A stretch of DNA of 64,000 bases, from contig NZ_CP015637.1 of NCBI RefSeq assembly GCF_001708445.1, positions 1,737,001 through 1,801,000 on the forward strand. The letters run 5' to 3'. The notes beneath the pieces are model-generated. The model was not told the origin of the DNA, did not search any database, and saw nothing but the letters and a program-made list of their open reading frames with translations. Numbering within the stretch: the stretch's first letter is position 1; each line of letters starts with the position of its first letter. Below, in pieces: positions 1 to 64,000 of this stretch. The DNA is from Pseudomonas fluorescens. GTDB taxonomy: Bacteria > Pseudomonadota > Gammaproteobacteria > Pseudomonadales > Pseudomonadaceae. The translations under genes were made by a program, and so were the position numbers.

Positions 1-1
1 G

Positions 2-373
2 TTGTCCGCGGTGCTGGTGCGCAACCTGCGGGCGAGCATGTTGATGGAGTTGCAGGCCGACCATGTCACCGCCGCCCGCGCCCGGGGGTTGTCGGAGGCT
101 GCGGTGTTTCGCCGGCATGTGTTGCCCAATTCCCTGGTGCCGGCGGTCAACCTGCTGGCGGTGAACATCGGTTGGTTGATCAGCGGCACGGTGGTGATCG
201 AAAGCCTGTTCGCCATTCCCGGCATCGGCCAGTTGCTGGTCCGTGGCATCTTTACCCGCGACTACATGGTGGTGCAGGGGGTGGCCATGGTGCTGGCCTG
301 TGCGACGGTGGTGGTCAACTTTGTGGCGGATGTCGTGACCGTCGCCCTCGACCCACGGGTGAAAATGCAATGA
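2..373 (+). CDS. ABC transporter permease, DppB/OppB type (partial, 5' end outside window)
   Basis: C-terminal 123 residues of an inner-membrane permease of a peptide/nickel-type ABC importer. The gene begins before the window, so the first codon seen is not the real start. The cytoplasmic EAA loop that docks the ATPase is visible as ARARGLSEAAVFRRHVLPN, followed by two or three hydrophobic segments and the usual DPRVK ending. Its stop overlaps the next permease start (ATGA at 370-373), which indicates translational coupling in a permease-permease-ATPase-ATPase-binding protein operon. The substrate cannot be read from the sequence; di/oligopeptides are the family's commonest ligands. Confidence 0.9.
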   Translation: MSAVLVRNLRASMLMELQADHVTAARARGLSEAAVFRRHVLPNSLVPAVNLLAVNIGWLISGTVVIESLFAIPGIGQLLVRGIFTRDYMVVQGVAMVLACATVVVNFVADVVTVALDPRVKMQ

Positions 374-1227
374 ACAGCCGCTCGTTGATTGTGCCCTGGC
401 GCTTGCGCTTGCGGTTTGGCTTTCGCAATGGCCGGCTGACCGCCGCGTGGGGCCTGGCGATTCTGTTGGCGTGGTTTGCCTTGGCGCTGTTCGCGCCGTG
501 GGTCGCGCCCTATGACCCGATTGCGCAGAACACGGATCTGAGCCTGCTGGGGCCAAGCCTTGCCCATCCGTTTGGCACGGACAATTATGGTCGTGACATC
601 CTTTCGCGGGTGATCTGGGGCGCGCGCATTGACCTGCAATTGGCCATTGTCGGGGTGATTTTCCCGTTCATGATCGGCACCTTTGTCGGTGCGGTTTCCG
701 GCTACATCGGCGGGCGTTTCGACAATTTCTGCATGCGCGTGATCGACGTGGTCCTGGCGTTCCCGTTCCTGGTATTGATGTTGGCGATCATGGCCATCCT
801 CGGCCCGGGCTTGAAGAGTTTTTATATCGCCATGGCACTGGTGGGCTGGGTGTCGTATGCGCGGTTGATCCGCTCGCAGATCCTGGTGCTCAAGGAAAGC
901 GACTTTGCCCTGGCGGCCAAGAGCCTGGGCTTTGGCCACGGGCGCATCCTGTTTCGGCATTTGCTGCCCAACGCCCTGTTTGGCTCGATTGTGTTTTCCA
1001 TGTCTGACGCCGTGCTGGTGCTGCTCAATGGGGCGGCGGTGAGCTACCTCGGCCTGGGTGTACAACCGCCGACCGCCGAATGGGGCACCATGGTGGCCGA
1101 AGGGCAGGCCTTTATCACCACGGCCTGGTGGCTCTGCACCTTCCCGGGCCTGGCCATCGTGACCCTGGCCATGGGCTTCAGCCTGTTGGCCGACGGTGTG
1201 GCGCAAGTGCTGGGGGATCGAACATGA
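370..1227 (+). CDS. ABC transporter permease, DppC/OppC type
   Basis: Second inner-membrane permease of the importer, 285 residues, a normal length for DppC-like proteins. The start is the ATG overlapping the previous stop; an upstream extension of the frame is not protein-like. An N-terminal hydrophobic segment (about residues 20-40) is followed by the DppC-type periplasmic stretch with GTDNYGRDILSRVIWGAR, then the multi-span BPD_transp_1 domain with its EAA loop (LAAKSLGFGHGRILFRHLLP). The stop overlaps the ATPase start (ATGA, 1224-1227). It should pair with the upstream permease to form the channel. Family assignment is firm; the substrate is not known. Confidence 0.93.
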   Translation: MNSRSLIVPWRLRLRFGFRNGRLTAAWGLAILLAWFALALFAPWVAPYDPIAQNTDLSLLGPSLAHPFGTDNYGRDILSRVIWGARIDLQLAIVGVIFPFMIGTFVGAVSGYIGGRFDNFCMRVIDVVLAFPFLVLMLAIMAILGPGLKSFYIAMALVGWVSYARLIRSQILVLKESDFALAAKSLGFGHGRILFRHLLPNALFGSIVFSMSDAVLVLLNGAAVSYLGLGVQPPTAEWGTMVAEGQAFITTAWWLCTFPGLAIVTLAMGFSLLADGVAQVLGDRT

Positions 1228-2180
1228 GCCTGCTTCAGGTACAGGACTTGAGTGTGATCGCCCATAACGCCGGGCGTGATGTCACCCTGGTCGATCGTGT
1301 GTCCTTTGACCTGGCCGAAGGTGAAATCCTCGGCCTGGTGGGTGAAAGCGGCTCGGGCAAGACGATGGCCTGTCGCGGGCTGATGCGCTTGTTGCCGTCG
1401 CCCAACCTGCGGGTGCAAGGCGGGGCCGTGCGCCTGGCCGGTCGCGATTTGTTGCAGCTGGATGACGCCGGCATGCGCGCAGTGCGTGGCGGGCAACTGG
1501 GCATGATCTTCCAGAACCCCAGCAGCCACCTCGACCCGCTGATGCGCATTGGCGAGCAGATCGCCGAGGGGATTCGCCTGCATCAAGGTGCGTCGAAGAA
1601 AGACGCGCGCCTGCAAGCCATCGACGTGCTGCGCCAGGTGGGGATTCCCGATCCCCAGGCGCGGGTCGACAACTATCCCCATGAGTTTTCCGGCGGCATG
1701 CGCCAGCGCGCGATGATCGCCGTGGCCCTGGGCTGCAACCCGCAGGTGTTGATCGCCGATGAGCCGACCACGGCCCTCGATGTGACCGTGCAGGCGCAAA
1801 TCCTGCGCCTGTTGCTGGACCTGCGCGACCAGCGTGGCCTGTCGATCATCATGATCACCCACGACCTCGGCGTGGTGGCGCAGACCTGCGACTCCATCGC
1901 CGTGATGTACGCCGGTCGTCTGTGCGAGCATGGCAGCAAATACGACCTGCTGGCCCACCCCCGGCATCCTTACACCGCTGGGCTGATCGACTGCCAGCCT
2001 GCCCACAGCAGCGGGCATGCGTTGCTGCGCACCATCCCAGGCCAGCCGCCGCTGCTGGATGCGTTGCCCGCCGGGTGTCGCTTCAACCCACGCTGCCCGC
2101 AGGTCGGCGACCTATGCACCCAGCAGCAGCCTGAAGGCTCGCGTGTGGCCTGTCACTATCCTTTGGGAGATCGGCCATGA
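1224..2180 (+). CDS. ABC transporter ATP-binding protein, DppD/OppD type
   Basis: ATPase subunit of the importer, 318 residues. Walker A is GESGSGKT (residues 40-47), the ABC signature is [12 protein letters not shown], and Walker B is [12 protein letters not shown]. The C-terminal oligo_HPY extension with CRFNPRCP is characteristic of peptide-type importers. The start overlaps the upstream stop by four bases and the end overlaps the next ATPase by four bases, so all four transporter subunits are coupled. It powers uptake together with the DppF-type partner. The ligand is not determinable from sequence. Confidence 0.93.
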
Positions 2181-3196
2181 GCCTGTTGCAGGTCAAAGAC
2201 CTGGAGGTGCGCTTTGCCGCGTCTGGCACTGGCGTGTTGGGTTTGAACAAGCAGTGGGTGAGGGCGGTGAACGGGGTATCGCTGAACCTGGCGGCGGGCG
2301 AGACCCTCGGCCTGGTGGGCGAATCCGGCAGCGGCAAGAGCACTCTGGGCCGTGCGATTCTGCACCTCAACCCGATCAGCGCCGGCCAAGTGTTGTTCGA
2401 CGGTATTGATATGGCCCACGGCAGCGCCATCGATATCGCCCGGCTGCGCCATGAAACCGCGATGATTTTCCAGGACCCGTATGCCGCGCTGAACCCGCGC
2501 CACACCATTGGCGAAACCATTGCCGAGGTGCTGCGGGTGCAACGCAAGGTCCCCGCGCAACAGATTCCGGCTCGCGTCAACGAACTGCTCGACCTGGTCG
2601 GCCTGCGTCCCGAACTCGCCGAGCGCAAACCCGGCGCGCTCAGCGGCGGCCAGTGCCAGCGCGTGGGCATCGCCCGGGCGCTGGCGGTGGAGCCGCGCTT
2701 GATCATCGCTGATGAGTGTGTGGCGGCGCTGGATGTGTCGATCCAGGGCCAGATCATCAACCTGTTGCTGGAGCTGCAACAGCGCATGAACCTGGCGATC
2801 CTGTTCATCGCCCATGACCTGGCCATCGTGCGCCGCCTGTGCGACCGCGTGGCGGTGATGTACCTGGGCAAGATCGTCGAGGAGGGCCCGGTGGAGGCGG
2901 TGTTCACCTCGCCGCGCCATCCGTATACGGCGGCGCTGATCCAGGCGATCCCGGAGATCGATCCGCATCGGCCCTTGCCTACGGAACCCTTGCCGGGTGA
3001 GCCACCCAGCCCATTGAACGTGCCCACCGGCTGTGCGTTTCACCCGCGTTGCCGGTATGCCAAGGCCCTGTGTTCCATGGTGTTGCCGCCGACCCATTTC
3101 CTGCACGAGCATCGGTACAGTTGCGTGCTTGAAGAACCGTTGACCCTTTCTGCCGTCCATAAACAAGGAGTTATGACATGCAATCCCGCCACTTGA
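2177..3196 (+). CDS. ABC transporter ATP-binding protein, DppF/OppF type
   Basis: Second ATPase of the importer, 339 residues. Walker A GESGSGKS lies near residues 52-59, and the signature is LSGGQCQRVGIARAL. Walker B reads LIIADECVAALDVS; most relatives have ADEPVSALDVS, so the Pro to Cys change is unusual, although the catalytic Asp-Glu pair is intact. A C-terminal oligo_HPY region (CAFHPRCRYA) is present. The 3' end overlaps the binding-protein gene by 19 bases in another frame, so the operon continues without a gap. Confidence 0.92.
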   Translation: MSLLQVKDLEVRFAASGTGVLGLNKQWVRAVNGVSLNLAAGETLGLVGESGSGKSTLGRAILHLNPISAGQVLFDGIDMAHGSAIDIARLRHETAMIFQDPYAALNPRHTIGETIAEVLRVQRKVPAQQIPARVNELLDLVGLRPELAERKPGALSGGQCQRVGIARALAVEPRLIIADECVAALDVSIQGQIINLLLELQQRMNLAILFIAHDLAIVRRLCDRVAVMYLGKIVEEGPVEAVFTSPRHPYTAALIQAIPEIDPHRPLPTEPLPGEPPSPLNVPTGCAFHPRCRYAKALCSMVLPPTHFLHEHRYSCVLEEPLTLSAVHKQGVMTCNPAT

Positions 3197-4692
3197 AGTT
3201 GCTCGCTGCTGCGACGTTAACCGCCTGGTCCCTCACTGCCGGGCTGGCCCAGGCCGCCGGCGTACTGACCATCGGTTGCCGTGAAGACAGCACCACGTTT
3301 GACCCGATCAAAAGTGCGCAGAACCGCGACACCTGGGTATTCGCCAACGTCTACGACACCCTGGTGCGTGTCGATAACCTGGGGACCAAGATGGAACCGG
3401 GGCTGGCCGAAAGCTGGGATATCTCCAAGGACGGCCTGACCTACACCTTCAAACTGCGCGAGGCGAAGTTCTCCGACGGCTCGCCGATCACCGCTGAGGA
3501 TGCGGCGTTCAGCCTGTTGCGTATCCGCGACAACAAGGCTTCGCTGTGGAGCGACCCGTTCAGCCTGATCAATACGGCCAAGGCCACCGACCCCAAAACC
3601 CTGGTCGTGACGCTGAAAACCCCTGCGGTCGCCTTCCTCTCGCAACTCGCGTCGCCGACGGTATCGATCCTGTCGGAAAAAGCCATGACCAAGATGGGCG
3701 AAGACGCCTACGCGGAAAACCCGGTGACTTCCGGTGCGTTTACCGTGGACGAATGGCGCAAGGGCGATCGGGTGATCCTGAAAAAGAACCCGAACTTCTG
3801 GCAGGCCAAGAACGTGAGCCTGGATGGCGTGGAGTGGGTGTCGGTCACTGACGACAACACGCGCATGCGCATGGTGCAGAACAACGAGCTGGACACGGCG
3901 ATCTTTGTACCGTTCTCCCGGGTGGAAGAGCTGAAAAAAGACAAGAACGTGGTGATCCACTCCGACCCGTCGACCCGTGAAGACCACCTGCTGATCAACC
4001 ACGAGCACGGCCTGTTGGCCAAGCCGGAAGTGCGTCAGGCACTGGACATGGCCATCGATAAACAATCGCTAGTGAAGACCGCCACTTACGGTCAAGGCAC
4101 CGTGGCCTATTCCTACATTCCAAAAGGCTCGCTGTACCACTACGCCAACAACCTGCAGCGCCCGTATGACCCCGCCGCCGCCAAGAAGCTGCTGGCCGAT
4201 GCCGGCGCCAAGGACTTGAAGCTCAACTATGTGGTCAACGCCGGCAACGAGGCCGACGAGCAGATTGCGGTGATCATCAAGGATCAACTGGCCAAGGTCG
4301 GCGTCACCGCCAACCTACAGAAAGTCGACCCGACTCAAAGCTGGCAGATGCTGGTGGACGGTACTTACGATATTTCAGTGATGTACTGGACCAACGACAT
4401 CCTCGACCCGGACCAGAAGACCACCTTCGTACTGGGCCACGACACCAACCAGAACTACATGACCCGCTACAAGAACGACCAGGTCAAGGCGCTGGTGGCC
4501 GCGGCCCGCATCGAGGCCGACCCGGCCAAGCGTGAGCAGATGTATATCGACCTGCAGAAACTGGCGAAACAGGATGTGAACTGGATCGACCTGTACTACA
4601 GCCCGTACATCAACATCTCGCGCAAGAATGTGAGCAACTTCCTGCAAAACCCACTGGGACGCTTCACCCTTGAGGAAGTGGTGAAAAACTAA
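3178..4692 (+). CDS. ABC transporter periplasmic substrate-binding protein (SBP_bac_5 family)
   Basis: Periplasmic receptor of the importer, 504 residues, matching the usual 500-540 of DppA/OppA-like proteins. Residues 1-27 form a Sec signal peptide (basic start, hydrophobic core, LAQAAG cleavage region). The mature part starts LTIGCREDSTTFDP and contains the family pattern EPGLAESWDISKDGLTYTF, typical of SBP_bac_5 proteins that bind peptides, opines or similar small ligands. It ends the operon. A REPIN follows and separates it from the convergent yciK. No ligand-specific residues can be judged. Confidence 0.93.
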   Translation: MQSRHLKLLAAATLTAWSLTAGLAQAAGVLTIGCREDSTTFDPIKSAQNRDTWVFANVYDTLVRVDNLGTKMEPGLAESWDISKDGLTYTFKLREAKFSDGSPITAEDAAFSLLRIRDNKASLWSDPFSLINTAKATDPKTLVVTLKTPAVAFLSQLASPTVSILSEKAMTKMGEDAYAENPVTSGAFTVDEWRKGDRVILKKNPNFWQAKNVSLDGVEWVSVTDDNTRMRMVQNNELDTAIFVPFSRVEELKKDKNVVIHSDPSTREDHLLINHEHGLLAKPEVRQALDMAIDKQSLVKTATYGQGTVAYSYIPKGSLYHYANNLQRPYDPAAAKKLLADAGAKDLKLNYVVNAGNEADEQIAVIIKDQLAKVGVTANLQKVDPTQSWQMLVDGTYDISVMYWTNDILDPDQKTTFVLGHDTNQNYMTRYKNDQVKALVAAARIEADPAKREQMYIDLQKLAKQDVNWIDLYYSPYINISRKNVSNFLQNPLGRFTLEEVVKN

Positions 4693-4714
4693 GGCCCAGG
4701 GAACACCGCAATAG

Positions 4715-4808
4715 AAATGTGGGAGGGGGCTTGCCCCCGATGGCAGGGTGTCAGTCACTGTATCTGTGGCTTCACACCGCCATCGGGAGCAAGCCCCCTC
4801 CCACATTT
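4715..4808. repeat. REPIN (inverted pair of REP units, family 1)
   Basis: Two REP units in inverted orientation flank a short variable centre. The left arm contains GTGGGAGGGGGCTTGC and the right arm is its near-perfect complement, ending CCCCTCCCACATTT. The same unit pair occurs at 9611-9687 and 43861-43951. It lies between the convergent ABC-importer operon and yciK, the usual 3'-flanking position of these elements, which are thought to be moved by RAYT transposases encoded elsewhere. It may also act as a transcript end. Confidence 0.88.
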
Positions 4809-4812
4809 GGTT

Positions 4813-5553
4813 TTACTGCGCGTCGAACGCCTGCCCATTGATCCCGGTACTGTCCGGCCCCATCAGGTACAGGTACACCGGCATGATTGCTTCCGGTGCC
4901 GGGTTATCCGCCGGGTTTTCCCCTGGGTACGCCTGGGCCCGCATGCTGGTGCGCGTGGCGCCTGGGTTGATGCTGTTGGCCCGTACGGGCGCAACTGTGT
5001 CGAGCTCGTCGGCCAGGGTTTGCATCAGGCCTTCAGTGGCGAATTTCGACACGCCGTAAGCCCCCCAATACGCACGGCCCTTACGCCCGACGCTGCTGGA
5101 GGTGAACACCACCGACGCATCCTGGGACAGCTTGAGCAGTGGCAGCAGCGTACTGGTCAACATGAACATGGCATTCACGTTGATGTGCATCACCCGCATG
5201 AAGTTCTCGCCGGACAACTGCTCGATCGGCGTGCGTGGGCCGATGATCGAGGCGTTGTGCAGCAGGCCGTCGAGGTGGCCGAATTCTTTTTCGATCATCG
5301 CGGCCAGCTCATCGTATTGATGGGGCAGGGCGGTCTCCAGGTTGAACGGGATGACCACCGGTTGTGGGTGGCCGGCGGCTTCGATCTCGTCATACACCTG
5401 GGCCAGGTTGGCTTCGGTCTTGCCCAGCAACAGCACGGTGGCGCCATGGGCCGCGTAGGTTTTCGCTGCCGCCGCGCCAATCCCGCGACCCGCACCGGTC
5501 ACCAGGATGACCCGGCCTTTGAGCAGTTCTGGACGTGCAGAGTAATCAAACAT
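4813..5553 (-). CDS. yciK: YciK-type short-chain dehydrogenase/reductase
   Basis: Soluble Rossmann-fold SDR of 246 residues. The cofactor loop TGAGRGIG lies at residues 19-26, HNAS marks the NNAG-type motif, and the catalytic Ser-Tyr-Lys is seen as TSSSVG and YGVSK. Length and sequence fit YciK; the physiological substrate of this subfamily is not established. It is the last gene of a minus-strand run mtaD-ubiG-mupP-yciK, a conserved neighbourhood in Pseudomonas, 76 bases after mupP. Being an oxidoreductase is firm; the exact function is open. Confidence 0.9.
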   Translation of the reverse strand: MFDYSARPELLKGRVILVTGAGRGIGAAAAKTYAAHGATVLLLGKTEANLAQVYDEIEAAGHPQPVVIPFNLETALPHQYDELAAMIEKEFGHLDGLLHNASIIGPRTPIEQLSGENFMRVMHINVNAMFMLTSTLLPLLKLSQDASVVFTSSSVGRKGRAYWGAYGVSKFATEGLMQTLADELDTVAPVRANSINPGATRTSMRAQAYPGENPADNPAPEAIMPVYLYLMGPDSTGINGQAFDAQ

Positions 5554-5629
5554 AAAAAGCCTCGACAGAATTCAGTAGGTTGCAAACACCCACATTGGAT
5601 CTTCCTTAGTCAGTAGAGCGAGTGAGCCA

Positions 5630-6301
5630 TCAGCAACTGCACAGCGCGTTATCCAGCACCTTGCGCAGTTCCAGCGGGTGATCCACTACCACGTCCGCGC
5701 CCCAGTGACGTGGGTTGTCGTCCGGGTGGATATAGCCATAGGTCACCGCTGCAGTGCGGGTGCCGGCATCGCGGCCGGATTCGATGTCGCGCAGGTCATC
5801 GCCCACGAACAGCACGCTGGCCGGGTCCAGGTCGAGCATCTTGCACGCCAGGATCAGCGGCTCGGGGTGCGGCTTGCTGTTCGTCACGTGGTCCGGGCAG
5901 ATCAGCAACGCCGACCGCTCGGCCAGGCCCAGTTGCTGCATGATCGGTTCGGCAAAGCGCACCGGCTTGTTGGTGACCACGCCCCAGATCAGCTTGGACT
6001 TCTCGATGTCTTCCAGCAGCTCGGCCATGCCGTCGAACAACGCGCTGTGAATCGCGCAGCCCTTGAGGTAGCGCTCCAGGAATTCCTGGCGCAGCTCTTC
6101 AAAGCCTGGGGATTCCGGGTCCATGGAGAAGGTCACGGCGACCATCGCCCGTGCACCGCCGGAAATTTCATCGCGGATGTGCTGGTCGTTGACCGGCGCG
6201 AGGCCGCGGTCAGCGCGCATGGCCTGGCAGATGGCGATAAAGTCTGGCGCGGTGTCCAGCAAGGTACCGTCCATATCGAAGAGAACCGCTCGCAACTTCA
6301 C
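5630..6301 (-). CDS. mupP: N-acetylmuramic acid 6-phosphate phosphatase (HAD family)
   Basis: HAD-superfamily phosphatase, 223 residues. Motif I is [10 protein letters not shown] (nucleophile Asp9, acid/base Asp11), followed by VVTNKP (motif II) and [12 protein letters not shown] (motif IV). It resembles phosphoglycolate phosphatase Gph, but its position next to ubiG and yciK matches MupP. In Pseudomonas, MupP dephosphorylates MurNAc-6-P in the AnmK-MupP-AmgK-MurU cell-wall recycling route, which bypasses de novo UDP-MurNAc synthesis and contributes to intrinsic fosfomycin resistance. The family is seen directly; the specific substrate is inferred from synteny. It lies 4 bases after ubiG. Confidence 0.85.
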
Positions 6302-6305
6302 AGGC

Positions 6306-7004
6306 TCACTCCTCGCGCAGGGTCTGGATCATGTAGTTGACGTCGACGTCGCTGGCCAGCTTGTAGTGCTTGGTCAGCGGGTTGTAGGTCAGGCCGATGA
6401 TGTCCTTGACGGTCAGCCCGGCCTGGCGGCTCCACGCGCCCAGTTCGGATGGGCGGATAAATTTCTTGAAGTCATGGGTGCCGCGCGGCAGCAGCTTCAT
6501 GATGTATTCAGCGCCAATGATCGCGAACAGGTAAGCCTTGGGATTGCGGTTGATGGTGGAGAAGAACACCTGGCCGCCCGGCTTGACCATGCGGAAGCAG
6601 GCGCGGATCACCGAGGACGGGTCCGGCACGTGTTCCAGCATCTCAAGGCAAGTGACCACGTCGAACTGCTCGGGCAACTCGTCGGCCAGGGCTTCGGCAG
6701 TGATCTGGCGGTATTCCACGCTCACCCCGGACTCCAGCTGGTGCAACTGGGCCACGGCCAGCGGCGCTTCGCCCATGTCGATACCCATCACGGTCGCGCC
6801 GCGCTGGGCCATGGCTTCACTGAGGATGCCGCCACCGCAACCGACATCCAGCACCTTCTTGCCGGCCAGGTTGACGCGCTCGTCAATCCAGTTGACCCGC
6901 AGGGGGTTGATGTCGTGCAGGGGCTTGAACTCGCTTTCGCGGTCCCACCAGCGGTGCGCCAAGGCTTCGAATTTGGCGATTTCGGCGTGGTCAACGTTGC
7001 TCAT
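6306..7004 (-). CDS. ubiG: Ubiquinone biosynthesis O-methyltransferase UbiG
   Basis: SAM-dependent class I methyltransferase of 232 residues that carries out both O-methylations of ubiquinone synthesis. The SAM loop VLDVGCGGG lies at residues 51-59, and [10 protein letters not shown] and NRNPKAY are UbiG-type signatures. The start [16 protein letters not shown] matches the family; an upstream in-frame extension is not conserved-looking and was rejected. It lies between mtaD and mupP with only 4 bases to the latter, which suggests co-transcription. Function is confident. Confidence 0.95.
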
Positions 7005-7037
7005 GGTGCATCCTCTAAAACGGATAAATCGGTTTGT

Positions 7038-7065
7038 CGGTGCTGAACGCACGGGTTCAGCACCG
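7038..7065. other. Perfect 11-bp hairpin between mtaD and ubiG
   Basis: CGGTGCTGAAC and its exact complement GTTCAGCACCG flank a six-base loop in the 70-base gap between mtaD (upstream on the minus strand) and ubiG. There is no T run on either side, so it is not a classical intrinsic terminator. It could be an RNA-processing or stability element within a polycistronic transcript, or a weak terminator for mtaD. Confidence 0.55.
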
Positions 7066-7074
7066 GCGTTATGC

Positions 7075-8400
7075 TTAGTGCCCGCTGATGCGTCTACCCC
7101 AGGCAATGGCCGTGGCGGTCAACTGTTGTTCATCCATGCGGGTCAATTGCCGGTCGTCGAGCAACTGCTTGCCGGCGACCCAAAGGTGTTTCACGCAATC
7201 GCGTCCGGTGGCATATATAAGTTGTGAGACCGGATCGTAGATCGGTTGTTGCGCCAACCCTGAAAGATCGAAGGCCACGATATCCGCTGCCTTGCCGACT
7301 TCCAGCGAACCTATCTCGCTCTCCAGGCCCAGGGCCCGGGCGCCGTTGAGGGTCGCCATGCGCAGGGCGCGATGGGCGTCCAGCGCGGTGGCCGAGCCGG
7401 CAACGGCCTTGGCCAGCATTGCAGCCGTGCGGGTTTCGCCCAACAGGTCCAGGTCATTGTTGCTGGCGGCGCCATCGGTGCCGATGGCCACGTTGACGCC
7501 AGCCTGCCACAGACGCTCCACCGGGCAGAAGCCGCTGGCCAGTTTCAGGTTCGATTCCGGGCAATGGATCACGCTGGTGTTGCTTTCTACCAGCAAAGCC
7601 AGGTCATCCTCGCTGATTTGGGTCATGTGAACGGCCTGGAAGCGCGGGCCCAGCAGGCCGAGGCGGCCTAGGCGTGCCAGCGGGCGTTCGCCGGTCTGCT
7701 CCACCGCCTGTTGCACCTCATGCGCGGTTTCGTGCACATGCATATGGATTGCGGCGTCCAGCTCCTCGGCGATCACCCGGATCTTTTCCAGGTTGGCATC
7801 GCTCACGGTGTAGGGGGCGTGGGGGCCGAAGGTGATCCTGATGCGTGGGTGATGCTTGAGGTCGCCGAACAGCTCGATGCCCTGGCGCAGAGCTTCATCG
7901 GCGGTGCTGGCGCCGGGAATCGGGAAGTCGAGGATCGGAACCGCGATCTGTGCGCGCATGCCGCTGTTGTGCACGCACTCGCTGGCGACCTTGGGGTAGA
8001 AGTACATGTCCGAGAAACACGTAATGCCGCCCTTGAGCTGTTCGGCGATGGCCAGGTCGGTGCCGTCGCGCACGAAGGCTTCGTCGACCCACTTGGCTTC
8101 GGCGGGCCAGATGTGTTTTTCCAGCCAGGTCATCAGTGGCAAGTCGTCGGCCAGGCCGCGAAACAGGCTCATCGCCGCATGCCCGTGGGCGTTGACCAGG
8201 CCCGGGCTGAGCAGCATGCCCGGCAGCTCGCGGACTTCACGGGCCGAAAGCTTCAAGGCCGTCGCCCGTGGCCCGATAAAGGCAATGCGCCCATCGCGGA
8301 TGCCCAGGGCATGCTCCTTGAGCACCACGCCGGCAGGTTCGACAGGTACCAGCCAGGTCGGCAGTAGCAATAAGTCGAGCGGGGCGGCAGTGGGGGTCAT
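7075..8400 (-). CDS. mtaD: 5-methylthioadenosine/S-adenosylhomocysteine deaminase (TRZ/ATZ amidohydrolase)
   Basis: Metal-dependent amidohydrolase of 441 residues. The metal ligands HxH are in NAHGHAAMS (His72, His74), with further family sites [18 protein letters not shown] and GTDGAASNN. In Pseudomonas the protein at this locus deaminates methylthioadenosine to methylthioinosine, the first step of an MTA route that differs from the usual nucleosidase. It is divergent from mtnA, another methionine-salvage gene, with a 109-base shared promoter region. The family is firm; MTA as the substrate is inferred from the neighbour and from known Pseudomonas biochemistry. Confidence 0.85.
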
Positions 8401-8509
8401 CGAAGGCTTCTTCCTGGGCAGCTATAAAAGAAGCGCGAAGTATACCCGAGCGTCCTGGCTGGCGGATCGCTATAATCGGCGGCTTTTGTTCATGAGAGCG
8501 GGGTGAGGG

Positions 8510-9586
8510 ATGCGCGATCGACTGTTGGCCGCGGAGAAAGTGAAGGCCATCGATTGGCGTGATGGCGCACTGCACCTGCTCGATCAGCGTGTGTTGCCCT
8601 CGCGGGAAAGCTGGGTGAGCTGCTCCACGGTGGAGGAGGTGGCTGCGGCCATTCGCGCCATGGTGGTGCGCGGCGCCTCGGCCATCGGCATCAGCGCCGC
8701 CTATGGCCTGGTGCTCGCCGCCCGCGAACGCATCGCAGAAGGCGGCGACTGGCAGGCCGCGTGGGAAGAAGACTACGCACTACTGGCCGCGACTCGCTCG
8801 ACCGCCTCGAACCTGTTCTGGGCCCTCAAGCGCATGCGCGACCGCCTGGACCGCGTCAAAAAGCACGCCGACCCGCTGGCGATGCTGGAAGCCGAGGCTA
8901 TTGCAATCCATGAAAGCGATCGTGAAGCCAACCTTGTCATGGCCCAACTGGGCGTCGAACGGATTCGCAAGCACCAAGGCAATGCCCAGGCGATCCTGAC
9001 CCATGGCAACGCCGGCGCGTTGGCCACGGGAGGCTTCGGCACGGCCCTCGGCGTGATTCGCGCGGCCTTCCTGGAGGGGTTGGTCGAACAGGTCTACGCC
9101 AACGAAACCCGGCCCTGGTTGCAAGGCTCGCGCCTGACCGCCTGGGAATTGGCGGGCGATGGTGTTCCGGTGATGGTCAATGCGGATTCGGCGGGCGCGC
9201 ATATTCTCAAGACCAAGGGCGTCACCTGGGTCGTTGTCGGCGCCGACTGTATCGCGGCCAATGGCGATGTGATCGGCAAGATCGGTACCTATCAACTGGC
9301 GGTGTGCGCCATGCACCACGGCGTACGGTTTATGGTGGTGGCGCCGAGCTCGACCCTCGACCTGATGATGGCGACCGGCGATGACGTGGCGCTGGAAGAG
9401 CGTGATGCCGATGAATTGCTGGAAGTCGCGGGCCAGCGCTTCGCCGCCGATGTGAGTGCCTATAACCCGGTGTTTGACGTGACCCCGGCCGACCTGATCG
9501 ATGTGATCGTGACCGAAAAAGGCATCGTCGAGCGTCCTGACACGGTCAAGCTGGCCAAGTTGATGTGTCGTAAACGCCTGCATTGA
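8510..9586 (+). CDS. mtnA: S-methyl-5-thioribose-1-phosphate isomerase MtnA, with atypical active site
   Basis: Full-length MtnA/eIF2B-alpha-like protein (358 residues), expected to isomerise methylthioribose-1-P to methylthioribulose-1-P in methionine salvage. The catalytic Asp is retained (Asp246 in [12 protein letters not shown]). The family's catalytic Cys, in the THCNAG motif, is replaced by Gly166 ([14 protein letters not shown]). Two other usually near-invariant spots also differ: RGASAIG for RGAPAIG and GDVIGKIGT for GDVANKIGT. The numbering offset fits the B. subtilis pair Cys160/Asp240. The gene could therefore be impaired, or have changed function. A TATAAT hexamer at 8471-8476 is a candidate -10 box. 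Confidence 0.88.
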
Positions 9587-9610
9587 TGGCTGCGGTGTTT
9601 GTGAAAATGG

Positions 9611-9687
9611 CTATCGGGGGCAAGCCCCTCCCACACTTGAATGGTGAACACAGTCAAAATGTGGGAGGGGGGCTTGCCCCCGATTGG
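9611..9687. repeat. REPIN (inverted pair of REP units, family 1)
   Basis: The left unit TATCGGGGGCAAGCCCCTCC and a right unit beginning ATGTGGGAGGGGGGCTTGCC are inverted around a 15-20 base centre. It is the same family as the elements at 4715-4808 and 43861-43951, in the opposite arrangement to the first. It sits just after mtnA, where a transcript end is expected. Confidence 0.88.
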
Positions 9688-10011
9688 CCCTGAAAGTCAA
9701 TAAAACCCTCCGATCCGCCCTCAAAAAAAAGCACCACCCCATCTCTGAGCCCCTCTCGTCCTCTTCAAGCCTGTCATCCGTCAAATTACTAGTCTCCATG
9801 CGCATCAGGGGGATAGGTGCGTGGCGGCGATTGTGATAACATCCGGCGGTTTCCAGGGTCGCCCCGAGGGGGGATCCTTAACGCGCAGATCCGTGTCATA
9901 ACTCGTTGATTTGTCGTAAGTCGTTGTCAGGCACCATGCCGGCAGCGACGAGCTTCGTTCGTCCCATATGGATGTGACGAGGTTTCACCCGAAAAAGGAA
10001 TCAGGCTTCTC
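9688..10011 (+). other. gyrA upstream region
   Basis: About 320 bases without a convincing gene; the small frames here are unlike proteins. It should carry the gyrA promoter and leader. AT-richer stretches occur around 9775-9795 and 9828-9842 (TTGTGATAACAT), the latter a possible -10 area, but no clear -35/-10 pair can be called. The gyrA ribosome-binding region precedes the ATG at 10012. Confidence 0.4.
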
Positions 10012-12666
<2,655 letters not shown>

Positions 12667-12676
12667 GCGGACATAC

Positions 12677-12710
12677 AGGGGGCGGATGAAGATTCGCCCC
12701 CTTGTTGTTT
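12677..12710 (+). terminator. Intrinsic terminator after gyrA
   Basis: AGGGGGCG and CGCCCCCT pair around a ten-base loop (12685-12694), followed by TGTTGTTTGT. It starts 11 bases after the gyrA stop. The T tract is interrupted, so termination may be partial. Confidence 0.75.
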
Positions 12711-12738
12711 GTCCCCTTTGAAATAACAACGCCGCCCC

Positions 12739-12840
12739 CTGTAGGAGCGAGCCTGCTCGCGAAAATCGTCAACGATAACGCGGGCTGCCTGATACGCCCT
12801 TGCGCTCTCGGGTTTTTCGCGAGCAAGCTCACGCCTACAG
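12739..12840. repeat. REPIN (inverted pair of REP units, family 2)
   Basis: The left unit CTGTAGGAGCGAGC...GCTCGCGAAAA and the right unit TTTTTCGCGAGCAAGCTC...CCTACAG are inverted around a GC-rich centre. This is a different family from the GTGGGAGGGGG units; related copies occur at 48582-48682 and, as a single unit, at 59387-59413. It lies between the gyrA terminator and serC. Confidence 0.87.
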
Positions 12841-12878
12841 TGTTTGATTTCAGTCCCACCAGATCAGAGAGATTGGAT

Positions 12879-13964
12879 GTGAGCAAGAGAGCCTATAACT
12901 TCTGTGCCGGTCCCGCGGCGCTTCCTGAAGCAGTCCTGCAGCGTGCGCAGGGTGAACTCCTCGACTGGCATGGAAAAGGCCTCTCCGTGATGGAAATGAG
13001 CCATCGCAGTGATGAGTTCGTGTCCATTGCCACCAAGGCCGAGCAGGACCTGCGCGACTTGCTGGACATCCCTTCCGACTACAAAGTGCTGTTCCTGCAA
13101 GGCGGCGCGAGCCAGCAGTTCGCCCAGTTGCCGCTGAACCTGCTGCCGGAAGACGGCACTGCCGACTATATCGACACCGGTATCTGGTCGCAGAAAGCCA
13201 TTGAAGAGGCTTCGCGCTACGGCCATGTCAACGTTGCCGGCACCGCCAAGCCCTACGACTACTTCGCGATTCCAGGTCAGAACGAATGGAAGTTGTCGAA
13301 GGACGCGGCCTACGTGCACTACGTGCAAAACGAAACCATCGGTGGCCTGGAGTTTGACTGGGTGCCTGAAGTGGGGGATGTCCCGCTGGTGTGCGACATG
13401 TCTTCGGACATTCTTTCGCGCCCTATCGATGTGTCCAAGTACGGCATGATCTACGCCGGCGCGCAGAAGAACATCGGCCCGAGCGGCATCCTGGTCAACA
13501 TCATCCGTGAAGACCTGCTGGGGCGTGCCCGCTCGGTGTGCCCGACCATGCTCAACTACAAGGTCGCGGCTGATAACGGCTCGATGTACAACACCCCGCC
13601 GGCGTTCGCCTGGTACCTGTCGGGCCTGGTGTTCGAGTGGCTGAAAGAGCAGGGCGGCGTGGCTGCCATGGGCAAGCTCAACGAAGAGAAGAAGCGCGTC
13701 CTGTACAACTTCATCGACGCCAGCGGCCTGTACAGCAACCCGATCAACCTGACCGACCGCTCGTGGATGAACGTGCCGTTCCGCCTGGCCGATGACCGCC
13801 TGGACAAGCCGTTCCTGGCCGGTGCCGATGCGCGTGGCCTGTTGAACCTCAAGGGCCATCGCTCAGTGGGCGGCATGCGCGCCTCCATCTACAACGCTGT
13901 CGACATCAACGCGATCAACGCGCTGGTGGCCTACATGGCAGAGTTCGAAAAGGAACACGGCTAA
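12879..13964 (+). CDS. serC: Phosphoserine aminotransferase
   Basis: PLP-dependent class V aminotransferase of 361 residues that converts 3-phosphohydroxypyruvate to phosphoserine; it also serves pyridoxine synthesis. The PLP lysine is in YAGAQKNIGPSG. The start is GTG (VSKRAYNFCAGPAALPEAV), chosen because SKRxxNFCAGPAALP is the conserved N-terminus; the frame upstream runs into the REPIN. The stop overlaps the pheA start (TAATG, 13962-13966). It opens the serC-pheA-hisC-tyrA::aroA-cmk run that links serine and aromatic amino-acid synthesis. Confidence 0.97.
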   Translation: MSKRAYNFCAGPAALPEAVLQRAQGELLDWHGKGLSVMEMSHRSDEFVSIATKAEQDLRDLLDIPSDYKVLFLQGGASQQFAQLPLNLLPEDGTADYIDTGIWSQKAIEEASRYGHVNVAGTAKPYDYFAIPGQNEWKLSKDAAYVHYVQNETIGGLEFDWVPEVGDVPLVCDMSSDILSRPIDVSKYGMIYAGAQKNIGPSGILVNIIREDLLGRARSVCPTMLNYKVAADNGSMYNTPPAFAWYLSGLVFEWLKEQGGVAAMGKLNEEKKRVLYNFIDASGLYSNPINLTDRSWMNVPFRLADDRLDKPFLAGADARGLLNLKGHRSVGGMRASIYNAVDINAINALVAYMAEFEKEHG

Positions 13965-15058
13965 TGTCTGAGCAAGAACTCAAGGCCCTGCGCGTGCGCA
14001 TTGACAGCCTGGACGAGAAAGTCCTGGAGCTGATCAGTGAGCGCGCGCGGTGCGCCCAGGAAGTGGCACGGGTGAAGATGGCGTCCCTGGCTGAAGGCGA
14101 AGTGCCGGTGTTCTACCGGCCTGAGCGCGAGGCCCAGGTACTCAAGCGCGTGATGGAGCGTAACAAGGGGCCGCTGGGCAACGAAGAGATGGCGCGGCTG
14201 TTCCGCGAAATCATGTCGTCGTGCCTGGCCCTGGAGCAGCCGCTGAAGGTGGCGTACCTCGGTCCCGAGGGCACGTTCACCCAGGCCGCCGCCATGAAGC
14301 ACTTCGGTCACGCGGTGATCAGCAAGCCGATGGCCGCCATCGACGAAGTGTTCCGCGAAGTGGCCGCCGGCGCGGTGAACTTTGGCGTGGTGCCGGTGGA
14401 AAACTCCACCGAAGGCGCGGTCAACCACACGCTGGACAGCTTCCTCGAGCACGACATGGTGATCTGCGGCGAAGTCGAGCTGCGCATCCACCACCACCTG
14501 CTGGTGGGCGAAAACACCAAGACCGACAGCATCAGCCGTATCTATTCCCACGCCCAGTCCCTGGCCCAGTGCCGCAAGTGGCTGGACGCCCATTACCCGA
14601 ATGTCGAGCGCGTGGCGGTGTCCAGCAACGCCGAAGCGGCCAAGCGGGTCAAGGGCGAGTGGAATTCGGCGGCGATTGCCGGTGATATGGCCGCTGGCCT
14701 GTACGGCTTGACGCGCCTGGCCGAGAAAATTGAAGACCGTCCGGACAACTCCACGCGCTTCCTGATGATCGGCAGCCAGGAAGTACCGCCGACCGGCGAC
14801 GACAAGACGTCGATCATCGTCTCCATGAGCAACAAGCCCGGCGCGCTGCATGAGCTGCTGGTGCCGTTCCACGACAACGGGATTGACCTGACGCGCATCG
14901 AGACCCGTCCTTCGCGCAGCGGTAAATGGACGTATGTGTTCTTTATCGACTTCATCGGCCACCACCGTGATCCGCTGGTCAAAGGCGTGCTGGAGAAGAT
15001 CAGTCAGGAAGCCGTGGCACTCAAGGTGCTGGGCTCTTACCCGAAAGCGGTTTTGTGA
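13964..15058 (+). CDS. pheA: Bifunctional chorismate mutase/prephenate dehydratase (P-protein)
   Basis: 364 residues with three domains. An AroQ-type chorismate mutase is at about 1-90. A prephenate dehydratase is at about 94-275, with ENSTEGAVNHTLD and STRFLMIG. A C-terminal ACT domain has GALHELLVPF and ETRPS, the phenylalanine-binding site for feedback inhibition. It makes phenylpyruvate from chorismate. It overlaps serC by one base and precedes hisC by 9 bases, consistent with one transcript. The PDT motif usually written YSHPQ reads YSHAQ here. Confidence 0.96.
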   Translation: MSEQELKALRVRIDSLDEKVLELISERARCAQEVARVKMASLAEGEVPVFYRPEREAQVLKRVMERNKGPLGNEEMARLFREIMSSCLALEQPLKVAYLGPEGTFTQAAAMKHFGHAVISKPMAAIDEVFREVAAGAVNFGVVPVENSTEGAVNHTLDSFLEHDMVICGEVELRIHHHLLVGENTKTDSISRIYSHAQSLAQCRKWLDAHYPNVERVAVSSNAEAAKRVKGEWNSAAIAGDMAAGLYGLTRLAEKIEDRPDNSTRFLMIGSQEVPPTGDDKTSIIVSMSNKPGALHELLVPFHDNGIDLTRIETRPSRSGKWTYVFFIDFIGHHRDPLVKGVLEKISQEAVALKVLGSYPKAVL

Positions 15059-15067
15059 GGCTTTAAC

Positions 15068-16180
15068 ATGAGTGGCAACTTCCTCGCCCTGGCGCAGCCG
15101 GGCGTGCAACAACTGTCGCCTTACGTTCCGGGCAAGCCTGTGGACGAGTTGGCGCGTGAGTTGAACCTGGACCCGGCGAAGATCGTCAAGCTGGCGAGTA
15201 ACGAGAACCCACTGGGTCCGAGCCCCAAGGTATTGGCGGCGATTCGTGAAGAACTGGCCGAACTGACCCGTTATCCGGATGGCAATGGGTTTGCCCTCAA
15301 GTCCTTGCTGGCGCAAAAGTGCCGGGTCGAGCTGAACCAGGTCACCCTGGGCAATGGTTCCAACGACATCCTTGAGCTGGTGGGGCGTGCCTATCTGGCA
15401 CCTGGCTTGAACGCGGTGTTCAGCGAACACGCATTTGCGGTCTATCCGATCGTCACTCAGGCCGTCGGTGCCGAGGCGCGCGTGATTCCTGCCAAGGATT
15501 GGGGTCACGACCTGCCGGCGATGCTGGCAGCCATCGATGCCCAGACTCGCGTGGTTTTTATCGCCAACCCGAACAACCCGACCGGTACCTGGTTCGACGC
15601 GCAGGCGTTGAATGACTTCCTGCAAGACGTGCCTGAGCACGTGCTGGTTGTTCTGGACGAAGCCTATATCGAGTACGCCGAGGGCAGTGACCTGCCGGAT
15701 GGCCTGGATTTCCTGGCGGCCTACCCGAACCTGCTGGTGTCGCGCACCTTCTCCAAGGCTTACGGCCTGGCGTCTCTTCGGGTCGGCTACGGCCTGTCGA
15801 CGGCGGTCGTCGCTGATGTGCTGAACCGCGTGCGCCAACCTTTCAACGTCAACAGCCTCGCCCTGGCGGCGGCCTGTGCGGCGGTACAGGATACCGAGTA
15901 CCTGGAAGAAGGGCGCCGCACCAATGAATGCGGCATGCTGCAATTGCAGGAAGGCTTCCGTGAGTTGGGCCTGGGCTGGATTCCGTCCAAGGGCAACTTC
16001 ATCTGCGTCGACCTCGGCCAGGTGGCCGCGCCAATCTTCCAGGGCCTGCTGCGCGAAGGCGTGATCGTTCGCCCGGTGGCCAACTACGGCATGCCGAATC
16101 ACCTGCGTATCACCATTGGCTTGCCGGCTGAAAACAGTCGCTTCCTGGAGGCGCTGGCCAAGGTTCTGGCTCGTGGTTGA
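15068..16180 (+). CDS. hisC: Histidinol-phosphate aminotransferase (HisC2/aromatic-operon type)
   Basis: Fold-type I PLP aminotransferase of 370 residues. NPNNPTGTW, DEAYIEYA and the PLP-lysine motif SRTFSKAYGLASLRVG are present. Members in this aromatic operon act on histidinol phosphate and probably also on aromatic keto acids, which would suit its position between pheA and tyrA; that dual role is inferred. The start follows pheA by 9 bases. Its end lies just before, or overlaps, the next gene depending on the start chosen there. Confidence 0.93.
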   Translation: MSGNFLALAQPGVQQLSPYVPGKPVDELARELNLDPAKIVKLASNENPLGPSPKVLAAIREELAELTRYPDGNGFALKSLLAQKCRVELNQVTLGNGSNDILELVGRAYLAPGLNAVFSEHAFAVYPIVTQAVGAEARVIPAKDWGHDLPAMLAAIDAQTRVVFIANPNNPTGTWFDAQALNDFLQDVPEHVLVVLDEAYIEYAEGSDLPDGLDFLAAYPNLLVSRTFSKAYGLASLRVGYGLSTAVVADVLNRVRQPFNVNSLALAAACAAVQDTEYLEEGRRTNECGMLQLQEGFRELGLGWIPSKGNFICVDLGQVAAPIFQGLLREGVIVRPVANYGMPNHLRITIGLPAENSRFLEALAKVLARG

Positions 16181-16208
16181 TGTCACTGCATTGCAACCTG
16201 TTGTGCCT

Positions 16209-18419
16209 ATGATCGGTCGCCTGGTGGTGGTCGGCCTGGGTTTGATCGGTGGCTCCTTCGCCAAGGGCCTGCGTGAAAGTGGATTGTGTGGCGAAGTGGT
16301 GGGTGTGGACCTCGACCCGCAATCGCGCAAGCTGGCGGTAGAACTGGGCGTCGTGGATCGCTGCGAGGCGGACCTGGCGCTCGCGTGCCAGGGCGCGGAC
16401 GTGATCCAGCTCGCCGTGCCGATCCTGGCCATGGAAAAACTGCTGGCGCTGTTGGCCGGCATGGACCTGGGCCAGGCGATCCTGACGGACGTCGGCAGTG
16501 CCAAGGGCAATGTGGTGCGTGCAGCGCAACAGGCCTTTGGCGGCATGCCGTCGCGTTTTGTACCGGGCCATCCGATTGCCGGTTCCGAGCAGAGCGGGGT
16601 GGAAGCCTCCAATGCGCAGCTGTTCCGCCGCCATAAAGTGATCCTGACGCCGCTGGAGCAAACCGACCCGGCCGCGCTGGCCGTGGTGGATCGTCTCTGG
16701 CGTGAGTTGGGGGCGGATGTGGAGCATATGCAGGTCGAGCGCCACGACGAAGTGCTGGCGGCGACCAGTCACCTGCCTCATCTGCTGGCGTTTGGCTTGG
16801 TGGATTCGCTGGCCAAGCGCAACGAGAACCTGGAAATTTTCCGCTACGCCGCGGGTGGCTTCCGCGATTTTACGCGGATTGCCGGCAGCGACCCGGTGAT
16901 GTGGCACGACATCTTTCTCGCCAATCGTGAAGCGGTGTTGCGCACCTTGGACACCTTTCGCAGTGACCTCGACGCCTTGCGCGACGCGGTGGATGCCGGG
17001 GATGGCCATCAATTATTGGGCGTGTTCACCCGTGCGCGGGTGGCACGTGAACATTTCAGCAAGATCCTGGCGCGCCGGGCCTATATGGAAACCGCAGTGA
17101 ACGCCGATGACCTGACTTTCATCGCCAACCCGGGTGGCCGCTTGAGCGGGCGCATCCGGGTGCCGGGTGACAAGTCGATCTCCCATCGTTCGATCATGCT
17201 CGGTTCGTTGGCCGAGGGCGTGACGGAAGTCGAGGGGTTCCTTGAGGGCGAGGATGCCTTGGCGACTTTGCAGGCGTTTCGCGACATGGGCGTGGTGATT
17301 GAAGGGCCGCACCATGGGCGCGTGACTATCCATGGTGTGGGGCTGCATGGCTTGAAGCCGGCGCCAGGGCCGATCTATCTCGGCAATTCCGGCACTTCGA
17401 TGCGACTGCTGTCCGGCTTGCTGGCGGCGCAGCGCTTCGACAGCGTCCTGACCGGCGATGCTTCGCTGTCCAAGCGCCCGATGAACCGCGTGGCCAAGCC
17501 GTTGCGGGACATGGGCGCGGTGATCGAGACCGGACCGGAAGGGCGTCCGCCGTTGACCATTCGCGGCGGGCAGACGCTGAAAGGCCTGGCCTATGCGATG
17601 CCGATGGCGAGTGCGCAGGTCAAATCCTGCCTGTTGCTTGCCGGGCTGTATGCCGAAGGTAAAACGTCGGTGACCGAGCCAGCGCCGACCCGTGACCATA
17701 CCGAACGGATGTTGCGCGGCTTTGGTTATCCGGTGGTGGTGGAGGGCGCGACGGCGTCGGTGGAATCAGGCCATGGACTGACCGCTGCCCACATCGAGGT
17801 GCCGGGGGATATTTCGTCTTCGGCGTTTTTCCTGGTGGCGGCGTCGATTGCCGAGGGTTCCGAGTTGTTGCTGGAGCATGTGGGCATCAATCCGACGCGT
17901 ACCGGTGTGATCGATATCCTGCGGCTGATGGGCGCAGATATCAGCCTCGAAAATCAGCGGGAAGTGGGCGGTGAGCCGGTGGCTGACCTGCGGGTTCGTG
18001 CTGCTGTACTCAAGGGTATCGAGATTCCCGAGGCGCTGGTGCCCTTGGCGATCGACGAGTTTCCCGTGCTGTTTGTCGCCGCGGCTTGCGCCACTGGGCG
18101 AACCGTCTTGCGCGGTGCCGAGGAGCTGCGGGTCAAGGAGTCTGACCGCATCCAGGTCATGGCCGATGGTCTGCTGGCGCTGGGCGTGAAGTGTGAACCC
18201 ACCCCTGATGGGATTATCATTGAGGGTGGCCCGATGGGGGGTGGTGAAGTCCATGCCCACGGCGATCATCGGATTGCCATGGCGTTCAGCGTGGCGTCCC
18301 TGCGGGCGACGGCGCCGATTCGTATCCGTGACTGCGCCAATGTAGCTACATCTTTTCCGAACTTTCTTACACTGTGTGCCCAAGTCGGCATCCGTGTTGC
18401 CCAAGAGGCTCAATTGTGA
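16209..18419 (+). CDS. tyrA-aroA: Fused prephenate/arogenate dehydrogenase and EPSP synthase (TyrA::AroA)
   Basis: Natural fusion of two aromatic-pathway enzymes, 736 residues from the ATG at 16209; a GTG at 16173, preceded by AAGG, is an alternative. The TyrA half (about 1-290) has the NAD loop [15 protein letters not shown] and [10 protein letters not shown]. The AroA half (about 305-735) has [28 protein letters not shown] and [25 protein letters not shown] resembles the class II EPSP-synthase signature rather than the E. coli class I form. It is a known Pseudomonas architecture. The stop overlaps the cmk GTG start. Confidence 0.95.
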
Positions 18420-19105
18420 ATATCAAAGCACCGGTGATTACCATCGACGGGCCAAGCGGCTCGGGCAAAGGCACGATCGCCGGCATCCTGGCCAAGCGCC
18501 TCGGCTGGTGCCTGCTGGACTCCGGCGCGCTGTACCGCCTGCTGGCATTTGCCGCACGCAACCATGGCGTCGACCTGACCAACGAAGAATCCCTGAAACT
18601 GCTGGCGGCGCATCTCGATGTGCAGTTCGTCGGCGCGACGGAAGGTCATCCGCAGCGCATCATCCTGGAAGGCGATGATGTGACCGACGACCTGCGTAAT
18701 GAACAAGTCGGTTCCTGGGCTTCCCAGGTCGCCGCGCTGCCGGCCGTACGCGATGCACTGCTGCAGCGCCAGCGGGCATTCCAGGAGCCACCGGGCCTGG
18801 TGGCAGACGGTCGCGACATGGGGACCGTGGTGTTTCCTGAGGCACCGCTGAAGATTTTCCTGACCGCCAGTGCCGAGGAACGTGCTCGCCGCCGCTACTT
18901 GCAGTTGAAGGGCAAAGTCGATGGTGTTAGTCTGTCGAGTCTGCTAGATGAGATCCGTGCACGCGATGAGCGTGATACCCAGCGCGCAGTAGCCCCGCTC
19001 AAACCGGCGGCTGATGCCATACAGCTGGATTCCACGGAGTTGTCCATCGAGCAGGTGCTGGAACGCATCTTGAGTGAAATCGCCATTCGCGATATCGCCG
19101 GGTGA
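18416..19105 (+). CDS. cmk: Cytidylate kinase
   Basis: CMP/dCMP kinase of 229 residues. The P-loop GPSGSGKGT lies near residues 11-19, with the family pattern [22 protein letters not shown]. The start is GTG overlapping the aroA stop (GTGA, 18416-18419), chosen because [18 protein letters not shown] is the conserved N-terminus. It ends the aromatic operon; a hairpin then separates it from rpsA, the usual cmk-rpsA order of gamma-proteobacteria. Confidence 0.96.
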
Positions 19106-19107
19106 TC

Positions 19108-19155
19108 AAGAAGGCCGCAGGGGACCAGTCATAGTCCTGCGGTGGCTTCTTTTAA
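19108..19155 (+). terminator. Hairpin with T run between cmk and rpsA
   Basis: AAGAAG...CCGCAGG pairs with CCTGCGG...CTTCTT with a small bulge, followed by TTTT. It lies three bases after the cmk stop. It looks like an intrinsic terminator or attenuator that lowers read-through from the biosynthetic operon into rpsA, which would then have its own promoter in the remaining 70 bases. Confidence 0.6.
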
Positions 19156-19225
19156 CTGAAACTGACCCACACCGTCTGGGGTGTGGAGATGGGCGTATTC
19201 TTCGCCCTTATCAACAGGAATTAAA

Positions 19226-20911
19226 ATGAGCGAAAGCTTTGCGGAACTCTTTGAAGAAAGCCTAAAAACCCTGAACCTTCAGGCAGGCTCCATCATCACC
19301 GGTGTTATCGTTGATATCGATTACCAAGCTCGCTGGGTAACCGTTCACGCTGGTCTGAAGTCTGAAGCTCTGATCCCGCTGGAACAGTTCTACAACGATG
19401 CTGGTGATCTGACAATCAATGTCGGTGACGAAGTTCACGTTGCTCTGGACTCGGTTGAAGACGGTTTCGGTGAAACCAAGCTGTCCCGTGAAAAAGCCAA
19501 GCGCGCTGAATGCTGGATTGTTCTCGAAGCAGCCTTCGCAGCTGAAGAAGTGGTCAAGGGCGTTATCAACGGTAAGGTTAAAGGCGGCTTCACAGTCGAC
19601 GTTAACGGCATCCGTGCGTTCCTGCCAGGTTCTTTGGTCGACGTTCGTCCAGTGCGCGACACCACGCACCTGGAAGGCAAAGAACTCGAATTCAAAGTCA
19701 TCAAGCTCGACCAGAAGCGCAACAACGTTGTCGTTTCCCGTCGCAGCGTGCTGGAAGCAGAGAACTCCGCCGAGCGTGAAGCTCTGCTGGAATCCCTGCA
19801 GGAAGGCCAACAAGTCAAAGGTATCGTCAAAAACCTCACCGACTACGGCGCATTCGTCGACCTCGGCGGCGTGGATGGCCTGCTGCACATTACCGACATG
19901 GCTTGGAAGCGTATCAAGCATCCTTCCGAAATCGTCAACGTTGGCGACGAGATCGATGTCAAGGTTCTGAAATACGATCGCGAGCGCAACCGTGTTTCCC
20001 TGGGCCTGAAGCAACTGGGTGAAGACCCATGGGTTGCTATCAAAGCCCGTTACCCAGAAAGCACTCGCGTCACCGCGCGTGTAACCAACCTGACCGACTA
20101 CGGCTGCTTCGCAGAGCTGGAAGAAGGCGTGGAAGGCCTGGTACACGTTTCCGAAATGGACTGGACCAACAAGAACATCCACCCTTCGAAAGTCGTACAA
20201 GTCGGCGACGAAGTGGAAGTTATGGTTCTGGACATCGACGAAGAGCGTCGTCGTATCTCCCTGGGCATCAAGCAGTGCAAATCTAACCCATGGGAAGATT
20301 TCTCTGGCCAGTTCAACAAGGGCGATAAAATCTCCGGCACCATCAAGTCGATCACCGATTTCGGTATCTTCATTGGTCTGGACGGCGGCATCGACGGCCT
20401 GGTTCACCTGTCCGACATCTCCTGGAACGAAGTGGGCGAAGAAGCTGTTCGTCGCTTCAAGAAGGGCGACGAGCTGGACACCGTTATCCTGTCGGTTGAC
20501 CCAGAGCGCGAGCGCATCTCCCTGGGTATCAAGCAGCTGGAAAGCGATCCGTTCTCCGAGTACGTTCAAGAGAACGACAAAGGCGCAATCGTTAAAGGCA
20601 TCGTGAAAGAAGTTGACGCTAAAGGCGCCATCATCACTCTCGCCAACGATATCGAAGCGACTCTGAAAGCCTCCGAAATCAGCCGTGACCGCGTTGAAGA
20701 CGCGCGCAACGTTCTGAAAGAAGGCCAGGAAGTAGAAGCCAAGATCATCAGCGTTGATCGTAAGAGCCGCGTGATCCAGCTCTCCATCAAGTCGAAAGAC
20801 GAAGTGGAAGAGAAAGAAGCTATCCAGAGCCTGAAAGCTGCTCCGGAAGCTGAAAAAGGCGAGACCACCATGGCCTCCCTGCTGCGCGAAGCAATGGCTA
20901 AGCAGAACTAA
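19226..20911 (+). CDS. rpsA: 30S ribosomal protein S1
   Basis: Ribosomal protein S1, 561 residues, with six S1 RNA-binding repeats (for example [19 protein letters not shown] and [19 protein letters not shown]). It binds mRNA leaders during initiation. The start [13 protein letters not shown] is the conserved N-terminus; an upstream in-frame ATG was rejected. Codon use is strongly biased, as expected for a highly expressed gene. A strong terminator follows 15 bases after the stop. Confidence 0.99.
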
Positions 20912-20926
20912 GTTCTGTAACGCTAT

Positions 20927-20958
20927 AAAAAGGGGCGACTTCGGTCGCCCCTTTTTTT
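20927..20958 (+). terminator. Strong intrinsic terminator after rpsA
   Basis: AAAAAGGGGCGAC and GTCGCCCCTTTTTTT pair around a TTCG tetraloop, giving a GC-rich stem with flanking A and T runs. Confidence 0.95.
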
Positions 20959-21069
20959 GCCTGAAATTTGTTGAATCAACCATCTAGAACCAAGACGTGT
21001 TGGCGGCGGTCTGAAGTGACTATAGTCTTCAGAAGCGATCCCCGTGTTGCTGACTCAATAAGGATTTGG

Positions 21070-21354
21070 ATGAACAGGCTTATCGTCATATGTGCAGTGG
21101 TAATGCTTGCAGGCTGCTCCGCCACCAGCGCCAAGACCCACGCCAAGCGCGGTGCCAGTGGTATCGAGGTCGACTGCTCGGGCCTTGGCAACAACTGGGA
21201 TAAGTGCGAGAAGCGCGCCGCCCGTGAGTGCAAGATGCAGGGCTACAAGGTGATCACCCGGTCCAGTGACGCCAAGGATGAGGGGGGTGACTATCTGTTC
21301 GGCTGGAACCCGGCAGGGGCGGTGACTCGGACGATGTTGGTGATCTGCAATTGA
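21070..21354 (+). CDS. Small putative lipoprotein of unknown function
   Basis: 94 residues with an N-terminal hydrophobic stretch and a lipobox-like LAGC (Cys at about residue 16), so probably a lipid-anchored envelope protein. The mature part has four cysteines in pattern C...C...C and C at the end (VDCSG, DKCEK, RECKM, VICN), which could form disulfides. The start at MNRLIVICAV was preferred because it places the signal correctly. It lies between rpsA and ihfB with its own flanking gaps. No function is recognised. Confidence 0.75.
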   Translation: MNRLIVICAVVMLAGCSATSAKTHAKRGASGIEVDCSGLGNNWDKCEKRAARECKMQGYKVITRSSDAKDEGGDYLFGWNPAGAVTRTMLVICN

Positions 21355-21486
21355 GGGCGCAATGGGTGTCTTGCGGCTGTTTATCCATCCTGGAGATAAG
21401 TTGATACATGGGCTGTTCAAATTCATCAAGTCATGCTAAAACCTTCGAAGCGCTTTTCCTAGCTGCTTGAAAAAGAAGGGAAAAAT

Positions 21487-21783
21487 ATGACGAAGTCGGA
21501 GTTGATCGAACGAATTGTCACCCATCAAGGGCTGCTCTCATCCAAGGATGTGGAGCTGGCTATCAAGACTATGCTTGAACAGATGTCGCAGTGCCTAGCT
21601 ACCGGCGATCGGATTGAGATCCGTGGGTTTGGGAGTTTTTCGCTGCATTATCGTGCGCCTCGTGTAGGTCGTAACCCGAAAACCGGCCAGTCCGTCAGCC
21701 TGGATGGGAAGTTTGTGCCTCATTTCAAGCCGGGGAAGGAATTGCGGGATCGGGTGAACGAAGACGAGGAAGAAGGCGTCTGA
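21487..21783 (+). CDS. ihfB: Integration host factor subunit beta
   Basis: DNA-bending HU/IHF-family protein, 98 residues, partner of Ihf[11 protein letters not shown] carries the conserved arm proline that intercalates DNA, preceded by IEIRGFGSF. Its position after rpsA is conserved. AAGAAGGGAAAAAT precedes the start as a ribosome-binding region. It ends with an acidic EDEEEGV tail. Confidence 0.98.
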
Positions 21784-21807
21784 TTGGTTTTGGAGTAGGG
21801 GAAGGTT

Positions 21808-22041
21808 ATGCGTGGGGTCAAGCGCGTTTTATTGGTGTTGGTGATGCTTCTCGCTGGTTTGGCGGTGCTGACATTCGTGCTGGAGAATCAGCAAGGCACT
21901 ACGTTGTCATTCCTGGGCTGGAGCAGCGCGCAACTGCCGGTGGCGGTATTTGTTGCGCTGGCATTGATTGTCGGTATGTTGATAAGCCCTGTCCTTGGGG
22001 GGCTGGTCAGGCGCAAGGTGCGTCGCAAGCAAGTGGTATAA
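21808..22041 (+). CDS. lapA: LapA-domain inner-membrane protein (DUF1049)
   Basis: 77 residues with two hydrophobic helices (about 5-24 and 42-65) and a basic KVRRKQ tail, the DUF1049/LapA pattern. In E. coli LapA acts with LapB in controlling lipopolysaccharide synthesis. It lies 24 bases after ihfB, probably in one transcript, and directly before the O-antigen locus. Family assignment is good; the exact role here is inferred. Confidence 0.82.
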   Translation: MRGVKRVLLVLVMLLAGLAVLTFVLENQQGTTLSFLGWSSAQLPVAVFVALALIVGMLISPVLGGLVRRKVRRKQVV

Positions 22042-22180
22042 CGCGGGGCCCGCTCTTTTGCGTTACGGTCAATGTAGCCGGCGGTCGCATTTAGAGTCAG
22101 GCTCGCCTCGATCTTGTGACGAGCACTTCAAGCATTTTCTCAGGCCCGCTAAATCGGACTTTCACGCTCTGCTACTTAGC

Positions 22181-22942
22181 TCAATTCTTGGGACGTTTGC
22201 GCAGTTCGTACAGCTTGAACGGCAACTTGAGCAAGACCAAAGGTAAGTTGGTATAAACTCCGTTTGCGCGACAGGCTTCGACGATCTCCATATTCAGCTT
22301 CAAGCTACTTTTGAGTCCGCCTGTGCTGGCACCTCCTGATCGCATGCGAACTAATACCTTATCCAGATAAGAGTACTTAAGGCGCTGCACCATAAAAAGC
22401 CGCACAAAAAATTCGTAATCAGCAGAAATCCTGTACTTCAAGGAGTACAAGCCCACTTTTGTGTAGGCTGATTTACGAATGAACGTTGCTGGGTGAGGTG
22501 GCATCCAGCCAAAGCGCAATTTCCATGGAGTGAAACGATTGCCGCGGTAAAAACGTGTCACTTTTTGCAGGTCGGGCGCATTCACAAAAACAACGTCACC
22601 AAACACAACGTCGCTTTCTGAGTGGCGTTCGAATGCTTTCACCACGGAAGACGCGCTGGTGGAATCTTCATAAAAGTCGTCGGAGTTTAATATGCCGATG
22701 ACATCACCTGTAGCCAACGCTACACCTTTATTCATCGCGTCATACAGGCCTTTGTCTGGTTCGCTGATAAAGCGGCTGATACGTTCGCCATAAGACTCGA
22801 CAATCGCCTGGGTCCCGTCTTTAGAGCCCCCATCTATCACGATATATTCTATGTCGCAGTGGTCTTGTGAAAAAACGGACTCTATCGTGTCTCGAATCGT
22901 ACTTGCGCTGTTATAGCAGACCGTAATAATTGATAGCTTCAA
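22181..22942 (-). CDS. Glycosyltransferase family 2 (WcaE-like)
   Basis: GT-A fold transferase of 253 residues with the N-terminal signature SIITVCYNSASTIRDTIESV, the metal/nucleotide motif DGGSKDGT and the ILNSDDF DXD-type site. There is no membrane segment, so it is probably a peripheral cytoplasmic enzyme adding one sugar to the lipid-linked O-unit. It is the last gene of the minus-strand O-antigen operon, 9 bases after manC, and converges on lapA. Its sugar donor cannot be stated; GDP-mannose, GDP-fucose or GDP-rhamnose are available from the locus. Confidence 0.88.
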   Translation of the reverse strand: MKLSIITVCYNSASTIRDTIESVFSQDHCDIEYIVIDGGSKDGTQAIVESYGERISRFISEPDKGLYDAMNKGVALATGDVIGILNSDDFYEDSTSASSVVKAFERHSESDVVFGDVVFVNAPDLQKVTRFYRGNRFTPWKLRFGWMPPHPATFIRKSAYTKVGLYSLKYRISADYEFFVRLFMVQRLKYSYLDKVLVRMRSGGASTGGLKSSLKLNMEIVEACRANGVYTNLPLVLLKLPFKLYELRKRPKN

Positions 22943-22951
22943 GACAACCTC

Positions 22952-24361
22952 TTATGTACGACCGTACAAGTCTTCTAGGCGCACGATATCGTCCTCGCCC
23001 AAATAGGAGCCGGACTGCACTTCAATCAATTCCAGTGGAATAACCCCGGGGTTTTCCAGCGTGTGCACTTGGCCGATGGGGATATACGTCGACTGATTTT
23101 CGGTGACTAGGTAGGTCTTCTCACCGTTCGTTACTTTCGCTGTTCCACTCACAACGATCCAGTGTTCAGCTCGATGATGGTGCATTTGCAAGGACAAGCG
23201 CGCCCCGGCGTTGACGGTTATGCGTTTAACTTGATAACGGCTGCCATTATCAATCGAGTCATACATACCCCACGGTCGATAGACTTCGCGATGATCCTGT
23301 GATTCGCAGCGGCCTTCATTCTTAAGCCGGTCAACGATCTTCTTTACGTCCTGCACGCAGTTTTTATGCGCTACCAGGACGGCGTCCTTGGTTTCCACGA
23401 TGACCAAATCGTCAATGCCGACAGTGCTGACCAGGCGACTTTGAGAGTGTATGAAGGTATTGCTTGTCTGTTCTGTCAGTACGTCGCCATGACACACGTT
23501 GCCTTGCGCGTCTTTGCTGCCGACTTCCCACAGTGCTGCCCAGGAACCGATATCGCTCCAGCCTGCGTCGAGCGGGACCACTACCGCGTCAGCGGTTTTC
23601 TCCATGACGGCGTAGTCGATGGACTCTGCCGGACAGCCCGCAAAAGCCTCTATGCCCACACGGGTAAAGTGCATGTCTTGGGTACCGGCTGCGATGGCGT
23701 TGCGGCAGGCGGCAAGAATGTCGGGGCGAAACCTCTCCAGTTCCTCCAGATAGCGGCTGGCGCGAAACATGAACATGCCGCTGTTCCAAAGGTAGTTCCC
23801 ACTGGACAGGTAAGTGCGAGCTGTTTTTTCATCTGGTTTCTCGACGAAGCGGGCCACTTGAAAGCCACCTGCTTCGACACGTTCACCTTTCTCGATATAG
23901 CCGTAACCGGTTTCCGGTTGAGTCGCGACGATACCGAAGGTGACCAGCTTGCCTGCAAGCGCCAGGGGCAGTGCTTGTCGGACGCAATCCTGGAAAGCAT
24001 CGGCTTTTTGAATCAGATGGTCGGCGGCCAGCACTAGCAGCAATGGATCCTGCCCATCAGCACACGCCTGCAGCGCGGCCAGCGCGACTGCCGGTGCGGT
24101 GTTTCGGCCCACCGGTTCCAAAAGGATATTGGCGCTCTCCAATCCAAGGCGCCGCAGTTGCTCGGCAGCCAGGAAACGGTGCTCCTCATTGCAGATCAAC
24201 CGGGGCAGGGCAACATCAAGCCCGTCCAGACGCTTGATGGTTGCCTGCAACATGGACAATTCGCTGTCAGCCAGGCAGAGGAACTGCTTGGGGTTGAGCT
24301 GACGCGAGAGCGGCCACAGGCGAGAGCCAGAGCCACCGGCCATAATTACCGGAATCAACAT
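22952..24361 (-). CDS. manC: Mannose-1-phosphate guanylyltransferase/mannose-6-phosphate isomerase
   Basis: Type II bifunctional enzyme (AlgA/WbpW/ManC family), 469 residues. The nucleotidyltransferase domain starts [14 protein letters not shown] with NPKQFL, and has FVEKP in the middle. The C-terminal cupin isomerase domain has [15 protein letters not shown]. It makes GDP-mannose from fructose-6-P via mannose-6-P and mannose-1-P. That supplies Gmd and the Gmd-like enzyme in the same operon. It abuts the upstream glycosyltransferase without a gap. The symbol is by family; wbpW or algA are equivalents. Confidence 0.94.
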
Positions 24362-25486
24362 TTAATCTTCCCTTGTGTTCAAATCGTGGGTCACTCCAGC
24401 AGTTGGATGAGCAGCGATGTCCAGCATGCTCGTTGCGACGCTTGCCCAGTCTCTGGGGATCGCTTTCAACTGCTCACTCCAGTCGGGCCAATAGCCAGCT
24501 GCGAGTTTTCGGTGCAATTCGTTTATGGCGTTTTTCAGCGAGTCTGCGCTATCTACACGAAAGTATATCGCCCCTTCACCACACAACACGCGTGCATAGG
24601 GCAGGTCCGGGCAAATGATCGGTAAACCGACAAACATGGCCTCTATCAGTGGGAACCCGTAACTCTCATCGGTTGAGAGAAACAGCAACGCGTCCACCTG
24701 GCTGTATGCCTCAAGCATCTGCTGCGCAGCAAGCGTGCCCACGCAACGCAGTCCTTTGAGGCTGGGAGCGGGACTGCTGTTTTCGTCAAGCGTAAGCGCG
24801 AGGTTCGCTACAGGCCATTGTGTCACATCGCTATCATCTACTGCGGTGAGCAGTTTGTGATTTTTGTGAGGGTATCCGGCAGCTGGGTAGATCATATGTA
24901 AAGGCCCGCTTGCCGCTGCAATGCGCCCCGTTCGCGTGAGCCCGGCGTTCAGTAGCCATGTGGGCACTGGTTGCGGTACGACATGCACGCGTGATTGGAG
25001 CGAGGGGTATGACTCAATCAGGGCGTCACGCATTAATGTCGTCTGCACGATAAACGCTTGTGCATACCGCAGGTTCGAACGAAACACCCTCCTGAGCAGT
25101 GCTAGCTTGAGGCCTGCAATACGCCAGGAGAACGTGGCGGGGCGCAGGAGGTGGGAGTTCTGGACGAACACCGTTTGCGGTGCGCTGCAGCGAATAGGCA
25201 GGTCGCCCATCACCAGCAGAGGCAGCGGTCCACTGAAGCGCTTGCCGAGTAAGAGGCATTCCGCCAAGCGTGAAAGTGCGTTGGGGAGGACACGTCGATA
25301 GGTTGTTGTTTTGATCGACCCGTCTGCGCTTTGGTAGGACGACAGGTCCCCTCTGTCGGGTAAGTAGGCCTCAACAATACGGACGCGAGCGTTGCGTTCC
25401 AGCGCAGGCAGCAAGGACTTGAGTAATTGCACCGCACCCAGGCCGGCAATGTTGGTCAGGTGCAGGCGGACAGAGTCTTGGCTCAT
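24362..25486 (-). CDS. Glycosyltransferase family 4-like
   Basis: 374 residues, with a GT-B C-terminal domain recognisable from HMIYPAAGYPHKNHKLL and the donor-site region LFLSTDESYGFPLIEAMFVGLPIICPD (an EX7E-type motif beginning at ESYGFPLIE). It is probably a cytoplasmic, membrane-associated O-unit transferase. It overlaps the upstream transferase by four bases (ATGA) and abuts manC, so translation is coupled. Acceptor and donor are unknown. Family assignment is good. Confidence 0.87.
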   Translation of the reverse strand: MSQDSVRLHLTNIAGLGAVQLLKSLLPALERNARVRIVEAYLPDRGDLSSYQSADGSIKTTTYRRVLPNALSRLAECLLLGKRFSGPLPLLVMGDLPIRCSAPQTVFVQNSHLLRPATFSWRIAGLKLALLRRVFRSNLRYAQAFIVQTTLMRDALIESYPSLQSRVHVVPQPVPTWLLNAGLTRTGRIAAASGPLHMIYPAAGYPHKNHKLLTAVDDSDVTQWPVANLALTLDENSSPAPSLKGLRCVGTLAAQQMLEAYSQVDALLFLSTDESYGFPLIEAMFVGLPIICPDLPYARVLCGEGAIYFRVDSADSLKNAINELHRKLAAGYWPDWSEQLKAIPRDWASVATSMLDIAAHPTAGVTHDLNTRED

Positions 25487-26649
25487 AACGATGATTGTTC
25501 CGAATACCAGGGGGAGGCGATGGCGGCCTTATCCTCAGGCTTTGCACGCAGCACCGCGAGCATGTAACTGGCCGCAACGTCAGGCTGGATGGCTGCTGCA
25601 GCTAGCTGCGCCCCGGCACGCATTGCGAGCAGGTGTTCGGGGTTGGCGCTTAGCGAGTTGAGAAGTGAGGCAAGCGCCTGCGTGTTTTCGGAATCGAAGA
25701 CGGCACCGGCACCAAATTTTTCGACCAGAACGCGCGCGCCAACCTGATCACTGCAGATGACTGGCACGCCTGCGCAGAGCGCCTCATTCACGACGACGCC
25801 CCAGCCATCATAGCGACTGGGCAGAACCAGTACATCGTAAGTGGATACGACGTTCTGTGTCTCGCCAAAAGGGATCGTTCCCCGGAAACGAAGGGTGTCG
25901 TTATCAAAGGCAAAGGCGCTGGGGTCGCCAGGCCCATAAGCATTCAGAGTTACTGGCGCGTTTGAGAGTGAGGCCGCCTCTACCAACACGTCCAAGCCTT
26001 TGCGTGCAATCAGCGCGCCGACAAACACAACGCTCAATGGCGTATCGGCGATGCGTGCGTCGGGTGGAGCTGGCGAGTGACGTTCAAGCGCGGGAATGAA
26101 ATAGCCGAATGGAAACAGTTTGTTTTTTTCGACGCCAGCATTTGAATATTGCGCGATGGCTTTCGATGAGATCGAAAACACGCCGGCCATCCGGCCCTTG
26201 AGCACAGTCATGTAAACTCTGTAGAGGCGAGGTCGCAATATCGCCTTGAGTTTTTGCAGTGTTAACCGTTTATCGCTGAAGTAGCCTTGGGCAATCGGTG
26301 AGTAAGGTTCTGAGACGATGTAAAACTCAACACGGAACAGCAGGGCCAACAGCAGGCAATACAACATTCTGGCGTTCTGGAATGCACTTCCGAACAAATG
26401 CACGTCGTGCCGGTGTTTGCGCATTGCTTGATAGCAGTAGGCAAGTCCGCCTCGGGCCGGTATGAGTCGCCGTTCGATGGATTCGACTTGGGTATCTTTC
26501 CAGCCTTGGGCGCGGCGATCCGCATCTTCCATCGTCAGCACGTAAGCAATAACCGGCGTTTTGGATTGCCTGGAGAGTGCCTCGTAGGTGTATGCCTGAT
26601 GATCTGTCAGCACGGGCTGCCAGGTAATCAGCGCTGAAGGCGTTGTCAT
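25483..26649 (-). CDS. Glycosyltransferase family 4
   Basis: 388 residues. The C-terminal GT-B half has VVFVGALIARKGLDVLVEAA, VLPSRYDGWGVVVNEALCAGVPVI (EX7E-type donor site) and a late VEKFGAGAVFD stretch. The start was set at [13 protein letters not shown], whose ATG overlaps the preceding gene's stop (ATGA); a longer N-terminal reading was rejected. It is one of three consecutive coupled transferases. It probably extends the O-unit from a nucleotide sugar made by this locus. Confidence 0.88.
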   Translation of the reverse strand: MTTPSALITWQPVLTDHQAYTYEALSRQSKTPVIAYVLTMEDADRRAQGWKDTQVESIERRLIPARGGLAYCYQAMRKHRHDVHLFGSAFQNARMLYCLLLALLFRVEFYIVSEPYSPIAQGYFSDKRLTLQKLKAILRPRLYRVYMTVLKGRMAGVFSISSKAIAQYSNAGVEKNKLFPFGYFIPALERHSPAPPDARIADTPLSVVFVGALIARKGLDVLVEAASLSNAPVTLNAYGPGDPSAFAFDNDTLRFRGTIPFGETQNVVSTYDVLVLPSRYDGWGVVVNEALCAGVPVICSDQVGARVLVEKFGAGAVFDSENTQALASLLNSLSANPEHLLAMRAGAQLAAAAIQPDVAASYMLAVLRAKPEDKAAIASPWYSEQSSL

Positions 26650-27833
26650 GGTTGGTCGCCAAAAATAAACGTGAATACCGCCTGGCCGGCCAGGTGGGGG
26701 GCGCATCGAGCGATGACGGCTTGTTGGCCTCGTTGAGCGCAGGCCTCCATTTCCTCAGGTTGTTCGACAATCTTTCGGAGCAATCCCGTCAGCTCTTCGG
26801 GTTCGTTGCCAGTCAGGTAAAGGGCGCCTGAACCCAGGACAGCTCGGACATCGCTGATGTCCGTGCTCAGAACGAGCAGGCCGGCCTCGGCAAACTCAAT
26901 GACCTTGGACGGAAATGTGGTGTTGGCCAAGGGGCCATCCACGGGTTTGAGTGCCAGGCCGACGCTGCATCGGTTAAGCACCTGCGCATATTGTGCATCG
27001 GTCGTGCGCCCATGCACGGTCACGCGCGGCGCTGTATCTTCGATCGCCAGTGCCTGGAGGGCGTCGAGCGCCTCGCCTTTGCCCGTTACTTCAAATTGTA
27101 GGTGACGCACCCAGTCGCCAGGCTCTCGACGAAGCTGGCGGATTGCTTGGATCAGCAGGTGCGCGCCGGTATCGGTGCTGAGTGTTCCGGCCATCAAAAT
27201 TGATTTGGGGTGGGTGTTTGGTTTTTCGCCCAATGCTTTTCTGGAGGTGGACCCGTAGTAACAATGAACAGGACGAATGGCGGTCATGTCCGCCAGCGCG
27301 CTACACGCCAGCAAGGCGCCGTCTGGGCACAAGCGGTCATATAGCCATGTGGTGAGGCGACCCAGCCGAGCTTTCAGCGGCCCACTGTTCTGGCCTGCGA
27401 CTTCGCCATCCTCAAGGTCGAGGAAACGCTTGTAGCCAGTCACCGATGCTGTCAGAAGCAAAGGGAGGTAGGCGCTCATGCGGTTGTAGAAAATGACCGC
27501 CTTCCTGCGGCGGGACGAAAGCCGGAACAGTGCACCGATCAGAAAAAACAGCGAGAGAAACTGGGAGAAAAACCTGACATGTGAAAACGGCGCGTATATG
27601 ACAGGGATGCCGGACACTCGTCTGACTGTACGAGGAAAGTAAGTGAGTGAACCGTTGGCGCGTCCTCGGCCCAAACTCAGAATACAGGGGTGTGCACCAG
27701 CCTCGCGCAGTGCCTGGCACAGCATAAGTACCTTGCGTGAGGCTGCCGGACTGTCACTGACAATCCCCCGCTCAAGGCGGGTCTTGTCATCCAGCGCATT
27801 GCAGACTACCAGGACCAGGGGGCGCGTTTTCAT
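26646..27833 (-). CDS. Glycosyltransferase family 4
   Basis: 395 residues. The N-terminal acceptor half has GRGRANGSL; the C-terminal donor half has [20 protein letters not shown] and [19 protein letters not shown], the F-P-x-K-x-x-E-F variant of the GT4 donor site. It overlaps both neighbours by four bases, so the acetyltransferase and the three transferases form a coupled block. The donor sugar is not inferable. Confidence 0.86.
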
Positions 27834-28321
27834 GGCATTTGCCTCTTCACCACAGCCGGTACGCCGGCAACCAGTGTGTGTGCGGGCACATCCCGCGTGA
27901 CCACGGCACCTGCAGCAATAATGGCGCCGTCGCCGATAGTCACGCCGCCCAGAATGACGCTTTTGGCACCCACCCAGCAGCCGTTACCCACCACGATAGC
28001 GCGTGCGGTGCCGTTGCCGGCGCGACGTTCTCCCGTACCGACTTCATGACTGCCGACGATAAATTCGATGCCTGGCCCCAGATCGCATCGCTCGCCGATT
28101 TGAATCTCTGCCTCCAGATGGGTATGAAAGACCACGCCTGGACTGAGCCAGGTTCCCTCGCCGATGATCAGGCGCCCCCGGCCATAGATCCATCCACGCC
28201 CACAGAACTTCACACTCGGGTGCATCTCTATACCGGCAAGGCGTAAAGAAGCGGCTCTGGCGGCAAAAAGTCGAGAGGGTGGGAGGAGCGAAAGAATAAT
28301 GTTGATTAGGTGTCTGATCAT
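27830..28321 (-). CDS. Left-handed beta-helix acetyltransferase (WcaF-like)
   Basis: 163 residues. Hexapeptide repeats are visible as [47 protein letters not shown], ending in the typical [11 protein letters not shown]. This LbH fold uses acetyl-CoA to O-acetylate sugars, as WcaF/WcaB do in colanic acid. It probably decorates the O-unit. It overlaps the next transferase gene by four bases; a 140-base gap separates it from fcl upstream, so a second promoter is possible there. Confidence 0.87.
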
Positions 28322-28461
28322 AAGTACCGACTAAGCCTCAACCGGGGATGCCCGGCGGGGTGAGGGAGCTTGCTGCAGAGGAGAAACGTAGTGATTGATT
28401 ACCCGGCTGTGGGAATCGCTTGGCGATGGCCCCGGCGGGGGGCCATGCCATGCACCTGCAA
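28322..28461 (-). other. Gap between fcl and the acetyltransferase gene
   Basis: 140 bases with GC-rich patches that can self-pair weakly (CCCGGCGGGG and CCCCGGCGGGGGGCC). No gene is seen. It is one of the two largest breaks inside the O-antigen operon and could hold an internal promoter or attenuator. Confidence 0.3.
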
Positions 28462-29439
28462 TCAGCGCGAGCGCGCGTGCAAGGCATTCTCGGAGAACCA
28501 AGCGTAAGCATCACGCAGCCCGTCTTCCAGGCTGATCGTTGCGCGCCATCCTAAGTGTTCGAGGCGTGAAACATCCATCAGTTTCCTCGGCGGGCCGTCC
28601 GGTTTGCTCGCGTCAAAGCTCAGTCGACCCTTGAAGCCGGTGACCTTGGCCACGGTTTCTGCCAGCTCACGAATGGTGCAGTCTTGTCCGGTCCCGACGT
28701 TGATGTGTGAGAGCATCGTCTGGGTGTGGGCTGCATACTGCTGCTGATCCAACTCCATGATATGAACCGACGCATTGGCCATATCATCGACATGCAGAAA
28801 CTCGCGCATTGGGGTTCCACTGCCCCAGATCACGACCTCTTCGATGCCTTGCTTGACGGCGTCATGGAAGCGACGAAGAAGGGCCGGAATGACATGGGAG
28901 TTTTTCGGGTGGAAATTATCATTCGGGCCATACAAGTTGGTCGGCATGGCGCTGCGGTAGTCACGGCCATACTGACGGTTGTAACTCTCGCAAAGCTTGA
29001 TCCCGGCGATCTTCGCAATCGCGTACGGCTCATTGGTTGGTTCGAGCACACCCGTCAGCAAGGCCTCCTCTGGCATCGGTTGGTGGACCTTGATGGGGTA
29101 GATGCAGGACGACCCCAGAAACAACATCTTCTGCACATTGTTCTGATGCGCAGCGTGGACGAGGTTTGCCTGCATCATCAGGTTTTCGTAGATGAACTCT
29201 GCCGGGTAGGTGTTATTGGCGTGAATGCCCCCCACCTTCGCGGCCGCCATGTAGACCTGGTCAATCTTGTGCTCGGCAAAAAACGTTGCTACCGAATGCT
29301 GATCGAGCAGGTTCAATTGAGCCCTGTCGCGGGTAACGATGTTCGTGTAACCCAAGGCTTGCAGGCGTCGCACAATGGCCGAGCCAACCATACCCTTATG
29401 GCCGGCAACAAAAACATGCTCGCTCAATTGACGTGACAT
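28462..29439 (-). CDS. fcl: GDP-L-fucose synthase
   Basis: SDR-extended epimerase/reductase of 325 residues (Fcl/WcaG). The NADPH loop is [11 protein letters not shown], the catalytic Ser region FLGSSCIYP, and Tyr/Lys lie in YAIAKIAG. It epimerises and reduces the 4-keto-6-deoxy product of Gmd to GDP-L-fucose. The gene starts one base after the gmd stop, a classic gmd-fcl pair. L-fucose or a derivative is therefore a predicted O-antigen sugar. Confidence 0.93.
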
Positions 29440-29440
29440 C

Positions 29441-30565
29441 CTAGTTCTCCAGCGACACCGGCAAATCGTAACCGTGGTTTTTCAGTAGCGCATGACGCTG
29501 GGCTACTTTCAGGTCTTCGCGAACCATTTCAGCGCACATTTCCTGAGCGGTGATTTCGGGTACCCAGCCCAGTTTGGTTTTTGCTTTGGTTGGGTCACCC
29601 AGCAGCGTTTCCACTTCTGCGGGGCGGAAGTAGCGTGGGTCAACACGAACCAGGGTGTCTCCCACCGTGAGGGCTGGGGCCTTGTCACCGGTGATGGATT
29701 CAATGATGCCGCGCTCGTCCACGCCGGCGCCTTCGAAGCGCAGCGTCAGGCCGAGTTCGGCGGCAGACCAGCGAATGAAGTCACGCACGGAGTACTGCAC
29801 GCCGGTGGCGATAACGAAGTCTTCAGGGGTGTCCTGTTGCAGCATCATCCACTGCATGCGGACGTAGTCCTTGGCGTGGCCCCAGTCGCGCAGCGCATCC
29901 ATGTTGCCCATGTAGAGGCACTGTTCAAGGCCTTGGGCGATATTGGCCAGGCCGCGAGTGATCTTGCGGGTCACGAACGTTTCGCCGCGGCGTGGCGACT
30001 CGTGGTTGAAGAGGATGCCGTTGCAGGCATGCATGCCATAGGCTTCGCGGTAGTTGACCACGATCCAGTAGGCGTAAAGCTTTGCTACGGCATACGGCGA
30101 GCGCGGATAAAACGGTGTGGTTTCCTTCTGCGGGGTTTCCTGCACCAGCCCGTAGAGTTCAGAGGTCGAAGCCTGGTAGAAACGGGTCTTTTTCTCGAGA
30201 CCAAGCAGGCGGATTGCCTCAAGAATACGCAGGGTGCCCATGGCATCCACATCTGCGGTGTACTCCGGCGACTCGAAGCTGACGGCAACGTGGGACTGTG
30301 CACCCAGGTTGTAGACCTCGTCAGGCTGAACTTCCTGAATGATACGGGTCAGGTTCGACGAGTCGGATAGGTCGCCGTAATGCAAGATGAAACGTTGATT
30401 ATCAACATGCGGATCCTGGTAGATATGATCGACACGCTGGGTGTTGAAGGAGGATGCACGTCGCTTGATACCGTGGACTTCGTAGCCTTTTTCCAGCAGC
30501 AACTCTGCCAAATAGGAGCCGTCCTGGCCGGTGATCCCGGTAATCAGCGCTTTTTTCAGGGTCAT
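29441..30565 (-). CDS. gmd: GDP-mannose 4,6-dehydratase
   Basis: 374 residues, full-length Gmd. The NADP loop is [15 protein letters not shown]; the catalytic Thr/Glu lie in STSELYG and Tyr/Lys in [12 protein letters not shown]. It converts GDP-D-mannose to GDP-4-keto-6-deoxy-D-mannose, the shared precursor of GDP-L-fucose and GDP-D-rhamnose. Upstream of fcl with a one-base gap, downstream of the second Gmd-like gene. Confidence 0.95.
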
Positions 30566-30596
30566 GTCTACGTCCTAGAATTCTTTGAATATGTAG

Positions 30597-31556
30597 TTAA
30601 ATCGCATTAAGCATGCTGCGAATGACATCGGGCATTGTTGATTGGGCTTTCCATCCCAGAACCCACTCGGCTTTTGCGGGGTCCGCACGACTGACCAGCA
30701 GATCAGTAGGTCGAAAGAACTCTTGCGATTGATCCACGTAGGCCGTCCAGTCGAGGCCTAGTTGCGTGAACGTTTCTGCTACGAACGCTTGCAGTGTGTG
30801 CGTCTGGCCCGTAGCAATCACGAAGTCACTTGGCTCATCGCACTGTAACATTCGCCACATGGCGTCAACGTACTCCGAGGCGGCCCCCCAGTCCCGCGCA
30901 ATATCCAGTCGCCCAAGCGTCAACCGCTCGCCCGAACCAGAAGCAATGCGTTTGGCTGTAGTCACAATTTTTTGTGTAACAAACCTGGAGGGGCGTAATT
31001 CGGATTCGTGATTGAACAATATGCCGGTACAAGCGAAAAGATTATAAGCCTCACGGTAGTTATCGACCAGCCAGAAAGCGGAGGATTTAGCCACGGCATA
31101 AGGGCTGCGGGGATGAAACGTGGTGTTTTCCGACGCCGGCTCGCCATTCGTATCGCCAAAACACTCGCTGGACCCTGCTTGATAAAACCGAATAGGCCGT
31201 TCGGTCATTCTACAGGCCTCAAGCATATTCAATGTTCCTAGCGTGATGCTTTGAATCGTTTCGGCGGGTTGCTCGAATGACAGTCCAACGGACGACTGGC
31301 CAGCCAAAAAATACACTTCGTCCGGCTGGCTTCGCTTGAGCGCCATGAACACGCTGCGAAAATCCTCTGGCACCATCGACAGGGTTTTGACTTTCGAAAT
31401 AATGTCCAGCCGCTTCAGGTTCGCGAATGACGAACCTTGTGCATCTCGCGAAGTTCCCCACACGCGATAACCCTTGTCGAGGAGGAGCTTCGCCAGATAG
31501 GCGCCATCCTGCCCGCTCACGCCACAAATCAGGGCTGTTTTTTCTGAATATTCCAA
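30597..31556 (-). CDS. Second, shorter GDP-mannose 4,6-dehydratase-like protein
   Basis: 319 residues, clearly a Gmd paralog but about 55 residues shorter than the neighbour. It shares GVSGQDGAYLAKLLL, the RSPYAVAK catalytic Tyr/Lys stretch, [11 protein letters not shown] and the C-terminal substrate region. The catalytic Thr position is Ser (GSSECFG). It might be a second dehydratase, or a dehydratase/reductase making GDP-D-rhamnose in place of a separate Rmd, which is absent from the locus; that is inference. It lies 31 bases upstream of gmd and 4 bases after a glycosyltransferase. Confidence 0.85.
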   Translation of the reverse strand: MEYSEKTALICGVSGQDGAYLAKLLLDKGYRVWGTSRDAQGSSFANLKRLDIISKVKTLSMVPEDFRSVFMALKRSQPDEVYFLAGQSSVGLSFEQPAETIQSITLGTLNMLEACRMTERPIRFYQAGSSECFGDTNGEPASENTTFHPRSPYAVAKSSAFWLVDNYREAYNLFACTGILFNHESELRPSRFVTQKIVTTAKRIASGSGERLTLGRLDIARDWGAASEYVDAMWRMLQCDEPSDFVIATGQTHTLQAFVAETFTQLGLDWTAYVDQSQEFFRPTDLLVSRADPAKAEWVLGWKAQSTMPDVIRSMLNAI

Positions 31557-31560
31557 AACA

Positions 31561-32661
31561 TTACCTTTGTAAGGATTGGTAGATCGAGAGTGTTTCCTGA
31601 GTGCAGCGCTGCCATGAAAAATGGTTCAGGCGTTCGTGACCAAGCCTTACCAATCGGGCGATTTCATCCTCAGAGTAAACCACTCTTTCTATTGCATTGG
31701 CCATTTCGTCGCCATCGAGGGGGTTGAACAGGCCCCCTGCATCGCCTATCACCTCGGGCATTGAACTGGTCCCACTGCTGATGACGGGGCAGGCGTGGGC
31801 CATGGCCTCCAGCGGTGGAAGGCCGAAGCCTTCATAAAGGGAGGGATAAACGAAGGCGCGGGCACCTTCATACAGTTGGCCCAGCAAGGCGTCGTCACCG
31901 CCCACCTGGCGTACTTGCTCCGCAGAAAAACCAAGGCGTTGTATCTGTTCCAGCTCACCCGCCGAAAAAGCCCCGCCGCCAAAGGCGACGATATCAAAAT
32001 CGACTTTCAGGCGGTGTGAGCGCGATACGGCATCAAGCAGGCCGGAGAAGTTCTTGTAGCCGTGGCGACTTCCGACATACAGCAGATAAGGTTTGGAGGG
32101 CGGTACGGTGTGTGTCTGCGACGCAGGTTTGAACTGTTCGAACCCCAGATGAACAACGGACAGTTTTTCCTTGGGCACGGCAAACAGCCTCATGAGGTCC
32201 TGTCGTGTACTTTCCGAAATGCAGATAACGTGGTCAGCCCGCTCAACGGCCCGTCGTTTCAGCGATGTTGTTTGATCCCGTGGCGAGAAGTTCTCGGGGA
32301 ACAGTTCATGAATCATATCGTAGACCGTCAATACCACCGGACATCCTTTGGGTGCGGCACTGAAACGTGAGAAATAGGTTTCATGTGCCACTTGAGGTCG
32401 CCAACCCCGCATCGCCTGTTGCCCCAGCAGATGGTTATAGATCAGCGCTAGTCTTGTCGTGCGGGGAGGGTATTGCTCTGCCTGGCGACCATGGACGATG
32501 CCCTCGGGTAGGTCCTTCAGATAAAAGTTACGGTGAAGCGGCGAGAAAATGCCCACGTCGTTGCCGCTGATGGCCATTTGTTCGGCAATCCGAGAAAAAT
32601 AGCGAGAAATGCCGCCGTAGTTTTGCAGGCAGAAGATCTGGTGATCAAAAGCAACGCGCAT
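31561..32661 (-). CDS. Glycosyltransferase family 4 (WbpY/mannosyltransferase-like)
   Basis: 366 residues. The N-terminus MRVAFDHQIFCLQNYGGISRYF has the GGISRY acceptor-side motif common in mannosyl- and rhamnosyltransferases. The donor side has LLYVGSRHGYKNF and YPSLYEGFGLPPLEAMAHACPVI with the EX7E motif (EGFGLPPLE). Together with GDP-mannose-type precursors from the locus this suggests transfer of D-mannose, D-rhamnose or L-fucose, but the donor is not proven. It lies 109 bases downstream of wzx and 4 bases upstream of the Gmd-like gene. Confidence 0.89.
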   Translation of the reverse strand: MRVAFDHQIFCLQNYGGISRYFSRIAEQMAISGNDVGIFSPLHRNFYLKDLPEGIVHGRQAEQYPPRTTRLALIYNHLLGQQAMRGWRPQVAHETYFSRFSAAPKGCPVVLTVYDMIHELFPENFSPRDQTTSLKRRAVERADHVICISESTRQDLMRLFAVPKEKLSVVHLGFEQFKPASQTHTVPPSKPYLLYVGSRHGYKNFSGLLDAVSRSHRLKVDFDIVAFGGGAFSAGELEQIQRLGFSAEQVRQVGGDDALLGQLYEGARAFVYPSLYEGFGLPPLEAMAHACPVISSGTSSMPEVIGDAGGLFNPLDGDEMANAIERVVYSEDEIARLVRLGHERLNHFSWQRCTQETLSIYQSLQR

Positions 32662-32770
32662 TTTTAGTGTTCGCCCCGTGAAAAATAAGATCTCAATAGA
32701 TCAACAATCGAATGTGCGCTTTATCAAGCGCAGTGCAGCTATTTAGGGTGGGTATTATCATGCGTTGACA

Positions 32771-34273
32771 TTATTGCAACGTCTTTCTCCATTCGATCTT
32801 TCGTTCCGCAATGCGCAATACAAACACGCGAAGCCCGACCAGTACGTAGGTGACGGCGAGAGAAAAAGCCATGGTAAAGATGTTATTAAAATCAAGCATG
32901 TCAAACAGTGCTTTCATGGGAAACAGCGAAGACAGTGTGATGGCGGCAGGAACAAATATGGCCTCGGCGTACCAGGTGCCCACCACTTTTACTTTCAGTT
33001 TGCGAAAAATGATGGGTGAGCATATCGCGACATAACACACGTTCAGGATCATCCAGGGCCATGCGCTTCCGTTCAGTCCATAGTGCGTAGCCAAGTAGTA
33101 GGTGAGCGGGACCATAAAGACCACCGCTGTGGCGTTCTGCCAAACACTGAAGCGTGTCCAGCCGTGGGCCAGTTGCAGTGCGTAAGGCATCTGCATGAAT
33201 GAGTAGAGCATGGTCCCGACAGCCAGCATCAACAATGGCGTATTCGCCAGCGCTGCAACGTTTGCATCTCGCGTCCAGAAGAACAGCAGAGGCTGGCTGT
33301 ACAGCGCCACCCAGATAGAGAACGGAATGACCAGCAACGAGAGTACCTGGCTGGCTCTTGTAAAGGTGCGAAGTGTTTCGTCGCCGTTCTGGGTCGCTAC
33401 AAGCGCGACAAGTTTTGGGTAGTACACGTTGAATATGGGAGAGATCAACCTGAACGCCACTGAACCGACGGTCCAGGCGAGCATGTAGCAGCCGAAGTCT
33501 TTTAAAGAAAGTATTTTCGAGAGAATAATCTTGTCAACTTGCATTAATAAGAAGGCAAGAATATTGGTGGCGCCCACTCCGGCGGCAAAACCGCCCAGGC
33601 GTCGAATAGTGTCGATGGAAAATATCTGAACGGCTTTCCAGTCCGGTAAGTGGTTGATCAACTGCGTGCGCAGTACCAGAACGGTGACCAAGCTATTAAT
33701 GCACTGCCATATCAGGAACCATTCTACCGTCGGAGAAACGAGCCATAACACCACCGCGGCGCCTGCTGCACGAGTTGTTGCAAAAAACGAACTGATTGTG
33801 TTGAGCGTGACGTGCTTTTGAAGGCCGATCAAACTGCCGTAGTAGAACGCGATTGGAAACTGCAGCCACAGTGCGATCCCCATGATTCTCAGCGACTGGG
33901 TGACCGATTCAATGTTGTCCGCACTGACCGTCAGCCAGTGATCTGCGATCAGTGGAGCCAGCAGCAGGACGCCCGTACCAACAGTCGTCGCCACGCCCCA
34001 GAAGATGCACTCAACGCTTTTAAGTGTGAGGACGACTTTCTGTTTGTCGGCGGCAGATGCGCCTTCATGTGTGGACGCTTCTCTTGTCGCGACGGCACCA
34101 AAGCCGCCGTCAAACATGGACATGGCTGAAGAGAGGATGATAAAGAAACCAACAAGTCCGTAACCCTCCACACCAATGAACTTGAGGTAAAGGGGAACAA
34201 AACAGATCCCCATCAGGGCCATCCAGCCTTGCCCCAAGAAGTTTGCCGAAATGTTTTTAAACATACCGCTCAT
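32771..34273 (-). CDS. wzx: O-antigen flippase Wzx (polysaccharide biosynthesis protein)
   Basis: Polytopic inner-membrane protein of 500 residues with about 12-14 hydrophobic segments and the PST/Wzx N-terminus (NISANFLGQGWMALMGICFVPLYLKFIG). It should flip the undecaprenyl-linked O-unit to the periplasm. It is the first well-supported gene of the minus-strand operon and has GAGGGTGA upstream as a ribosome-binding region. A Wzx normally works with a Wzy polymerase and Wzz; neither is recognisable in this window. Assignment is good. Confidence 0.87.
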   Translation of the reverse strand: MSGMFKNISANFLGQGWMALMGICFVPLYLKFIGVEGYGLVGFFIILSSAMSMFDGGFGAVATREASTHEGASAADKQKVVLTLKSVECIFWGVATTVGTGVLLLAPLIADHWLTVSADNIESVTQSLRIMGIALWLQFPIAFYYGSLIGLQKHVTLNTISSFFATTRAAGAAVVLWLVSPTVEWFLIWQCINSLVTVLVLRTQLINHLPDWKAVQIFSIDTIRRLGGFAAGVGATNILAFLLMQVDKIILSKILSLKDFGCYMLAWTVGSVAFRLISPIFNVYYPKLVALVATQNGDETLRTFTRASQVLSLLVIPFSIWVALYSQPLLFFWTRDANVAALANTPLLMLAVGTMLYSFMQMPYALQLAHGWTRFSVWQNATAVVFMVPLTYYLATHYGLNGSAWPWMILNVCYVAICSPIIFRKLKVKVVGTWYAEAIFVPAAITLSSLFPMKALFDMLDFNNIFTMAFSLAVTYVLVGLRVFVLRIAERKIEWRKTLQ

Positions 34274-34560
34274 TCACAGTCACCCTCGACATCGCCGCCA
34301 GGCAGGCGTAGCGCATTCGGAAATTCGCAGAAATCGAACGCATGTTTCGATTGAATGGGTGAAATACGTTCTGGCGACATGACCCTTAGCCACAGCAAAT
34401 AATGAGGGTTGACTTCATTTTGATAACAGGAATTGGCGGTGCGGCCGAGAGTACGTTTGAGGGGGCGTTGGCTGTTTTCAGAAAGGAGTGTGTCCCGCTC
34501 TTCATAGGAAACCTGGCCTTCCAATGCCTTATAAAACCGCTCAGTCAATCTGACAGGCAC
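34270..34560 (-). CDS. Doubtful hypothetical ORF upstream of wzx
   Basis: Open frame of 96 residues starting GTG, whose TGA overlaps the wzx ATG (ATGA), the same coupling seen elsewhere in the operon. Composition is plausible for a protein (ERFYKALEGQVSYEERD, NPHYLLWLRVMSPERIS), but no domain is recognised and no good ribosome-binding site was seen. It could be the 3' remnant of a lost operon gene or chance. Listed with low confidence. Confidence 0.3.
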   Translation of the reverse strand: MPVRLTERFYKALEGQVSYEERDTLLSENSQRPLKRTLGRTANSCYQNEVNPHYLLWLRVMSPERISPIQSKHAFDFCEFPNALRLPGGDVEGDCE

Positions 34561-35236
34561 ATCAATCTCTCTGTAAGACGAGCGCTAAAGGACGATGGGC
34601 AGGCGGGAAGCCTAGCATGACGTAGGCACATTAAACAGTCTTGAGGCCTGCGCAGGTTCTTGAATTTGCGCCTGAAAAGGGATGTCGGAGCGAGGGAGCC
34701 ACTGGCTTGCATACTCGGGAACTTTCGCAAGGTCGAGCGTGGCCGGTGGGTGTGCAATTCAGAAGAATCGTACAGAATTTCCCGCCAAAGCCGACTCAGT
34801 TTGCCTGGGGTAGGGCGGTTGTGGCTTTCAGCCTTGGCATCCGGGCTGCGGCAAGCAGGTTCATGGGGGCTCAACATGCACGGAGTCACGCGCTGCAACG
34901 CTTGAGCCCCTGCTGTTTCTTCGGAGTGCCCAGTCTCAAGTGGTACTCTAGTGCGCCTCGCGATCAGCGGGTACGGATATGCAGGGACGGGCCTTTGCGA
35001 AGGCCGTGATGAATAGGCGTGTTGTCTTCGAATCGTGCGCGTCGAAACAGGCGTGGGCGCATGGCGTAGTGGCGATGAGATGGCTTAAAGAAATGTTCAA
35101 AATCAGCGGGCCGGGTCAAAATGGTTTCGCGGTTTACGTCGCGCATTGCGAATGCCTGCGGTCTACGTGCTTTTACGTTTGGAAATAGCTTGGAAGAACA
35201 TTTTGAATGTGTGTATAGGCGGTTGGAGAATGCGGG
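34561..35236. other. Gene-poor spacer between the two divergent O-antigen operons
   Basis: About 680 bases between the minus-strand wzx operon and plus-strand wbpV. Short frames on both strands look like shadows (Arg/Ser/Pro-rich, no domains). It should contain promoters for both operons. No JUMPstart-like element could be identified. It may be scar tissue from gene replacement at a locus known to be exchanged between strains. Confidence 0.4.
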
Positions 35237-36205
35237 TTGAGTCATAAGAAAACATTCTTCGTGACCGGAGCAAACGGCTTTGTTGGCGCTGCGGTGGTAG
35301 AGCGTCTGGCGTTGATGGGCGATTGCCAGGTGCGTGCACTTGTGCGTCGTGACGGCGTGGTGTTGCCGGGAACGGCAACCCCCGTCCGTGTCGGTGAGAA
35401 CTACCTTGCCGGAGAGGACCTTCCTCTTGCCGGCGTAGACGCGCTGATTCATTGTGCGGCGCGTGTTCACATCATGTCCGACGCATCCAGCGATCCGATT
35501 TCAGAGTATCGCAAGGTTAACGTAGATGGGACGTTGAGGTTGGCAGAGCAAGCTGCGCGGGCAGGTGTAAAGCGCTTCGTCTTTATCAGCTCAATCAAGG
35601 TCAACGGGGAGGGCACTCGCGTTGGCGAGGCCTATAAGGCGGATGACCTTCCCGCGCCGTCCAGCCCTTATGGCATTTCCAAAATGGAGGCAGAGCAGCA
35701 ACTTCGGCTGCTGGCGCAAAGGACCGGCATGGACGTCGTTATTATTCGTCCGGTTCTCGTGTACGGACCGGACGTGAAGGCAAACTTCCATAGCATGATG
35801 GTGTGTCTGAATAAAGGTATTCCCTTGCCGTTGGGGGCGGTCCGTGGCCAGCGCAGTCTGGTGGCGCTGGATAATCTGGTGGATCTGATTGTGACGTGCC
35901 TTCACCATCCTGCCGCCGCCAACCAGACATTCCTGGTGAGCGATGGCGAAGACATGTCCACCACTGCACTGTTGAAGCGTATTGGGGCCGCACTGGGCAA
36001 GCCCGCGCGGCTGATTCCTGTGCCCGAGCCCTTGTTGCGCTGGTGCATGGTGCTGATTGGGCGCAAAGGCGTCGGTCAGCGTCTGTGTGGGTCGTTACAG
36101 GTTGATATCAAGAAAACGCGTGACCTCCTGGGATGGACGCCTCCTTCCACGGTGGCGGTTGCTCTGCGCAAGACCGCTGAACGTTTTCAGGAAAAGTCGA
36201 AGTAG
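35237..36205 (+). CDS. wbpV: NAD-dependent epimerase/dehydratase, WbpV-like
   Basis: SDR-extended protein of 322 residues: FVTGANGFVG cofactor loop and YGISKMEAEQ catalytic Tyr/Lys. Related proteins next to wbpL and wbpM reduce the 4-keto-6-deoxy-HexNAc made by WbpM, giving UDP-QuiNAc or UDP-FucNAc. The start is TTG: GGAG at 35225-35228 sits eight bases before it, and a UAG closes the frame further up. An ATG at 35230 opens only a five-codon peptide overlapping this start. wbpL follows. Confidence 0.85.
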   Translation: MSHKKTFFVTGANGFVGAAVVERLALMGDCQVRALVRRDGVVLPGTATPVRVGENYLAGEDLPLAGVDALIHCAARVHIMSDASSDPISEYRKVNVDGTLRLAEQAARAGVKRFVFISSIKVNGEGTRVGEAYKADDLPAPSSPYGISKMEAEQQLRLLAQRTGMDVVIIRPVLVYGPDVKANFHSMMVCLNKGIPLPLGAVRGQRSLVALDNLVDLIVTCLHHPAAANQTFLVSDGEDMSTTALLKRIGAALGKPARLIPVPEPLLRWCMVLIGRKGVGQRLCGSLQVDIKKTRDLLGWTPPSTVAVALRKTAERFQEKSK

Positions 36206-36242
36206 TGGGCTCTTTTGACAAGAGCCGGAATTGGAGTCGTTG

Positions 36243-37262
36243 ATGAACCACTTTGTATGGCTTGCGCCTGTCGTCGTAGCCCTTGCATTTTTCTTGACCT
36301 GGTTATTGCGCCGCTATGCGTTGGCCCGAAGCTTGATCGATGTGCCTAACGCGCGTAGCTCCCACTCGGTTCCGACACCTCGGGGTGGCGGCGTCGCGAT
36401 TGTTGTGAGCTTTCTGGTCACATTGGTCATACTGTTCTTCAGTGACGACGTCCCCCGGACTGTCATTTGGGCGCTTCTGGGGGCGGGCGCTGTGGTGGCC
36501 CTGCTTGGGTTTCTTGATGACCATGGCCACATCGCGGCGCGTTGGCGTTTGCTGGGCCACTTCAGCGCAGCCCTTTGGGTGCTGTTCTGGCTAGGCGGCT
36601 TGCCTGCGATCAGTTTGCCCTGGGGGATGGTTGATCTGGGATGGATGGGCCACGTCCTCGCTGTTTTTTATCTGGTGTGGATGCTCAACCTTTACAATTT
36701 CATGGACGGTATCGACGGCTTGGCAAGTGTTGAGGCGATGTGCGCCTGCCTCGGTGCTTGCCTAGTCTATGGGTTGGCTGGACATCCGACGCTCATCTGG
36801 ATGCCTCTGTTGTTGAGCATGGCGGTGCTTGGCTTCCTCTATTGGAATTTCCCGCTAGCGAGAATATTCATGGGGGATGCCGGCAGCGGTTTTCTAGGGC
36901 TTATCCTGGGTGGCTTTTCCCTGGTGGCGGCTTGGCAAGACGCGAACCTGCTCTGGGTGTGGCTGATTCTTCTGGGCGTTTTTGTTGTCGATGCGACCTT
37001 TACCTTGAGTCGCCGGCTGATGCGAGGTGACAAAGTCTATGAAGCCCATCGCAGTCATGCCTATCAATTCGCGTCGCGTAAAGTGGGTCGGCATTCGCCG
37101 GTGACATTGTCGGTTCTGGCGATCAATCTGTTTTGGTTGACGCCCATTGCCATTGGCGTAGGTGTGTTAGGCCTGAACGGCGTGCTTGGACTGGTTGTTG
37201 CATATGTTCCGCTAATCGTGCTGGCTGTGAAGTACAACGCGGGTGAGTTGGAAGCAGGCTGA
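36243..37262 (+). CDS. wbpL: Initiating glycosyl-1-phosphate transferase, WbpL/WecA family
   Basis: Polytopic MraY/WecA-superfamily protein of 339 residues that moves a HexNAc-1-phosphate (FucNAc or QuiNAc in Pseudomonas) to undecaprenyl phosphate, starting each O-unit. Conserved cytoplasmic loops are visible: FLDDHGHIAARWRLL, NFMDGIDGLAS and ARIFMGDAGSGFLG. The ATG at 36243 was chosen over an in-frame TTG at 36231 because GGAG lies six bases before it. About ten hydrophobic segments. It lies between wbpV and wbpM. Confidence 0.92.
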   Translation: MNHFVWLAPVVVALAFFLTWLLRRYALARSLIDVPNARSSHSVPTPRGGGVAIVVSFLVTLVILFFSDDVPRTVIWALLGAGAVVALLGFLDDHGHIAARWRLLGHFSAALWVLFWLGGLPAISLPWGMVDLGWMGHVLAVFYLVWMLNLYNFMDGIDGLASVEAMCACLGACLVYGLAGHPTLIWMPLLLSMAVLGFLYWNFPLARIFMGDAGSGFLGLILGGFSLVAAWQDANLLWVWLILLGVFVVDATFTLSRRLMRGDKVYEAHRSHAYQFASRKVGRHSPVTLSVLAINLFWLTPIAIGVGVLGLNGVLGLVVAYVPLIVLAVKYNAGELEAG

Positions 37263-37374
37263 ACGCGCTCGCAGCCAACGGGCGTTAGTGTCAAGCTGCT
37301 CGCACGTAGCAGTGGAGTCAAGCAATTACAGGGTGGCGGCAGGAATAGGAGCAGCACAGGTGTTTGAGGAGTTT

Positions 37375-39369
37375 ATGGGTACTATCCGGTCATATCTTCT
37401 GGGGCTTCCCCGACGGCGCAAGCGTGTCTTGCAAGTCATCACAGACGTTTTTCTGGTCTGGATAGCTTTGTGGATGGCGTTCGTCGTTCGTTTGGGGGTG
37501 GACGATATGATCAACCCTGTCGCGCAGCACCGCTGGTTGTTTCTAAGCGCACCGGTCGTGGCTATCCCGTTGTTCATCCGTTTTGGCATGTACCGCGCCG
37601 TGATGCGTTACTTCGGTAACGACGCCTTGATTGTGATAATCAAGGCCGTCAGCCTTTCATCGCTGATACTTGGGATCGTGGTTTATTTATATAGTAATCA
37701 TCAAGTTGTAGTACCGCGCTCGATCATCTTCAACTATTGGTGGCTGAGCCTGATATTGGTGGGCGGCTTGCGTCTGGCCATGCGTCAGTATTTCCTGGGC
37801 GATTGGTTTACTGCGGCGCAGCACGTGCCCTTCACCAGCCGGGAGGACGGCCTGCCGCGTGTGGCGATCTACGGCGCGGGGGCTGCGGGTAATCAGTTGG
37901 TGGCTGCTTTGCGCATGGGGCGTGTCATGCGACCTGTCGCGTTTATTGACGACGATGATGGCATTTCCGACCGAGTCATTTCGGGCCTGCAGGTATACAA
38001 GCCCCGGCACATTCTGCGCATGATGGATGCAACCGGGGCCCAGGAAATTCTGCTGGCCATCCCTTCGTCCAATAGAGCCCGGCGACGGGAAATCCTGGAG
38101 TTCCTCGAAGGTTTTCCATTGCATGTTCGCAGCGTGCCGGGGTTCATGGACCTCGCCAGCGGCCGGGTGAAGGTCGATGACATCCAGGAAGTCGATATCG
38201 CTGATTTGCTTGGAAGGGATCCGGTGCCAGCACAAGCGGAACTGCTGGAACATTGCATTACGCGGCAAAGCGTTCTGGTGACTGGGGCGGGTGGCTCCAT
38301 CGGAGCCGAATTGTGCCGTCAGATCCTGACGCTCAATCCCACGACATTACTGTTGTTGGAGCACAGCGAGTTCAATCTTTACAGCATCATGTCCGAGCTC
38401 GAACAGCGAATTACCCGTGAATCGCTTTCTGTCCGGTTGCTACCCATCCTTGGGTCGGTGCGTAACCAGGGCAAACTCCTGGACGTCATGAAAACGTGGC
38501 ACGTCGATACCGTTTACCACGCGGCAGCCTATAAACACGTGCCTATGGTTGAGCACAATATTGCCGAAGGCGTTTTGAACAACGTAGTCGGCACGCTGAA
38601 CACTGCACAAGCCGCGCTTCAGGCCGGTGTCGCTAACTTTGTACTCATCTCAACAGACAAGGCCGTACGCCCGACGAACGTCATGGGCAGCACCAAGCGC
38701 CTTGCCGAACTGACGCTGCAAGCACTCAGCCGTGAGCTGGCCCCCGTGTTGTTCGGCGACAAGGCTAATGTTTCACGGGTCAACAAAACCCGTTTCACCA
38801 TGGTCCGGTTCGGCAATGTACTGGGCTCTTCCGGCTCGGTGATCCCCCTGTTTCACAAGCAAATCAAGTCGGGTGGGCCTATCACCGTCACCCATCCGAA
38901 AATTACACGCTACTTCATGACGATCCCGGAAGCCGCACAGCTGGTCATTCAGGCAGGCTCCATGGGGCTTGGGGGCGATGTGTTTGTGTTGGACATGGGG
39001 GAGCCGGTGAAAATCGTCGAGCTGGCAGAGCGGATGATTCATCTGTCCGGCCTGAGCGTTCGTTCTGACAAGAACGCTCACGGCGACATCGCAATCGTGT
39101 TCACGGGACTGCGCCCCGGCGAAAAGCTTTACGAAGAGTTACTGATCGGCGACAACGTCGTTGCTACCCAGCACCCAATGATCATGAGTGCCAACGAGGA
39201 CCACCTGTCGTGGGACACCCTCAAAGGCAAGTTGACCGAACTGCTGTCCGCCGTGGAGCAGGACGACTACACCCGCGTTCGCCAGCTACTGCGCGACACC
39301 GTCAGCGGCTATTCGCCGGACGGTGAAATTGTCGACTGGATCTACCAGCAGCGACGCCTGGAACCGTGA
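37375..39369 (+). CDS. wbpM: UDP-GlcNAc 4,6-dehydratase, WbpM/PglF type
   Basis: 664 residues, as in P. aeruginosa WbpM. The N-terminal third holds four membrane segments. A CoA-binding-like Rossmann domain follows (VAIYGAGAAGNQ). The C-terminal catalytic SDR domain has VTGAGGSIGAELCRQ and STDKAVRPTNVMGSTKR; Met-Gly-Ser-Thr-Lys replaces the usual YxxxK, the known WbpM trait. It makes UDP-4-keto-6-deoxy-HexNAc, feeding WbpV and WbpL. The ATG was set after GAGGAG; a 112-base gap follows wbpL and a terminator follows the gene. Confidence 0.95.
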   Translation: MGTIRSYLLGLPRRRKRVLQVITDVFLVWIALWMAFVVRLGVDDMINPVAQHRWLFLSAPVVAIPLFIRFGMYRAVMRYFGNDALIVIIKAVSLSSLILGIVVYLYSNHQVVVPRSIIFNYWWLSLILVGGLRLAMRQYFLGDWFTAAQHVPFTSREDGLPRVAIYGAGAAGNQLVAALRMGRVMRPVAFIDDDDGISDRVISGLQVYKPRHILRMMDATGAQEILLAIPSSNRARRREILEFLEGFPLHVRSVPGFMDLASGRVKVDDIQEVDIADLLGRDPVPAQAELLEHCITRQSVLVTGAGGSIGAELCRQILTLNPTTLLLLEHSEFNLYSIMSELEQRITRESLSVRLLPILGSVRNQGKLLDVMKTWHVDTVYHAAAYKHVPMVEHNIAEGVLNNVVGTLNTAQAALQAGVANFVLISTDKAVRPTNVMGSTKRLAELTLQALSRELAPVLFGDKANVSRVNKTRFTMVRFGNVLGSSGSVIPLFHKQIKSGGPITVTHPKITRYFMTIPEAAQLVIQAGSMGLGGDVFVLDMGEPVKIVELAERMIHLSGLSVRSDKNAHGDIAIVFTGLRPGEKLYEELLIGDNVVATQHPMIMSANEDHLSWDTLKGKLTELLSAVEQDDYTRVRQLLRDTVSGYSPDGEIVDWIYQQRRLEP

Positions 39370-39424
39370 GCTAACACCCTGTTACTCACCCGTTTTTGAC
39401 TCCTGCCAAACATCACCTAAGTTT

Positions 39425-39452
39425 GAAAGGCAGCTTAGGAAAGCTGCTTTTC
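39425..39452 (+). terminator. Intrinsic terminator after wbpM
   Basis: GCAGCTT and AAGCTGC pair around an AGGA loop, extended by flanking A and T runs (GAAAG before, TTTTC after). It lies 56 bases after the wbpM stop and closes the wbpV-L-M transcript. Confidence 0.85.
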
Positions 39453-39478
39453 CCTCATTGATGTCATGGAGTGTCGCA

Positions 39479-39811
39479 ATGCAAAATATCTACCTTACTT
39501 CCCTAATCTTCGCCTTCCTCACCACGCTCTCCGTCACCACCACCGCTGCCCCGTCGATCAAACCCGAACCCCCAACCCCCATGGCGGCGCAGATGGTGCA
39601 GGTCGAGCAAGCCGCCAAGGTCAACCTGAATGCCGCCGACGCCGAAACCCTGCGTCGTGATCTCTTCGGCATCGGTGCCGCCAAGGCCAAGGCGATCATT
39701 GCCTACCGCGAAAGCAACGGGCCGTTCGCGGCGGTGGATGAGTTACTGGAGGTAAAGGGCATCGGCAAGGCGCTGTTGGAGAAGAACCGCGAGAGGCTCT
39801 CGATCAACTAA
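39479..39811 (+). CDS. comEA: ComEA-type helix-hairpin-helix DNA-binding protein
   Basis: 110 residues: an N-terminal signal peptide or membrane anchor (about 1-24, ending TTTAAP), a proline-rich linker, then a ComEA HhH domain (VNLNAADAETL ... GIGAAKAKAIIAYRESNGPFAAVDELLEVKGIGKALLEKN). Such secreted proteins bind DNA non-specifically in the periplasm and take part in DNA uptake in competent species. Its place after wbpM is conserved in Pseudomonas. Whether it serves competence here is not shown. Confidence 0.88.
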   Translation: MQNIYLTSLIFAFLTTLSVTTTAAPSIKPEPPTPMAAQMVQVEQAAKVNLNAADAETLRRDLFGIGAAKAKAIIAYRESNGPFAAVDELLEVKGIGKALLEKNRERLSIN

Positions 39812-39818
39812 GGGGAGG

Positions 39819-39842
39819 AGGCCGGTCACTGACCGGCCTTTT
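39819..39842. terminator. Bidirectional terminator shared by comEA and the TetR gene
   Basis: AGGCCGGTC and GACCGGCCT pair around a three-base loop, followed by TTTTCGTTTT on the plus strand. It starts 8 bases after comEA and overlaps the last codons of the convergent TetR gene, so the hairpin is partly coding. Confidence 0.85.
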
Positions 39843-40404
39843 CGTTTTCTGGAATCTGCGCCTTCAGGCTCTCACGTGCCACTTCCATGATGCGCGCGGA
39901 CAGTTCCGTATTCTCGACACTCCTGGCCAGTACCAATGCACCCACCAGGGTCGACATCATCACCAGGCTTTGCGCATCGCCACGTCCATCACCTAACGCC
40001 GTTTCAATCTGCTTGAGCCTTGCGCCAAGCACGTCGTCGGTGGTTGTACTCGGTTGGCCCCTCAGGCCCAGTTCCGAAGACATGGTGGGCAGCGGGCATC
40101 CCTGATCCGGTGAGGTCAGGTGCCATTCCGACAGGTAACTATCAATAAATGCCTGCAGCGGCCGTTCCTGGCTGAACAGCATTTCGCAATGGGCATCCAA
40201 CTCCGCCGCGGCCGCCTGCAGAGCTTTCTCCACCAGTTCATCCTTGGATTTGAAGTGCGCATAGAACCCACCGTGGGTCAGGTTCAGCGCTTTCATCAGC
40301 GGCTGCAGGCCGGTGGCGCTTATACCGTCGCGGCGAAAGCGTGCGGAGGCTTCCTTGATGATGCGTTGGTGGGTCTGGGCTTTACGGTCGGGTGAGTAAC
40401 GCAT
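39826..40404 (-). CDS. TetR/AcrR family transcriptional regulator
   Basis: 192 residues. The N-terminal HTH is SARFRRDGISATGLQPLMKALNLTHGGFYAHFKSKDELVEKAL, and a TetR_C-like ligand domain follows. The GxxxTHGGFYxHFxSK pattern is close to the NemR/AcrR-like subgroup. It is divergent from the GntR gene with a 130-base intergenic region; the target is probably itself and/or genes elsewhere. The start MRYSPDRKAQTHQRI was preferred over an upstream extension. The inducer is unknown. Confidence 0.88.
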   Translation of the reverse strand: MRYSPDRKAQTHQRIIKEASARFRRDGISATGLQPLMKALNLTHGGFYAHFKSKDELVEKALQAAAAELDAHCEMLFSQERPLQAFIDSYLSEWHLTSPDQGCPLPTMSSELGLRGQPSTTTDDVLGARLKQIETALGDGRGDAQSLVMMSTLVGALVLARSVENTELSARIMEVARESLKAQIPENEKAGQ

Positions 40405-40512
40405 GAGGTTGCCTCGTGAGACGTAGCGGCACTTTAACGAAAGTTGTTTCTTTTTACACATCTACTCGGCGCTATAGGCTTTGGCATGAAACGTGATTAC
40501 GTCTTCCGCATG

Positions 40513-40527
40513 GATTGTTCAACAATC
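40513..40527. promoter_or_regulatory. Putative GntR (FadR/FCD-type) operator
   Basis: Perfect 15-base palindrome GATTGTT-C-AACAATC. Its core TTGT-TCA-ACAA fits the FadR-subfamily consensus TNGTNNNACNA exactly. It lies just before the start of the GntR gene, so autoregulation is the simplest reading. Confidence 0.65.
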
Positions 40528-40535
40528 GTGAGGTG

Positions 40536-41183
40536 ATGATGACGCTCAGTTTGTCTTTAGCTGACCAGATTGCCCTGGAGCTGCGGGCCGACATTATCGG
40601 TGGCCGGCTTTTGCCAGGGATGGCGTTGGTCGAGGCGGATCTGGTCAGGGCCTACAACGCGTCGCGCAATACGATTCGCGAGGCGTTGCATCGTTTGGGG
40701 CAGGAGGGCTTGACCCGCTATGTGCGTAACAAAGGGGTGATGGTCCGCCGGTTGGAGCGCGAGGAAGTGTGTGATCTGTTTGTCGTCCGCCGCACCTTGG
40801 AGTTGCAGGCTATTGCCCAGAGCGGCGCGCTGACGGGGGATCAATCCGAGCGCATGCAGAACGCGATCGAGGCCACGACCCTGGCTCGCGAGCGCGAGGA
40901 TTGGCGGGCGGTGGCGACCCACAGCCTGTTGTTCCATCAACAGATTGTCGGGCTGATGCGCAGCCCTTTGTTCGATGAGTTTTTCGCCCAGGTGATCGCT
41001 CAGTTGCGCCTGGTGTTTTGCGCGGCGCCCGATGAGCAGCGCTTCCAGTCGCCCTGGCTGGAGCGCGATCGTGAGATTTACGCGTTACTGGTCCAAGGCG
41101 ATAAACCCGCGGCAGGTGATGCGATGCGCGTGTATCTGGAGGATTCGGAACGCCTGTCGTTGGCCCTGTTTACCCACCCCTGA
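40536..41183 (+). CDS. GntR family transcriptional regulator (FCD domain)
   Basis: About 215 residues. The N-terminal winged helix is ELRADIIGGRLLPGMALVEADLVRAYNASRNTIREALHRLGQEGL; the all-helical FCD effector domain has FVVRRTLELQA and LLFHQQIVGLMRS. Starts at 40536 or 40539 follow GAGGTG; an upstream TTG at 40515 falls inside the operator palindrome and was rejected. It lies 15 bases before a DUF1989 gene, probably in one transcript. It likely controls use of an amine, urea-like or other nitrogen compound, judged only from the neighbours. Confidence 0.88.
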   Translation: MMTLSLSLADQIALELRADIIGGRLLPGMALVEADLVRAYNASRNTIREALHRLGQEGLTRYVRNKGVMVRRLEREEVCDLFVVRRTLELQAIAQSGALTGDQSERMQNAIEATTLAREREDWRAVATHSLLFHQQIVGLMRSPLFDEFFAQVIAQLRLVFCAAPDEQRFQSPWLERDREIYALLVQGDKPAAGDAMRVYLEDSERLSLALFTHP

Positions 41184-41198
41184 TCGAGGATCTGAATC

Positions 41199-42047
41199 AT
41201 GTACAAAGACTATCCGGCCGCTTATCAGGTCAGCAAAGGTTCGGCGTTGCAGGTCGACACGGCATTTTACGAGCGCATTCGTGAGCGAAAAGACCAGCGC
41301 ACGTTGATCGAGCAGTTCGAGGTGCCGATTCGCACGGGGAGGGCGTGGAAGGTGCCGGCCGGGCATGTGTTTCGTGTCACCACGCCGGTGGGGCCGCAGG
41401 TGGGTGACTTCAACGTGTGGAACGCCAACGACCCACGCGAACGTCTGTGGGCGGCGCGCACGCGTCAATTGCAGGGCGCGCATGTCAGCACCCATGACCG
41501 GCTATGGTCGAACCTGCCATTCCTGCGACCCCTGGTGACCATCACCGATGACAGCCTGGCGAGTTATGGCATCGACGAGCATGGCGGTCGCCTGCACGAT
41601 TTGCTCGGCACGCGCTGTGATCCCTATGTGAACCGCATGCTCACGGGGGAGGATTTCCATCACCATTGCCACTCGAACCTGACGCGGGCGGTTTTGCCCC
41701 ACGGCCTGACGGAATTCGACGTGCATGACGTACTGAATATTTTCCAGTGCACAGGCCTCAATCACGACGATATGTACTTCATGAAAGCCTGCCCAGCGCA
41801 GAAGGGCGATTACCTGGAGTTTTTTGCCGAGATTGATTTGCTGTGTGCGCTGTCGACCTGCCCGGGTGGCGATCTGTCGTTGCCGATGTGGGGGCCGGAT
41901 GCACAGGACCCGCTGACGGTGTGCCGGCCGCTGGGGGTTGAGATCTATCGGCTGGAGGATGAGTTGTTGAACGGCTGGAGCCAGCCGGAGCGTGCTGCCT
42001 ATAAGGGGCAGCACGGGTTGCATATTGCCAAGGCGGCTTGGGAGTAA
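41199..42047 (+). CDS. DUF1989 (urea carboxylase-associated) family protein
   Basis: 282 residues of the DUF1989/urea carboxylase-associated family. Family stretches seen are GRAWKVPAGHVFRVTTPVGPQVGDFNVWN, CDPYVNRMLTG, HCHSNLTRAVLPHGL and DVHDVLNIFQCTGLN. The biochemical role of this subgroup is not settled; relatives lie with urea carboxylase or amine-use genes. Here it follows a GntR regulator and lies near an ethanolamine-type permease, so a role in nitrogen-compound catabolism is plausible. It converges on a small DUF2897 gene. Confidence 0.85.
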   Translation: MYKDYPAAYQVSKGSALQVDTAFYERIRERKDQRTLIEQFEVPIRTGRAWKVPAGHVFRVTTPVGPQVGDFNVWNANDPRERLWAARTRQLQGAHVSTHDRLWSNLPFLRPLVTITDDSLASYGIDEHGGRLHDLLGTRCDPYVNRMLTGEDFHHHCHSNLTRAVLPHGLTEFDVHDVLNIFQCTGLNHDDMYFMKACPAQKGDYLEFFAEIDLLCALSTCPGGDLSLPMWGPDAQDPLTVCRPLGVEIYRLEDELLNGWSQPERAAYKGQHGLHIAKAAWE

Positions 42048-42055
42048 CCCAAGGT

Positions 42056-42223
42056 TCAGCGATCCTGCGCATCCTTGGCATCGGCCTGGGCGTTGCGCTC
42101 GGCCACGCGTTTGCGTTGTTCGTCGGTAAGTTCCACCTTGTTGGCGCTGTCACGCAGCATCATCAACCCACCGACGATCGACCCGATCGCAACCACCAAA
42201 ATCAACCATGCGTACCACGGCAT
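42056..42223 (-). CDS. Small DUF2897-type membrane protein
   Basis: 55 residues starting MPWYAWLILVVAIGSIVGG, with one N-terminal transmembrane helix (about 3-22) and a charged C-terminal helix (TDEQRKRVAERNAQ). AAGGAGAGCG lies just upstream as a strong ribosome-binding site. The pattern matches the short DUF2897 proteins common in Pseudomonas; function unknown. It is convergent with the DUF1989 gene, 8 bases between stops. Confidence 0.8.
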   Translation of the reverse strand: MPWYAWLILVVAIGSIVGGLMMLRDSANKVELTDEQRKRVAERNAQADAKDAQDR

Positions 42224-42242
42224 AACGCTCTCCTTGAGGCAG

Positions 42243-42272
42243 ATTGCCGTGGGAGAGTTTTCCCACGGTAAT
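42243..42272. terminator. Twelve-base-pair hairpin between the permease and DUF2897 genes
   Basis: ATTGCCGTGGGA and TCCCACGGTAAT pair (one G-T) around GAGTTT. It sits after the minus-strand permease and before DUF2897. Lacking a long T run, it may be a weak terminator or an mRNA end-stabilising element. Confidence 0.55.
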
Positions 42273-42334
42273 AACTGCTTTGAGTAACAGGCTTTCTGAG
42301 TAGTTCAGTGTAGGCCTGTTCCGCCTCATTAACC

Positions 42335-43699
42335 TTAGAGCCCGGTCAACATTGCGTCCGCTGGCGCATCCGCACGATCCTGCGCGGTCAACTGGAAGTA
42401 GATGAAACCCGCCACCATGAAACCCAGGAAGATCAAGCCGATCAGCGCGTTGAACCAGGCCATGGCTACCAGGCATACCACCGCCAGCATCAGCGCAATG
42501 CCCGGCACGATCGGGTAACCCGGTGCGCGGAAGGTGCGCTCCAGCAGCGGCTCGGTTTTGCGCAGTTTGAACAGGCTGAGCATGCTCATGATGTACATCA
42601 CGATGGCGCCGAACACCGCCATGGTGATCATCGCCGCGGTCAGTGTCATGCCGCCGAGGTTGATCAGGCCGTCGCTGTAGATCGCCGCGATGCCGACCAC
42701 GCCGCCGGCGATGATTGCCCGGTGCGGTGTCTGAAAGCGTGACAGTTTGGCCAGGAAAGACGGCAGGTAACCGGCACGGGCCAGGGCGAAGAACTGGCGC
42801 GAGTAGCCCAGGATGATGCCGTGGAAACTGGCCACCAGCCCGAACAGGCCGATCCATACCAGCATGTGCAGCCAGCCGGAGCTTTCACCCACCACGGTTT
42901 TCATCGCCTGTGGCAGCGGGTCGTTGATATTCGACAGGGTGCGCCAGTCACCCACGCCGCCGGCGAAGAACATCACGCCCATGGCCAGGATCACCAGGGT
43001 CAGGATGCCGCTGATGTAGGCCTTTGGAATGGTGCGCTTGGGATCTTTTGCCTCTTCAGCCGCCATGGCCGCACCTTCAATGGCGAGGAAAAACCAGATG
43101 GCGAAGGGGATCGCGGCAAACATCCCGGCAATCGCCGGGGCGCCGAAGGTGTCGGAACCGGCCCAGCCGTTCAGTGCGAAATTGCTGAAGCTGAAGGCCG
43201 GGGCGACCACGCCCATGAACACCAGCAATTCGGCGACGGCCAGCACGCACACCACCAATTCGAAGGTGGCGGCGAGTTTCACGCCGAGGATGTTCAGGCC
43301 CATAAAGACGATATAGGCGCCGACGGCCGCGTGTTTCGGGTCCAGTGCTGGAAATTGCACATTCAGGTAGGCGCCAATGGCCAATGCGATGGCGGGCGGG
43401 GCGAAGACAAATTCGATCAGGGTCGCCAGCCCGGCGATCAAGCCACCTTTCTCACCAAAGGCGCGACGGCTGTAGGCAAACGGCCCACCCGCATGAGGAA
43501 TCGCCGTCGTCAGCTCGGTGAAACTGAAGATAAAGCAGGTGTACATCGCCGCGACCATCAATGAGGTCACCAGGAAGCCCAGGGTCCCGGCAACGCCCCA
43601 GCCATAACTCCAGCCGAAGTATTCACCCGATATCACCAGCCCGACGGCGATGCCCCATAAGTGCAGGGTGCCCAGGGTGGGTTTGAGTTGTGTGTTCAT
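42335..43699 (-). CDS. eat: APC-family amine/amino-acid permease, ethanolamine permease type
   Basis: 454 residues with about 12 transmembrane helices. APC motifs are GLVISGEYFGWSYGW, PHAGGPFAYSRRAFGEKGG and EGAAMAAEEAKDPKR. Overall it is closest to ethanolamine permeases (Eat) as recalled; other amines or amino acids are possible. The start MNTQLKPTLGTLHLW is the conserved N-terminus; a 46-residue upstream extension was rejected. No eutBC lies next to it in this window. It and the GntR/DUF1989 pair face each other across DUF2897. Confidence 0.8.
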   Translation of the reverse strand: MNTQLKPTLGTLHLWGIAVGLVISGEYFGWSYGWGVAGTLGFLVTSLMVAAMYTCFIFSFTELTTAIPHAGGPFAYSRRAFGEKGGLIAGLATLIEFVFAPPAIALAIGAYLNVQFPALDPKHAAVGAYIVFMGLNILGVKLAATFELVVCVLAVAELLVFMGVVAPAFSFSNFALNGWAGSDTFGAPAIAGMFAAIPFAIWFFLAIEGAAMAAEEAKDPKRTIPKAYISGILTLVILAMGVMFFAGGVGDWRTLSNINDPLPQAMKTVVGESSGWLHMLVWIGLFGLVASFHGIILGYSRQFFALARAGYLPSFLAKLSRFQTPHRAIIAGGVVGIAAIYSDGLINLGGMTLTAAMITMAVFGAIVMYIMSMLSLFKLRKTEPLLERTFRAPGYPIVPGIALMLAVVCLVAMAWFNALIGLIFLGFMVAGFIYFQLTAQDRADAPADAMLTGL

Positions 43700-43860
43700 C
43701 GTGATGCGCTCCGTGAACGGTTTGGAATGTGATTCAAGGTGTTGCAGCGGACATGCCATGCCTCCCAACCGTGTCGTAAAGCGGCGCAACTGTCGTCTGG
43801 GGGATGGTTTGGCGTTTGAAATTTTCCGGTATTGCACCAGATAAGTGCGGGGGTGGCTGG

Positions 43861-43951
43861 GAGGGCCTCATCGGGGGCAAGCCCCCTCCCACACTTGGCC
43901 TGCGTACACCGGTCAAAATGTGGGAGGGGGCTTGCCCCCGATGAGGCCCTC
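43861..43951. repeat. REPIN (inverted pair of REP units, family 1) with extended arms
   Basis: The arms GAGGGCCTCATCGGGGGC and GCCCCCGATGAGGCCCTC are exact complements, longer than in the other family-1 copies; the inner parts CCCCTCCCACACTTG and CAAAATGTGGGAGGGG match those copies. It lies between the permease 5' region and the kdp promoter region, a divergent intergenic space, which is less usual than a 3' flank. Confidence 0.88.
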
Positions 43952-43995
43952 CAATCCAGCACAACCCCCCCCTGTAAACCCCGCATAAACCCACT

Positions 43996-44048
43996 CTTTA
44001 CGCCGTCTTTACGCCCCGACCACCCCGTCGCTCTCGTTCCTTTACACC
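43996..44048 (+). promoter_or_regulatory. Putative KdpE operator: phased direct repeats upstream of kdpF
   Basis: CTTTACGCC occurs at 43996-44004 and 44007-44015, an 11-base period, and CTTTACACC at 44040-44048, a further 33 bases (three turns) on. The E. coli KdpE site is likewise a pair of TTTA-type direct repeats about one turn apart upstream of kdpF. The promoter proper is not obvious; GACAAT at 44058-44063 is a candidate -10. Confidence 0.6.
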
Positions 44049-44104
44049 ACTCCTGCCGACAATTGCCCCACACGCGGCACTCGCCGCTAAACGGAGAGAC
44101 TTCC

Positions 44105-44194
44105 ATGAGCGTTCTGGACGGGGTGTCACTGCTATTGGCCGTGGCGCTGTTCATTTATCTGCTGGTTGCGCTGTTACGCGCGGATCGGAACTAG
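44105..44194 (+). CDS. kdpF: K+-transporting ATPase subunit KdpF
   Basis: 29-residue single-helix protein MSVLDGVSLLLAVALFIYLL..., the small subunit that stabilises the KdpFABC complex in the inner membrane. Preceded by GGAGAG. It lies 9 bases before kdpA and is the first gene of the operon. Confidence 0.93.
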   Translation: MSVLDGVSLLLAVALFIYLLVALLRADRN

Positions 44195-44203
44195 GAGCAG
44201 GCT

Positions 44204-45898
44204 ATGCACAGTTATGACTATTGGCTGATCATCGCCTTCTTCGCCGTGGTGCTGGTGCCGGCGCCGTTTCTGGGTCGGTTCTACTACAAGGTGATGGAAG
44301 GCCAGCGCACTTGGCTCACCCCCGTGTTCGGCCCGGTCGAGCGTGCGTGTTATCGCATTGCCGGGGTAGATGAGCAGCAGGAACAAAGCTGGCAGAAATA
44401 CATGCTGGCCTTGCTCGCGTTCAACCTCGCGGGCTTTTTGCTGTTGTTCGCGATCCTGCTGTTCCAGGACTATCTCCCACTGAACCCGCAGAAATTGCCG
44501 GGTCAGGAATGGACCCTGGCCTTCAACACCGCGGTCAGTTTCATGACCAACACCAACTGGCAGTCCTACAGCGGTGAAGCCTCTCTGAGCTACCTCAGCC
44601 AGATGGCCGGGTTGACCGTGCAGAACTTTGTCAGTGCCGCCACCGGCCTCGCCGTCCTGGTCGCGCTGTGCCGTGGGATCGGTCGCAAATCCACCCAAAC
44701 CCTGGGTAACTTCTGGGTCGATATGACCCGCGCCACCCTCTATGGTCTGTTGCCGTTGTGCCTGGTGCTGGCGCTGTTCCTGGTGTGGCAGGGCGTGCCG
44801 CAAACCTTCGCCCATTACGTGGATGCCGTGACCCTGCAAGGCGTGGATCAAGTGATCCCCCTGGGCCCGGCGGCGAGCCAGATTGCGATCAAGCAATTGG
44901 GCACCAACGGTGGCGGTTTCTTCGGCGTCAACTCGGCGCACCCGTTTGAAGACCCGACCGCCTGGGCCAACCTGTTCGAGCTGGCCTCGATCATCCTGAT
45001 CCCGGTGGCGCTGGTGTTCACCTTCGGCCACTACGTCAAAGACCTGCGTCAGAGCCGTGCGATCCTCGGCTGCATGCTCGCGCTGTTCCTGATCGGCGGC
45101 GCGACGTCGCTGTGGGCCGAGTACCAGCCCAACCCGGCGCTGAACAACCCGGCCGTGGAACAGACCGCACCGCTGGAAGGCAAGGAAGCGCGCTTCGGCA
45201 CCACCGGTACCGTGCTGTGGTCGGTGACCACCACCGCGGCGTCCAACGGTTCGGTCAACGGCATGCAGGACAGCCTCAACCCGCTGAGCGGGATGGTGGC
45301 ACTGGTCAACATGATGGTCGGCGAAGTGATCTTCGGCGGCGTCGGCGCCGGCATGTACGGGATGCTGCTCAACGTGTTGATTGCCGTATTCCTCGCCGGC
45401 CTGATGATCGGTCGTACCCCGGAATACCTGGGTAAGAAGTTGCAAGCCAAGGAAGTGCAATTGCTGGTCGTGACCTTGATGGTGATGCCGATTGGCGTGC
45501 TGGTGCTGGGAGCTATTGCCTCCAGTTTGCCTGGCCCGGCCAGTGCCATCAGCAACCCCGGCCCCCATGGTTTCAGTCAGTTGCTCTATGCCTATACCTC
45601 AGCCAGTGCCAACAACGGTTCGGCGTTTGGCGGTTTCAGTGCCAACACCCCGTTCCATAACTTGATGTTGGGCCTGGGCATGTTGATCGGTCGTTTCGGC
45701 TACATCCTCCCGGTACTGGCCCTGGCCGGCAGCCTGGCGATGAAGAAAACCGCACCGATTGGCCAGAACAGCTTCCCCACCCACGGCCCGCTGTTCGTGA
45801 CCCTGTTGACCGTGACCATTTTGCTGGTGGGCGGCCTGACCTTCCTGCCAACGCTGGCGCTGGGCCCCATTGCTGAACACTTGAGCATGGGTTTCTGA
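44204..45898 (+). CDS. kdpA: K+-transporting ATPase subunit KdpA
   Basis: Potassium-selective channel-like subunit, 564 residues, about ten transmembrane helices. The four selectivity-filter loops of the Trk/Ktr/Kdp fold can be placed; [19 protein letters not shown] is the most recognisable. It binds K+ with high affinity and passes it to KdpB. The stop is 5 bases before kdpB, as expected of a tightly packed kdpFABC operon. Confidence 0.97.
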
Positions 45899-45903
45899 GG
45901 GAT

Positions 45904-47967
45904 ATGAAAATGAATATGCCTGCAAAAAACGCGACCCCGGTCAAACACCAGGAACCCGCCAAAACCGCTATTTCCGCCCTGTGGCGCCCGGCGCTGGTCC
46001 AGGCGTTCGTCAAGCTCGACCCACGCCAGCTGCAACGCTCGCCGGTGATGCTGGTGGTCGAGCTGACCGCGATCCTCACCACCGTGCTGTGCTTTGTGCC
46101 GGACACGGCGGTGCCGACCTTCGTCGCCGTGCAGATCGCCGTGTGGCTGTGGTTCACCGTGCTGTTCGCCAACTTCGCCGAAGCCTTGGCCGAAGGGCGT
46201 GGCAAGGCCCGCGCCGACAGCCTCAAGGCCGGCAGCGAGGGCTTGAGCGCGCGCCGCAAGGAAGCCGATGGCAGTTTCAAGGTCGTGCCCGCCACCAGCC
46301 TGCGCAAAGGTGATGTGGTGCGCGTCGCCGCCGGGGAAATGATCCCCGGCGACGGCGAGGTCATCGAAGGTATCGCGGCGGTCAACGAAGCGGCGATCAC
46401 CGGTGAATCCGCCCCCGTGATCCGCGAGTCCGGCGGCGACCGTTCCGCCGTCACCGGCAACACACGCCTGGTCTCGGACTGGCTGCTGATCCGCATCACC
46501 GCCAACCCTGGCGAGTCGACCCTGGACCGCATGATTGCCCTGGTGGAAGGGGCCAAGCGCCAGAAAACCCCCAATGAAGTCGCGCTGGATATCCTGCTGA
46601 TCGGCCTGACCCTGATCTTCCTGCTGGTGGTAGTGACGCTGCAACCGTTCGCTCACTTCGCCAATGGCAGCCTGCCCTTGGTGTTCCTGGTTGCCCTGCT
46701 GGTAACGTTGATTCCGACCACCATCGGGGGCTTGTTGTCGGCCATCGGTATCGCTGGCATGGACCGCCTGGTGCGCCTCAATGTCATCGCCAAGTCCGGC
46801 CGCGCCGTGGAAGCGGCGGGGGACGTGCATGTGTTGCTGCTGGACAAGACCGGCACCATCACCTTTGGTAACCGTCGCTGCTCGGCCGTGGTCGCGGCAC
46901 CGGGTGTGAGCGGACGGGAGTTGGCCGAAGGCGCACTGCTGGCCTCGCTGGCGGATGACACGGCGGAAGGCAAATCCATCGTCGAATACCTGCGTGCCTT
47001 GCACCCTCAGGCCGAGCCGTCCCTGGATGAATTGACCGCCGTCCCGTTCACCGCTGAAACCCGCTTGTCTGGCGTCGACTACCAGGGGCGCGTGTTCCGT
47101 AAAGGCGCCGTGGATTCGCTGCTGGCGTTTATCGGTCAACCACGCAGCGACCTGCAACCCGCGCTATCGCGGGAAATCGACAAGATCGCCCAGAGCGGTG
47201 GCACACCGTTGCTGGTGTGCGCCGATGGCAAGTTGCTGGGGGCGATCCATCTCAAAGACGTGGTCAAGCCTGGCATTCGCGAACGTTTCGCCGAACTGCG
47301 CAAGCTGGGGATTCGCACCGTGATGGTGACCGGCGACAACCCGCTGACCGCTGCTGCGATTGCGGCCGAAGCCGGCGTGGATGACGTACTCGCCGAAGCC
47401 ACTCCAGAGAAAAAACTCGCACGCATTCGCCATGAGCAAAATGACGGTCGCTTGGTTGCCATGTGCGGCGACGGTGCTAACGACGCCCCGGCGCTGGCCC
47501 AGGCGGACGTCGGCATGGCCATGAACGACGGTACCCAGGCCGCTCGCGAGGCCGCGAACATGGTCGACCTCGACAGCGACCCGACCAAGCTGCTGGACGT
47601 GGTGCAGATCGGCAAGGAGTTGCTGGTGACCCGTGGCGCGCTGACAACCTTTTCCATCGCCAACGACGTGGCCAAGTACTTTGCGATCCTGCCGGCGCTG
47701 TTCGCCTCGATCTACCCGCAATTGGGTGTGCTCAACGTGATGCACTTGCAGAGTCCGCAAAGCGCGATCCTCTCGGCCATCGTGTTCAACGCGCTGATCA
47801 TCGTGGTGTTGATCCCCCTGGCCCTGCGCGGTGTGCGGGTGCAAGCGGCGAGTGCGGCGGCATTGCTGCGGCGCAATCTGTTGATCTACGGGTTGGGCGG
47901 GATCCTGGTGCCATTCGTGGGCATCAAGGCGATCGACATGCTGCTGACTGCGCTGCACCTGGTTTGA
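45904..47967 (+). CDS. kdpB: K+-transporting P-type ATPase subunit KdpB
   Basis: P-type ATPase of 687 residues that drives K+ uptake by KdpA. The phosphorylated Asp is Asp314 in [10 protein letters not shown]; the actuator loop is [10 protein letters not shown]; the hinge is [21 protein letters not shown] and [20 protein letters not shown]. Two in-frame ATGs (45904, 45910) are possible starts; GAGGG favours the second slightly. It lies between kdpA and kdpC. Confidence 0.97.
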
Positions 47968-48031
47968 CCCGATACCCGTGGGCACCATCCCCGTGCCCAC
48001 AGGTTGCAAAGACCGAATTGAGGAGTTTGAA

Positions 48032-48577
48032 ATGTCCAACATAATCCGCCCGGCCCTGAGCCTGCTGGTGCTCATGACCCTGATCACCGGCGTCGCCTAC
48101 CCACTGGTGGTAACCGGTGTCGCCCAAGTTGCCTTCCCGGACCAGGCCAACGGCAGCCTGGTGCGCGACGCCAGCGGCAAGGTGCGTGGCTCCAGCCTGA
48201 TCGCCCAGGATTTTACCGGTGACAGCTGGTTCCACCCACGCCCTTCGGCGGGCGCGTTTGCTACCGTGTCCAGCAGCGCCAGCAACCTTGGCCCAAGCAA
48301 CCCGGCGCTGGCCACCCGCGTGTTCGACGATGCGAACAAGCAACTGGTGCCGAGCCAGGGCCCAGTGCCTCTGGTGTCGCTGACTACCTCTGGCAGCGGT
48401 CTTGATCCACACTTGCCACCCGAGGCGATTGCCTATCAACTGGCGCGGGTAGCGGCCGCGCGGAATGTGCCGGTGTCCACGCTGCAACGCTTGCTGGATG
48501 CGCATATCGAAAGCCCGCTGGTGGGGCCGCCAGTGGTGAATGTGCTGGCGCTGAACATGGCGTTGGAAAAACTATGA
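48032..48577 (+). CDS. kdpC: K+-transporting ATPase subunit KdpC
   Basis: 181 residues: one N-terminal transmembrane helix (about 8-30), then a periplasmic domain with [32 protein letters not shown] and the late [17 protein letters not shown]. It completes the KdpFABC complex. Its start follows TTGAGGAGTTTGAA. A family-2 REPIN separates it from kdpD, so kdpDE may be transcribed partly on its own. Confidence 0.96.
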
Positions 48578-48581
48578 TCCT

Positions 48582-48682
48582 CTGTAGGCGCGTGCTTGCT
48601 CGCGAAGGTCGTTAACGATGACGCGGGCGTCCAGCATGAACGCGGCGCTCTTGAGTTTTTCGCGAGCAAGCTCGCTCCTCCC
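48582..48682. repeat. REPIN (inverted pair of REP units, family 2)
   Basis: The left unit TGTAGGCGCGTGCTTGCTCG and the right unit TTTTTCGCGAGCAAGCTCGC are inverted around a GC-rich centre that also resembles that of the 12739-12840 copy (GTTAACGATGACGCGGGC against GTCAACGATAACGCGGGC). It lies between kdpC and kdpD. Confidence 0.87.
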
Positions 48683-48704
48683 CTAATTGTTGAAGGACCC
48701 CTGC

Positions 48705-51356
48705 ATGAGCGACTCCGGCCGCGCCGATGCTTTCCTAGCCGATCTGCCCCGGGACGGGCGTGGTCGGCTCAAAGTCTTCCTCGGCGCCGCGCCGGGGGTA
48801 GGCAAGACCTACGCCATGCTCCAGGCGGCGCACACCCAGTTGCGCCAGGGCGTCAAGGTGATCGCCGGCGTGGTCGAAACCCACGGCCGCGCCGAGACCG
48901 AAGCCTTGCTCAGTGGCCTGCCGCAACAACCGTTGCTGCGCAGTGAATACCGTGGCGTGATGCTCGAAGAGATGGACCTCGACGGCCTGCTCGCCGCCAA
49001 GCCCCAACTGGTGCTGGTGGACGAGCTGGCCCACAGCAACGCCCCTGGCAGCCGCCATGAAAAGCGCTGGCAAGACATCCAGGAGCTGCTCGCGGCTGGC
49101 ATCAACGTGTTCACCACGGTCAACGTCCAGCATCTGGAAAGCCTCAACGACCAAGTGCGCGGCATCACCGGCGTACAGGTGCGCGAAACCCTGCCGGACT
49201 GGGTGCTGCAAGAGGCCGACGAACTGCTGCTGATCGACCTGCCGTCCCGTGAGTTGCTGGAGCGCCTGCGTGACGGCAAGGTGTATGTGCCCGAGCAGGC
49301 CCGCGCGGCCATCGACGCATTTTTCACCCAGACCAACCTGATGGCCTTGCGCGAGCTGGCGATGCAAACCGCCGCCGCCCACGTCGATGATGACCTGGCC
49401 CAGGGGTATCGCCAGCTCGGCCAGGCCGCGCCAGCGGTGCGCGGTCGTTTACTGGTGGGGATTGATGGTGATGCACAAGCCGAGCGCCTGGTGCGACATG
49501 CCAGCCGCGTGGCCCAGCGTCGGCATTTGCCGTGGAGCCTGGTGCATATCGACAACGGCCGCGCACGGGACGAACAATCGCGCCTGCGCCTGCAAAATGC
49601 CCAGCAACTGGCCGAACGCCTGGGCGGTGAAGTGGTACTGCTGCGCGCGGGCGAGGTGGCCAAGACGTTGATCCAGCATGCCGCCGAACGTCGCGCCAGC
49701 CTGTTGCTGGTGGGGCAGTCACGGCCACGCTGGCGGCGCCGGCTGTTTGGTGGGGGGCTGGCGGCGCGGTTGTTGCGGAATGCGCACGGCCTGGAAATCA
49801 GCGTGCTCTACAGCGACGACATGCCGCCGCCGCCTCGCCTGCCGGAGGTGCATGGGCTGGTGTGGTTCGATTACGCTTTGGCGGTTGTCGCGACGGTCGT
49901 CGCGGCGGCCGTGGCCTGGGGCGTGTCCAGTGTGTTGCCGCTGCCGAATATCTCGCTGGTGTTTCTCGCTGCGGTGTTGCTGGTGGCGGTGCGTAGCAGC
50001 CTGGGGCCGTCACTGGTGTGTGCGGCGTTGTCGTTCCTGACGTACGACTTCCTGTTTATCCCACCCCGTTTTTCCTTCGCCATCCAGCGTGAAGAGGACG
50101 TGCTGACGTTGCTGTTCTTCCTGCTGATGGCGGCGCTCACCGGCAATCTTGCTGCGCGACAACGCCGGCAGCTGCAGGCTTTGCGCGATACCCAGGAAGA
50201 AACCAGCGAACTGCTGGACCTGTCGCGCAAGCTTACGGCGGCCACGGATCGCCAGGCGGTGATCAGCGCGGCGGCCCATCATCTGGAAGGCTGGAGCGAC
50301 CTGGACTTGTGCCTGGTCAATCGCGACGGCCAAGGCGATTGGAAAGTCGAGACCGGTGGCCCGCTGGTCTTCACCGAAGCCGAGCGCGCTGCCGCTGATT
50401 GGGCCTGGCAGCACGATCAACCCGCCGGCAAAGGCACTGGCACCTTGCCACTTGGGCGCTGGTGGTGGTGGCCGCTGTCAGGTGAAGAGGGCCCGCTGGG
50501 CCTGCTCGGTGTCAGTGCAAAACCGGGCCTGGAATTGAGCGGCCAACGCCGTCGCCTGCTGACGGCCTTGAGTCAACCGCTGGCGCAGGCGTTGGCGCGG
50601 GCGCAACTGGCGCAGGAACTGGAGTCGGCGCGCCTGCACGGCGAAACCGAGCAACTGCGCAGCGCCTTGCTCGCCTCGGTGTCCCATGATTTGCGTACGC
50701 CGTTGACCTCCATGCGTGGCAGCATCGACAGCCTCCTGGCGCTGGGTGAAGCTATCCCGCTGGAGGATCGCCGCGAGTTGCTCGAAGGTACCCGTGACGA
50801 AGCCGAGCGCCTCGACCGCTACATCCAGAACCTGCTGGACATGACGCGCCTGGGCCACGGCGCGCTGAAGCTGGCGCGGGATTGGGTGTCGCCCGGCGAT
50901 ATCGTCGGCAGTGCCCTTGGCCGTCTGCGTGCGGTGCTGGCGCCTTTGCAGGTGAGCACTGATGTGCCGCCGGAACTGCCGTTGCTCTATGTGCATGCGG
51001 CCTTGATCGAGCAAGCCCTGGTCAACGTGCTGGAAAATGCCGCGCGGTTCTCGCCGCCCCAGGGACGTTTGCAACTGAGCGCCGGAGTGTCTGGCAACCA
51101 GCTGTTTTTCGCCGTGGCCGATGAGGGGCCGGGGATTCCCGAGGACGAGCGCGCGAAGATTTTCGATATGTTCTACACCGCTGCCCGGGGCGATCGGGGC
51201 GGGCAGGGCACCGGGTTGGGCCTGGCGATCTGCCAGGGCATGGTCGGCGCCCATGGCGGGCATATCAGCGTCGCCGATGGCATTGACGGGCGGGGCACCT
51301 GCATCACCTTGTTCCTGCCGTTGCCGGCACAGCCTGGCCTGGAGCGCGAGGCGTGA
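48705..51356 (+). CDS. kdpD: Potassium sensor histidine kinase KdpD
   Basis: 883 residues. The N-terminal KdpD domain has a Walker A (GAAPGVGKTYAML); a Usp-like domain lies at about 250-370; four transmembrane helices lie at about 395-490. A GAF-like region follows, then the kinase core: H-box SVSHDLRTPL with His661 and an ATP-binding domain with NVLENAARFS, DEGPGIPED and GTGLGLAICQG. It senses K+ limitation and turgor and phosphorylates KdpE. The ATG at 48705 follows GAAGGA at nine bases. Confidence 0.97.
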   Translation: MSDSGRADAFLADLPRDGRGRLKVFLGAAPGVGKTYAMLQAAHTQLRQGVKVIAGVVETHGRAETEALLSGLPQQPLLRSEYRGVMLEEMDLDGLLAAKPQLVLVDELAHSNAPGSRHEKRWQDIQELLAAGINVFTTVNVQHLESLNDQVRGITGVQVRETLPDWVLQEADELLLIDLPSRELLERLRDGKVYVPEQARAAIDAFFTQTNLMALRELAMQTAAAHVDDDLAQGYRQLGQAAPAVRGRLLVGIDGDAQAERLVRHASRVAQRRHLPWSLVHIDNGRARDEQSRLRLQNAQQLAERLGGEVVLLRAGEVAKTLIQHAAERRASLLLVGQSRPRWRRRLFGGGLAARLLRNAHGLEISVLYSDDMPPPPRLPEVHGLVWFDYALAVVATVVAAAVAWGVSSVLPLPNISLVFLAAVLLVAVRSSLGPSLVCAALSFLTYDFLFIPPRFSFAIQREEDVLTLLFFLLMAALTGNLAARQRRQLQALRDTQEETSELLDLSRKLTAATDRQAVISAAAHHLEGWSDLDLCLVNRDGQGDWKVETGGPLVFTEAERAAADWAWQHDQPAGKGTGTLPLGRWWWWPLSGEEGPLGLLGVSAKPGLELSGQRRRLLTALSQPLAQALARAQLAQELESARLHGETEQLRSALLASVSHDLRTPLTSMRGSIDSLLALGEAIPLEDRRELLEGTRDEAERLDRYIQNLLDMTRLGHGALKLARDWVSPGDIVGSALGRLRAVLAPLQVSTDVPPELPLLYVHAALIEQALVNVLENAARFSPPQGRLQLSAGVSGNQLFFAVADEGPGIPEDERAKIFDMFYTAARGDRGGQGTGLGLAICQGMVGAHGGHISVADGIDGRGTCITLFLPLPAQPGLEREA

Positions 51357-51393
51357 GCTACTCTCTTTTTTTTATGGATTTTGATTGGACACC

Positions 51394-52083
51394 ATGAGCC
51401 AGACCGCGACGATTTTGGTCATCGATGACGAACCGCAGATCCGCAAATTCCTGCGCATCAGCCTGGCCTCCCAGGGGTACAAAGTGATCGAGGCCGGCAG
51501 CGGCAACGAAGGCCTGGCGCAGGCGGCATTGAGCAAGCCGGACTTGCTGGTGCTCGACCTTGGCCTGCCGGATATGGACGGCCAGCAAGTGCTGCGCGAG
51601 TTTCGCGAATGGTCGACGGTGCCGGTCCTGGTGTTGTCGGTACGGGCCAGTGAGATACAGAAGGTCGAGGCCCTGGATGGAGGCGCGAACGATTACGTCA
51701 CCAAACCCTTTGGCATCCAGGAGTTTCTCGCCCGGGTGCGTGCATTGCTGCGTCAGGCGCCCGCGGGAGAAGCCCAGGAAGCGGCCTTGAGTTTCGGCCC
51801 GCTGACGGTGGACCTGGCTTATCGTCGCGTGTTGCTGGATGGCGAGGAAGTGGCACTGACCCGCAAGGAGTACGCGGTTCTGGCACAACTGGCACGCCAC
51901 CCCGGGCGGGTGATTACCCAGCAGCAATTGCTCAAGGACATCTGGGGCCCCACCCACGTCGAAGACAGCCATTACCTGCGCATCGTGGTGGGCCATCTGC
52001 GCCAGAAACTGGCGGACGATCCGACGCAGCCACGGTTTATTGTGACCGAGGCGGGGGTAGGGTATCGGTTGTTGGGGGCTTAG
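51394..52083 (+). CDS. kdpE: KDP operon response regulator KdpE
   Basis: OmpR-type regulator of 229 residues. The receiver has the acidic pair DDE and the phospho-acceptor Asp55 in LLVLDLGLPDMDG; the conserved Lys is in YVTKPFG. The C-terminal winged helix has LTRKEYAVLAQLARHPGRVITQQQLLKDIWGP. It activates kdpFABC on phosphorylation by KdpD, 38 bases upstream. It probably binds the CTTTACGCC repeats before kdpF. Confidence 0.97.
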   Translation: MSQTATILVIDDEPQIRKFLRISLASQGYKVIEAGSGNEGLAQAALSKPDLLVLDLGLPDMDGQQVLREFREWSTVPVLVLSVRASEIQKVEALDGGANDYVTKPFGIQEFLARVRALLRQAPAGEAQEAALSFGPLTVDLAYRRVLLDGEEVALTRKEYAVLAQLARHPGRVITQQQLLKDIWGPTHVEDSHYLRIVVGHLRQKLADDPTQPRFIVTEAGVGYRLLGA

Positions 52084-52104
52084 CCCTCAGCCCCAGCACA
52101 CCGT

Positions 52105-53142
52105 TCAGCGCTGTTCACTTTCATAGCGATCCAGCGTATCGCTGGCAATCTCCCTGCCCAGGGCGATCAACTCCGGCGCCTTGTAGAACTCGAAAAACCG
52201 ACACACCCGTTTCGGCACGTTGATCAGGATATCCGGCGGATAGCCGGCGATCTTGTACTGCGCCAACGACGTCTGCATCACCTCGAAGCTCTGGTTGATC
52301 AAGTCCAGCAGCGACGCCGGCCCGACGTTATCGATGATGAACGAGCCCGTGGCCGATTTCGGCGCCCCGGCCTTTTCGGGCGCGGCGGCAGGTTGCTGGG
52401 ATTCGGGTTCAGCCGATTCCAGCCATGGGTTGATCTCGGCCGCCTGGGCCTGCAAGGCTTCCTGTTCCAGCTTCATCAGTTGCTCGGCCTGCTTGCGGCG
52501 AAACGGCAGGTGCGAACCCAGTGACTTCGCCAGGCTGTTGAACCGGCTCTTGAATGCCGGCGGGCGTGGGATCACGGGTAAATGGTAGTGCTTCTGGTTG
52601 GTGGCGTTGAGGTTCACCGCGATGATCAGGTCGCAATGGCTCGACACCACGGGCACGATCGGCAGCGGGTTGAGCAGGCCGCCGTCCACCAGCATGCGGT
52701 TGCCCTGCATCACGGGCGTAAACAGGCTGGGGATCGCCGCCGAGGCACGCATGGCCTGGTGCAGGCAGCCTTCCTGGAACCAGATTTCCTGTTGGTTGGT
52801 CAGGTCGGTGGCCACGGCCGTGTAGGGGATGCGCAGTTCTTCGATATTGATTTCGCCAACGATCTTGCGGATTTGCCCGAAGACTTTCTCGCCACGGATC
52901 GCACCGAGACGAAAACTGACGTCCACCAAGCGCAAGACATCCAGGTAGTCGAGGCTTTCGATCCAGTTTCGATACTCATCGAGCTTGCCGGCGGCGTAGA
53001 TCCCGCCCACCACCGCGCCCATGGAACAGCCTGCGATACAGGCGATGTCGTAGCCGCGCCGTTCGATTTCCTCGATCACCCCGATATGGGCGTAGCCCCG
53101 GGCCCCGCCGGAGCCCAGCACCAAGGCAACACGCTTTTTCAT
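52105..53142 (-). CDS. Patatin-like phospholipase family protein (RssA-like)
   Basis: 345 residues. The oxyanion loop is GSGGARGYAHIGV near the N-terminus, the nucleophile Ser lies in GCSMGAVVGG, and the catalytic Asp in LVDGGLLNPLP, the full Ser-Asp dyad of patatin-type lipases. An Ala/Pro/Glu-rich linker lies around residues 225-265, before a C-terminal region with INVPKRVCRFFEFYKAPE. Probably cytoplasmic or membrane-associated; substrate unknown. Convergent with kdpE, 21 bases between stops. Confidence 0.9.
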   Translation of the reverse strand: MKKRVALVLGSGGARGYAHIGVIEEIERRGYDIACIAGCSMGAVVGGIYAAGKLDEYRNWIESLDYLDVLRLVDVSFRLGAIRGEKVFGQIRKIVGEINIEELRIPYTAVATDLTNQQEIWFQEGCLHQAMRASAAIPSLFTPVMQGNRMLVDGGLLNPLPIVPVVSSHCDLIIAVNLNATNQKHYHLPVIPRPPAFKSRFNSLAKSLGSHLPFRRKQAEQLMKLEQEALQAQAAEINPWLESAEPESQQPAAAPEKAGAPKSATGSFIIDNVGPASLLDLINQSFEVMQTSLAQYKIAGYPPDILINVPKRVCRFFEFYKAPELIALGREIASDTLDRYESEQR

Positions 53143-53357
53143 GGTCGATGTCCTTCATTAAGCAGGCGCTCACAATGCACCCATTGAGGGGGCTGCTTCA
53201 ATCTTCATGAACCGTGCAATAATTTTCCAGAATAGCGCCTCGGCTCGGGTATGCTCTGGCAATAGGCGCTTCTGATTTCAGGCTATGGATAAGGCACTTT
53301 TCCTTGTAGGCAACGTCTACACCGTACGACTGTTTTTCTTATTTTGAGGTGTCATCG

Positions 53358-53636
53358 ATGAAAGCCTGGATGTGTGTGCCTGTGATCATGTTGGCCCTGG
53401 CCGGTTGCGCCGGGAAAACCGCATACCGCGACAGCTGCGGCACCCAATTGGATGCAGCGTGGAAAGAGTTGGACCTGGCCAAGGCCGAAGGCTTTGCCGG
53501 CACCGTGAGCTATTCCAAGGCCTTGTCCCTGTTGACAGGCGCGAAGACCCAGCAACAGTTTGAAGCGTTCGAAGGCTGCTCCAACAAAGCTGAAAAGGCG
53601 CGGTTCTATATTCGTGAGTCGCGCGCTGGGCGTTGA
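53358..53636 (+). CDS. Small putative lipoprotein of unknown function
   Basis: 92 residues with a hydrophobic N-terminus and lipobox LAGC (MKAWMCVPVIMLALAGC), so probably lipidated after export. The remainder is a short helical domain with two Cys (DSCGT and EGCSNKAEKARFYIRESR). ATG at 53358 after TTGAGGTG. It is 44 bases before the CHAD gene and divergent from the patatin gene across about 215 bases with no other feature seen. Function unknown. Confidence 0.78.
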   Translation: MKAWMCVPVIMLALAGCAGKTAYRDSCGTQLDAAWKELDLAKAEGFAGTVSYSKALSLLTGAKTQQQFEAFEGCSNKAEKARFYIRESRAGR

Positions 53637-53680
53637 TCCCAGGGAGCGAATAGGGTTTTTCATCGAGAAGTGAGGGCAGG

Positions 53681-54442
53681 ATGTCAGCTTTGGTCGATCA
53701 GTTAGTCGCTCAGGTCATTGGCCTGGAAGTAGGGTTACTGAGCTGCCAGGCTCGCCTTGCCGCCGTTACCGATGATGAAGCCCTGCATGATTTGCGCACT
53801 ACCGTGCGACGCCTGCGCAGCTTGTTGCGCCCTTTGCGTGGGCTGCCGGGCGTCGAACACCTTGAATTGGCCGCCAGCACGGTCGGCCAATTGACCACTC
53901 CGCTGCGTGACCGTGAAGTACTGGCCGCCTACCTGCACCAGCATGGTCACCACGACGCCGCCGACCGCCGCCTGCGGCTGCAGCCCGATGCCTACCGCCA
54001 GGTGGCTCAAGGTCCTGAGTTGGCTCACCTGCTGCAAATTCTCGATGCATTCCCACGGTTTATCCGAGCGTCCCAACACCAGAAATTGCTCAAGGGCTTG
54101 CGCCTGCGCATCGAGAAACGCCTGGCCAAGCAATGGCAGAAACTCGACGAAGCACTGAAGGATCCCAGCCATGATCGCCACCGTTTGCGGTTGCTGATCA
54201 AGCGCGTGCGCTATGCCGCCGAAGCCTATCCCGAACTGGACAAGCTCCCGGCCAAAGCCCTGTCGCGCCTGAAGGATGCCCAAGGCGCGCTTGGCGATTG
54301 GCATGATTGCTGGCAATGGTTGGCCCAGGCCGAACATCAAGCCGATCTGCAGCCGTGTGTCGCGGTATGGCAACGGACCATGGTCAAGGCTGAAGGGCAG
54401 GCGGACCGAGTGCTGGATAAGCTCAGCGCCGATTGTTTTTAA
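53681..54442 (+). CDS. CHAD domain-containing protein
   Basis: 253 residues of an all-helical CHAD domain: the VHDLRTTVRRLRS-type helix (here LHDLRTTVRRLRSLLRPL), HRLRLLIKRVRYAAEAYPEL and LGDWHDCWQWL show the conserved His and basic residues. CHAD proteins bind polyphosphate and are often linked to polyphosphate granules; that role is inferred here from the family. No CYTH domain or ppk lies nearby. Confidence 0.87.
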   Translation: MSALVDQLVAQVIGLEVGLLSCQARLAAVTDDEALHDLRTTVRRLRSLLRPLRGLPGVEHLELAASTVGQLTTPLRDREVLAAYLHQHGHHDAADRRLRLQPDAYRQVAQGPELAHLLQILDAFPRFIRASQHQKLLKGLRLRIEKRLAKQWQKLDEALKDPSHDRHRLRLLIKRVRYAAEAYPELDKLPAKALSRLKDAQGALGDWHDCWQWLAQAEHQADLQPCVAVWQRTMVKAEGQADRVLDKLSADCF

Positions 54443-54531
54443 ACCGGTCCGGCTTTTGGCCGGAATAGGCGCTGTACCTGGCCGTCACGATGGTTAAGAT
54501 CCAGCATCGGTTTTCTTGATGTGAGGTCGCC

Positions 54532-55329
54532 ATGCGCTTTAGTGATTTGCTCGACGCTGCCCGTAGCCACCCGTTGGATATCACCATCCCCGCAGAATGG
54601 GCCCAGGGCCGTGCGACCTTCGGCGGCCTGCTCGTCGCTTTGCAATACGAAGCTTTGCGCGCCCACGTGCCTGCCGATCGGCCATTGCGCTCGCTGGCGG
54701 TTACCTTCGTCGGTCCGGTTGCGCCCGATGTACCCGCAAGCTATCAAGTCGAAGTGCTGCGCGAAGGCAAGGCGGTCAGCCAGTTGCTCGGTCGTGTGGT
54801 GCAAAACGGCGAAGTTGCGACGCTGGTGCAGGCCAGTTTCGGCGCGTCCCGCGAGTCGCAGATCTTGGTCGGGAGCGAACCGCCACCGACGTTCAAGCAT
54901 TGGGATGAGTGCCAGGAACTGCCGTATATCAAGGGCGTCACCCCCGAATTCATGCGGCACCTGGCGATGCGTTGGAGTGTCGGCGGCCTGCCATTTACCG
55001 GCAATAAATCCCGTGACATGGGCGGCTGGGTTCGGTTACGTGGGGATGTGAAAGAAGAACCACTGACCGAAGCGCACATCCTCGCACTTGTCGACGCGTG
55101 GCCACCGGCCTTGCTCCCGCACCTGAAGAAACCGGCGCCGGGCAGCACCCTGACCTGGACCATCGAATTCATCCAGCCGCTGCAAAACCTCACCACCCTC
55201 GACTGGTGCCAGTATCTCGTCAACATCGAACACGCCCGCGACGGCTACGGCCACGCCGCCGCTGCGCTATGGAGCCCGACCGGCGAACTGATCGCGATCA
55301 GCCGCCAGACCGTGGTGGTCTTCGCCTAA
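54532..55329 (+). CDS. Acyl-CoA thioesterase family protein (double hotdog)
   Basis: 265 residues resembling TesB-like/thioesterase-superfamily proteins: N-terminal hotdog (WAQGRATFGGLLVALQYEAL, SLAVTFVGPV) and C-terminal hotdog (TWTIEFIQPL, DGYGHAAAALWSPTGELIAISRQTV). It probably hydrolyses medium- or long-chain acyl-CoAs in the cytoplasm; chain preference is unknown. It lies 89 bases after the CHAD gene, possibly co-transcribed. Confidence 0.85.
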   Translation: MRFSDLLDAARSHPLDITIPAEWAQGRATFGGLLVALQYEALRAHVPADRPLRSLAVTFVGPVAPDVPASYQVEVLREGKAVSQLLGRVVQNGEVATLVQASFGASRESQILVGSEPPPTFKHWDECQELPYIKGVTPEFMRHLAMRWSVGGLPFTGNKSRDMGGWVRLRGDVKEEPLTEAHILALVDAWPPALLPHLKKPAPGSTLTWTIEFIQPLQNLTTLDWCQYLVNIEHARDGYGHAAAALWSPTGELIAISRQTVVVFA

Positions 55330-55337
55330 GCCGGCTA

Positions 55338-55700
55338 TCAGTGGTGGTGGCGCTGACGCCAGGCGCGCCACCAGCCACCGCTCAACACAAAGCGTGGGAA
55401 GGTCACGAACTGCTCGACGATCAAGCGTTGTACGGCGTCTTTACGGTCACTGAACGGCTCGCTGGCTTGAACTTCCAGTCGATGACCCTGCCGCTGCAAG
55501 CCCAGGCCGGCGAGGATACCGACAACACCCACCGCAAAACTGGCCAAGCTCAGGCTGAACACACCGGAAACGATCAACAGGAAGCCGATGATAAACAGCG
55601 GCACGGCGATCAGGTGCAGCGCCAGGTTGGTCGGGTGCTGATGGTTTTGCGGGTAGTTGCGCCATTGCCAGGCGGGGAGATTGGGATGACGTTTGCCCAT
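55338..55700 (-). CDS. Mpo1-like/DUF962 membrane protein
   Basis: 120 residues with the family start WRNYPQNHQHPTNLALHLIAVPLF (H-x-x-P-T-N-x-x-L-H) and two to three membrane helices. The yeast relative Mpo1 is an Fe-dependent dioxygenase acting on 2-hydroxy fatty acids; whether the bacterial proteins do the same is not shown. Convergent with the thioesterase gene, 8 bases between stops. Confidence 0.82.
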   Translation of the reverse strand: MGKRHPNLPAWQWRNYPQNHQHPTNLALHLIAVPLFIIGFLLIVSGVFSLSLASFAVGVVGILAGLGLQRQGHRLEVQASEPFSDRKDAVQRLIVEQFVTFPRFVLSGGWWRAWRQRHHH

Positions 55701-55825
55701 GATGGTGAATCCTCTGTCCGTTGAAATAACATGGGGAGAGTTTAGGTGGGGGTGGGCGGGGGAGCGAATTGGCGTTTGCTATGACACTCATAGTTAGCGT
55801 TCAGTGCATCGATGCTTTGTTTTTA

Positions 55826-56248
55826 CTAAATTTCGTCCGACCAGTCGTAATCTTCTGGTCCAGGACAGTTCATATAAACCGAGGGACCGGATAGGGAAAG
55901 CCATCTGGTCTTGAATTCAATAGAGGCATTTTTAGATTTTGCAGCTAAGAAAAAGTACTCGTTTTCTTGCTTTATTGTTATGAGAAAAACTTCCCTAATG
56001 GGTAGGTTTATTATTTTCAAATCGCTAATTTCTGAGCAGGTCAGTCCAATTCGGCATGCGTTGTATCCTTTATCTTTCCATTTTTCAGGCAGGCATTCAG
56101 GAAATTCTGGTATGTCAAAACCTATGCCCAAGTCATTGTTATCATTTTCTATTCGCAGTGAATGTATATAAGCTTTTCCGATTTCAACTGGTTGCTTGAA
56201 AAGCTTGTTGAAAAAAATAGTTCCATCAAGATCATTCCAATGCTTCAT
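55826..56248 (-). CDS. Imm50-like immunity protein (orphan copy)
   Basis: 140 residues, low GC compared with neighbours. The pattern IGFDIPEFPECLPEKWKDKGYNACRIGLTC...ISDLKI matches Imm50-type immunity proteins of polymorphic toxin systems. It is a clear paralog of the protein encoded at 56979-57380 (shared QPVEIG, GIGFDIP, LPEKWK, GYN, ISDLKI). The ATG follows AAGGAAAAA; the sequence before it (CACACTTTCAAGGAAAAAAATGAA) also matches the toxin-immunity junction upstream, as if a second toxin 3' end had been lost. No matching toxin remains next to it. Confidence 0.75.
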   Translation of the reverse strand: MKHWNDLDGTIFFNKLFKQPVEIGKAYIHSLRIENDNNDLGIGFDIPEFPECLPEKWKDKGYNACRIGLTCSEISDLKIINLPIREVFLITIKQENEYFFLAAKSKNASIEFKTRWLSLSGPSVYMNCPGPEDYDWSDEI

Positions 56249-56383
56249 TTTTTTCCTTGAAAGTGTGGGCGGCGGGGCCTGGGGCAACGCGGACGGATTT
56301 ATTTAATGGAGCAGTGAATAGAATGTTCAGACTGTAAAAAGTTTTGATCCCTTCCTAGTCCTGTTTTTCTGTTGTGCTCGTTT

Positions 56384-56913
56384 TTATGTGTTTTTTGTGC
56401 GGTTTATGTAGAAGTGAATATCTTCAATATTTATTTTGTTAAAGAGGTTTCTTGTTTTTTCGAGAATGATTTCATTCTCGTGGCTGGTTTTATAGAAGAA
56501 CTGAGCTGCGGCATGTGTTTCTGAATCGTAAAATCTGCATAACAATATATTGGCATGCGACTCCAAAAAGACCCTGATTTTCTCAGGGGTGATGAGATTT
56601 TCAAATACTGTCATTTTGAACCAAAGTTCCTCTATTTCCGTTTCGGATTTTTGAATAACTAGAACGGCTTTGTGTGATCCCTCTAAAGCTAGGTTTTGTA
56701 TTTTTCTAGGGTTGCTTGGGCGGTTTTTAATTATGGAGTAGATGTTGCTGTTTTCATTTTTTTACAGAGGTCTCCAGTGGTAAGTGTATTGGATGTATAT
56801 TTTTTAAATAAGTACTCTTCGGCTTTAGAGTTAAATCCTACAGCTGTTGTTGATGTTCATTCTCTTTTTGTAGGCCATTCTTCTGAAAATCTCTTGGAAA
56901 AAAGTGGGGCTAT
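56384..56913 (-). pseudogene. Decayed small gene between the two Imm50 copies
   Basis: AT-rich. The intact part encodes MTVFENLITPEKIRVFLESH... to ...FYINRTKNT (76 residues from the ATG at 56614). The same frame is open and protein-like upstream without a start (NSNIYSIIKNRPSNP, SHKAVLVIQKSETEIEELW). Shifting frame at the A7 run complementary to 56757-56763 continues it as NSKAEEYLFKKYTSNTLTTGDLCKK, interrupted by a TGA at 56857-56859. It looks like an immunity or toxin-associated gene with at least one frameshift and one nonsense change. No family recognised. Confidence 0.45.
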
Positions 56914-56978
56914 TTAACCGAGCAGTGAGTCGGATCTTTAGCCTATAATAGTTCTGTCCACTTTCTGCTACCTTTCTG

Positions 56979-57890
56979 TTAAAAATTTTCATCATTACCT
57001 CTGATGTAAACGTTAGGGTCGCAAATTGAGATGCTCTTGGCCTTAAATTCGATTAAGGAATTTTTGTTGGCAGCATAGAAGCAGAGTTGACCCTTTTCTT
57101 TTTTTACTTTTACGTAAAAATTATCTCGGCCGGGTATGTTGAGTATTTTTAGATCGCTAATGCCATGACAATCAACACCAAGTCTGCAAACGTTGTAACC
57201 TTTGTTTTTCCATTTTTCCGGTAGAATATCTGGGAAATCAGGTATGTCGAACCCAATCCCCAAAGACGGTCGATCATTGTCTATTTGTAAGGAGAAGAGA
57301 GTGATTTCTCCTATCTCTACAGGCTGGCTAAAAATTTTTTCAAAGAATATATTTTTATCTAGTTCATTCCAGTAGTTCATTTTTTTCCTGAAGAAGTAGT
57401 GTGCTTCTGCGTCGATGAGTTTTCCGTTCCGCGGTTGTTCAATAGGTCGTAGATTGAAATGTGTTGTTTGATCTCCAATTCCATCTGCTCTACCGTATTT
57501 ATGCCCTGCAGAATGATCTTGAATAAGGACTTGCGTGCCATCTTTTCTTGTAAATTGATATACCCTCGTCTTGATAGGGTGGCCGGTGGCATCCAGTATT
57601 TTTTTATCATTCAAATCGGTCATGTTTTCTATTTTGTACTGTGTCGTCCGTCCTGTTTTCGGGTGGGTCATCACATCTGGGCTCTGATTCATCGGTATAT
57701 GGGCATCTCTTTTAGCTTGCCTGAAAGCCCCCTTACGAGAAACGTCAGGGGCACCCGGTTCAGTAGGAGTAGCGCAAGCGGGATTTTTTCTTATTGATCC
57801 AGGGCAATTTGCGCTGAGCCCCAAAGGATCAACCCACCCGGTCGGGTTGGGCGCGTACAAGTACCCATTGATCCCACCCGCCAACTTCAC
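56979..57890 (-). CDS. RHS C-terminal toxin tip fused in frame to an Imm50-like immunity protein
   Basis: 303 residues from a GTG, but the frame is open up to 58424 without a start and reads RHS core (YNRHRYYNPDVGRYLTPDP). Residues 1-25 hold the hallmark GWVDPLGL. Residues about 26-170 form a variable toxin tip with KGAFRQAKRDAHIP, VLIQDHSAGHKYG and THFNLRP, resembling HNH/endonuclease VII-fold toxins. From Met171 (57380) an Imm50-like domain follows with no stop. One A fewer in the A7 run at the junction would end the toxin at TGA overlapping the immunity ATG. An intact RHS would be a contact-dependent or type VI effector. Confidence 0.75.
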   Translation of the reverse strand: MKLAGGINGYLYAPNPTGWVDPLGLSANCPGSIRKNPACATPTEPGAPDVSRKGAFRQAKRDAHIPMNQSPDVMTHPKTGRTTQYKIENMTDLNDKKILDATGHPIKTRVYQFTRKDGTQVLIQDHSAGHKYGRADGIGDQTTHFNLRPIEQPRNGKLIDAEAHYFFRKKMNYWNELDKNIFFEKIFSQPVEIGEITLFSLQIDNDRPSLGIGFDIPDFPDILPEKWKNKGYNVCRLGVDCHGISDLKILNIPGRDNFYVKVKKEKGQLCFYAANKNSLIEFKAKSISICDPNVYIRGNDENF

Positions 57891-58348
57891 CGGATCAGGC
57901 GTCAGATAACGACCAACATCCGGATTGTAGTAGCGATGGCGGTTGTAGTGCAGCCCGCTTTCCTGATCGAAGTACTGACCCTGAAAACGCAGTGGGTTGT
58001 CGACTGTTCCGATGTCGAGCCGGGTGATTTCGCCGTAGGCGCGGTAGTGGGCGGACCAGACGATTTCACCGTCGGGGGCGGTGAGCTCCTGCGGTGTGCC
58101 GAGGTGGTCGAGTTGGTAATGGTAGGGCGTTGTGTCTTTTGGGCCGAAGCCTTCCAGTAGCGCCAGTGGGCGAAAGCTGTCCGGTTCGTAGAGGTAGCTG
58201 CGATGCTTTTCGGCGTGGTGTTCGGCAATCAGTTTGTCGCCTTGCCAGAAAAACTCCGTGGTTATGCGATCCGCGGTCTTGCTGATGCGCCGCCCAAACG
58301 GGTCATAGCGATAGCTCGCGGTTTGGCCGTCGGGTTGGGTAATGCCGA

Positions 58349-59388
58349 TCAGCCGATGCTGGCAGTCGTAGCGGTATTCGGTGACGAGTTGGTGACCCTT
58401 GCCGTTCCGTTCACGAAGCCATTGTCATGCTCGTAGGACGTCGGCTCGTCATCCCCCGGAAACAGCGCGACCAAGCGCCCGGCTTCGTCGTACTGATACG
58501 CCGTCACCGCCCCCAACGGGTCCTGCTCGACCGTTAGCCGACCTTTGTCATCGTAGGATTTGAAGTGCTGCGCACCGTCCGGATCAATCCGCTGCACCAG
58601 CCGCGCCCGGTGGTCATGGACATACACTTCCTGACTGCCATCGGCGTTGTGCACCGTGACGCGACCGTCCTCGCCCCAGACATAGCGCGTGTCCATCTGC
58701 GAAAAACTGGCCCAATGCCGGACACATCGCGCCGCCTTGCCAGACCGTTCCCACGCCCAGAAGAAACTCGCCCCACCGGCCAAGCCACGCTCAAGAATCA
58801 CGTGCTGCTCGTCGTACCGATACACCTCGCTTTCGCCGACGGCATTGGTCGCCGAGACCAGCCGTCCAGCGTCGTCATAGGCGTAGGCAACAACGTGCTG
58901 CTCCGTCACCCAGACGTAGGGTTCATGCCCCTTGGCGCGCTGAACCTGGTAGTCCACCGCCACAATGCGGCCCCGTTCATAGCGCAAAAACAGCGACCGG
59001 CCCGCGCCGTTATCCAACCGTTCGATGCGCCCCAATACGTCGCGGAAAATTCGCAGGCGGTTGTCATACGCATCACTGATCGAGACCAATACACCGTCGC
59101 GAAAGTGATAAAACCGCGCCGCCTGGGCCAGCACCAGTTCATCCGGCGAAGCGCCCAGATAGATCGCCGCTTCAGCCAGGCTGTTGGTGATCGCGGGGCG
59201 AGCCGCGGTGGGCAGCGGGAACTCAGTCGTGCGGTTTTCATGGTCAATCCAGACGACCGAATCGCCCACCACAGAAAGCCTGTGCGCCAGCGCGTGACTC
59301 CAGCCAAACCCCAACCCGCAATCCACTTCCACCGCACTGGTGCGGTACAACCGGGTCCACTCGAACGGCAAACGCGGCGCCTGTGAGT
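58349..59388 (-). pseudogene. RHS core fragment, 5'-truncated and frameshifted
   Basis: About 346 residues of an RHS protein. It begins abruptly at RLPFEWTRLY, the usual entry to the RHS core (DUF6531 region), right after a REP unit, so the N-terminal half (PAAR or signal region and linker) is missing. YD repeats follow (YDNRLRIFRDVLGRIERLDN, YAYDDAGRLVSATNAVGE, YDDKGRLTVEQDPLGAVTAYQYDEAGRL). After EPTSYEHDNG the frame drifts (FVNGTARVTNSS) while the proper continuation (GKGHQLVTEYRYD) lies in the frame of the downstream piece; a single indel around 58400-58425 explains it. It is not expected to produce a working effector. Confidence 0.8.
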
Positions 59389-59413
59389 TCTTCGCGAGCA
59401 AGCTCGCTCCTAC
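59387..59413. repeat. Single REP unit (family 2) at the truncation point of the RHS remnant
   Basis: TTCGCGAGCAAGCTCGCTCCTACA, the same unit as the right arms at 12739-12840 and 48582-48682. It directly abuts the first RHS codons, so the deletion endpoint coincides with a REP unit. Confidence 0.8.
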
Positions 59414-59439
59414 AAAAAAGCCTTAACTGAACGGCATTA

Positions 59440-59553
59440 GGGCTTGCCCCGCGTTGGGGCGCGTAGCGGCCCTAAAACCAGTCTCCCGGTTCAACAAGAA
59501 GAAATGCGGTGACCTTATTGGGGCGGCCTCGCAGCCCAATGCGGGGCAAGCCC
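59440..59553. repeat. REPIN-like inverted repeat (family 3)
   Basis: GGGCTTGCCCCGCGTTGGG and CCCAATGCGGGGCAAGCCC are near-perfect complements 70 bases apart. The sequence is distinct from families 1 and 2. It occupies most of the 230-base gap between the RHS remnant and ycaQ, together with the REP unit before it. Confidence 0.8.
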
Positions 59554-59631
59554 GCTCGCCACAATCAAACCCGCTTGCCGCAACACGCTTGCTCACTAAA
59601 AAAGCCTGCTCACCACACAAGTACCGTGCGC

Positions 59632-60855
59632 CTACAAGTGCAGCATGGCTATCCGCAACCGGGCGGCACTGGGCCGCTGGCAATTGAGCTGGAGGTGTTC
59701 CAGCCCCAGCCAGTCGGCCATTTGCCGCAGGTTCAGCGCCAACGCCTGCATCCCCTCATCATCCAGCCCCGGCTCTTCCTCGTGCACCGCGTGCACGGCC
59801 AGGCGCCCATTGGCGCGTTCGGCACGCAGGTCGACTCGCGCGGCAATACGCTCGTGGTGCAAGAACGGCAGCACGTAGTAGCCGTACACCCGCTTGTCCT
59901 GCGGGGTGTAGATCTCCAACCGATAACGGAAATCGAACAGCCGCTCGGTGCGACTACGCTCCCAGATCAGTGAATCGAACGGCGACAGCAATGCGCTGGC
60001 CGACACCTTGCGTGGCACCTTCGGCTCGGGCAGGCAATACGCCGGCTGCTTCCAACCTTGCACCTGACAGCTCAGTAATTGCCCGTCCTCCACCAGTTCA
60101 GCCAGGCGACTGCGACTGTCGGCAGGGTCCAGACGGAAGTAATCGCGCAGGTCTTTTTCAGTCCCGATGCCTAACGCGGTCGTGCTGTGCAATAACAAAC
60201 CACGCTGGGCGTCGGCTTCACTCACCGAGGCTTGAAGCACCTCATCCGGAATCACCCGCTCCGGTAAATCATAGAGCCGCTCAAACCCGCGCCGGCCGGC
60301 AACGGTGACCAGGCCTGCGGCAAACAGCCATTCGAGCGCGTGCTTTTCATCACTCCAATCCCACCAGGGGCCGGCACGCTCTTCGCGGGTCGACAGGCTG
60401 CCAGCACCCAGGGCGCCCTGTTGCTCGACAATCTTCAGAACGCGCTGGATCGTGGCCTGCTGCTCACGCCCGAACCGCGCCATCTGCTGATAGATCCCCC
60501 GCCCCTGCTGCGCCCGTTGCATGCGCCAGCGCATCAGCGGGTACAACGCCATCGGCAGCAACGAAGCTTCATGCCCCCAATACTCGAACAGCGAGCGCCG
60601 TCGCCCCTGGCTCCAGGCGGCCTGTTCAAGCAGCAAAGGGGAGTAAGTGCCCAAGCGGGAAAACAGCGGCAGGTAGTGGGAGCGCACCACGGCGTTCACC
60701 GAATCGATCTGCAACACACCGAGGCGCTCAATCACACGATTGAGGTGCGCGGCCCTGATCAGCGCAGGCGCCGGGCGCCCGGAAAATTTTTGGGCGGCCA
60801 GCGCCATGCGTCGAGCTTGCTTGAGGGAAAAGGACAGTTCAGCGGGCATGGACAT
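59632..60855 (-). CDS. ycaQ: YcaQ-family DNA glycosylase (HTH_42, winged helix)
   Basis: 407 residues (an internal ATG two codons in is equally possible). The catalytic QxD motif of the YcaQ/AlkZ family is present as LQIDSVN (Gln49, Asp51). Winged-helix repeats follow, and the C-terminal region has SPFDSLIWERSRTERLFDFRYRLEIY and VYGYYVLPFLHH, all typical. YcaQ unhooks interstrand cross-links and removes bulky alkylated purines. Monocistronic by position, followed by REP elements. Confidence 0.9.
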   Translation of the reverse strand: MSMPAELSFSLKQARRMALAAQKFSGRPAPALIRAAHLNRVIERLGVLQIDSVNAVVRSHYLPLFSRLGTYSPLLLEQAAWSQGRRRSLFEYWGHEASLLPMALYPLMRWRMQRAQQGRGIYQQMARFGREQQATIQRVLKIVEQQGALGAGSLSTREERAGPWWDWSDEKHALEWLFAAGLVTVAGRRGFERLYDLPERVIPDEVLQASVSEADAQRGLLLHSTTALGIGTEKDLRDYFRLDPADSRSRLAELVEDGQLLSCQVQGWKQPAYCLPEPKVPRKVSASALLSPFDSLIWERSRTERLFDFRYRLEIYTPQDKRVYGYYVLPFLHHERIAARVDLRAERANGRLAVHAVHEEEPGLDDEGMQALALNLRQMADWLGLEHLQLNCQRPSAARLRIAMLHL

Positions 60856-60894
60856 CTCCTTGGGTGCTCGCGACCTACCCTACTGCATCCCAGG

Positions 60895-61101
60895 TCATTT
60901 TCGCAGCGGGTCTTCCCAGAAATGCCAGTGGCTTTCCCTCACCACGTCGGCACGACTAAGCCCGATATCCTTGAGCGCCGCGTCGCTCAACGTCGCCAAC
61001 AACTGACGCTCATGACGCAGCGTCTGCCAACGCACGAGCGTCTGCAACAGCCCGAAGAGCGGCCGCTTCGCCAGCCACACAAAACCTCTTTGACCTTTCA
61101 T
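60895..61101 (-). CDS. DUF1127 family small protein
   Basis: 68 residues: an Arg/Trp-rich first half (VWLAKRPLFGLLQTLVRWQTL) and the DUF1127 core RHERQLLATLSDAALKDIGLSRADVVRE. In other bacteria such proteins take part in RNA or phosphate/carbon control, or are stress-induced; none is proven here. The start MKGQRGFVW was preferred to an upstream extension. Divergent from a LysR gene with a 61-base gap, a pairing often seen in Pseudomonas. Confidence 0.87.
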   Translation of the reverse strand: MKGQRGFVWLAKRPLFGLLQTLVRWQTLRHERQLLATLSDAALKDIGLSRADVVRESHWHFWEDPLRK

Positions 61102-61162
61102 CTTCTCGCCCTCCCGTGGGGATGACGCGAGTGTGTACCTGGCCTTATGATCAATCCAACGA

Positions 61163-62053
61163 ATGTTTCTTATGCAATACATCTCGGAGATTGATCAATT
61201 GTCCGGCTACCCCAGCATCGACACCGAAGTGCTACGCACCTTCGTCGCCATCGCCGACCTGGGCGGTTTTACCCGTGCGGGCGAACGAGTCAACCGCACC
61301 CAGTCGGCGGTGAGCATGCAGATGAAGCGCCTGGAAGAGGATGTGTTGCAGCGCAAGTTATTCGAGCGCGACGGTCGCCAGGTACGGCTGACGCCCGAAG
61401 GCCAGGTGCTGCTGGGGTATGCGCGGCGCATCCTGAAACTGCACAGCGAAGTGTTCAACACGTTGCGCGAGCCCCATATGGTCGGGCTGGTACGGATCGG
61501 CACACCAGATGACTACGTGATGCGTTTTCTACCTGGCATTCTCAAACAGTTTTCCAAGGCTTACCCACTGATCCAGATCGAGATGCACTGTGAGTCCTCA
61601 ACGGTGCTGATGCAGCGACAGGACTTGGCGTTGACGGTGATCAGTCGCGAACCGGGCAACGACCTCGGTGAGTTGTTGCGCACCGAGCGCATGGTGTGGG
61701 CGGCAGCGCCGTGCTTCTGCACGGACGAACACGACGCCTTGCCACTGGCCGTTTCTGGCGACGACTGCCTTTACACCCAGTGGGCCTGCGCAGCATTGGA
61801 GACGACCGGACGGGATTATCGCCTGGCCTATCACAGCTCCAACGGGGCGGCGATCCAGGCCGTGGTCAGCGCCGGCCTCGCGGCCATGGTCAGCATGGAA
61901 AGCCTGGTCACCGACGACCTGCGTGTGCTCGGCAGCGACGACGGCTTCCCCCCCTTGCCGTCGATGAACCTGCGCTTGTTGCGTAACCCGCTGATGGCCT
62001 CGCCCATCACCGATTGCCTGGCCGATTACATCGTCGAAGGTTTCAAACTTTAA
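61163..62053 (+). CDS. LysR family transcriptional regulator
   Basis: 296 residues. The N-terminal winged HTH is IDTEVLRTFVAIADLGGFTRAGERVNRTQSAVSMQMKRLEEDV; the effector domain begins GLVRIGTPDDYVMRFLPGIL. A second in-frame ATG lies at 61172. It is divergent from the DUF1127 gene, which it may regulate. ATGATCAATCC just upstream and GATTGATCAATTG just inside the gene repeat a TGATCAAT core and could be contact sites. It overlaps the convergent tauE-like 3' end by 11 bases. Confidence 0.9.
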   Translation: MFLMQYISEIDQLSGYPSIDTEVLRTFVAIADLGGFTRAGERVNRTQSAVSMQMKRLEEDVLQRKLFERDGRQVRLTPEGQVLLGYARRILKLHSEVFNTLREPHMVGLVRIGTPDDYVMRFLPGILKQFSKAYPLIQIEMHCESSTVLMQRQDLALTVISREPGNDLGELLRTERMVWAAAPCFCTDEHDALPLAVSGDDCLYTQWACAALETTGRDYRLAYHSSNGAAIQAVVSAGLAAMVSMESLVTDDLRVLGSDDGFPPLPSMNLRLLRNPLMASPITDCLADYIVEGFKL

Positions 62054-62825
62054 AGGTCAGCATCACCGCGCACACCACCAGGAAGCCGCAGAACAACCCG
62101 CGCAATAACCGCTCCGGCAGCGCATGGGCGACTTTCACGCCCAAACTGATGCTGAGCAGGCCACCGAGCGCCAGCGGGATGCCGATCATCCAGTCGACCT
62201 CATGGTGCCAGGCATAGGTGGCCAGGGTGACGCTCGTGCTCGGCAGCGCCAGGGCCAGGGACAACCCTTGGGCGACCACCTGAGTGGTGCCAAACACACT
62301 GGTCAGCACCGGCGTGGCAACCACTGCGCCGCCCACGCCAAACAAGCCTCCCATGGACCCGGAGACGGCACCCAACACCCCGAGCCATGGCCAGGAATAA
62401 CGCATCTGCGCAGTCGGCGGTGCATTACGCGTGAACATGCGCACCAGGTTGTAGGCCGACAATGCCACCAGAAAGACAATAAAACCGATACGCATCGCGC
62501 CGGCATCCAGGCCCACCGCCCAGATCGAGCCCAGCCAGGCAAAGCTGAAACCCATCACGCCCAGCGGCAATGCGTGGCGCAGCTCGATACGGTTACGCTG
62601 GTGATAGCGCCACAGGGCGAGCATCACGTTGGGCACCACCATCACCAAGGCAGTGCCTTGGGCAATCTGCTGATCCAGGCCGAACCATACGCCGAGCACC
62701 GGGATGGCAATCAGCCCGCCCCCGATGCCAAACAAACCGCCCATCGTGCCCAGGGCCGCGCCCAATACCAAGTACATCGCTAAATCCAACACCACTTGCC
62801 ACTCCACAAATCCCAGGCCTTGCAT
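62043..62825 (-). CDS. Sulfite exporter TauE/SafE family membrane protein
   Basis: 260 residues with about eight transmembrane helices and the two family repeats GTMGGLFGIGGGLIAIPVL and GSMGGLFGVGGAVVATPVL. Family members export sulfite, sulfoacetate or other organic anions; the substrate here is unknown. The frame stays open far upstream, but the extension is not protein-like; the ATG at 62825 (or 62777) is more credible. Divergent from the next LysR gene, which may control it; its 3' end overlaps the previous LysR gene. Confidence 0.88.
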   Translation of the reverse strand: MQGLGFVEWQVVLDLAMYLVLGAALGTMGGLFGIGGGLIAIPVLGVWFGLDQQIAQGTALVMVVPNVMLALWRYHQRNRIELRHALPLGVMGFSFAWLGSIWAVGLDAGAMRIGFIVFLVALSAYNLVRMFTRNAPPTAQMRYSWPWLGVLGAVSGSMGGLFGVGGAVVATPVLTSVFGTTQVVAQGLSLALALPSTSVTLATYAWHHEVDWMIGIPLALGGLLSISLGVKVAHALPERLLRGLFCGFLVVCAVMLTFKV

Positions 62826-62901
62826 GCTACGCAGTCGGCCCTGGCGCGGATACGCATAGCGACGCACAATGGCTGTGCCAATCTCGCACAAGCATTTGCC
62901 C

Positions 62902-63852
62902 ATGAACCCCAATACTCTCACCGACCAACTGAGCCTGTTCCTCGATGTATTGGAGTCGGGTAGCTTCTCCGCGGCCGCACGCCGCCATCCACTGACGCCC
63001 TCGGCGGTGGCCAGGCGCATCGACAGCCTGGAAAATTCGGTGGGCAGCCGCTTGTTCCAGCGCAGTACCCATGCGGTGGTGCCGACACCGGCCGGCCTGG
63101 CCTTTGCCGAGCGGGCGCGGCGGATTGTCAGCGAGTTGCAACTGGCGCGAGCCGAAGCCGTCTCCCTGAGCCACGCGCCGGAAGGATTGATTCGCGTGGA
63201 CGCCCCGGCGGCTTTCGGGCGACGGCATCTGGCACCGGTGATTGCAGACTTCCTGAATGTGTATCCGGGACTGGATGTGCACCTGCATTTGATCGACAGT
63301 TTTGTCGATATGCAGGGCGCGCATTTGGGCAAGGTCGACCTGATATTGCGCGCCGGGCATATCGTCGATACCCGGCTGATTGCCACGCCGCTCGCCAGTA
63401 TCGTGCGCATCGCCTGTGCCAGCCCGGCCTACCTGAAAAGCCGCGGCACGCCGACTCATCCGCGGGAACTGAGCGAACACGACGGCCTGGACTGGGATGG
63501 CCTGGCGCCGATGTTCGCCTGGCGCTTCGAACTGGACGGGCGCCGCGCCACCTATCGCCCGCAACGTATCCGCATGAGCGCCAACAACGCTGAAGCCCTG
63601 CTGTCAGGGGCCCTCGCCGGGTTGGGTATCGCCCACCTGCCGACCTGGCTGGCCAGTGAATACCTGGTGCGTGGCGAATTGTTGCCACTGTTTTGTGAAG
63701 ACGGACTGCCCAGCCCGGAAACCACCGGGATCTATGCGCTGCGCCTGGAGCAACAGCCGAATGCACGCAGCCGGTTGTTGCTGGAATACCTGAAGTCCCG
63801 TTTCAGCCCCGTGCCGCCCTGGGATCTGGCATTGCAAAGCGGACTGGCCTGA
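62902..63852 (+). CDS. LysR family transcriptional regulator
   Basis: 316 residues. HTH: LSLFLDVLESGSFSAAARRHPLTPSAVARRIDSLENSVGSRLF; the effector domain has LIRVDAPAAFGRRHLAPVIADFLNVYPGLDVHLHLIDSF, of the DsdC/CrgA-like type that often controls divergent genes. The start MNPNTLTDQLSLF was taken over an upstream in-frame extension. It lies 76 bases from the divergent TauE/SafE gene, so a regulator-exporter pair is likely. Confidence 0.9.
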   Translation: MNPNTLTDQLSLFLDVLESGSFSAAARRHPLTPSAVARRIDSLENSVGSRLFQRSTHAVVPTPAGLAFAERARRIVSELQLARAEAVSLSHAPEGLIRVDAPAAFGRRHLAPVIADFLNVYPGLDVHLHLIDSFVDMQGAHLGKVDLILRAGHIVDTRLIATPLASIVRIACASPAYLKSRGTPTHPRELSEHDGLDWDGLAPMFAWRFELDGRRATYRPQRIRMSANNAEALLSGALAGLGIAHLPTWLASEYLVRGELLPLFCEDGLPSPETTGIYALRLEQQPNARSRLLLEYLKSRFSPVPPWDLALQSGLA

Positions 63853-63932
63853 CCGCTCGGCCAGAATTATCTGGCGCATTAAAGATTTGCCCGCTAGATT
63901 CCAGGCCATTGACGCTTTTTCGAGGCCCCGCC

Positions 63933-64000
63933 ATGAGCAAAAATCCCGCCCCTTGCGAATCCCTGCTGCTGGACAACCAGCTGTGTTTCGCCCTGCACTC
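63933..64000 (+). CDS. ohrR: OhrR-like MarR family regulator (partial, 3' end outside window)
   Basis: Only the first 22 or so codons are visible: MSKNPAPCESLLLDNQLCFAL. The LLLDNQLCFAL stretch with its single cysteine is the typical N-terminus of OhrR, the MarR-family repressor that senses organic hydroperoxides through that reactive Cys. GAGG lies about nine bases before the ATG. The rest of the gene, and any ohr partner, are beyond the window edge. Confidence 0.65.
   Translation, partial: MSKNPAPCESLLLDNQLCFALH

Follow-up and report, generated by a model that had tools for sequence, protein, structure and literature searches.

An RHS toxin tip and an Imm50 immunity gene in one reading frame in Pseudomonas fluorescens: probably an orphan module with a drifted junction

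Orphan toxin-immunity modules have been described for both cdiA-CT/cdiI and rhs-CT/rhsI (Poole et al. 2011, PMC3150448; Koskiniemi et al. 2014, PMC3967940). In Escherichia coli EC93, the orphan cdiA-CT is transcribed and its protein was undetected, and the orphan immunity gene, which has a start codon and a spaced Shine-Dalgarno (SD) sequence, yields a functional protein (PMC3150448). In Salmonella, an orphan rhs toxin is described as acquiring signals for initiation and export only on being joined to the main gene by recombination (PMC3967940). As to the families that concern us here, the table of Zhang et al. (2012, PMC3482391) names Imm8 and Imm50 in its Tox-EHHH row, and Tox-HHH and Ntox24, not Tox-EHHH, in its Imm50 row.

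The locus discussed below lies in a stretch of 64,000 nucleotides of the Pseudomonas fluorescens genome (assembly GCF_001708445.1, contig NZ_CP015637.1, positions 1,737,001 to 1,801,000), which as a whole we call the window and whose own numbering is used; the parts of the RHS gene and both of its Imm50 genes are on the minus strand. Six-frame reading gives one uninterrupted frame of 481 codons from 58424 to 56982, closed by a stop codon at 56979–56981, and the shorter open reading frame (ORF) 56979–57890, from which residues are counted here, is likewise without interruption and is open further back, to 58424. Along the fused frame follow the end of an RHS core, the DPLGL motif, a Tox-HNH-EHHH tip, and a complete Imm50 protein. 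The tip, taken from DPLGL to the A run, comprises 150 codons (57381–57830) and holds the Tox-HNH-EHHH domain PF15657 at 57390–57602 (residues 97–167; 82.5 bits against a Pfam cut-off of 25, E 2.7e-23, full profile 1–69); by visual comparison with the table of PMC3482391, the [ED]H, H, H motif of Tox-EHHH is found in it as DH, GH, and HF. The immunity gene (56979–57380) has its own ATG, encodes 133 amino acids, and matches the Imm50 family PF15594 at residues 184–295 (59.2 bits against a cut-off of 27.1, E 5.3e-16). A preliminary description of this DNA had reported DPLGL, a toxin-like tip, and a stop-free run into an Imm50-like protein from Met171, all of which frame reading and the two Pfam families confirm, with Met171 at 57380; the junction that it gave, AGG followed by seven A (A7) and TG, was likewise found, at 57389–57378. 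Judging by these families, the tip would be a nuclease and the Imm50 protein would protect against it. The fused ORF has no PHROGs family, and a sequence search of the PDB, which returned nine sequences up to E 1, found no solved structure related to either the toxin domain or Imm50: seven of the nine match the first residues of the ORF, that is, the end of the RHS core, and the other two, weak matches to a nuclear corepressor (E 0.037 and 0.068), were taken as chance.

The junction (57380–57389, minus strand) can be read as an SD-like sequence, a spacer, and the A of the immunity ATG, with AGGA and the A run standing at SD distance from that ATG. An SD-like 4-mer is present in the 14 nt before 71 of the 75 immunity starts that were compared (the window's two included), and before 515 of the 5772 ATGs that these loci contain, the latter being a crude control. 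The immunity gene has an SD-like sequence and an ATG of its own in the DNA, and we infer that Imm50 initiates at 57380. The A run would persist because it supplies both the SD spacer and Lys codons, and it would drift because the last toxin residues tolerate change. Since the antidote's ribosome site is placed in the last codons of the toxin, an indel there can join the two frames; the open fused frame is unsurprising, because the Imm50 frame is open anyway and a fusion results from any suitably sized indel in the toxin tail.

Comparable junctions were collected from 53 of 398 congeneric genomes, 22 loci of a contig collection, 7 of 144 relatives, and further stretches, with the genome studied here counted in both the 53 and the 7. 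Matches to the immW2 query and immunity starts with identical surrounding sequence were left out of the counts. This gave 75 distinct immunity starts, three of which (the second place of L095, L097, and L098) lie in degenerate copies that lack a start codon, so that their place was extrapolated; a toxin tail lies no more than 60 nt from 51 of the starts, and the remaining 24, being without one, stand outside the 51. In 47 of these 51 junctions (the window's being counted among the 51), the toxin and the immunity gene do not share a frame, with 38 junctions in phase 2, nine in phase 1, and four in phase 0. The commonest layout, shared by 22 of the 38 phase-2 junctions, places the toxin stop at +4, where it overlaps the immunity ATG as ATGA, so that the overlap that had been called usual for such pairs is borne out as the most frequent one (22/51). 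In six of the nine phase-1 junctions, the toxin stop is at +17, i.e., 17 nt inside the immunity gene. Within the phase-0 set, L091 stops just before the ATG and L097 is degenerate, and the window and L050 alone read through. Four junctions have A7, namely the window (phase 0), L007 and L047 (both phase 2), and L071 (phase 1), and since they spread over all three phases, the frame is not determined by run length alone. The two closest relatives, with 98% identity of the immunity protein (L003, which is the same as L032, and L004, the same as L033), carry A8, and their toxin ends 17 nt inside the immunity gene; in the next closest, L044 (92% at the immunity gene), a C interrupts the run and the layout is ATGA, and L034 (80%), a phase-1 junction, lacks an A run. 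The run of six A expected in relatives was thus not what the two closest of them have, but the ATGA layout foreseen with it does occur in L044, on an interrupted run. To judge from the two closest relatives, A8 may be the ancestral state, although the other junctions of L044 and L034 speak against taking this as settled. Variation in run length and phase, together with the different frames of 47/51 junctions, supports the earlier suggestion that an indel fused effector and antidote.

Other joined or damaged pairs were seen in the same material. A second toxin-Imm50 fusion, at 3001–3849 of L050, belongs to an rhs frame that stays open over at least 1000 codons upstream; its cause is an extra A in another A run, by which the last residues of the toxin are altered, and it is independent of the window's fusion. 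In P0005, assigned to P. putida by its source, an apparent toxin tail is in frame with Imm50, and L030, L044, and L047 have frameshifted Tox-EHHH tips next to an Imm50 frame that is still open. Among 109 database hits, which have lengths of only ~167–530 aa, no protein has both Pfam domains; 44 of them carry an HFNxRP-type motif, and none of these 44 runs on into Imm50, with three (P0003, P0008, and P0019) having ends of the read-past style.

Upstream of the tip, the RHS gene is damaged. Its 5' end is absent: a 5' core fragment (59371–58413, minus strand), which is 86% identical to L033 and consists of DUF6531 from profile position 23 and RHS repeats, begins inside DUF6531 and adjoins a REP-like repeat at 59384–59449 (minus strand) that also stands at two other RHS fragments of the genome. 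The core is broken at 58413/58412, with a change of frame, and about 1.4 kb of core retained in relatives such as L033, L038, L039, and L044 is gone there. The first ATG, GTG, or TTG in the fused frame is GTG 57890, its codon 179, and no SD-like 4-mer is present in the 20 nt upstream of that GTG. The REP-like repeat contains a TTG behind AGGAG with which the 5' fragment opens, so that some translation of this fragment is possible, in a frame other than that of the toxin. In L033, the frame upstream of the tip is open for at least 1000 codons, as far as the edge of the stretch, and hence unbroken stretches of this gene exist elsewhere.

RHS core matches are found at five places in the genome: one is in the window, two more are in short frames of 361 and 348 codons, and the last two are at 6.60 Mb in long frames of 1487 and 1481 codons. 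Neither long frame has a blastn match to the window core at E 1e-10, that is, no main rhs gene of the same core was found elsewhere in the genome at this threshold; this was not treated as defining, since orphans without homologous upstream sequence are described (PMC3150448). The toxin tip has no other match in the genome. Three RHS 3' fragments (in the window, at 2.12 Mb, and at 5.80 Mb) have a common 5' limit, which corresponds to position 58412 of the window. In the other two, L066 and L067, the REP-like repeat lies within ~20 bases of this limit and carries AGGAG-N5-TTG in the reading frame of the core, whereas in the window the 5' core fragment is placed between repeat and limit; the tips of L066 and L067 after DPLGL look unlike each other and unlike the window tip. 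Among 398 genomes of the genus, the present one alone had the exact joined pattern of repeat and core, in two places; diverged forms would escape a search of this kind.

A second Imm50 gene follows at 55826–56248 (minus strand), 54% identical to the first, and GG-A7-TG again forms its start. It has no toxin domain ahead of it, and a likely remnant of a toxin tail (...HTFKEKNEALE; 56235–56291, minus strand), recognized by eye from other tails, overlaps its start out of frame. Between the two Imm50 genes lies a frame of 125 codons and low GC (56387–56761, minus strand), with a further A7-TG near its start and no Pfam or PHROGs family, which is possibly a decayed immunity or toxin gene; the frame 56834–57052 has no Pfam family.

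We consider it quite probable that the locus is an orphan RHS toxin-immunity module whose fusion arose by what was probably neutral drift, and that the toxin is likely untranslated, with the antidote probably still made from its own site. A one-base change in the A run on this lineage would have created the fusion. That the toxin is silent and the antidote made is probable by analogy with the orphan cdiA-CT and rhs modules, and the Imm50 protein may protect against neighbors with an intact toxin. Evidence against an orphan relic comes from the little-changed tip, the complete PF15657, the TTG that may allow some translation of the 5' fragment (although in another frame than the toxin's), and the fact that no long rhs of matching core was seen in the genome. 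The window tip, which has no visible decay, is 98.7% identical to those of L032 and L033, with pairwise dN/dS of 0.08–0.09. Of the codons that L032 and L033 share but that are changed in the window, polarization placed three of the tip (two synonymous, one not) and one of the immunity gene (nonsynonymous) on the window branch, which are too few to decide; decay of the toxin may be recent.

Slippage, a selected fusion, and sequencing error all rank below drift as explanations of the joined frames. The preliminary description had offered polymerase slippage on the A run, giving fused and separate products from one gene, as an unusual way to set toxin dose, and the position of the run exactly at the junction, where by our reading the toxin would stop within ~20 nt whichever way the frame shifted, speaks for it, as does the case of a T6SS in which slippage on eleven A rescues tssM (PMC4256274). 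Baranov et al., however, report that in a large share of genomes selection against slippage shows itself at a run length of nine nucleotides (PMC1088944); the same source suggests eight nucleotides for some IS elements and leaves shorter runs open for some bacteria. Seven A, against the approximately nine or more of programmed cases, is a common length locally (the window has ten A/T runs of at least 7, the junction run included), the length and phase of the run vary among relatives, with the A7 junctions falling in phases 0, 1, 2, and 2, the run is accounted for as an SD spacer, and the frame of the toxin lacks a start. Dose setting by slippage is therefore not upheld and appears highly implausible, even if low-level slippage may occur at A7, acting on a frame without a start.

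A fusion kept by selection, as a self-neutralized toxin or a toxin-linked immunity protein, would fit the tip and Imm50 being intact as domains, the existence of a second fused locus in L050, and the occasional fusion of SUKH immunity domains to a toxin domain (PMC3482391); we regard it as very unlikely, given that none of the 109 database hits of ~167–530 aa joins the two Pfam domains, that the L050 fusion arose by a different indel that alters the toxin tail, and that the window's frame has no start. Homopolymers are prone to sequencing error. An error of sequencing or assembly that shortened the run, leaving the real genes unfused, would agree with the A8 of the two closest relatives, but the genome is a single contig of completeness 100, L050 and P. 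putida P0005 show joined tail and immunity frames elsewhere, and the core break is a missing segment and not a homopolymer, so that such an error seems improbable. It is also doubtful, although conceivable, that the A-rich SD spacer is a frame-drifting hinge, by which lineages would switch between overlapped, read-past, and fused junctions and replication slippage would disarm the toxin while the antidote survives. The preferred reading, an orphan module whose junction drifted, implies that a fusion of toxin and antidote can arise without function and that an orphan antidote may still shield the cell. Caution is warranted before fused frames or short A runs are taken as regulation, and relatives and start sites should be checked beforehand; this locus is odd in look and most likely an ordinary relic.

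Compared with the described systems, the window resembles the slippage genes dnaX (PMC1088944) and tssM (PMC4256274) in having an A run within a coding frame, and differs from them in run length, with nine or eleven A in those cases and seven here, where the run acts as an SD spacer. Its pair of Imm50 genes recalls the homogeneous polyimmunity loci of PMC3482391, in which paralogues of one immunity family lie side by side, although the window has two Imm50 genes only, one of them still joined to a toxin, and Imm50 is not among the families named as prominent in the polyimmunity passage of that paper. Fusions of the SUKH superfamily (PMC3482391) likewise have an immunity domain and a toxin domain (Tox-GHH is named) in one chain, but they involve other families, and the window's frame is start-less and joined through an A run; a keyword search of the literature for toxin-immunity fusions gave no match, which is no proof of absence, as these SUKH cases do exist. 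The families are the same as in the Tox-EHHH/Imm50 pair of PMC3482391, with one frame in the window as against separate frames in 47/51 junctions. From the orphan cdiA-CT/cdiI and rhs-CT/rhsI modules (PMC3150448, PMC3967940) the window differs in that its toxin frame is joined to the immunity frame and in that a long rhs of matching core was not seen, the two long frames at 6.60 Mb having no blastn match at E 1e-10; it is like them in combining a start-less fragment and a retained toxin domain with an immunity gene that has its own SD-like sequence and start.
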